From the NCBI GenBank assembly GCA_018969785.1, contig JAGWXR010000004.1, positions 1 to 41,910 on the forward strand: a stretch of DNA of 41,910 nt. The letters run 5' to 3'. Every line of letters starts with the position of its first letter. The stretch's first letter is position 1. Source of the stretch: Alphaproteobacteria bacterium (GTDB lineage: Bacteria; Pseudomonadota; Alphaproteobacteria; Micropepsales; Micropepsaceae). Position numbers and translations under genes: made by a program. The notes under the pieces are model-generated. The model ran no database searches and was not told where the DNA came from. It saw nothing but the letters and a program-made list of their open reading frames with translations. Below, one piece after another: positions 1 through 41,910 of this stretch.

Positions 1-136
1 GGCCGACCGCGTACGCTGGGAACACATTCAGCGCGTCTACGAACTTTGCGGCCAGAACGTCTCCGAAACAGCACGGCGGCTTGCCATGCACCGCCGCACG
101 CTGCAACGCATCCTCGCCAAGCGCTCGCCGAAATAG
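1..136 (+). CDS. C-terminal fragment of a two-component response regulator, ActR/PrrA/RegA type (Fis-like HTH)
   Basis: Frame starting at base 2 reads [44 protein letters not shown], the characteristic HTH tail of the ActR/PrrA/RegA family; truncated by window start. Confidence 0.85.
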
Positions 137-151
137 GATCGCGCGCACCCG

Positions 152-598
152 TCAGGATTCGGGCGGCATCGTGCCTTGCCGCGCGAAGCGCTCGGCCGCG
201 CATCTGGCAAACCGGATCAGCGTGGCCTTGCGCCGCGCAGCCGACACCCTGAGCGCCTGCGAGGGCCTGAGGATCGCCCCGCCAAACCGGTCGGCGACGA
301 TCAGCCCGTGCTCGGCCGGCAGGTGGCTCTCGGGAAAACCCTCGGGCACGGCAAAGAAATACTGGTCGCAATAATCCAGGTACTCGGGCCACTTCCGGTC
401 CCCGCGGAGATCCTCGACGCTCACCTTGATCTCGACGCCCACCAGGCTCCCGTCGGCAGACACAGCCGCCACGTCAAGGCGCCGGCCGCTCGCCAGCACG
501 AACTCGCAGAGCGGCGCATGTCCCAGCGCAAGCATCAGCCGGCTCACGCCGCGTGCGACGTCCGCGCTTGACCCATAGGAGCGATAGGTTCCAGACAT
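152..598 (-). CDS. MmcB-family putative DNA repair protein
   Basis: Likely start is the internal Met (MSGTYRSYGSSADVARGVSRLML...); GVEIKVSVEDLRGDRKWPEYLDYCDQYFFAVPEGFP resembles the MmcB nuclease-like fold. Confidence 0.75.
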   Translation of the reverse strand: MSGTYRSYGSSADVARGVSRLMLALGHAPLCEFVLASGRRLDVAAVSADGSLVGVEIKVSVEDLRGDRKWPEYLDYCDQYFFAVPEGFPESHLPAEHGLIVADRFGGAILRPSQALRVSAARRKATLIRFARCAAERFARQGTMPPES

Positions 599-632
599 GG
601 ATCCATCATAGCCCGACGCCCGTCGGCACGGC

Positions 633-663
633 AAAAAGGGCGACCCGCGCGAGCGGGCCGCCC
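633..663 (-). terminator. Rho-independent terminator after the ferritin-like di-iron gene
   Basis: Minus strand: GGGCGGCCCGC-TCGC-GCGGGTCGCCC followed by TTTTT; 11-bp stem with one G-U wobble, just downstream of the stop at 689. Confidence 0.8.
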
Positions 664-688
664 CTTTGTCACGATCCGTCGGAAAGGA

Positions 689-1810
689 TTATTCAGCCGC
701 AAGCAGCGGTGAACGCGATCCCTTGCCCGAGAAATTCACCGTCTGCAGGAAACGGATGCCTTCCTCGGCAATGTCGTCGCCCACCATACGGTCACCCTCG
801 GCCTTGAGCTCGTCCATGTTCACATACATCGCATAGAAGGGCTTGGTGCGGTCGGTGATGATGCCGGCCTTGAGCAGCGTCTTGATCAGGACGCGGAAGA
901 TGTCCGTGGACTCCTTCATGCGTTCCTTGCGCTCCGCATCCGTGATCGCTTCCATCAGGGCCTGCTGCGCATCCTGCCACTCGATGCCGATCATCGCGTA
1001 GACCGACTTCATCTGCTCCGGATTGATCAGGTTGAACAGCAGCGTCTGGAAGCAGCTCGCGGCCCAGTCCTCGACGATGTTCTGCTCTTCCGTCGTCAGC
1101 TTGGGGATCGTGCGATCGGCCCAGATCTTGCCGAACTTGTGATGGAAAGCTTCGTCCGTCATGACCAGCTGCGTCAGGCGCACAAGCAGCGGATCGCGCG
1201 AGCGCGTGTAGAGCGTCGCAAACGCGCCCATCGCCAGGCCCTCGACCAGCATCTGCATGCCGACGATCTTCTTGTAGACCTCCGGCGCAAGCACCAGTTC
1301 CGTGAGCAGGTTGCCGAGCGTCGGGCCAACCGGCAGCGGCTTGCCCCAGCGCGCCTGGATGTAGCGCGCAAAGCCCGTCACGTGGCGCGCTTCCTCGCGC
1401 GCCTGGTTGGCGGCATATTCCTGCGCGCCGGGATCCTTCAGGATGTGGCAGAGCGAAGCCGACAGCGACAGCGCCCCCTGCTCGCCATGCAGGATCGACG
1501 ACAGGATCCAGCGGGCCGATTCATTGGCGAACCGGACGCGGTCACGCCCCGAGATCTTCTCGCCAAGCTTCGTCTGGAAGATCGGGAAGAACTCGTCGGG
1601 CAGGATCGACACGTTCTCGAGGTCGAACGGCTCGCTGTAGTCGATATACTTCTTGTCGAGCGGATCCCAGAAATGGTCATGGGTCGCCGAAATGATCTTG
1701 TCGAACGCCGTTGACCGCGCGTTGTAGCGGTCCGCATTCATCATCGCCGGAAAATCGGTCGGATCCAGCGCATCGTAGGCATTGTCCTTGGTGATCTGGG
1801 TGATCGTCAT
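689..1810 (-). CDS. Ferritin-like superfamily di-iron carboxylate protein (function unknown)
   Basis: 373 aa with two E-x29-E-x2-H di-iron signatures (E..EEARH and E..DEAFHH). Confidence 0.75.
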   Translation of the reverse strand: MTITQITKDNAYDALDPTDFPAMMNADRYNARSTAFDKIISATHDHFWDPLDKKYIDYSEPFDLENVSILPDEFFPIFQTKLGEKISGRDRVRFANESARWILSSILHGEQGALSLSASLCHILKDPGAQEYAANQAREEARHVTGFARYIQARWGKPLPVGPTLGNLLTELVLAPEVYKKIVGMQMLVEGLAMGAFATLYTRSRDPLLVRLTQLVMTDEAFHHKFGKIWADRTIPKLTTEEQNIVEDWAASCFQTLLFNLINPEQMKSVYAMIGIEWQDAQQALMEAITDAERKERMKESTDIFRVLIKTLLKAGIITDRTKPFYAMYVNMDELKAEGDRMVGDDIAEEGIRFLQTVNFSGKGSRSPLLAAE

Positions 1811-1857
1811 TGTCTTCCGGTCCCGTGTTTGAGAGAGCAGCGCATCGAACCAAATTA

Positions 1858-1871
1858 TGACGCCGGCGTCA
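1858..1871. promoter_or_regulatory. Perfect inverted repeat TGACGC-CG-GCGTCA, candidate operator 1
   Basis: Read directly; 48 bp upstream of the di-iron gene start codon. Confidence 0.6.
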
Positions 1872-1880
1872 ATTTAAAAA

Positions 1881-1894
1881 TGACGCAGGCGTCA
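1881..1894. promoter_or_regulatory. Inverted repeat TGACGC-AG-GCGTCA, candidate operator 2
   Basis: Same 6-bp arms as operator 1; centres 23 bp apart. Confidence 0.6.
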
Positions 1895-2314
1895 ACTTTA
1901 TGATGCCACATGCAAGTTAGAACCGTCTTAATCTGCATCGTGTTATGCTTAACGCAACCTGTGATTGCATTATGGAGCAAGACTGAGGCAAACGACCCAC
2001 ACACCCGCCCGGATTGGCAAAAAACCGAGCAAATTGTTCGCCGAGCCGGACCGCTGTGTTACAGTATTTTAAAATGGTCCGGTGCGTCCAATTTCAAGGT
2101 CCGCCGGCCACCTGTTTGTCGCGTGGTGGGGATGACCGCGCGCCATGGGGTGAGGGTCGGGAGGGAGCAAGGGGCAACTCAGGCCAGCGGGTCGAAAGAC
2201 TGCTGCTGGAATGAGAGGCCCGGTCGACCCCTTTCAGCTCTGGATGAAATGCGTGGGGACTGCAACGCCGCCGAGGCCAACAAGCCGGCGACGAGTGGGG
2301 AGTGAACGAGTTCG

Positions 2315-5056
2315 ATGATTACGATTCTTGAGACAATCTTTTTCCGCGGGCGCGTGCTCCTTCTGGCATCGCTGGCGCTCTTGACCGTTGTCCTCGGCCT
2401 TGAGGCAACGAAGCTGCGCATGGACGCAGGCTTCTACAAGGGCATGCCCACGAACCATCCTTACATCGAGACATTCCTCGAGTATCAGGACCGTCTGTTC
2501 GGCGCCAACCGCGTCATCATCGTTCTCCGCAACACCAAGGGCGACATCTGGAACAAGGAGTTCCTGAAGTCCCTCAATGAAATCACGCAGGACATCTTCT
2601 ACCTGCCCGGCGTCGACCGCAGGACCGTCACGAGCCTCTGGACCCCGAACACGCGCATTCTCGAGATAACCGAAGACGGCATCAACGCGCGCGACGTGAT
2701 CCCGGGCACCATCACGCCCGAAGAGATGGAAGGCGCCGCCATCAAGCAGCTGCGCAATGACGTCCTGAAAGGCAACCTCGTCGGCCGCCTCGTTTCAAAC
2801 GACTTCACCGCCGCCATGGTGGTGACCGAGTTGCTCGAATACGACCCGGCGACACAGAAGCGGCTCGACTACATCGCCCTCGGTGAGGAACTCGAGGCCA
2901 AGATCCGCGCCAAGTTCGAAAAGGACGGCCTCCAGGTCCACATCATCGGCTTCGCCAAGAGCATCTCCGACATCGCCAAGGGCGGCATCGAGGAAGCACC
3001 CAAGTTCTTCGGCATCGCCTTTGTCCTGACGGTCCTCTCGCTCTGGCTTTATTGCCGCGACTGGAAGCTGACCTGGCTGACGGTCCTTTGCTCGGCAACC
3101 TCGGTCGTCTGGCAGTTCGGCCTGATCACCCTGCTGGGCTTCGGCCTCGATCCGCTGGCGATCCTCGTGCCGTTCCTTGTATTCGCCATCGGCACCAGTC
3201 ACGGCGTACAACAGCTGAACATGATCACCGCCGAGCTGGCACACGGCTCGAACCCCGAACGGGCCGGTCGCTCGAGCTTCCGCGGCCTACTGGTCCCGGG
3301 AACCATCTCGATCCTGACCGACGCCGTCGGCTTTGCGGCCCTCTACGTGGTTCCCATCCCGCAGATCCAGGAACTCGCGATCACGGCAGCCATCGGCACG
3401 ATCCTGAAGATCGTGACCAACCTGATCATGCTGCCGGTCATGATGACCTACTTTACCTTCCCCGAGAACTATCGCGAGAAGGTGATGAAGGCACGCGAAC
3501 GCCGTTTGCGCTGGATGAAGCTTTTGGCCGTATTCGGAAAGCCCGCCGTGGCGTTCCCGGTATCGGCAGTCTTTTTCATTGCCTTCTGCTTTGCGGTCTA
3601 CAAGAGCAACGAACGCCACATCGGCGACCTGCACGCGGGCTCGCCCGAGCTGCGCCCGGGCTCGCGTTACAACGTCGATGCCAAGCTGATCTCCGAGAAG
3701 TTCTCGCTGGGCCTCGACCTCTTTACGGTGATCGTCGAGACACCACCGGAGTCCTGCGTGGACTACGACTCGATGGTCTACATGAACGAGTTCAGCTGGT
3801 ACATGCGCAACGTCGAGGGCGTGCGCGACGTCCAGAGCGCCGCGTTCACCGCCAAGACGATCGCGGCAGGATGGAACGAAGGCAACCTGAAATGGCGCGC
3901 CCTGCCCCACGACCGGTCGGCGCTCGTGCAGGCCACGGGCCCCATCGGTTCGAGCTCTGGCCTCCTGGATAACAACTGCACCATCATGCCGCTGCAGATC
4001 TTCCTGACGGACGGCAAGGCAACCACCATCAAGAAAGTGGTAGAGGCGGTGAATGCCTGGACGGCAGCCCGTGGCTTCGCACCCGTTCTCTCCGCAGGTC
4101 GCCCCAACGGCACGCGCGTGATGCCGCCGCAGTTCCTGCCTGATGGCAAGCCGATCCGCGACGAGCAGAGCCCGACCACAAGTTGGACGCTTGCGCGCGA
4201 GCAGGCCGACGGCCTTGTGTACACGGCGCCGGCCCTCGCCAAGGACCAGCCGCAGACCTGGACGGTGAAGGGTTACATGCGCCCGCCATCCGACAGGATC
4301 GACCTGCATGGCCTCGTCGGCGAACCGGTCAAGGGTGCAGAAGGCACGCTTGAAGTCACGCCCGGCAAGGACGGCAAGGCGCAGGTGGCCCTCGCGGCCC
4401 TGATTGCGAAGCCGGAATTCGCCGGCGCCGAACTCTTCGTCATTGACGGCGTGCCGGATTCCTTCGCGATCCGCATGGCTTCGGGCAACTCGGGTGTCAC
4501 AGCCGCCGTGAACGAGACCGTTCACACCTACGAGCTGCCCTCGGTCCTCATCGTCTATGCGATCGTGATCTTCCTGACCTACATCACCTATTGGGACTGG
4601 CGCGCCGCAGTGGGCTGCCTCCTGCCGCTGACCTACGCCACGTTCTTCGGCTACTGGTTCATGATGGAACTGGACATCGGCCTGAAGGTGTCGACCCTGC
4701 CCGTGATCGTGCTGGTCGTCGGCATCGGCATCGACTACGCCTACTACATCTATAACCGCCTCCAGTACCACCTGTCGCGCGGCCAGAACATTACGGACTC
4801 CTACGCGGAGACGGTGCTGGAAACAGGCAACGGCGTGTTCTACACCGCGCTGAACTTCGCCATCGGCGTTTCGACCTGGTCGCTCTCGCCGCTGAAGTTC
4901 CAGGCCGACATGGGCCTTCTGATGACCTTCATGTTCATGGTCAACATGGTCATGGCCCTGACAGCCCTGCCGGGTCTGGCCGTCGTGATCGACACCGTAT
5001 TCCCGCGCAAGAAGCTTCCCTACGCGGGTCCCGAGCCGGGAGGACACTGGCAATGA
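2315..5056 (+). CDS. RND/MMPL-type transporter, copy 1 (913 aa)
   Basis: Two hydrophobic RND halves (GFGLDPLAILVPFLVFAIGTSHGVQQLNM and LKVSTLPVIVLVVGIGIDYAYYIYNRL) flanking large periplasmic loops. Confidence 0.85.
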   Translation: MITILETIFFRGRVLLLASLALLTVVLGLEATKLRMDAGFYKGMPTNHPYIETFLEYQDRLFGANRVIIVLRNTKGDIWNKEFLKSLNEITQDIFYLPGVDRRTVTSLWTPNTRILEITEDGINARDVIPGTITPEEMEGAAIKQLRNDVLKGNLVGRLVSNDFTAAMVVTELLEYDPATQKRLDYIALGEELEAKIRAKFEKDGLQVHIIGFAKSISDIAKGGIEEAPKFFGIAFVLTVLSLWLYCRDWKLTWLTVLCSATSVVWQFGLITLLGFGLDPLAILVPFLVFAIGTSHGVQQLNMITAELAHGSNPERAGRSSFRGLLVPGTISILTDAVGFAALYVVPIPQIQELAITAAIGTILKIVTNLIMLPVMMTYFTFPENYREKVMKARERRLRWMKLLAVFGKPAVAFPVSAVFFIAFCFAVYKSNERHIGDLHAGSPELRPGSRYNVDAKLISEKFSLGLDLFTVIVETPPESCVDYDSMVYMNEFSWYMRNVEGVRDVQSAAFTAKTIAAGWNEGNLKWRALPHDRSALVQATGPIGSSSGLLDNNCTIMPLQIFLTDGKATTIKKVVEAVNAWTAARGFAPVLSAGRPNGTRVMPPQFLPDGKPIRDEQSPTTSWTLAREQADGLVYTAPALAKDQPQTWTVKGYMRPPSDRIDLHGLVGEPVKGAEGTLEVTPGKDGKAQVALAALIAKPEFAGAELFVIDGVPDSFAIRMASGNSGVTAAVNETVHTYELPSVLIVYAIVIFLTYITYWDWRAAVGCLLPLTYATFFGYWFMMELDIGLKVSTLPVIVLVVGIGIDYAYYIYNRLQYHLSRGQNITDSYAETVLETGNGVFYTALNFAIGVSTWSLSPLKFQADMGLLMTFMFMVNMVMALTALPGLAVVIDTVFPRKKLPYAGPEPGGHWQ

Positions 5057-5093
5057 ACCCGACCAGGGCCATGTTATCAGGATAGGAAATCAG

Positions 5094-5130
5094 GACACCC
5101 GCTTCAGGCTGGAGCAGGTGTCATTGTTTT
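5094..5130 (+). terminator. Terminator/attenuator-like hairpin between the two RND genes
   Basis: GACACC-c-GCTTC-AGGCT-GGAGC-a-GGTGTC followed by ATTGTTTT. Confidence 0.55.
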
Positions 5131-5177
5131 GAGCGCCTTCTTTGCAACTGCAAGTCAAACCAAGATAGTCCAAGCCC

Positions 5178-7919
5178 ATGATCAGATTTCTCGAGACCAT
5201 CTTCTTCCGCGGCCGCGTTCTCGTGCTGGCGATCATTGCCGTCGCGACCATTTTCCTCGGCTTCGAGGCAACCAAGCTGCGGATGGACGCGGGCTTCTAC
5301 AAGAGCCTGCCGACGGATCATCCCTACATCGACACCTTCCTTGAGTACCAGGACAGGCTGTTCGGCGCGAACCGGGTGATCATTGTTCTCGACAACACCA
5401 AGGGCGACATCTGGAACAAGGAGTTCCTCAAGACCCTCGACGAGGCAACCAAGGCGATCTTCTACCTGCCGGGCGTTGACCGTCGCACGGTGACCAGTCT
5501 GTGGACCCCGAACACGCGCATTCTCGAGATCACCGAGGACGGCATCAACGCCCGCGACATCATCCCGGGCACATTGACACCCGATGAAATGAATGCGCCG
5601 GCGATCAAGCAGCTGCGCAATGACGTGCTCAAGGGCAACCTCGTCGGGCGCCTTGTCTCCAATGACTTCACCTCGAGCATGATCGTCACCGAATTGCTCG
5701 AGTATGACCCGGCAACCCAGCAGAAACTCGATTACATCGCCCTCGGCGAACAGCTGGAAAGGGAAATCCGCGGCAAGTTCGAGAAAGGCGACCTGAAGGT
5801 CCACATCATCGGTTTCGCCAAGAACATTTCCGACATTGCCAAGGGCGGATCCGAATCCGCACCGGTCTTCTTCGGCGGCGCCTTCATCCTGACTGTCCTG
5901 GCCGTCTACTTCTATTGCCGCAACTGGCCACTCACGATCATCACGGTCGGCTGCTCGCTGACCTCGGTCGTCTGGCAGTTCGGCATGATCACGCTGCTGG
6001 GTTTCGGCCTCGACCCGCTGGCAATCCTGGTGCCGTTCCTCGTCTTTGCGATCGGCACCAGTCACGGCGTTCAGCAATTGAACATGATCACCGCCGAGAT
6101 CACCCACGGCTCCACGCCGGAGCAGGCGGCGCGCTCGAGCTTCCGCGGCCTTCTGATCCCGGGCTCGCTCTCGCTTGTGACGGCAGTCGTCGGCTTTGCA
6201 GCCCTTCTGGTAGTCCCGATCCCGCAGATCCAGGAGCTGGCCATCACGGCTTCGATCGGCACAGGCCTCAAGCTGATTTCGAACCTCATCATGCTGCCCG
6301 TCATCGTGTCGTACCTGAAGTTCGACGACGGCTACAAGGCGCGCGTGACAAAGGCCCGCGACACCCGCTTGCGGTTCATGAGGCTTCTCGGCGTTTTCGG
6401 ACGGCCTGCCGTGGCCTACCCCGTGACGGCAGTGTTCCTCGCCATGTTCGCGGCCTCGGTCTACTACAGCCAGAACCGCCATGTCGGCGACCTGCACCCG
6501 GGTTCGCCGGAACTGCGTCCCGACGCCCGCTACAACCAGGACGCCCAGGCCATCTCCAACAAGTTCTCGGTTGGCCTCGACCTCTTCACGGTCATCGTGG
6601 AGACGCCGCCCGAGTCCTGCGTGGACTATCCGTCGATGGTCTACATGAACGATTTCAGCTGGTACATGCGCAACATCGAAGGTGTCCGCGACGTGCAGAG
6701 CGCCGCCTTCACCGCCAAGACGATCGCGGCCGGCTGGAACGAAGGCAACCTGAAATGGCGCGCCCTGCCCCACGACCGGTCGGCACTTGTGCAGGCGACA
6801 GGCCCCATCGGGTCGAGCTCGGGCCTGCTTGACAACAATTGCACGATCATGCCGCTGCAGATCTACCTCGTCGATGGCAAGGCCACGACCCTCAAGAACG
6901 TGGTCAAGGCCGTCGAAGCCTGGATGGAAGCGCGTGGGTTCCCGCCGATCCTTTCGGCCGGAAGGCCCAACGGAACACGCGTGATGCCGCCGCAGTTCCT
7001 GCCCGATGGCAAGCCCATCCGCGACGAACAGAGCCCCACGTCGTCCTGGACGGTGAACCGCACCCAGGCCGAAGGCCTGGTCTACACCGCCCCGGAGGCC
7101 GTCAAGGATCGTCCGCAGACCTGGACGGTCAAGGGCTACCTGTCGCCACCATCCGACAAGATCGAACTGCGCGGTCTCGTGGGTGAGGCCGTCAAGGGTG
7201 CGGAAGGTACGATCGAGGTGGTTCCCGGCAAGGACGGCAAGGCCAAGGTCGACCTGCTGCCGCTCATCTCCCGCCCCGAATTCGCGAACGCCGAACTCTT
7301 CGTGATCGACGGTGTTCCGGACGCATTCAACATCCGCATGGCGTCGGGCAACTCTGGCGTCACGGCAGCCGTGAACGAAACGCTCGAGATCTACGAGCTC
7401 CCCTCCACGCTGATCGTCTATGTGATGGTGTTGTTCCTGACCTACATCACCTACTTCGACTGGCGCGCCGCAGTGGGCTGCATGCTGCCCCTGCTCTTTG
7501 CGACCTTCTTCGGCTACTTCTTCATGATGGAGCTCGACATCGGCCTGAAAGTGTCGACGCTCCCCGTGATCGTGCTGGTGGTTGGCGTCGGCGTCGACTA
7601 CGCCTACTACATATACAACCGCCTGCAATATCACCTGTCCGAAGGCGTCAGTATCACCGAAGCCTACGAGGAAACGATCCTCGAGACGGGCAACGGCGTG
7701 TTCTTCACAGCCCTGAACTTCGCCGTCGGCGTGTCGACCTGGTCGTTCTCGCCGCTCAAGTTCCAGGCAGACATGGGAACGCTGCTGACATTCATGTTCA
7801 TGACCAACATGATCATGGCCCTCACGGCGCTGCCGGGTATCGCCGTCGTGATCGACAGGCTCATGCCCCGCAAGAAGCTGCCCTACCCGGGCCCCGAGCC
7901 GGGAGGCCACTGGCACTGA
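5178..7919 (+). CDS. RND/MMPL-type transporter, copy 2 (913 aa), tandem paralogue of copy 1
   Basis: Same length as copy 1 and alignable end to end with high similarity. Confidence 0.85.
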   Translation: MIRFLETIFFRGRVLVLAIIAVATIFLGFEATKLRMDAGFYKSLPTDHPYIDTFLEYQDRLFGANRVIIVLDNTKGDIWNKEFLKTLDEATKAIFYLPGVDRRTVTSLWTPNTRILEITEDGINARDIIPGTLTPDEMNAPAIKQLRNDVLKGNLVGRLVSNDFTSSMIVTELLEYDPATQQKLDYIALGEQLEREIRGKFEKGDLKVHIIGFAKNISDIAKGGSESAPVFFGGAFILTVLAVYFYCRNWPLTIITVGCSLTSVVWQFGMITLLGFGLDPLAILVPFLVFAIGTSHGVQQLNMITAEITHGSTPEQAARSSFRGLLIPGSLSLVTAVVGFAALLVVPIPQIQELAITASIGTGLKLISNLIMLPVIVSYLKFDDGYKARVTKARDTRLRFMRLLGVFGRPAVAYPVTAVFLAMFAASVYYSQNRHVGDLHPGSPELRPDARYNQDAQAISNKFSVGLDLFTVIVETPPESCVDYPSMVYMNDFSWYMRNIEGVRDVQSAAFTAKTIAAGWNEGNLKWRALPHDRSALVQATGPIGSSSGLLDNNCTIMPLQIYLVDGKATTLKNVVKAVEAWMEARGFPPILSAGRPNGTRVMPPQFLPDGKPIRDEQSPTSSWTVNRTQAEGLVYTAPEAVKDRPQTWTVKGYLSPPSDKIELRGLVGEAVKGAEGTIEVVPGKDGKAKVDLLPLISRPEFANAELFVIDGVPDAFNIRMASGNSGVTAAVNETLEIYELPSTLIVYVMVLFLTYITYFDWRAAVGCMLPLLFATFFGYFFMMELDIGLKVSTLPVIVLVVGVGVDYAYYIYNRLQYHLSEGVSITEAYEETILETGNGVFFTALNFAVGVSTWSFSPLKFQADMGTLLTFMFMTNMIMALTALPGIAVVIDRLMPRKKLPYPGPEPGGHWH

Positions 7920-7944
7920 GAGCCCCGGCTTTTCGCCATCGACA

Positions 7945-7980
7945 GGGGGTCGGAACAGGGATGTTCCGGCCCTCTTTTTT
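7945..7980 (+). terminator. Rho-independent terminator after RND copy 2
   Basis: GGGTCGGAAC-AGGGAT-GTTCCGGCCC then TCTTTTTT. Confidence 0.85.
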
Positions 7981-8021
7981 GTGGCAAATGCTGACCTGCC
8001 AGAGCACGGGAATCAGCAAGG

Positions 8022-8477
8022 ATGCTCGAACGGATCATCGCCTTTCTCGATGCGCGCATGGAACAGGGCGCCATCAACCCCGACCCCTTCGAACGCGCAC
8101 ATGTGGCCGTGGCAGCCCTCCTCGTCGAGGCCTCGCGCATGGACGGTCACTACGAGGCCTTTGAGCAGGGAACCATTGTCCGGATCATCCGCGACACGCT
8201 GAAACTGCCCCCGCAGAAAGCCCGGGAGCTTCTCGCGCTCGCCGACATACGCCAGGCCGGCACCTGGGACGACTGGATCTTCTGCCAGGCCGTCAAGCGC
8301 AGCTTCGACAGGGCCGAACGGACCGACATCCTGGAAAAGCTCTGGGAGATCGCGATGTCAGACGGCCAGCTGCACAACCTCGAAGCCATGATGCTCAACC
8401 GCGTGGCCGAGGAACTAGAGATCCCGCTGCCCGAACGCGAGCGCATTGCGCTGAAGGCAAAGGCCACAGCAGGCTGA
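8022..8477 (+). CDS. TerB-like (tellurite resistance TerB fold) protein
   Basis: All-helical 151 aa with AALLVEASRMDGHYEAFEQGTIVRII and LEKLWEIAMSDGQLHNLEAMMLNRVAEEL repeats typical of TerB. Confidence 0.75.
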   Translation: MLERIIAFLDARMEQGAINPDPFERAHVAVAALLVEASRMDGHYEAFEQGTIVRIIRDTLKLPPQKARELLALADIRQAGTWDDWIFCQAVKRSFDRAERTDILEKLWEIAMSDGQLHNLEAMMLNRVAEELEIPLPERERIALKAKATAG

Positions 8478-8493
8478 CGGGGGCTGCTCCCCG

Positions 8494-9165
8494 TCAGATA
8501 CCCTTGAATGTCGCGAATTCCCCGAGCGGCGCCCGGTCGCTGCGCAGGCCGTTGATCGCCGCCTTCGGATCGATATGGCCGATGCCCATCCCGCAGAACA
8601 GCATCAGTTCGGGCGGGATCGCCAGGAACTCACCCACCGTCTTGTACCAGATCGCCCAGGCCTCCTGCGGCGCCGTATGAAGGCCATGCTCGCGCGCGAG
8701 CAGCATGATCGACTGCATGAACATGCCAAGGTCGGCCCACTGCCCCTGCTGCATCTGCCGGTCGATCGCAAAGAACATCGCGCAGGGCGCACCGAAGAAC
8801 TCGAAGTTCCGCGCGAACTGCATCAGGCGCCCGAGTTTGTCCTCGCGCGTCACCCCGATGGTCGCATACATGTCCTCGCCGACCTTGAAGCGGCGGGACT
8901 TGTAGGGCTCCTTCAGCTCCGGCGGATAGATGTTGTACTCCGTGCCCTCGCCGCGCGGGCTCGCCGACACTTTCTCCCGGATCAGCGCCTTGAAGCGCAC
9001 AAGGTCGTCCCCGCCCACCACCCACACATGCCACGGCTGCAGGTTGCCGCCCGATGGTGCCCGCTTGGCCGTTTCCAGGATCTCGCGGATGACGCGTCCA
9101 TCGACCGGCGTGTCGAGGAACGCCCGGGCCGTCAGGCGGGTATTGATGGCTTCGCTGACATTCAT
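8494..9165 (-). CDS. Nitroreductase family protein
   Basis: MNVSEAINTRLTARAFLDTPVDGRVIREILETAKRAPSGGNLQPWHVWVV nitroreductase N-terminus; upstream Met at 9177 also possible. Confidence 0.85.
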   Translation of the reverse strand: MNVSEAINTRLTARAFLDTPVDGRVIREILETAKRAPSGGNLQPWHVWVVGGDDLVRFKALIREKVSASPRGEGTEYNIYPPELKEPYKSRRFKVGEDMYATIGVTREDKLGRLMQFARNFEFFGAPCAMFFAIDRQMQQGQWADLGMFMQSIMLLAREHGLHTAPQEAWAIWYKTVGEFLAIPPELMLFCGMGIGHIDPKAAINGLRSDRAPLGEFATFKGI

Positions 9166-9183
9166 GATGCGCAGCACCCTTTC

Positions 9184-11619
<2,436 letters not shown>

Positions 11620-11657
11620 TCAATCAGTTTCAATGAGCCCGCTTCCGCAGGCAGCAA

Positions 11658-12881
11658 TCACAAGGGCCGGATCTGGCTGTCGGCGACACGCAGGAACTGC
11701 GCGCGCCCCTCCAGCGCGGCAAACAGCGGCGCATCAGTCCCGGTCAGCCAGGCCTGCACGCCAAGCGCCTCGATCTCCTCGAAAAGCGCCCGTCGGCGGA
11801 CGTCATCGAGATGGGCAGCAACCTCGTCGAGCAGCAGCACGGGCTTTTCAGGCGCCCCCGGTGCCGGCAGCGACGCCGAGGCAAGCACGATCCGTATCAG
11901 CAGCGCCTTCTGCTCGCCCGTCGAGCAACTCTCCGCCGCCCGCCCCTTCTCGCGATGGGACACGAGGAAGTCGGTCGCATGCGGCCCGTCATGGGTGCGG
12001 CCCGCATCAAGGTCGCGGCCACGGTTCGCCCTCAGGCGCGCAAGGAAGGCATCCTCCACGTCAACGGCAGCATGGGTGCCCAGCCCCTGCTCGAGGAACC
12101 CCGACAGGGCCATGTCGGCGCGTGGAAACGGCGTGCTGCCCTGCAGGTCCATCGCCGCGGCCAGCTGCGCAAGGCCCGCAAGCCGCGAGGCCGACAGGGC
12201 AACACCTGTCTCGGCCATCGTCTGCTCAAGCGCCGAGAGCCAGCCATCTCCTGCACCACTGCGCAGGGCACCGATGCGCTCGCGCATGGCAGTCTCGTAG
12301 CGGGTCCAGCGCCGTGCATGGGTCGGGTCAAAGCTCGAGATCAGCCGGTCGAGGAAACGTCGCCGCTCCGAAACGCCTTCGACGAAGATCCTGTCCATCG
12401 CAGGAGAAAGCCAGGTCAGCCGCACGTGCTGTGCCAGCTCCGCGACGCCGGCAACCGGCACGCCGTCCATCCGCACGGTCCTCTTCGCGCTGTCGCCTTC
12501 ACCCTGCCCCGGCAGGAAGCCGACACCGACCTGGAACGAACTCTCCGACGCGTTGACCGTCGCCGAGATCGCCCAGGGCCGCTCTGCGGTACCATCGCCG
12601 CCACCGCGCGCCGGCATGCGGGACAATTCGCCAAGCCGGGCACCACGCAGGCCTCGCCCGGGCGAGAACATGGACAGGGCCTCCAGCACATTCGTCTTGC
12701 CCGCACCATTCGGCCCGACCAGCACGACATGCGCCCGGTCAACCTTCAGGTCCAGCATGCCATAGGACCGGAAATTGGTCAGCATCAGCCGCGTCACGGC
12801 GCATTGCAGCACCGCTTTGTGGGCCATCGCCACCATGGGCTCCCGGACACTCATCTGTGCAGCACCCTCGACCGTGCTCAC
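11658..12881 (-). CDS. recF: DNA replication/repair protein RecF
   Basis: LMLTNFRSYGMLDLKVDRAHVVLVGPNGAGKTNVLEALSMFSPGRGLRGARL (Walker A), C-terminal STGEQKALLIRIVLA and LLLDEVAAHLDD; exact start uncertain (GTG at 12881 overlapping dnaN, or an internal ATG). Confidence 0.95.
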   Translation of the reverse strand: MSTVEGAAQMSVREPMVAMAHKAVLQCAVTRLMLTNFRSYGMLDLKVDRAHVVLVGPNGAGKTNVLEALSMFSPGRGLRGARLGELSRMPARGGGDGTAERPWAISATVNASESSFQVGVGFLPGQGEGDSAKRTVRMDGVPVAGVAELAQHVRLTWLSPAMDRIFVEGVSERRRFLDRLISSFDPTHARRWTRYETAMRERIGALRSGAGDGWLSALEQTMAETGVALSASRLAGLAQLAAAMDLQGSTPFPRADMALSGFLEQGLGTHAAVDVEDAFLARLRANRGRDLDAGRTHDGPHATDFLVSHREKGRAAESCSTGEQKALLIRIVLASASLPAPGAPEKPVLLLDEVAAHLDDVRRRALFEEIEALGVQAWLTGTDAPLFAALEGRAQFLRVADSQIRPL

Positions 12882-13996
12882 ACCCGCATCGGCATGAGCA
12901 CGTAAAGCGCGGCATCGCCCTCGCTCTCGCGCACCAGTGTCGGCGATCCCGGATCCGAGAACAGGAATACCGCCGTCTCCCCGTCGATCCGCTCCAGGAT
13001 GTCCAGGATGTAGCGGGCGTTGAAGCCGATCTCCATCGCCGGATGCTGGTAACTGACCGGTATTTCCTCGGTGGCTGTGCCGGCTTCCGGGCTGACGACG
13101 CTCAGCACCAGCTTGCCCTTGTCGATGTTCAGGCGCACCGCGCGGGTCTTCTCGCTGGCAACAGCAGACACGCGGTCGACGGCAGCCTTGAGCTCGTCGC
13201 GATTGACCTCGAGCGCCTTGTCATTGCCGGTGGGAATGACGCGCTGGTAGTCCGGGAACGTGCCGTCGATGAGCTTCGAGGTCAGCGTCAGCGATGCAAG
13301 CTTGAAGCGCACCTTCGTGTCCGAGAGCGAAACCTCGACCTCGCTATCGGCATCCTCGAGCAGCTTTCGCACCTCGTTGATGGCCTTGCGCGGGATGATC
13401 ACGCCAGTGACTTCGTTGGCGCCCTTGGGCGCCGGCAGCTCGAACCGCGCAAGCCGGTGCCCATCCGTCGCAACCGCCTTCAGGAGCACCTTGCCCTTCT
13501 CGCCATGGGCATGCAGGTAGATGCCGTTCAGGTAGTGCCGCGTCTCCTCCGTCGACACCGCAAAGCGCGTCTTGTCGATGAGCGCGACGAGTTCGGGCAC
13601 GGAAAGCTTGAACATGTGCGGCAGCGTGCCGGGCGGCATCGCCGGGAAATCATCCTTTGGCAGCGCCTGCAACTGGAAGCGCGACCGGCCGGCCGACAGC
13701 ACCAGCCGCCCATCCGCCTCGGCGAATTCCAGCTGGACCTGCGCCCCCTCCGGCAACTTGCGCACGATGTCGTAGAGCGTATGCGCCGACACGGTCGTCG
13801 CACCGCCACGCGACACGTCGGCATCGACGGTCTCGACGACCTCGATATCCATGTCGGTCGCCGTCAGCGAAAGTTTGCCCTCCCGCGCCTGCAGGAGCAC
13901 GTTGGACAGGATGGGGATCGTGTTGCGTCGTTCGACGACGCTCTGCACGTGGTTCAGCGACTTGAGGAAGCTAGCCCGCTCGATCGTTATGCGCAT
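12878..13996 (-). CDS. dnaN: DNA polymerase III beta sliding clamp
   Basis: MRITIERASFLKSLNHVQSVVERRNTIPILSNVLL ... ALYVLMPMRV C-terminus. Confidence 0.98.
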   Translation of the reverse strand: MRITIERASFLKSLNHVQSVVERRNTIPILSNVLLQAREGKLSLTATDMDIEVVETVDADVSRGGATTVSAHTLYDIVRKLPEGAQVQLEFAEADGRLVLSAGRSRFQLQALPKDDFPAMPPGTLPHMFKLSVPELVALIDKTRFAVSTEETRHYLNGIYLHAHGEKGKVLLKAVATDGHRLARFELPAPKGANEVTGVIIPRKAINEVRKLLEDADSEVEVSLSDTKVRFKLASLTLTSKLIDGTFPDYQRVIPTGNDKALEVNRDELKAAVDRVSAVASEKTRAVRLNIDKGKLVLSVVSPEAGTATEEIPVSYQHPAMEIGFNARYILDILERIDGETAVFLFSDPGSPTLVRESEGDAALYVLMPMRV

Positions 13997-14117
13997 TGCC
14001 GGTTCCGGAGTTAGGCCTGATTGGAGGGACGCGCCGCGGGCGCAATAAGGCCCGGGCCCGCGCGAGGGGAAACCGGCGCCAGATTTCGCGGCACTGCAAC
14101 GCGTGATTATAACGGTT

Positions 14118-14158
14118 TACGGCGCCCCAAGGGAACAGAAATCGTCCCCGGGGCGCCG
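14118..14158. terminator. Inverted repeat downstream of dnaA (possible terminator or structure)
   Basis: 10-bp perfect arms ACGGCGCCCC / GGGGCGCCGT separated by 21 nt; no clear U-tract on the minus strand. Confidence 0.4.
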
Positions 14159-14174
14159 TTTGTACTAAGGATAT

Positions 14175-14192
14175 AAGCTGTTGATACAGCTT
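14175..14192. repeat. Short perfect hairpin AAGCTGT-TGAT-ACAGCTT next to the dnaA stop
   Basis: 7-bp perfect stem with 4-nt loop. Confidence 0.5.
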
Positions 14193-14198
14193 GTCTTT

Positions 14199-15668
14199 CT
14201 AGCCCTGAGCGTCCCTGGAAGGACCCTCGCCGCCGGAAGGCGGGCGCGGAGGGGTCGTACCGCCGTCAACCGGCCAGTTCCGGATCGAAAGACGAAGCCG
14301 CTCGACCTCCTCGGCAAACGTCGGATCGATGCTCGTCAACCGCTGGATCGTCTCCACCGCATGCATCACCGTCGTGTGGTCGCGGTTGCCGAACCGGCGC
14401 CCGATCTCCGGATAGGACCGGGGCGTCAGCAGGCGTGCCAGGTACATCGCGATCTGGCGCGGCCTGACGATCGAGCGCGAGCGGTTGGGTGACTCAAGCT
14501 CGGCCACCTTGAGCCCGTAGTGCTCCGCAACCTTCTTCTTGATCTCCTCGATCGTCACCCGCCGGTCATAGGCCCGCAGGAAATCTGCGAGCCAGACATT
14601 GAGGTTCTCGATCGTCACCGGGCGAGAGCCATCGCTGCTCTGGGTCACGACCCGCGTCAGCGCACCCTCGAGCTCCCGCGTGTTGGTCGCGATGCGCTGC
14701 GCCATGAAGTGCGCAGCCTCCGAATTCAGCACGAAGCCCGGCCGCTCCTTGGCCATCTGCCGCGCCTTCGACTCCAGGATCGCAAGCCGCAGTTCGAAAT
14801 CCGTCGCCTGGATTTCGATCGACGCCCCGCTCATGAGGCGCGAGCGCGCGCGGTCCGACATGCTCTCGAAAAGCGACGGCGAGCGGTCGGCCGACAGGAT
14901 GATCTGCTTCTGCTGGTCAAGCAGCGAGTCGAGCGCAGCGACAAGCTCTTCCTGCGTGGCTTCCTTGCCGATGAGGAAATGAAGGTCGTCGATCAGCAGC
15001 ACGTCGACGTTGCGAACCAGGTTCTTGAAAGACAGCGTGTCATTGGCCTTGATGGCCGTGATGAACAGCCGCATGAAGTTCTCGGCAGAAATCAGCATCA
15101 CCCGCAGGCTGGGATTGCGCAGCAGCTTCTGGCGGGCGATCGCATGCATGAGGTGGCTCTTGCCAAGCCCCGTCGCCCCGAACAGGAACAGCGGATTGGC
15201 AACCGGAACGTCACTCTCGGCAACACGGCGCGCCTCATGGAAGGCAATCTGGTTTGTCCGCCCGATCACGAAGCTCTCGAACGTATAGGCGGGATTGAGC
15301 GGGGAGGAACCCTCCACCAGCGGAAGCTCGACCGGGAGCACGTCGGCGGTCGTGGGGCGCACCGGGTTCACCGGCTGCGCCGCCCGCGGGCGCATGTCGA
15401 CGACGAATTCCACCGCACCGAAGGCAGGGATCATTTCCGCGATCATGTTGGCGATGCGCTCGCCATGGCCTTCCACGATCTTGTCACGCTCGAAATGGCT
15501 GTTGCAGGCGATCACGACGCGGCCATCCTTGGCCGCCACAAGCCTGAGCGGATCAATCCAGTACTGGAAACGCTGCGCGCCAAGCTCCAGCTTCAGACGC
15601 TCGCGCACGCGCTGCCACACAACCTCGACTTGATCTGCGACGGGGGATTTTGCTTCCTGAGAGGTCAC
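14199..15668 (-). CDS. dnaA: Chromosomal replication initiator DnaA
   Basis: NPLFLFGATGLGKSHLMHAIA, VDVLLIDDLHFLIGKEATQEE, and C-terminal RPRQIAMYLARLLTPRSYPEIGRRFGNRDHTTVMHAVETI. Confidence 0.98.
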   Translation of the reverse strand: MTSQEAKSPVADQVEVVWQRVRERLKLELGAQRFQYWIDPLRLVAAKDGRVVIACNSHFERDKIVEGHGERIANMIAEMIPAFGAVEFVVDMRPRAAQPVNPVRPTTADVLPVELPLVEGSSPLNPAYTFESFVIGRTNQIAFHEARRVAESDVPVANPLFLFGATGLGKSHLMHAIARQKLLRNPSLRVMLISAENFMRLFITAIKANDTLSFKNLVRNVDVLLIDDLHFLIGKEATQEELVAALDSLLDQQKQIILSADRSPSLFESMSDRARSRLMSGASIEIQATDFELRLAILESKARQMAKERPGFVLNSEAAHFMAQRIATNTRELEGALTRVVTQSSDGSRPVTIENLNVWLADFLRAYDRRVTIEEIKKKVAEHYGLKVAELESPNRSRSIVRPRQIAMYLARLLTPRSYPEIGRRFGNRDHTTVMHAVETIQRLTSIDPTFAEEVERLRLSIRNWPVDGGTTPPRPPSGGEGPSRDAQG

Positions 15669-16475
15669 TTTTCTTTTTCCCTTCTATTGCATTGCCTCTT
15701 CGGCCTCGCAGCGTCGGGAAGCTACATTTTCCCGCACCGGCAAAGGCCGCTTACTGTCTGCACGTCTCGCGGAGGCGCAGGCCTTCACCTGTCCAAAGGA
15801 CCCCTTCCACCGGGTCCATCCGCCTTCTGCTGGGAAATGAAGGCCGGACCACCACCCGACCAACACGAACGCCCCAAAACTCGAACCTTCCGGCCTTTAC
15901 GCCCTGCCCTTGTCGGAAAGACGGGCAGAACCGGACACAAGACGACTTCCTGCTGCCCGACACGCAGGCAACACTGACCTTCCGCGGCGAACACGCCACG
16001 AAGCTTCAACGCGATACCCTGGATTGTTGCCCGGACCGGGCGATGAACTAGAAGACTGCAGGAAGCGAAACACGGCTTCCAAACACACCCACCGAACGAA
16101 CTGGAACCACTGTTTTTGTCATTGGCTTAATCCGCGTTCCAAGCGACTGTTTAACCATAATCCAACATCCCGACGCGTATCAAGAAGAATTTGCGAAACG
16201 GAATCCCCGAAACGCTTGAGCGCGTCATTAAATGCGATTCACGGTGATGAAGATCCAACACTGTGAATGCGCACATGGCGCGCACGCCACATAGAAAAAC
16301 ACAGGCGTTTCTTGCGACAGGAGAAATCTAGGCGCGCGCCACATCATGGTCAATGTGGCAATGCTGTAATTAGTCCGTATACGGATCAACAACAGAAGGA
16401 CAGACGCAACGCAACGTGCGTTAAGGCGCACATCGTGCCGATGAATTGGGCAGCACCCGCACGACCTGAAAAGAG

Positions 16476-16513
16476 AAACCCCCGCAGCACCGTCGGGCGC
16501 TGCGGGGGTTTTT
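16476..16513 (-). terminator. Rho-independent terminator after rpsT
   Basis: 13-bp perfect stem AAACCCCCGCAGC / GCTGCGGGGGTTT with 10-nt loop, palindromic and U-flanked, downstream of the rpsT stop on the minus strand. Confidence 0.85.
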
Positions 16514-16560
16514 CAGTCTGTCCCGGATGCGGCCCCCGGAGGGAGCCGGACCGAAAGCCT

Positions 16561-16833
16561 TCAGGCCTTCTTCGTCATGGACCGGACCCGGCGGGTCAGG
16601 CGCGACACCTTGCGCGCCGCCGCACGCTTGTGCAGCACGCGCTTGTTGGCGCCACGAACGAGTTCGGGTTCGGCCGCGCGAAGGGCTGCCGCGGCCGCAT
16701 TGGCGTCGCCGCTGGCGATGGCTTCCTCGACATTGCGTACGAAGGTACGAACACGGCTCTTGCGGGCGACGTTCACAGCCTCGCGCCGCTTGGATTTGCG
16801 CGCGGCTTTCGCGGCTGAACGGATATTCGCCAT
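16561..16833 (-). CDS. rpsT: 30S ribosomal protein S20
   Basis: [39 protein letters not shown]... [20 protein letters not shown]. Confidence 0.97.
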
Positions 16834-16880
16834 ATGGATGATCTCCTGGAAAGGCTTGCCCTGAGGCTCAGAGGGCGAAG

Positions 16881-16910
16881 CTTATAGACAGGGGCGCCGG
16901 ACCCCGTCAA
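16881..16910 (-). promoter_or_regulatory. Sigma70-like promoter for rpsT
   Basis: Minus strand TTGACG - 18 nt - TATAAG. Confidence 0.55.
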
Positions 16911-16931
16911 CCGCGAAGAGTTGCCGCGCCT

Positions 16932-17708
16932 TCAGCGGTGCTCGAACTTGGCTTTCCGCTTCTCGATGAAGGCCGCCATGCCTTCCTTTTGGTCTGCCGT
17001 GGCGAACATGGAATGGAAGACCCGCCGCTCGAAGAGAACCCCCTCGGACAGGGTGGTCTCGTAGGAACGGTTAATGGTCTCCTTGGTCATCATGGCGATG
17101 GGCATGGACATCTCGGCGATTGTATCGGCCGCCTTCAATGCCTCCGCCAGGAGATCGGCCACCGGCACAACCCGGCTCACCAGGCCCGAACGTTCCGCTT
17201 CGGCCGCATCCATCATCCGCCCGGTCAGGCACATTTCCATGGCCTTCGACTTGCCGATGAAACGCGTCAGCCTCTGGGTGCCGCCAATCCCGGGCATGAC
17301 CCCAAGCTTGATCTCGGGCTGGCCGAACTTGGCATTGTCTCCGGCAATGATGAAGTCGCACATCATGGCAAGCTCGCACCCCCCGCCAAGGGCGAACCCG
17401 GCCACCGCCGCGATGACAGGCTTGCGGCATCGCGCCACGCGCTCGTGGTGGGTGGTGATGAAGTCCTCGCCAAAGGCCTCCATGTAGGTCTTGGGCTGCA
17501 TCTCCTTGATGTCGGCGCCCGCGGCAAAGGCCTTCTCCGAACCCGTGATCACGATGCAACGGATCGCAGCGTCCCGTTCGGCGGCATCAAGTGCCGTGCT
17601 CAACTCCTGCATCAACTGGGTGTTCAGCGCATTCAGCGCCTGCGGCCGGTTCAGCGTGATCAGCCCGACCGCGCCACGAACGTCATATTTGATGGTCTCA
17701 TAGCTCAT
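16932..17708 (-). CDS. Enoyl-CoA hydratase/isomerase family protein
   Basis: [75 protein letters not shown] crotonase motifs. Confidence 0.95.
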
Positions 17709-17788
17709 CCGCGCACCCGTCCTGTTGACGCCGGCGGTTTAGCGCGTCCCCACGAACCCGACAAGCCGAGGCCTGTCACATTTCCCGC

Positions 17789-18634
17789 TCAGCGCTGGCA
17801 CCCGCTGCAGAAGAACGTGGACCGTCCGGCCTGCACGATCCGGCGAACCGGCGCCCCGCAGCGCCGGCACGCCTCGCCTTCCCGGTCATAGACATCGAAC
17901 CGGTGCTGGAAATAGCCAAGCTCCCCGCTCGTGTCCTTGAAGTCGCGCAGCGTCGATCCGCCGGCAAGGATGGCCTCCTCGAGGACGGCCTTTATGTCAG
18001 GCACCAGCCGCTCGGTCCGCGCCAGCCGGACGGTCGAAGCCTGCCGCCGCGGCGAAATCCCGGCGCGGAACAGCGCCTCGCACACATAGATGTTGCCAAG
18101 CCCCGCAACCACGCGCTGGTCGAGCAGGGCTGACTTTATGGGGGTTCGCTTGCCCTCCAGCCGTGCCGCCAGCAAGGCGCCGTCAAACGCCTCCGAGAGC
18201 GGTTCTGGCCCGATCGCGCGCAGCAACCGGTGCGTGGCCAGATGCGCCTCCGGAACAAGGTCCATGCTCCCGAAGCGGCGGTGGTCTGTATAGACGACCC
18301 GTGCACCCGCATCGGTCAGGAACTCGACATGGTCATGTTTTCCCGGCGGCGCGCCAGCGTGCACGAAACGGCCGACCCCCTGCCCCTCGATCTGGAAGCG
18401 CCCGGACATTCCCAGATGGATGAGCAGCACCTCCCCGTTGTCCAGATGGGCCAGGATGTACTTTGCCCGCCGGCTGAGCCTCAGGACGCGCCGGCCCGTT
18501 AACCGTGCGGCAAAGTTCTTGGGTAAAGGAAAGCGCAGGTCATTCCGGCGCGCGAGCACGCGTGCCAGCACCCGTCCCTCAAGGACGGGCTCCAGGCCAC
18601 GTCGAACCGTTTCAACTTCGGGTAATTCAGGCAT
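17789..18634 (-). CDS. mutM: Formamidopyrimidine-DNA glycosylase
   Basis: Starts [21 protein letters not shown]-terminal zinc finger [26 protein letters not shown]. Confidence 0.97.
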
Positions 18635-18692
18635 GGGACGCAGTGTAGCGTGGCAGCCACCTGAAAGAGAGACTAGAGTGTAACCGAAAGCC

Positions 18693-19454
18693 ATGAAAGA
18701 CAGGGAACCAACTGCGAGTTTCGGATTCCGCGATGTGCCGGAGGCCGACAAGTCGCGCCTTGTCGGCGAGATCTTCACCTCCGTCGCAAGCCGCTACGAC
18801 GTCATGAACGACCTGATGTCGATGGGCATCCATCGCATCTGGAAGGACGCCCTGATCGACTGGCTCGCCCCGACACCCGCCATGCAGCTGCTCGATGTCG
18901 CAGGCGGCACCGGCGACATCGCCTTCCGCTTCCTCGACCGCCTCGGGGCCCGCGCCAGCACGGCGCACGCAACAGTCTGCGACATCAACGAAGGGATGCT
19001 GGGCGTCGGCCGCCAGCGCAGCCGCCAGCGCCACCTCGAGAGCCGGGTCACCTTTGCCTGCGGCGACGCCGAGCAGTTGCCGATGGCGGACGCGAGTTTC
19101 GACGCCTATACCATCGCCTTCGGCATCCGCAACGTGACCCACATCGACCGCGCCCTGAAGGAAGCCCGTCGCGTGCTGAAGCCCCGCGGCCATTTCCTCT
19201 GCCTCGAATTCTCGAAGGTTGACGACCCGCTGCTGGGCCGCCTCTACGACCTTTGGTCCTTCAACGTCATGCCGGCGATCGGCCAGGCGGTAACCAATGA
19301 CAGGGCGGCTTACGAGTACCTGGTCGAGTCGATCCGCCGCTTCCCCTCGCGCGAGGATTTCGCCGCGATGATCGACGCGGCAGGCTTCAAGCGCACGAAG
19401 TGGCGTGAACTCACGGCTGGCGTGGTGACGATCCATTCCGCATGGGCGGATTGA
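18693..19454 (+). CDS. ubiE: Ubiquinone/menaquinone biosynthesis C-methyltransferase
   Basis: [61 protein letters not shown]. Confidence 0.97.
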
Positions 19455-19455
19455 G

Positions 19456-21030
19456 ATGCTGGGTATCTTCCAGAAACTCGTCCGCCTCTCGAGGGGCGCG
19501 CGCGTCCTCGCGAAGCACGGCGTCCTTCCGCCGGAAGAATGGCTTCCGCTCACGCCGCCACCCGTACGCTTCCTCGCGCGGTTCGTGCCAAGGGGTCGTG
19601 CCGCCGGCACGGGCCGCAGCGGCGAACGCCTCGCAAGGGCATTCACCGAATTGGGGCCCTCCTACATCAAGGCGGGACAGTTCCTTGCGACCCGCCCCGA
19701 CGTCATAGGTCCCGCCATTGCAACCGACCTCTCGGAACTCCAGGACCGCCTGCCGCCCTTTTCCCTCAGCCAGGCGCGCGCCATCCTCGCAGCTGAACTC
19801 GGCGAAGAAAAACTGGCGCGTCTCGGCACGCTTGGCGACGCCGTTGCAGCAGCCTCGATCGCGCAGGTCCACAAGGTAACCCTTGCACCATCATCTGAAG
19901 CCGTGGCCCCCCGGAGCCTTGCCATCAAGATCCTGCGACCCGAAGTCGAAGCCGAGTTTGCTCGCGACCTGTCCGCCTTCGCCTGGGCCGCCCGCCAGGT
20001 AGAACGTCTGGGCAGCGAGGCAAGGCGCCTGAAACCGCGCGCCTTCGTCGACACGCTGGCGCGCTCTGTCGCCCTCGAGATGGATCTGCGCCTCGAAGCC
20101 GCTGCGGCAGACGAAATGCGCGTCAACTCCCTCCACGACCCGGACCTGCGCGTTCCCGCGGTCGACTGGGACTTTACCTCGAGGCGCGTGCTGGCAACGG
20201 AATGGATCGACGGCACGCCCTTGCGAAACCGCGAAGCCCTTCTGGCCCAGGGCCACGATCTCAAGCGACTGGCGACGAACCTGATACAGGCCTTCCTGCG
20301 CCACGCCTTGCGCGACGGGTTCTTCCACGCTGACATGCATCCGGGAAACCTGTTCGTCGACGCATCCGGAAAGATCGTGGTCGTCGATTTCGGGATCATG
20401 GGACGCCTCGATCCGCAGCTGCGCCGCTTCATGGCCGAAACCCTCGCCGGCTTCCTCGCCCGCGACTATCACCGCGTCGCACGGGTCCATCTCGAGATCG
20501 GCTTCGTCCCGCCGCATCACGCCGTCGAGGACTTTGCGCAGGCGCTGCGTGCCATCGGAGAGCCGATCTTCGGCCGGCCCGCGTCGAACATGTCGATGGC
20601 GCGCCTGCTCGGCCAGCTCTTCGAGGTCACCCGCCTCTTCGACATGCCCATGCAGCCCCAGCTCGTCATGCTCCAGAAGACGATGGTTGTCGTCGAAGGC
20701 GTGGCCCGTCAGCTGGACCCCGAGCACTCGATCTGGGAGGCAGCCCGGCCCGTGATCGAGCGCTGGATGATCGACAGCATCGGCCCGGAGGCCCGCCTGA
20801 GGGACGCATCCGCCGGCATCGCGTCGCTGGGCCGGGCCGTCGCAGCCCTGCCCGAAGCCCTGCAGAGGGCCGCCCGGATCGCCACGGAGCTTCAGGAAGG
20901 CGGCATACGCCTTCACCCCGACAGCGCGAGGGCCATCGGGGAAGCCCGGCCACAGGCCCTTCATTGGAGCTCGCCCGTGCCCTGGATCGTTCTGCTGGCG
21001 CTTGTAATCGCCGGCTTCGCGATTATCTAG
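19456..21030 (+). CDS. ubiB: UbiB-family atypical kinase (ubiquinone biosynthesis)
   Basis: LGPSYIKAGQFLATRPDVIG and GFFHADMHPGNLFVDASGKIVVVDFGIMGRL motifs. Confidence 0.95.
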   Translation: MLGIFQKLVRLSRGARVLAKHGVLPPEEWLPLTPPPVRFLARFVPRGRAAGTGRSGERLARAFTELGPSYIKAGQFLATRPDVIGPAIATDLSELQDRLPPFSLSQARAILAAELGEEKLARLGTLGDAVAAASIAQVHKVTLAPSSEAVAPRSLAIKILRPEVEAEFARDLSAFAWAARQVERLGSEARRLKPRAFVDTLARSVALEMDLRLEAAAADEMRVNSLHDPDLRVPAVDWDFTSRRVLATEWIDGTPLRNREALLAQGHDLKRLATNLIQAFLRHALRDGFFHADMHPGNLFVDASGKIVVVDFGIMGRLDPQLRRFMAETLAGFLARDYHRVARVHLEIGFVPPHHAVEDFAQALRAIGEPIFGRPASNMSMARLLGQLFEVTRLFDMPMQPQLVMLQKTMVVVEGVARQLDPEHSIWEAARPVIERWMIDSIGPEARLRDASAGIASLGRAVAALPEALQRAARIATELQEGGIRLHPDSARAIGEARPQALHWSSPVPWIVLLALVIAGFAII

Positions 21031-21138
21031 GTTTCGCGGGAATTTGGGTGCGATTAACCAATCCACACACAATTTTCACATTCGGGATCGTGGAACAGCT
21101 ATAGTCCGGCTGTTTCATCGTGAATAGGATCGAACGCA

Positions 21139-22350
21139 GTGCTCGCCGGCAAGCGCATACTGCTCATCATTGGCGGCGGCATCGCCGCCTACAAGAGCCT
21201 CGAGGTGATCCGTCTCCTCCGGCGGCAGGGCGCGAGCGTTCGCTGCATCCTGACCGAAGCCGGCAGCCGTTTCGTGACACCCCTTTCCGTCGCCGGCCTG
21301 TCGGGCGAGCGCGTGTACGAGGACCTCTTCAGCCTGACCGACGAAGCCGAGATGGGACACATCCGCCTGTCGCGCGAGGCCGATCTGCTCGTTGTTGCAC
21401 CCGCGACAGCCAACCTCATCGCCCGCATGGCGCAGGGACGCGCCGATGACCTCGCCGCCACGGCTCTGCTCGCAACCGACAAGCCCGTCCTTCTCGCCCC
21501 CGCCATGAATGTCCGCATGTGGCACCACCCCGCCACGCAGGAAAACTTGGCCCGCGTGATCGCCCGCGGGACGCGAACCGTAGGCCCTGTGGAAGGAAGC
21601 ATGGCGTGCGGAGAATACGGCATTGGCCGCCTCGCCGAGCCGCCTGACATTGTCGAGGCCGTGATTGCGGCGCTGACATCGGGCAAGCCCCTTGCCGGAC
21701 GCCGGGCGCTCGTGACGGCGGGCCCGACGCTCGAGGCCATCGATCCCATCCGCTTCATTTCCAACCGCTCCTCCGGCAAGCAGGGCTACGCCATTGCTTC
21801 GGCCCTCGCCGAAGCCGGTGCCGCAACGACGCTGGTCACCGGTCCGACATCGATCCCGGCGCCCGCGGGCGTCAACACCGTGCGCGTCGAAGCCGCGGCA
21901 GACATGCTGGCCGCCTGCAACAGCGCACTGCCCGCCGACATCGCGGTGTTCACCGCCGCCGTCGCGGACTGGCGCGTCGACAGCACAAGCAGCGAAAAGA
22001 TCAAGAAACAGGACGGTGCCGGCCCGCCGCAGCTTCATCTCGTCGAGAACCCCGACATCCTGCGCACCATCGCAACCCTGCCCAAGGGCAGGCCGTCACT
22101 GGTCATCGGATTTGCCGCAGAGACGCAGGACGTGATCGCGCACGCCCGCACCAAGCTGGCCCGCAAGGCCTGCGATTGGATCGTGGCAAACGACGTTGCA
22201 CCCGCGACCGGTGTACTCGGCGGCGACGAGAACACGGTCCATGTCGTCTCGGCAGCCGGAGAGGAAACCTGGCCGAAACTCGCAAAGCAGGAAGTCGCCC
22301 GCAGGCTGGTCGAACGCGTGGCACGTCACTTCGGCAGGGGCCAGCCATGA
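21139..22350 (+). CDS. coaBC: Bifunctional phosphopantothenoylcysteine decarboxylase/phosphopantothenate-cysteine ligase
   Basis: IGGGIAAYKSLEVIRLLRRQGASVRCILTEAG, APAMNVRMWHHPATQ, ITAGPT-like LVTAGPTLEAIDPIRFISNRSSGKQGYAIA; GTG start. Confidence 0.95.
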   Translation: MLAGKRILLIIGGGIAAYKSLEVIRLLRRQGASVRCILTEAGSRFVTPLSVAGLSGERVYEDLFSLTDEAEMGHIRLSREADLLVVAPATANLIARMAQGRADDLAATALLATDKPVLLAPAMNVRMWHHPATQENLARVIARGTRTVGPVEGSMACGEYGIGRLAEPPDIVEAVIAALTSGKPLAGRRALVTAGPTLEAIDPIRFISNRSSGKQGYAIASALAEAGAATTLVTGPTSIPAPAGVNTVRVEAAADMLAACNSALPADIAVFTAAVADWRVDSTSSEKIKKQDGAGPPQLHLVENPDILRTIATLPKGRPSLVIGFAAETQDVIAHARTKLARKACDWIVANDVAPATGVLGGDENTVHVVSAAGEETWPKLAKQEVARRLVERVARHFGRGQP

Positions 22351-22814
22351 CAACTGGCCCGCTCGTCATACCCTGCATGCGGTTGCCCGGCGCCGAAGGC
22401 ATTCATCCGCCCCTCCAGGCAACGCCCGGCTCTGCAGGCCACGACATGCATGCGGCAGAGGACGCCGTCATCGAACCGGGCGCCTTTCGGGCCATTGCCA
22501 CGGGTTACGCGATCGCGATCCCGGACGGCTACGAGGGCCAGGTGCGCCCACGGTCAGGCCTTGCTGCGCGGCACGGTGTCACCGTGCTCAACGCACCAGG
22601 CACGATCGACGCTGACTACCGCGGCGAGGTGAAGGTGATCCTCGTCAACCATGGGCGCGATCCTTTCACGCTGAAGCGCAATGACCGCATTGCGCAGCTT
22701 GTGATCGCTCCCGTCACGACTTCCGTATTTGAACCTGCAGCCCACCTGCCCGAGACACGGCGCGGCGGCGGCGGGTTTGGTTCCACCGGCATGCGCCCCA
22801 AGGACGAAAGGTAA
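22347..22814 (+). CDS. dut: dUTP diphosphatase
   Basis: ATGA overlap with coaBC; AGHDMHAAEDAVIEPG, RPRSGLAARHGVTVLNAPGTIDADYRGE, RGGGGFGSTG. Confidence 0.95.
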   Translation: MTTGPLVIPCMRLPGAEGIHPPLQATPGSAGHDMHAAEDAVIEPGAFRAIATGYAIAIPDGYEGQVRPRSGLAARHGVTVLNAPGTIDADYRGEVKVILVNHGRDPFTLKRNDRIAQLVIAPVTTSVFEPAAHLPETRRGGGGFGSTGMRPKDER

Positions 22815-22818
22815 GCCG

Positions 22819-23271
22819 ATGCTTCGTTTATCACGCAAAGCCATTCTTGCGCTCGAAGCGGTGGTCGACATCGCGTGCAATGCAAGGCCCGAACCGGTCC
22901 AGTCGAGGGAGATCATGCGCCGCCAGGGCGTCCCCGATCGCTATCTAGAGCAGGTCATGCAAGCCCTCGTGCGCCAGGGCGTCCTGAAGGGGGTGCGCGG
23001 GCCGAGGGGTGGCTATCGCCTCGCCAAGGAGCGCCGCCGCATTACCGCGGGTGAGATCGTGCGCATCGTTGCCGAACTCGAGGTGGCGGACGAGCCCCCT
23101 CTCGCCGGCACGTCGCCCATCGGGGAAAAGATCGTAAGGCCCGCCATCGAGCGCGTGCATCTTGACCTGCTGCGCCAGCTTGACGCCATATCCATAGAGG
23201 ATCTCTGCGTCGACGCTGAAAAGCAGGGCCTCGCCGAACCCGGAGCACCCCGCGTCGACTTTGCGATTTGA
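22819..23271 (+). CDS. Rrf2-family transcriptional regulator lacking Fe-S cysteine cluster
   Basis: MLRLSRKAILALEAVVDIA ... DRYLEQVMQALVRQGVLKGVRGPRGGYRLAKERRRITAGEIVRIV; only two isolated Cys. Confidence 0.9.
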   Translation: MLRLSRKAILALEAVVDIACNARPEPVQSREIMRRQGVPDRYLEQVMQALVRQGVLKGVRGPRGGYRLAKERRRITAGEIVRIVAELEVADEPPLAGTSPIGEKIVRPAIERVHLDLLRQLDAISIEDLCVDAEKQGLAEPGAPRVDFAI

Positions 23272-23301
23272 TACCAAGGCAATCTTCAAGGAACGACTGC
23301 A

Positions 23302-24258
<957 letters not shown>

Positions 24259-24284
24259 AGCCCGGCACAAAAGCAAGGCAGGGA

Positions 24285-24863
24285 TCAGTTGAAGCTCTCC
24301 GTGGCTTCGACGCCCCAGAGGTGGCGCCTGTCGACATACCCTTCATAGCCGCGTGACGAGATCACACACCACGAGCCGGAACAGGAAATGACCTTGGCCA
24401 CGAGGCCGGGAGCCGCGAACGCAACCGTACGCGCATCGGCCCGCGGCTGCTCGAGCAGGGGCAGGTTCACCCCGCCGGTGACCATGACATTGCGCCGGCC
24501 ATCCAGCATCGCGGCCTTCACCCAGCCCTTGGTGCCATTGATGTCCTCGATCTTTCGCCAGTTGTAGTACTCCTCGACGATCCTGACCGGCGTACCCGCC
24601 TTCACATAGGTCCAGAGGATCGGATGCTCGAGACCGGGCATGTGCCGGACATTCACCCGGTTCGCCTTGATGGTGACCCAGCGCGGCACCGGCCGACCTG
24701 TTGCCACGATGGGCGGTGGCAGCTTGGCCGCCGGAGCGGGCGAAAGGGAGGCCTGCACCTGCGGGCTGCTCCCGCCGGGCACTGAAGCCGCCTTGGCACC
24801 AGTCGAGACAATCCCCGCATGACCTGCAATCGCGGCCACAAACACCATCAGGACCCGTCGCAA
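24285..24863 (-). CDS. Secreted SH3-domain (bacterial SH3) protein
   Basis: N-terminal hydrophobic signal; RVNVRHMPGLEHPILWTYVKAGTPVRIVEEYYNWRKIEDINGTKGWVKAAMLDGRRNVMV. Confidence 0.85.
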   Translation of the reverse strand: MRRVLMVFVAAIAGHAGIVSTGAKAASVPGGSSPQVQASLSPAPAAKLPPPIVATGRPVPRWVTIKANRVNVRHMPGLEHPILWTYVKAGTPVRIVEEYYNWRKIEDINGTKGWVKAAMLDGRRNVMVTGGVNLPLLEQPRADARTVAFAAPGLVAKVISCSGSWCVISSRGYEGYVDRRHLWGVEATESFN

Positions 24864-25055
24864 AGTTACCCTCGTACCCGGTCGGCTGTTGACCGCCGTC
24901 TCTTATGGTTGAGCTGCCGATTTGATGAGCAATATCAGGGTCAAGCCGCTTAATTTTGGGTTATCGACTGAAGGAATGTTCCGGGTCATTTTTGTCTATG
25001 AACAACCTTGTTCCCCTGCTAGAGAGAAACGGTCATCCCGTATTGAATTCGATCC

Positions 25056-26042
25056 ATGCCCAACAAGAAACCGCTGGTCATCGTAACGCGCAGGCTTCCG
25101 GACGCCATCGAGACCCGGATGCGGGAGCTCTTTGACGCCAGGCTCAATGTCGATGACGTCGCCATGACGCGCGATCAGCTGATTGATGCCGTCCAGCGCG
25201 CCGACGTGATTGTACCGACCGTCACCGACCGGCTGGACGCGCGCATACTCTCCCGCGCCGGCGAGCGTTTGCGCCTGATCGCGAACTTCGGTGCAGGCGT
25301 TGACAACATCGACCTCGAGACCGCAAGGGCCCGCGGTATTACGGTGACCAACACGCCGGGCGTCCTGACCGAGGACACCGCAGACATCACCATGGCCCTG
25401 ATCCTCGCCGTGCCCCGCCGCATCGTGGAAGGCTCGTCGATCATTTCGAGGGGCGAGTTCAAGGGCTGGTCGCCGACCTGGATGCTCGGGCAGCGCCTGA
25501 CAGGCAAGCGTCTCGGCATCATCGGCATGGGACGCATCGGACAGGCCGTGGCACGCAGGGCCAAGGCCTTCGGGCTGCAGATCCACTATCACAATCGCAA
25601 GGCCATCGCGAAACCCATCGAGGAAGAGCTCGAGGCCACATACTGGGACAGCCTCGACCAGATGCTGGCCCGCATGGACATCGTCTCCGTGAACTGCCCG
25701 CACACGCCGGCAACCTATCACCTGCTCTCCGCACGCCGCCTCAAGCTGATGAAGCCGTCGGCCTTCATCGTGAACACGGCCCGCGGCGAGGTAATCGACG
25801 AGAACGCGCTGGCCCGCATGCTCGAGGCAAACGAGATTGCCGGCGCCGGCCTCGACGTGTTCGAGCACGAGCCCGCCGTCAATCCCAAGCTTCTCAAGCT
25901 GCGCAACGTCGTGCTTCTGCCGCACATGGGATCGGCAACCCTTGAAGGCCGCATCGACATGGGCGAGAAGGTCATCATCAACATCAAGACCTTCGCCGAC
26001 GGTCACAAGCCGCCTGACCGCGTTCTCGCGGCGATGTTGTGA
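25056..26042 (+). CDS. D-isomer-specific 2-hydroxyacid dehydrogenase (glyoxylate reductase/D-glycerate dehydrogenase-like)
   Basis: GKRLGIIGMGRIGQAVARRAKAFGLQIHYHNR, FIVNTARGEVIDENAL, NVVLLPHMGSAT. Confidence 0.92.
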   Translation: MPNKKPLVIVTRRLPDAIETRMRELFDARLNVDDVAMTRDQLIDAVQRADVIVPTVTDRLDARILSRAGERLRLIANFGAGVDNIDLETARARGITVTNTPGVLTEDTADITMALILAVPRRIVEGSSIISRGEFKGWSPTWMLGQRLTGKRLGIIGMGRIGQAVARRAKAFGLQIHYHNRKAIAKPIEEELEATYWDSLDQMLARMDIVSVNCPHTPATYHLLSARRLKLMKPSAFIVNTARGEVIDENALARMLEANEIAGAGLDVFEHEPAVNPKLLKLRNVVLLPHMGSATLEGRIDMGEKVIINIKTFADGHKPPDRVLAAML

Positions 26043-27226
26043 GCCACCACCCTCTTCTGCGCGTGAACCCGAAGCAGGTCGCCCGCCTGAAGGCAGGCGC
26101 GCCATGGGTCTATTCGAACGAAGTGGTCATGGACCGCGCGACCAAGGCGCTGAAGCCCGGCACGCTTGTGGACGTGGCCGGTGAACGGGACGGCCGCTTC
26201 GGGACGGCGACATTCAACCCGCACAGCCTCATCGCAGCACGCATCCTGACACCGACGCCGTCGGTCGGGATCGACGCCCGCTTTTTCGCCGCGCGCCTCA
26301 GTGCAGCCGCCGCCCTGCGGGACAGGCTGCTGCCAGGCCCCTCCTACCGCCTCGTTCACGCCGAGGCTGACGGTTGCCCCGGCCTCGTCATCGACCGTTT
26401 CGGGGATGTATTCGTTGCCCAGTCGGGAACCGCAGGCATGGACAGCCTCGAACCCCACTGGCGTACGGCCCTCGAACAGGTCTTTTCGCCGCGCGCCATT
26501 TTCATAAAGAACGATGCTCCTTCACGCGCACATGAAGGTCTGGCCGAGGACGTTCGCTGCGCCCTTGGTGACGCCAGCACCCTCGCGACGGTCGAGGAAG
26601 GCGGCATCGTGCATCGCTTCTCGCCGCTCGCCGCCCAGAAGACCGGCTGGTACTTCGACCAGCGCGACAACCGCGGCTTCCTCGTTCCTCTCGCGAAGGG
26701 CCAGCGCCTGCTGGATGCCTTCAGCTACACCGGCGCCCTCGCGCTGGCCGCGCTAAGGCACGGCGCAACCGGCGCCCTGATGCTCGACTCGTCTGCACCC
26801 GCCCTCGACCAGGCCATGGCCACCGCACGCGAGAACGGCATCGGGAACGGCATCGAGGCACGGCGCTGCGATGCCATGCTGGAACTGGAGGCCATGGGAC
26901 AGCGCGGCGACCGCTTTGGCGTCGTCTCCTGCGACCCGCCCCCCTTTGTACGCGCGCGCAAGGACCTCGAGGCCGGCGCACGCGGCTATCGCAAGCTGGC
27001 CCGGCTCTGCGCGCAACTTGTCCAGCCCGGCGGCTTCCTGTGCATCGCCTCCTGCAGCCACGCGATATCGGCCGAGCGCTTCCAGGAAGAATGTGCGATC
27101 GGCATCCATCGCACCGGCCGTCAGGCACGCATCATCCGCGCCAGCGGCGCAGGCCCCGATCATCCGGTGCATCCCATGCTCCCGGAGACGGCCTACCTCA
27201 AGTCATTCGTCTACCAGCTGGACTGA
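26039..27226 (+). CDS. Class I SAM-dependent rRNA methyltransferase, RlmI-like (PUA + MTase)
   Basis: GTG start overlapping upstream stop; GAPWVYSNEV PUA start, KTGWYFDQRDNR, LLDAFSYTGALALAALRHGA, CDPPPFVRARKDLEAGARGYRKL. Confidence 0.88.
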   Translation: MSHHPLLRVNPKQVARLKAGAPWVYSNEVVMDRATKALKPGTLVDVAGERDGRFGTATFNPHSLIAARILTPTPSVGIDARFFAARLSAAAALRDRLLPGPSYRLVHAEADGCPGLVIDRFGDVFVAQSGTAGMDSLEPHWRTALEQVFSPRAIFIKNDAPSRAHEGLAEDVRCALGDASTLATVEEGGIVHRFSPLAAQKTGWYFDQRDNRGFLVPLAKGQRLLDAFSYTGALALAALRHGATGALMLDSSAPALDQAMATARENGIGNGIEARRCDAMLELEAMGQRGDRFGVVSCDPPPFVRARKDLEAGARGYRKLARLCAQLVQPGGFLCIASCSHAISAERFQEECAIGIHRTGRQARIIRASGAGPDHPVHPMLPETAYLKSFVYQLD

Positions 27227-27232
27227 CGCGTC

Positions 27233-28150
27233 ATGCTGCGCCAGGCAATCGCGATCGCCCTTGTCTCCATGCTCCCGGCATGCACCTCGCTGGACCTGCA
27301 GGAGGACATGGGGCTGCCACCGCCCGCGGCAGTGCCCGGCCCCGCCGTCACCGAAGGCATCGACAGCTACATGCAGCAGCGCATGCGGGTCGAAAGCGTC
27401 GGCTTCCGCCTGAGGCAGGCGGCCGCACCCGCCTGCGCCAGGCAAGGCGCGACACGAGATGACATCGGCCTCGTCGTGTGGTCGCTGGCAAGCTTCCCCA
27501 ACCCCGACGACCGCGCGCGGCTGCAACGTCTCTTCAGCCTGACCGAAGCAGTCACCGTGGCGCTCGCCGTCGACGACGGTCCTGCCGACAAGGCAGGGAT
27601 CAGGCCCGGCCAGGTCATCACGCATATCGACGGCATCGTCTTGCCCACCGGGCAGGGCGCGACAGCCCGCTTCATCACGCTGTCGAGCGAAGCGGCCAGT
27701 CGCGGCAACGTGATCCTGCGCCTCGCCGACGGCCAGGAACGCACCCTCCGGCCGGTACCCGTCTGCAGAAGCCCCGTATTGCTCGTGCGCAGCAACGACA
27801 TGAACGCCGCAACCGACGGCAATGCGGTCGCGATGACGACGGGTCTCTATGCCCTGCTGCGGTCAGATGACGAGATCGCCCTTATCCTCGGGCATGAACT
27901 GGCCCACATTCTTCTCGGCCACATGGCATCGCGGTCAGCCGCAGACCCCGCGCGCGAGATCGAGGCCGACCGCACCGGGCTCGAGCTCGCAGCAAGCGCA
28001 GGCTTCGACATCAACGCAGCCCCCGCCCTCTGGAAGCGGCTAAACAACATGCAGGCGGCAGCCAGCCTGTCGGCGACCCATCCCGCGGGCCCGGCACGCG
28101 AAGCCGCCATCCGCCGGGCCGTCGACGAGATACGCAGCCGCCGCCCCTGA
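27233..28150 (+). CDS. Lipoprotein with PDZ-like region and M48-type metalloprotease motif
   Basis: Lipobox MLPACTS; PDZ-like DDGPADKAGIRPGQVITHIDG; HELAHILLGHM and EIEADRTGLELAASAGFD. Confidence 0.85.
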   Translation: MLRQAIAIALVSMLPACTSLDLQEDMGLPPPAAVPGPAVTEGIDSYMQQRMRVESVGFRLRQAAAPACARQGATRDDIGLVVWSLASFPNPDDRARLQRLFSLTEAVTVALAVDDGPADKAGIRPGQVITHIDGIVLPTGQGATARFITLSSEAASRGNVILRLADGQERTLRPVPVCRSPVLLVRSNDMNAATDGNAVAMTTGLYALLRSDDEIALILGHELAHILLGHMASRSAADPAREIEADRTGLELAASAGFDINAAPALWKRLNNMQAAASLSATHPAGPAREAAIRRAVDEIRSRRP

Positions 28151-28166
28151 AGGCGAGACCCTCCAG

Positions 28167-30080
28167 CTACCCTTCGATGAATCCGCCGACCTGGCGGTTC
28201 CAGAGCTGCGCATAGGGCCCGTTGCGCGCCAGAAGCTCGGCATGGCTGCCCGCTTCCACGATGCGCCCGGCCTCGAGGTACACGATGCGGTCCATGCCCA
28301 CGATCGTCGACAGCCGGTGGGCAATGGCAATCACGGTGCGCCCCTTCATCAGTTCGAACAGCGCCTCCTGGATCAGGTGCTCGCTTTCGGAATCCAGCGA
28401 TGACGTCGCCTCGTCGAGCACCAGGATCTTGGCATCCTTGATCAGCGCGCGCGCGATGGCCACGCGCTGGCGTTCGCCGCCCGAGAGCTTGATCCCCTGC
28501 TCGCCAACGATCGTATCGTAGCCGGCTTCACGCCCGGTGATGAAGTCGTGCGCGTGCGCGTCCTTCGCTGCCGCAACCACGAGCTGCTCTTCCGCGTCAG
28601 GCCGCGAATAGCGGATATTGTCGCGCACGGGCCGGTGGAACACGCCCGGCATCTGCTGCACCTCGGCAATCGCCTCGTTCACGGAATCCCACGTCACGGA
28701 CGACACGTCCTGCCCGTCGATCAGCACCCGTCCCGACTGCGGCTCGAATTGCCGCCGCATCAGCTTGACCAGCGTCGACTTGCCAGCCCCTGACTTGCCG
28801 ACAAGCCCCACCCGCTCGCCTGCATTGATCTTCAGCGTCAATCCCTCGAACACCGGATGCCCGTCGGCATGCGCAAAGGTAATGTTGTCGAACAGGATCT
28901 CGCCGCGGGAAACCGCGAGCGGCTTGGCGCCGGGCCGGTCGACGATTTCATGGGGCTGCGTCACAAGTTCCAGTGCTTCGGAAAGCGTCCCGAGCTGCTC
29001 GAAGAAATCCAGCATGCGATACGAGAGTTCCTGGACCGAGGTGGCAATCATCGACCCCAGGAAGAAGATCATCGTGAAGGCGCCGATCGTGATGGTGCCG
29101 GCAAGCGCATCGTTCACCGACATGACGATGAGCCCCGCCAGCAGCACAAGCATGGCCGTCGACATGAACAGCCGCATGACAATCAGGAACCAGCGCAGCG
29201 ATTGCGAGGCATTCATCTCGTCGGCCAGGAACCGGGACAGGAACTGGCGCTCATGCGCGGCACGTGCAAAGGCCCGGACAAGGTCGGCATTCGAGATCGC
29301 ATCGATCAGCTTGCCCGTCGACGTCGACACCTCGTCCGAGAAGGTCTTCGAAAGCTCCACGCAGCGCCGGGCCAGGAACATGACCATGACCAGATAGATT
29401 GCAGCCCATCCGAAAAGCAGCACTGCATAGGTCGCGCTCTGCATCGCCAGCAGCACGCCGCCGACGCCCAGAAGAACGACGATGCGGACGCATTCAAACG
29501 CGACGATGTTCAGCAGCGACACGGTGGCCTGCCCAGCCTGCTTGACCTTCTGGCCCAGCTTGCCGGCAAAGTTCTCCTGGAAATAGCGCGGACTGTGTCC
29601 CAGCAAATAGGCAAACAGGTACTTCTGCGCGAGCGCCCGCATGCGCGGGCTCATGTAGATGTCGATTGCCTCTGCAGACCGGAAGACAACAGCCGGCGCA
29701 TACCAGACGAACGCAAACAGCAGCACATAGGGCGCAACCCCACCCCAGTCACCACTGCCCGCACGAACAGCCTCAGTCAGCGCATTGATCATGCGCCCGA
29801 GCACATAGGGGTTCATCGCCTGGATCGCGGTCGCAAGCGCGACCGCAACGACGAACCCTGCGACATGCATCCGGTAATGGCGCGTGACGAGGAACAGCAG
29901 GAACGCAAAAGGCGAGCCCGGCACCCGCTCGGGTCCGCTCACCTCGCCAAGCGGTTCCTCGGGCGGTTCACGCGTGAGAAGGCCCGCCGCAAAGCGGTGC
30001 GCGTGGCGACGGCCATGACGCGTTTCAGGCATCTCCAGGACCCGGCTTGTGACGAAGGGGGCCGAGGAATATCGCCTCAC
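28167..30080 (-). CDS. ABC exporter, fused permease/ATPase (start uncertain; MPETRH at 30032 possible)
   Basis: Six-TM exporter region plus VGLVGKSGAGKSTLVKLMRR, LSGGERQRVAIARALIKDAKILVLDEATSSLD. Confidence 0.93.
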   Translation of the reverse strand: MRRYSSAPFVTSRVLEMPETRHGRRHAHRFAAGLLTREPPEEPLGEVSGPERVPGSPFAFLLFLVTRHYRMHVAGFVVAVALATAIQAMNPYVLGRMINALTEAVRAGSGDWGGVAPYVLLFAFVWYAPAVVFRSAEAIDIYMSPRMRALAQKYLFAYLLGHSPRYFQENFAGKLGQKVKQAGQATVSLLNIVAFECVRIVVLLGVGGVLLAMQSATYAVLLFGWAAIYLVMVMFLARRCVELSKTFSDEVSTSTGKLIDAISNADLVRAFARAAHERQFLSRFLADEMNASQSLRWFLIVMRLFMSTAMLVLLAGLIVMSVNDALAGTITIGAFTMIFFLGSMIATSVQELSYRMLDFFEQLGTLSEALELVTQPHEIVDRPGAKPLAVSRGEILFDNITFAHADGHPVFEGLTLKINAGERVGLVGKSGAGKSTLVKLMRRQFEPQSGRVLIDGQDVSSVTWDSVNEAIAEVQQMPGVFHRPVRDNIRYSRPDAEEQLVVAAAKDAHAHDFITGREAGYDTIVGEQGIKLSGGERQRVAIARALIKDAKILVLDEATSSLDSESEHLIQEALFELMKGRTVIAIAHRLSTIVGMDRIVYLEAGRIVEAGSHAELLARNGPYAQLWNRQVGGFIEG

Positions 30081-30147
30081 GGCGAAAAAGGCGAGAACCC
30101 TGCAGCGGCAATCCGCAGGCCGACGCCCGCGGCAGGCACAGCAGCGA

Positions 30148-30915
30148 CTACCCGGGCCCGCAGAGCCGGCAGGCGGGATCCGGGGGCAGCTTCACCGTCC
30201 GCACCGTGCCGCCAAGGCCGTCATAGAGCAGCAGGCGCCCGGCCAGCGTCTCCCCGATGCCGAGGATCTCCTTCAGCGATTCGAGTGCCTGCATCGACCC
30301 GATCACCCCGGTCAGCGCCCCTAGGATACCGGCCTCCGTGCATGTTGCGGCCCCCTCTGGGGCCTCCGGCACGAGGCAGCGATAGCAGGGGTAAACGCGC
30401 TGTCCTTCCGGACGCACATGCGCCTTGTAGACCGCAAGCTGCCCGTCGAACTGCCCGACGGCCGCCGAGACAAGCGTGCGCCCCATGCGATAGCAGGTGT
30501 CGTTCACGAGCAGTCGCGTGGCAAAGTTGTCCGACCCATCCAGCACCAGGTCGTGGGCTTGCACCAGCGCATCGGCATTCCCGGGCGAGAATCGCGTGGA
30601 ATGCATCTCCACGCGCGCATGCGGATTGATCGCAAGCGCGCGCTCCGCCGCACTCTCGGTCTTCAGGCGCCCGACATCCTGCGTGCGGTGGGCGATCTGG
30701 CGCTGCAGGTTCGACAGCGAAACCCTGTCAGGGTCGACGACGCCGATCAGGCCGACACCCGCCGCCGCCAGATAGAGGATGGCCGGGCTGCCCAGCCCCC
30801 CTGCGCCGATGACCAGCACGCGCGCCTGCGAAAGGCGCGCCTGTCCGGCACCGCCAACCTCGCGCAGGATCAAGTGGCGCGCGTAGCGCTCGACTTCCTC
30901 GTCTGAAAGCCTCAT
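30148..30915 (-). CDS. HesA/MoeB/ThiF family adenylyltransferase
   Basis: RYARHLILREVGGAGQARLSQARVLVIGAGGLGSPAILYLAAAGVG, DNFATRLLVNDTC, YPCYRCLVPEAP. Confidence 0.92.
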   Translation of the reverse strand: MRLSDEEVERYARHLILREVGGAGQARLSQARVLVIGAGGLGSPAILYLAAAGVGLIGVVDPDRVSLSNLQRQIAHRTQDVGRLKTESAAERALAINPHARVEMHSTRFSPGNADALVQAHDLVLDGSDNFATRLLVNDTCYRMGRTLVSAAVGQFDGQLAVYKAHVRPEGQRVYPCYRCLVPEAPEGAATCTEAGILGALTGVIGSMQALESLKEILGIGETLAGRLLLYDGLGGTVRTVKLPPDPACRLCGPG

Positions 30916-30948
30916 GGCGCCACTATAGCAGGACGCCCTTCCCCGGCA

Positions 30949-31542
30949 TCAGGCAAAGTCACCTGCAAGTTCCTGCCGCGTTGCACCCTGCAGAACGGCA
31001 ATGTGCCCGTAGTTGGAATGGGTGAACCCCAGCATCACCGGCACGGACGCATCCCGGAACCGTGAAATCTGCGCCGGTGTGAGGGTGAACCGGATGAAAT
31101 GCACCGACGAAGTCTTTCCGTCCGGCGTCGTCCGTTCGGTCTCCTGCTCGAAACCGGCCTTGAGGCGCTCCCCGCCAATGTCGAGGAAAATGGTCTCCTC
31201 GACATGCGTGAGCTGGCGCAGGATCACGGCGCGCTGCCGCTCATCCTCGATCTCGAACATCACCGTCGCGACAAGCTCGTTGCCCTGCGGGATGAGGGGG
31301 TTATAGGCCCTCAATTCGTCATCAACCTGCTCAGCCCCGCCCTTCTCGATGTAGAGCATCTCCTGGACTTGCTGCAGCATGGTCTCGAAGCACTCGAAAT
31401 AGAACGTGGCATGCGGCCCGACTTCAACCCGCCGCAGCCTCTTGCGCGGCAGGATCGCCTTGCGGCGCTCGGCACGTTGAGCCGCATAGGCCGACGTGTC
31501 GATGATGTCGTCGCGTGTGATCTTCCTGAGCTTCTGAGGCAT
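30949..31542 (-). CDS. DUF3501 family protein
   Basis: FECFETMLQQVQEMLYIEKGGAEQVDDELRAYNPLIPQGNELVATVMFEIED; recognisable DUF3501 and standard neighbourhood. Confidence 0.85.
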   Translation of the reverse strand: MPQKLRKITRDDIIDTSAYAAQRAERRKAILPRKRLRRVEVGPHATFYFECFETMLQQVQEMLYIEKGGAEQVDDELRAYNPLIPQGNELVATVMFEIEDERQRAVILRQLTHVEETIFLDIGGERLKAGFEQETERTTPDGKTSSVHFIRFTLTPAQISRFRDASVPVMLGFTHSNYGHIAVLQGATRQELAGDFA

Positions 31543-31546
31543 CTGA

Positions 31547-32890
31547 CTACTCCACCAGTCCGTAGGCTTTCGCCATGAGTTCGATCGGATGCGCCGTGTC
31601 CGAGACGACCTTGCTCTCGTCCTGCGCCCGCATGATCTGCTTCAGGTGCTTGGCGGCCAGCGGACAATCAGACACGACATGCGCGTGCCCCTGCCCCGCC
31701 GCCGTGCGCGCCGCCGGTCGCCCCACCTTCACCGCAAGGTCATGGGTCGGCTGAAGCACCCCGAACGTGCCGCCATGTCCTGAACAGCGCTCGATGACGT
31801 CTACCTTGGTCTCGGGCAGGAGCCTGAGCATCTCGGCCGCCTTCGGCCCCATGTTCTGCGCGCGCGCATGGCACGCGAGGTGAACGCTGACCCCGCCGTC
31901 AACCGGCTTCGCACCCGCCGGCAGCCCATCCTTCTTGGCAATATCAACCACATATTCGTCGATGTCGAACGTGGCCTTGGCAAGGCGCGCGACATTCTCG
32001 TTCTTGGGCACGATGAGCGGCCACTCGAACTTGAACATCAGCCCGCAGCTCGCCGTGAGCGTGATGATGTCATAGCCCTTGTCGATATAGGGCACGAGCG
32101 CCGCCGAAACCTTCTCCGCCTGCGCGGCGACGCGCTCGAGGTTGGCCTGCTCGAGGAACGGCATGCCGCAGCAGCCCGGATACTCGACGATCGCCTCGAC
32201 CCCGAGGTGGTTGAGCAGCTTGCGCGCCGCCATGCCGGTGATGGGCCTGTTGTAATTCACGAAGCACGTCGCAAACAGCAGCGCCTTGCGCTTGCCGAAG
32301 GCGGGCGCCGCCTCGTTTGCAAAACCGGGGTCGCCCCGATCCTGCATGACGAAGGTGCGGGTGTTGAACTTCGGCAGTTCCGCGCGGGCATCGATGCCCG
32401 CCACGCTCTCGGCAAGCTTGCGCGTCGTCTTGTTCTTGACGTCCGAGCCCCAGTTCGCGACCGGCGCAACCACCGCCGCCACCGTGCCATTGCGGTCCAT
32501 CTCGGCAAGCTGGCGCGCCACGAAATGGGTCTTGCCCTTCGCAGCCTCTGCAGCCCGGTAGCGCAGCATCAGGTGCGGGAAATCCAGGTTGAATTCATGC
32601 GGCGGCACATAGGGACATTTCGTCATGAAGCACATGTCGCACAGCGTGCAGGCATCGACCACCTGTCCGAAATCCTCGGATTTCACGCCGTCCATTTCCT
32701 CCGTGGGCGAATTGTCGACAAGGTCGAACAGCCGGGGGAATGAATCGCAAAGGTTGAAGCAGCGCCGGCAGCCATGGCAGATGTCGAAGACGCGCCTCAT
32801 CTCCTCGTCGAGCTTTTTCTCGTCGAGGAAATCGGGCTCCTCCCAGTTCAGCGGATGCCGCACCGGAGCCTGCAGACTGCCTTCACGCAT
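31547..32890 (-). CDS. (Fe-S)-binding protein with two 4Fe-4S motifs and CCG-type domains (GlpC/HdrB-like)
   Basis: CHGCRRCFNLC, CTLCDMCFMTKCP, YPGCCGMPFLE and ERCSGHGGTFG motifs. Confidence 0.9.
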   Translation of the reverse strand: MREGSLQAPVRHPLNWEEPDFLDEKKLDEEMRRVFDICHGCRRCFNLCDSFPRLFDLVDNSPTEEMDGVKSEDFGQVVDACTLCDMCFMTKCPYVPPHEFNLDFPHLMLRYRAAEAAKGKTHFVARQLAEMDRNGTVAAVVAPVANWGSDVKNKTTRKLAESVAGIDARAELPKFNTRTFVMQDRGDPGFANEAAPAFGKRKALLFATCFVNYNRPITGMAARKLLNHLGVEAIVEYPGCCGMPFLEQANLERVAAQAEKVSAALVPYIDKGYDIITLTASCGLMFKFEWPLIVPKNENVARLAKATFDIDEYVVDIAKKDGLPAGAKPVDGGVSVHLACHARAQNMGPKAAEMLRLLPETKVDVIERCSGHGGTFGVLQPTHDLAVKVGRPAARTAAGQGHAHVVSDCPLAAKHLKQIMRAQDESKVVSDTAHPIELMAKAYGLVE

Positions 32891-32969
32891 GGGTCAAGTA
32901 CCTCTGGACGACAAGAGGCTGCAGCCCGGAAGCACGCACGAACCGCAAGCCTGGGGAACGGTGAGCAAA

Positions 32970-32999
32970 ACGCCGGCAGGCCTCATGGCCCGCCGGCGT
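32970..32999 (-). terminator. Terminator-like hairpin immediately 3' of rubrerythrin
   Basis: Minus strand ACGCCGGC-g-GGCC-ATGA-GGCC-t-GCCGGCGT followed by TTTGCTC; 14 nt after the stop at 33014. Confidence 0.7.
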
Positions 33000-33013
33000 G
33001 AAGAACGCGGTGA

Positions 33014-33433
33014 TCAGCCCAGGTTGTCGAGCGCCTTCTGGAAGCGGCCGGCGTGGCTCTTCTCCGCCTTGGCCAGCGTCTCGAACCAGTCGGCGATCTC
33101 GTCGAAGCCTTCCTGGCGCGCGGTCTTGGCCATGCCCGGATACATGTCGGTGTACTCGTGCGTTTCACCGGCGATGGAAGCCTTCAGGTTGTCCGACGTG
33201 GAACCGATCTTCAGGCCCGTCGCCGGGTCACCCACGGCTTCAAGGAACTCGAGGTGGCCGTGCGCATGGCCCGTCTCGCCTTCGGCAGTCGAACGGAAGA
33301 CGGCGGCAACGTCATTGTAGCCTTCGACATCGGCCTTCTGCGCGAAATAGAGATAGCGGCGGTTGGCCTGGCTCTCGCCGGCGAATGCCGCCTTCAGGTT
33401 TTCGAGTGTTTTCGATGCTGCAAGCTTCGTCAT
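33014..33433 (-). CDS. Rubrerythrin-type protein without C-terminal rubredoxin domain
   Basis: NLKAAFAGESQANRRYLYFAQKAD ... EGETGHAHGHLEFL ... AGETHEYTDMYP ... KAEKSHAGRF; no CxxC rubredoxin knuckles. Confidence 0.92.
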   Translation of the reverse strand: MTKLAASKTLENLKAAFAGESQANRRYLYFAQKADVEGYNDVAAVFRSTAEGETGHAHGHLEFLEAVGDPATGLKIGSTSDNLKASIAGETHEYTDMYPGMAKTARQEGFDEIADWFETLAKAEKSHAGRFQKALDNLG

Positions 33434-33484
33434 GGTTCCTCTCTCCTTCCAGTCAAACGAAAAAGGCGATCGTCCAGATGGTTA

Positions 33485-33512
33485 AAACTACTCGCCTTCG
33501 CCACGAAGTCAA
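33485..33512 (-). promoter_or_regulatory. Sigma70-like promoter candidate for rubrerythrin
   Basis: Minus strand TTGACT - 16 nt - TAGTTT. Confidence 0.45.
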
Positions 33513-33516
33513 TAAG

Positions 33517-33531
33517 TTGGAATTATTCTAA
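33517..33531. promoter_or_regulatory. ICE-like (iron control element) box for Irr: TTGGAA-TTA-TTCTAA
   Basis: Close match to the published Irr ICE pattern TTTAGAA-N3-TTCTAAA, one mismatch inside the 6-bp arms. Confidence 0.6.
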
Positions 33532-33533
33532 TT

Positions 33534-34001
33534 TCATGAACGCGACTTGAGACGCACCACGATATCCACGCGCTCGATCTCCTTGCCCGAAGGCGCCTTC
33601 GGCAAGCCCTCGATGCGCACGTCGCTGCCCGGAATGTCGATCAGGACCCCGTCATCCTCGACGTAGAAGTGATGATGCTCGCCCGTGTTGGTATCGAAAT
33701 GGATCTTGTCGCCATCGACAATGACCTGCCGCAACAGGCCAGCCTGCGTGAACTGGTGCAGCGTGTTGTACACGGTGGCCAGCGACAATCTCGCCCCGGC
33801 GCCCAGCGCCTCGCCATGGAGGTCTTCGGCTGTGACGTGACGGTCGCCGCCGGAAAACAGGAGCCGCGCAAGCGCGAGGCGCTGTTGTGTCGGGCGCAGC
33901 TGCGCCGCGCGCAGCCGCACGGCAAAGTCTGCCTTGTGCCGCTGGCCTTGCCGGGCATTTTCGGCTGCAGGCTTTGATCCTGTGGAACGCATGCCGGACA
34001 A
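33534..34001 (-). CDS. irr: Fur-family iron response regulator Irr
   Basis: LRPTQQRLALARLLFSGGDRHVTAEDLHGEA, LATVYNTLHQFTQAGLLRQVIVDG, EHHHFYVEDDG (HxH region). Confidence 0.9.
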   Translation of the reverse strand: MSGMRSTGSKPAAENARQGQRHKADFAVRLRAAQLRPTQQRLALARLLFSGGDRHVTAEDLHGEALGAGARLSLATVYNTLHQFTQAGLLRQVIVDGDKIHFDTNTGEHHHFYVEDDGVLIDIPGSDVRIEGLPKAPSGKEIERVDIVVRLKSRS

Positions 34002-34094
34002 ACTCTACCCCTCCCGTCCGAGGTTGAAACACCGTGAGCCAGCCCGTACAGTTCCCCCGGCGAAAGGGAGCCTTGCCAGTTTCCGGCGCACCCA

Positions 34095-34113
34095 GTTTTG
34101 AATAGCTCAAAAC
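34095..34113. promoter_or_regulatory. Perfect inverted repeat GTTTTGA-ATAGC-TCAAAAC in irr/fabA divergent region
   Basis: 7-bp perfect arms, 5-nt spacer. Confidence 0.5.
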
Positions 34114-34189
34114 AGCGCGCGTGGGAATGTGGATGGTTAACGCAAAAAGTCAAGACCGCGTCGGCGCACGAAAGGGCTGAAGGATCCAG

Positions 34190-34732
34190 ATGGAAGCGAC
34201 AGAAACAAATCCGGCCATGGCATTCTCCAGCTTTGGACGGGACGCCCTGCTCAAGTGCGGACACGGCACGCTTTTCGGCCCCGGCTTCCCGCGCCTGCCG
34301 CTGCCCCCGATGCTGATGTTCGACCGCATCACCGAGATCACGGAAAAGGGGGGCGCGAACGGCAAAGGCCACATCAAGGCCGAATTCGACATCTCACCCG
34401 ATCACTGGTTCTTCAAGTGCCACTTCGAATCCGATCCCGTCATGCCGGGATGCCTCGGCCTCGACGCGCTCTGGCAGCTGGTCGGGTTCTACCTCGGATG
34501 GTCCGGCGGCAAGGGCAAGGGCCGCGCGCTCGGCGTCGGAGAGGTGAAGTTCACCGGAATGGTTCTGCCCACCGCAAAGCTCGTGACCTACGCGATCGAC
34601 TTCCGCCGCGTGATGAAGGGCAGGCTCGTGATGGGCATCGCCGACGGCATCATGATGGTCGACGGCAAGACAATCTACGAGGCCAAGGATCTGCGCGTCG
34701 GCGTTTTCCAGGATGATGCCGTACCCGCCTGA
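34190..34732 (+). CDS. fabA: 3-hydroxydecanoyl-ACP dehydratase/isomerase
   Basis: [50 protein letters not shown]. Confidence 0.97.
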
Positions 34733-34779
34733 CCCGCCCTGGAGGCACCGTCAGGCAACAATGAAGGGACACGACTGAC

Positions 34780-36003
34780 ATGAGACGCGTCGCTGTAACT
34801 GGCATGGGCATCGTCTGCTCGATCGGCAACACCACGCAGGAGGTGCTCGCCTCTCTTCGCGAGGCAAGGTCGGGCATCGTCGCGGCCGAGGACTATCAGA
34901 AGATGGGCTTCCGCAGCCAGGTGCACGGCAGCCTCAAGGTTGACCTCGAGGCCGCCGTCGATCGCCGTGCCCGCCGCTTCATGGGCGATGGTGCCGCCTA
35001 TGCATGGATGGCCATGAGCCAGGCCATCGCCGATGCCGGCCTTGAACCCCACCACGTCTCGAACGAGAGAACAGGCCTGATCGTTGGCTCCGGCGGCCCC
35101 TCCACCAAGGCCATCGTGGCAGCCGCCGACACGGCACGCAGCGAACCCGGCAAGGGCCCCAAGAAGGTCGGCCCCTTTGCGGTCCCCAAGGCGATGTCTT
35201 CGACCTGCTCGGCAAACCTGTCGACCTGGTTCAAGACCAAGGGCGTCAATTATTCGATCTCGTCAGCCTGCTCGACATCTGCAAACTGCATCGGAAATGC
35301 GTACGAGATGATCCAGTGGGGCAAGCAGGACATCATGTTTGCCGGCGGCGGCGAGGAACTGGACTGGACATTGTCCGTCCTCTTCGACGCCATGGGCGCC
35401 ATGTCCTCGAAATACAATGACACGCCGGCCACGGCGAGCCGCGCCTACGACCGGAACCGCGACGGCTTCGTGATCTCGGGCGGTGGCGGCATCCTTGTCC
35501 TCGAGGAATGGAACCACGCCAAGGCACGCGGCGCGAAGATCTACGCCGAGATCGTTGGCTACGGTGCTACGGCCGACGGGGCGGACATGGTTGCCCCTTC
35601 GGGCGAAGGTGCCGTGCGCTGCATGCGCATGGCCATCCAGAACGTGAAGGCCCCGATCGACTACATCAATCCGCACGCGACCTCGACACCTGTCGGCGAC
35701 ATTCCGGAAATCAAGGCCATCCACGAGGTCTTCGGCAAGACCACCCCGCCGATCAGCGCCACGAAGTCCCTCACGGGCCACAGCCAGGGCGCCGCCGGCG
35801 TGCACGAGGCGATCTATTCGCTCCTGATGCTGCACAACGACTTCATTTGCGAAAGCGCCAACATCGAGGAAATCGATCCCGAGGTAGCCAGCGCAAACAT
35901 CATCCGTCGCCGCATCGACAATGCAGGGCTCACAACCGTGATGTCGAACTCGTTCGGCTTTGGCGGCACGAACGCAACCCTCGTCTTCCAGAAACCGAAC
36001 TGA
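34780..36003 (+). CDS. fabB: Beta-ketoacyl-ACP synthase I
   Basis: [70 protein letters not shown]. Confidence 0.97.
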
Positions 36004-36008
36004 CAGCC

Positions 36009-36836
36009 ATGACCCTCAAGACCAACCTCATGGCCGGCAAGCGCGGCCTGATCATGGGCGTTGCCAACGACCACTCCATTGCCTGGGGTATCGCAAGGAC
36101 CCTGCACGAGCACGGCGCCGAGCTCGCCTTTACCTATCAGGGCGAGGCCTTCGGAAAGCGCGTGAAACCGCTGGTGGAAACCGTGGGTGCCAGGATCATC
36201 CTCGAGGCCGACGTCGAAAACGACCAGTCGCTGGACAACGTCTTTTCTACGCTGGGCCGCGAATGGGGCAGCCTCGACTTCGTGGTCCATGCCATCGCCT
36301 TCTCCGACCGCAACGAACTGAAGGGGCGCTATGTCGACACGACGCGCGGAAACTTTCGCCGGTCGATGGAAATCTCCTGCTTCTCGTTCACGGACATCGC
36401 GCGCAGGGCTGCGCCGCTGATGACCAATGGTGGCTCGCTGATCACCCTGACCTATGCCGGCTCGCAGCGCGTCATGCCGAGCTACAACATCATGGGTGTG
36501 GCCAAGGCCGCACTCGAGGCTTCAGTACGCTACCTCGCAGCCGACCTCGGCCCCCAGGGCATCCGCGTCAACGCGCTTTCGCCAGGCCCGATGCGCACAC
36601 TCGCAGGCGCAGCCGTCGGCGACGCACGCAACGTCTTCAAGTGGTACAAGCAGTACTCACCCCTGCGAAAGACCGTGGAACTCCAGCACGTCGGCGGCTC
36701 CGCCCTCTACTTCCTGAGCGACCTGTCGGCTGGGGTCACCGGCGAAATCCACTACATCGACGCGGGCTTCAATGTCACCGGCATGCCCGGCGCCCCCGAG
36801 ATCAAGGCCCTCTTTGCGGGCGACCAGGGCGAATAA
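36009..36836 (+). CDS. fabI: Enoyl-ACP reductase (NADH)
   Basis: MTLKTNLMAGKRGLIMGVANDHSIAWGIARTLHEHGAELAFTYQGEAF ... YNIMGVAKAALEASVRYLAADLGPQGIRVNALSPGPMRTLA. Confidence 0.96.
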   Translation: MTLKTNLMAGKRGLIMGVANDHSIAWGIARTLHEHGAELAFTYQGEAFGKRVKPLVETVGARIILEADVENDQSLDNVFSTLGREWGSLDFVVHAIAFSDRNELKGRYVDTTRGNFRRSMEISCFSFTDIARRAAPLMTNGGSLITLTYAGSQRVMPSYNIMGVAKAALEASVRYLAADLGPQGIRVNALSPGPMRTLAGAAVGDARNVFKWYKQYSPLRKTVELQHVGGSALYFLSDLSAGVTGEIHYIDAGFNVTGMPGAPEIKALFAGDQGE

Positions 36837-36868
36837 CGGGCCCCGCCCCACCGCCCCAATGCGGTCAT

Positions 36869-36886
36869 GGTTCGCGAAGGCGAACC
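36869..36886. repeat. Hairpin GGTTCGC-GAAG-GCGAACC 3' of fabI
   Basis: 7-bp perfect stem, 4-nt loop. Confidence 0.6.
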
Positions 36887-36894
36887 TCCCACGA

Positions 36895-36907
36895 CTTGCG
36901 GCGCAAG
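36895..36907. repeat. Interrupted palindrome CTTGCG-G-CGCAAG
   Basis: 6-bp arms around a single G. Confidence 0.5.
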
Positions 36908-36929
36908 GATGAAACAACGGCTTGCGCCA

Positions 36930-36963
36930 CAGGCCGGTCAGCGCAGGCCGATCAGCGCAGGCA
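36930..36963 (+). repeat. 14-bp tandem repeat, about 2.4 copies (CAGGCCGGTCAGCG / CAGGCCGATCAGCG / CAGGCA)
   Basis: Two full units with one mismatch plus partial third unit. Confidence 0.7.
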
Positions 36964-36992
36964 TGCAGTGAGCGTACGTGGGAACCTTTACG

Positions 36993-37661
36993 CTAGCCCC
37001 GGTTCGCAAGAGCGGTCGCCAGCGTCCTCATGTCCGCAAAGACACGCGCCGCACCCGCGCCTGTCAGCTCGCGCGCGTGATCGGGCGCGCAATGCGGTCC
37101 GCCCGCAAAGCCCCACACAGTCATGCCAGCGGCACGCCCGGCAATCACACCATTTCGACTGTCCTCGATGACCAGGCAACGATCCGCGGGAACCCCGAGG
37201 CGCCCGGCGGCCAGCCAGAAGATGTCCGGCGCGGGTTTGCCCTGCTCGACATCGTCGCCGGAATGGACATGCCCGCCGAAATCTTCCCAAAGGCCGAGCC
37301 CACGGATCTTGCCATGAAGTTCTGCCCGCGGGCTTGACGAGGCGACGGCCTTGCGCGCCCGAACCGCGCGCACCGCCTCGACCGCTCCGGTGATGGGCCG
37401 GATGTCAGCAAGGATGCGCCGCGTGATCTCGCGCCCCATGCTCTCGGCAAACCCGGCAGGCAGGGACCGGCCCGTTTGCGCCACATGCAGCTCGTCAATC
37501 GCCCGGCCCCACCCGGCCGCGGTCAGGCCCTGGATGCGGGCCTTGAACGCGGCCGTGTCAACAAAAAGCCCGAGGCGTGCAAACGCCTCGAGCTCGACTT
37601 CGTGTGCAATGGTCTCTGAGTCAATGAGGACGCCGTCACAATCGAAGATGACGGCGTCCAT
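36993..37661 (-). CDS. HAD-superfamily hydrolase (beta-phosphoglucomutase/phosphatase-like)
   Basis: Start MDAVIFDCDGVLIDSETIAHEVELEAF; VASSSPRAELHGKIRGLGL; GKPAPDIFWLAAGRLGVPADRCLVIEDSRNGVIAGRAAGM. Confidence 0.9.
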   Translation of the reverse strand: MDAVIFDCDGVLIDSETIAHEVELEAFARLGLFVDTAAFKARIQGLTAAGWGRAIDELHVAQTGRSLPAGFAESMGREITRRILADIRPITGAVEAVRAVRARKAVASSSPRAELHGKIRGLGLWEDFGGHVHSGDDVEQGKPAPDIFWLAAGRLGVPADRCLVIEDSRNGVIAGRAAGMTVWGFAGGPHCAPDHARELTGAGAARVFADMRTLATALANRG

Positions 37662-37668
37662 CAATGGA

Positions 37669-39798
37669 TCAACCTTCGCTCTTCTCGCCGGCCTCCGGCG
37701 CGATTTCCTTGCCGGTCTTCTGGTCGACAACCTTCATCGACAGGCGAACCTTGCCCCGGTCGTCGAATCCGAGAAGCTTCACGAACACCTTGTCGCCTTC
37801 CTTGACGACATCGCTGGTCTTCGCGACTTTCTGCTTGGCCAGGTGCGAGATATGGACAAGCCCGTCACGCGCGCCGAAGAAGTTCACGAACGCACCGAAG
37901 TCCATCACCTTCACGACCTTGCCTTCGTAGATCTCGCCCACTTCGGGTTCGGCCACGATCGACTTGATCCACTTGAGTGCCGCGCGGATGGACTCGCCAT
38001 TCGCCGAGGCAACCTTGACCGTTCCATCGTCGGAAATATCGATCTTCGCACCCGTCTTCTCGACGATCTCGCGGATGACCTTGCCGCCAGACCCGATGAC
38101 TTCTCGGATCTTGTCGGTCGGGATATTGATCACCTCGATGCGCGGCGCATGCTCGCCCAGTTCTGCACGCGCGCCAGAGATCGCCTTGGACATCTCGCCC
38201 AGGATGTGCAGCCGCCCGTCCTTGGCCTGCCCCAGAGCGACCTTCATGATCTCCTCGGTGATGCCGGTGATCTTGATGTCCATCTGCAGCGCAGTGACGC
38301 CATTCGCCGATCCGGCCACCTTGAAGTCCATGTCACCCAGGTGATCCTCGTCACCCAGGATGTCCGACAGTACGGCAAACCGGCCGCCTTCCTTGATGAG
38401 GCCCATCGCGATGCCGGCACAGGGCGACTTGAGCGGAACGCCCGCATCCATCATCGACAGCGACGTGCCACAGACCGTCGCCATCGAGGACGAACCGTTC
38501 GACTCCGTGATCTCCGATACCGCGCGGATCGTGTAGGGGAAGCTTTCCTTGGCCGGCAGCAGCGGATTGATGGCCCGCCATGCAAGCTTGCCGTGGCCGA
38601 TCTCGCGACGGCCCGGGCTGCCCATGCGGCCGGTCTCACCCACCGAGTACGGAGGGAAATTGTAGTGCAGCATGAAGTGCTGCTTGTACGTACCCTCGAG
38701 CGAGTCGACATACTGCTCGTCCTCGCCGGTGCCCAGCGTGGTAACGACAAGCGCCTGCGTCTCGCCGCGGGTGAACAGTGACGACCCGTGCGTGCGGGGC
38801 AGCACGCCAACCTCCGACACGATCGGGCGAACCGTCTTCGTGTCGCGGCCATCGATGCGCCGGCCCGTGTCGAGGATGTCGTTGCGCACGATAGCTGCTT
38901 CCAGTTCCTTGAACTGGCCGCTGACCGTGAGGGCCGAATCCGGCCGGCCTTCGCCTGTGAATTCCGCCATGACGCGCTTCTTCACCGCGTCGATCTTCGA
39001 GTGGCGCACCTGCTTCTGCCGCTCGCCATAGGCCGCACGCAGGTCAGCCTCAGCGAAGGACTTGATCTTCGCATAGAGCGCGCCATGGTCAGGCGGCGTG
39101 AAGTCGCGCGGATCCTTGGCAGCCTTCTCGGCAAGCCGGATGATGCCGTTGATAACGGCCTGGAACGAGCGGTGGCCGAACATGACCGCACCCAGCATGA
39201 CCTCTTCCGAAAGCTCCTTGGCCTCGGATTCGACCATCAGCACCGCATCGCTGGTCCCCGCCACGACGAGGTCAAGCACCGACTCCGGCATCTTGTCGAT
39301 CGGGGTGTTCAGCACATATTCGCCGTTGATGTAGCCGACGCGCGCCGCGCCGACCGGACCCTGGAACGGAACGCCCGAAAGCGTCAGCGCCGCCGAGACA
39401 GCCACCATGGCAAGGATGTCAGGATCGTTCTCGAGGTCGTGGCTCAGAACCGTGACGATGACCTGCGTGTCGCAGCGATATCCGTCGACGAACAACGGAC
39501 GGATCGGGCGGTCGATCAGGCGCGAGATCAGCGTTTCGCGTTCGGTCGGGCGGCCTTCACGCTTGAAATAGCCGCCCGGAATGCGGCCAGCCGCAAAGGC
39601 CTTTTCCTGGTAGTTCACGGTCAGCGGCAGGAAGTCGATGCCTTCCTTGGGCGACTTGGCGGAAACGACGGTAGCGAGCACGCTGGTCTCGCCCATGGAC
39701 GCGAGCACCGCGCCGTCGGCCTGCCGCGCGATGCGGCCAGTTTCGAGGACAAGCGTCTTGCCGCCCCAGTCAATGTGTTCTCTGTGAATGTCGAACAT
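37669..39798 (-). CDS. pnp: Polyribonucleotide nucleotidyltransferase
   Basis: [41 protein letters not shown] and S1 domains at C-terminus. Confidence 0.98.
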
Positions 39799-39950
39799 TC
39801 TGTTTCAGTCCTGAGTTTGCGGTCCGCCGGATTGCGGACAGCCTTCTCTGCTCTCTTCTTGCAGGGAAATGGTTGTTGGGAAAACGGGCATGCACAGGCG
39901 ACGCCTCCGGGACTGCGCGCCGCGCGCGCAACCCGCAAACCTGTTGGGCT

Positions 39951-39972
39951 GGACGAAGCCTTCACTTCGTCC
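39951..39972 (-). terminator. Hairpin between rpsO and pnp (attenuator/processing structure)
   Basis: GGACGAAG-CCTTCA-CTTCGTCC, 8-bp perfect stem, 22 nt 3' of the rpsO stop; no U-tract. Confidence 0.55.
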
Positions 39973-39993
39973 GTTGGATGGCGTCATTCGGAT

Positions 39994-40263
39994 CTACCGG
40001 CGCAGGCCGAGCTTCGAGATGATTGTGTCGTAGCGCGCCTTGTCGGTCTTCTTGAGATAGTCGAGCAAGCGGCGACGCTGGGACACCATCTTCAGGAGGC
40101 CGCGGCGCGAATGGTTGTCCTTCACGTGGCTCTTGAAGTGTTCCGTGAGGCCGTTGATCCGTTCCGAAAGGACGGCCACCTGCACCTCTGGCGAACCGGT
40201 GTCACCCGGCTTTGTGGCGAATTGCTTGACGATTTCAAGCTTGCGCTCTGCAGTCAACGACAT
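39994..40263 (-). CDS. rpsO: 30S ribosomal protein S15
   Basis: [74 protein letters not shown]. Confidence 0.98.
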
Positions 40264-40274
40264 CGGATTGTTCC

Positions 40275-41225
40275 TCAATGTGAAAAGTTGAATACACGGA
40301 TGGGCTTCACCTCTCCTGCCTCGAAGACGGCGATCGCAACGGGATCGCCGGAGCGGGTACGGCAATAGACAGGCGGCACGGCATGCGCACCGCTGTCATC
40401 GGCTACCCCTTCGGAGAGGAAGAGACGACCGCGCGCCAGGACGGACCGGCCCAGCCTGAGCTGGGAGGCCTCCTGGTCTGTCACGGCCAGTGCCGGGATG
40501 TCGTCCAGCACGGTCGCGAGCGGCCGGAGGCCACGCGTGGTGGCCGGGTCTTTAGCAGATTCCTCGAGTTTTTCCAGCGTTATCGCGTCCGCCAGCCGGA
40601 AGGGCCCGACCGAGGTCCGGGTTAACGAGGCAACATGGCCAAAACAGCCAAGGACCCGGCCGATATCGCGCGCAAAGGCCCGCACATAGGTCCCTTTGCC
40701 GCACGTCATGTGGAACACGGTATGGTCGGCGTCCGGCACCTCGAGAACCTCGAGGCGGAAGATATCGGTCTCGCGGGGCTGAAGCGCGACGGTCTCGCCG
40801 TCGCGCGCAAGATCATAGGCGCGCTGCCCGTCGACAAGGATGGCCGAGAACGCCGGAGGCACCTGCAGCACCCGCCCGATGAACGCCGGCAGCGCCGCAA
40901 GGACCTGTTCCGGGGTAGGTCGCAAGTCACTCGACCGCACGACCGGCCCCTCACGGTCATCCGTCGAGGTCTCCTGTCCCCAGCAGACCGTGAACCGGTA
41001 GGTCTTGCGCGCATCGACCAGGTAGGGAACGGTCTTCGTCGCCTCGCCAAAGGCAAGTGGAAGCACGCCATCGGCAAGTGGATCGAGCGTACCCGCGTGG
41101 CCGGCCTTGTTTGCGTTGAGCAGGCGCCGGGCAATCGACAGCGCCTTTGTCGAGGTGATCCCGGTGGACTTGTTCAGCACAAGCCAGCCATGGACCGCCT
41201 CACCCTTTCGCTTCGCCATCGTCAC
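40275..41225 (-). CDS. truB: tRNA pseudouridine(55) synthase
   Basis: [53 protein letters not shown]. Confidence 0.97.
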
Positions 41226-41652
41226 CGTCGTCAGGCTTCAGCTCTTCACCCGCATGCCGCAGGTCGCGAGCGACCTTCTCGGACCGCAGGATCTCCTCGA
41301 TATGATGAGCTTCGTCGAAGGAGCGGTCCGCAACAAAATGCAGCACAGGCGCATGCCGCAACTGCAGAAGCTTTGCCACCTGCGAGCGCAGATACGGAGC
41401 AGACCGATTGAGCCCCTCCAGCACGGGCTCAAGCTGCTCCCCACCCAGAGGCATGGCAAATGCAGTGGCATTCTTGAGGTCAGGGCTGATCCGGACTTCC
41501 GACACGGTGACGGAAGCACCCGCAAGCGCCGGGTCTCGCAATTCCCCCCGCATCAGGATGCCCGCCAGGATGTGCCGGATCTCCTCGCCCACGCGCAACT
41601 GCCGCTGGCTGGGTCCGCTGCCGGTCTCGGGTCGATGGGTTTTGCGGGCCAT
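41200..41652 (-). CDS. rbfA: 30S ribosome-binding factor
   Basis: SQRQLRVGEEIRHILAGIL ... ALAGASVTVSEVRISPDLKNATAFAMPLGG ... LRSQVAKLLQLRHAPVLHFVADRSFDEAHHIEEIL. Confidence 0.95.
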   Translation of the reverse strand: MARKTHRPETGSGPSQRQLRVGEEIRHILAGILMRGELRDPALAGASVTVSEVRISPDLKNATAFAMPLGGEQLEPVLEGLNRSAPYLRSQVAKLLQLRHAPVLHFVADRSFDEAHHIEEILRSEKVARDLRHAGEELKPDDGDDGEAKG

Positions 41653-41736
41653 GCTGGCACCAATTCCTTCAGGGGGACGGGGCGAACCTCCCTTGAGGCC
41701 CGCCTCCGCCATCCGCGCGCTGGCGCGCACGCCGGG

Positions 41737-41910
41737 TTAGAGTGTCCGCTTGATCGTCTCGACCTCGAAGCACTCGATCTGGTCACCCTTCTGGATGTCC
41801 TGGTAGTTGTCGAAGGCCATGCCGCATTCCTGGCCGACCACGACTTCCTTGACCTCGTCCTTGAAGCGCTTGAGCGTCGACAGCGTGCCTTCGTGGATGA
41901 CCACGTTGTC
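41737..41910 (-). CDS. infB: C-terminal fragment of translation initiation factor IF-2
   Basis: Minus strand reads ...[57 protein letters not shown]; truncated by window end. Confidence 0.95.

Follow-up and report, generated by a model that had tools for sequence, protein, structure and literature searches.

The most probable explanation (about 80%) of the 15-bp palindrome that lies between irr and the rubrerythrin gene rbr is that it serves as an Irr operator at the rbr promoter, with genes for RFO and a DUF3501 protein lying behind; this reading draws on comparison of related genomes. The genes are arranged in the order irr, rbr, RFO and DUF3501 on the minus strand of the window, by which is meant the whole 41,910-nucleotide stretch of DNA analysed here (Table 1). 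The initial annotation had placed an Irr-controlled promoter in front of rbr and possibly of the genes downstream. For rbr this is well borne out by the cross-genome comparison, while control of the downstream genes is possibly only partial, because a hairpin followed by TTTT is interposed between rbr and RFO.

Table 1. Features of the irr-rbr region of the window, in the order in which they are read on the minus strand.
Feature	Position	Strand	Remarks
irr, FUR-family regulator	33534..34001	-	NCBIfam IrrA 201 bits (cut-off 150), Irr 187 bits (cut-off 170)
17-mer form of the box, ATTAGAATAATTCCAAC	33532-33516	-	
Irr-type box (ICE), TTGGAATTATTCTAA	33517..33531	.	kept in orthologous promoters
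-35 element, TTGACT	33507..33512	-	4 nt past the 15-mer, 3 nt past the 17-mer; gap conserved
Candidate -10 element, TAGTTT	33485..33490	-	16-nt spacer; 3/6 against TATAAT
rbr, rubrerythrin	33014..33433	-	139 aa, without rubredoxin domain (aerobic type)
Hairpin, terminator-/attenuator-like	32970..32999	-	13 bp, GC-rich, then TTTT; z -4.2
RFO	31547..32890	-	
DUF3501 protein	30949..31542	-	4 nt past RFO

The rubrerythrin is of the aerobic type, both in its lack of a rubredoxin domain and in its neighbours, RFO and DUF3501 being marker genes of the aerobic-type rubrerythrin lineage (PMC5114695). The hairpin, a strong one, separates rbr from the next gene, RFO, and was not called in the terminator scan. 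It is plausible that the rbr promoter drives RFO and DUF3501 as well, perhaps in part.

The sequence and position of the box, its single arm mismatch, and the four nucleotides and TTGACT-16-TAGTTT that follow it on the minus strand had all been described correctly beforehand. TTGGAATTATTCTAA lies 2 bp beyond the irr stop codon and differs from TTAGAANNNTTCTAA by one mismatch, and it is the sole site in the window with at most one mismatch; for up to two mismatches, 0.09 matches are expected per shuffle. The palindrome is close to TTTAGAA-N3-TTCTAAA, with one mismatch in the 6-bp arms and 3/14 in the 17-mer form, and, as an ICE should, it lies near the promoter of an iron/peroxide gene and is conserved. 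The composite of the site and TTGAC at 4 nt is found in the window with one mismatch, where chance predicts none; at up to one mismatch it has a single match in the whole genome to which the window belongs, and the reversed pattern has 0. The promoter had been judged reasonable, which holds for its -35 element, since TTGACT is good and near consensus, but not for TAGTTT, which is called weak because of its 3/6 match and a score below the cut-off of the promoter tool. The bare box is not in excess in this genome (6 sites with up to three mismatches, where the reversed control gave 8) and little so in the genus, and genome-wide excess was dropped as a line of support; the case therefore rests on position and conservation rather than on the motif alone.

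Conservation in orthologous irr-rbr spacers, proposed at the outset as the check on this idea, proved strong in the genus and across the class. An Irr-type box stands exactly 3 nt (counted from the 17-mer) before TTGAC in 10/10 genus members that have rbr, and at two loci (L008 and L015) the site stays with rbr although irr is not its immediate neighbour. In the related genera g4, g5 and g7 (L016, L018-L022) the standard site is altered or absent. At two loci of genus g5 (L021 and L022), a box-like site was observed 16 nt, rather than 4, before the -35 element.

An even sample of the class, comprising 111 irr-positive and 10 irr-negative genomes, was searched for the box within 400 bp upstream of rbr. 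With up to two mismatches it was found in 70/111 of the former against 1/10 of the latter (Fisher p 0.0015, a value that ignores shared ancestry, the irr-negative genomes being few and not independent), and it was represented in 42/62 families; 20 permuted palindromes gave 0-3 matches each in the same sample. About 20% of the irr-positive genomes have no box upstream of rbr even when three mismatches are allowed. When boxes with up to three mismatches were required to have TTGAC within 30 nt, 77 matches were obtained, in 52 of which the gap from the 17-mer to TTGAC was 3 nt, and 49 permuted palindromes gave 0-6. Aligned orthologous promoters show two conserved islands, the box with TRTTGAC and then an AT-rich -10 region about 17 nt further on, although conservation at TTGA is there by selection, the rows having been picked for it; the spacer is mostly 16-17 nt. 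The layout of box and TTGAC is present in loci of named organisms that include SAR11-like, SAR116, Reyranella and Sneathiella records, and absent from Caulobacter and Phenylobacterium loci in which rbr does not adjoin irr. A related palindrome, TTAGAYWAAGTCTAA, was seen at rbr loci of beta- and gammaproteobacteria that have no irr next to rbr (L100, L101, L102 and L107), starting 54-116 bp before rbr.

These comparisons make it scarcely credible that the box in the window is a chance palindrome, functionless in this organism: its arm mismatch, the weak -10 element and the lack of excess of the bare box would suit that explanation, but the identical place and spacing recur wherever the genus has rbr, and also in the majority of the class. 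Which protein uses the box is a separate question. In 5/6 of the genus genomes checked, irr shares the FUR family with just one further gene, so Irr is the likely binder, to judge from gene content; Irr binds comparable boxes in vitro, among them that of ccpA in Rhodobacter sphaeroides (PMC3413700). The alternative that the box is used by the other FUR-family protein (Fur/Mur) instead of Irr gains something from the presence of a second such gene in every genome checked and from the resemblance between the boxes of FUR-family proteins, but it is improbable, given that the box tracks both the presence and the adjacency of irr and has the sequence of an Irr-type ICE.

The regulator encoded just upstream had been identified as Irr, and its product does exceed both curated Irr cut-offs. 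It has an HXH heme site, present as EHHHF, of which the first and third histidines are invariant in 102 relatives bar one gap. The protein contains no cysteine, and therefore no Cys-Pro heme regulatory motif of the kind found in B. japonicum-type Irr; CP occurs in 3/108 relatives. The metal ligands of PerR are residues 37, 85, 91, 93 and 104. The window Irr has a PerR-type His-Asp-His-His-Asp metal site with the same 48-6-2-11 spacing, and all five ligands are invariant in 102 distinct rbr-adjacent Irr proteins bar one gap; such a site is compatible with peroxide sensing by Irr. The solved structures nearest to it by sequence are those of Fur and PerR.

Two other features of the genome deserve mention. 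The gap between irr and fabA contains a palindrome, TTTTGAATAGCTCAAAA, at 34096-34112, some 110 bp ahead of where irr begins. Eight loci of the genus retain it as TTTTGAGNTANTCAAAA, and it may serve irr or fabA; it was considered as a second Irr box and rejected, being conserved in the genus but nearer to its own palindrome, TTTTGAGNTANTCAAAA. A strong OxyR-like LysR protein is encoded elsewhere in this genome (G000:C183:7084-7950; 250 bits, cut-off 329), while scores in the other members of the genus go no higher than about 109 bits. No canonical OxyR above the cut-off was found in the genus, an absence that is not used as an argument here because of this strong OxyR-like protein.

Within the genus, boxes with up to two mismatches precede rbr, katG, dps and an rpoH-like gene, katG being confirmed by TIGR00198 and dps and rpoH being identified from sequence only. 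Among the katG loci read, 18/41 irr-positive ones have a box, in placements of two kinds, either before TTGAC or near the start codon. At G090:C202, G094:C2, G326:C69 and G189:C9, katG, irr and rbr form a single cluster, with katG lying between irr and rbr in G090 and G094, where katG and rbr have separate boxes, each 3 nt before TTGAC. Box-like TTTAGAATTGATC(C/T)AAA was also observed about 60 nt before the gene for the rpoH-like sigma factor in several members of the genus (L165, L167, L172, L173 and L265-L268). Because relatives have the box at katG and dps too, the set suggests a peroxide/iron regulon; where the initial annotation spoke of a peroxide or iron-handling module, the combination of katG, dps and rbr would favour peroxide defence at least equally with iron handling.

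It is proposed that, at low heme or iron and low peroxide, an Irr dimer would occupy the box, with a footprint extending to the -35 element and a consequent reduction in transcription; heme binding or oxidative stress would then inactivate or remove Irr, and rbr expression would rise. That Irr represses rbr, with relief by heme or peroxide, is the least certain step, and its chances are put at slightly better than even. The lean towards repression comes from boxes at other genes that overlap the core promoter (the dps box overlaps the candidate -10 in two genomes, and some katG boxes lie near the start or past the core promoter) and from R. sphaeroides ccpA, where the spacing is similar, transcription starting about 40 nt past the box, and where repression is mild, low-iron expression rising 1.8-fold when Irr is missing (PMC3413700). 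Peroxide is better tolerated by Irr mutants of several species, which is on the side of repression. So is the finding that D. shibae has less Irr protein when under oxidative stress (PMC8007024).

Direct activation of rbr, in which Irr bound at about -47 would contact RNA polymerase and low iron or heme would raise rbr expression, is possible but rather unlikely. It would fit the strictly fixed gap between box and -35 element, and according to a review Irr activates or represses depending on the location of the box, and often activates (PMC7762939); the 1.57-fold increase of SAR11 rbr (SAR11_0399) in iron limitation (PMC2864753) is a weak pointer in the same direction. Against activation, the box centre, near -47 if a 17-nt spacer is assumed, would be about half a helical turn off the usual position for a class II activator; the -35 element is near consensus, unlike that of many activator-dependent promoters; and ccpA is mildly repressed. 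The published hints on the sign are weak, SAR11 rbr and ccpA giving opposite results.

If Irr does govern the rbr promoter, aerobic-type rubrerythrin gains a likely regulator class-wide, SAR11 relatives included, and the fixed promoter layout offers a simple system in which to ask whether one position of a FUR-type box means activation or repression. With the box at a constant promoter spacing in dozens of families, iron sensing and peroxide defence appear to have been linked for a long time, and the link is testable, as is the idea of Irr as a peroxide regulator. The broader proposal, that in many alphaproteobacteria Irr acts as PerR, sensing peroxide directly or via heme and governing katG, rubrerythrin and dps through fixed boxes, with the rhizobial heme/iron regulon as a later elaboration, is tentative and on balance unlikely. 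Earlier predictions of Irr sites are reportedly due mainly to Rodionov et al. 2006, which may already have listed rbr as an Irr target; the papers examined here gave no description of the regulation of aerobic-type rubrerythrin.

The aerobic-type rubrerythrin-RFO-DUF3501 cluster of Cardenas et al. 2016 (PMC5114695) has the same three genes as the window; irr and the box are newly added here, and neither Irr nor PerR nor promoters came up in a text search of that paper. The ICEs of Bradyrhizobium mbfA (blr7895) and bfr (bll6680) resemble the window box in palindrome class, in having Irr as binder and in having a rubrerythrin-like or iron-storage target, but MbfA is a large iron exporter of the membrane that includes a ferritin-like domain, whereas the window Rbr is a 139-aa rubrerythrin. 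In R. sphaeroides mbfA the start site is inside the box, whereas the window box lies upstream of the -35 element. The Irr-bound box of R. sphaeroides ccpA likewise has a peroxide-scavenging target; CcpA, however, is a heme cytochrome c peroxidase rather than a rubrerythrin, and loss of Irr has only a mild effect there. The PerR regulon of the B. subtilis type shares the metal-ligand spacing, catalase- and dps-type targets and a similar box, but Irr has a known response to heme, the window Irr falls below the cut-offs of all curated PerR models (best 54 bits, cut-off 250), and peroxide sensing by it is hypothetical.
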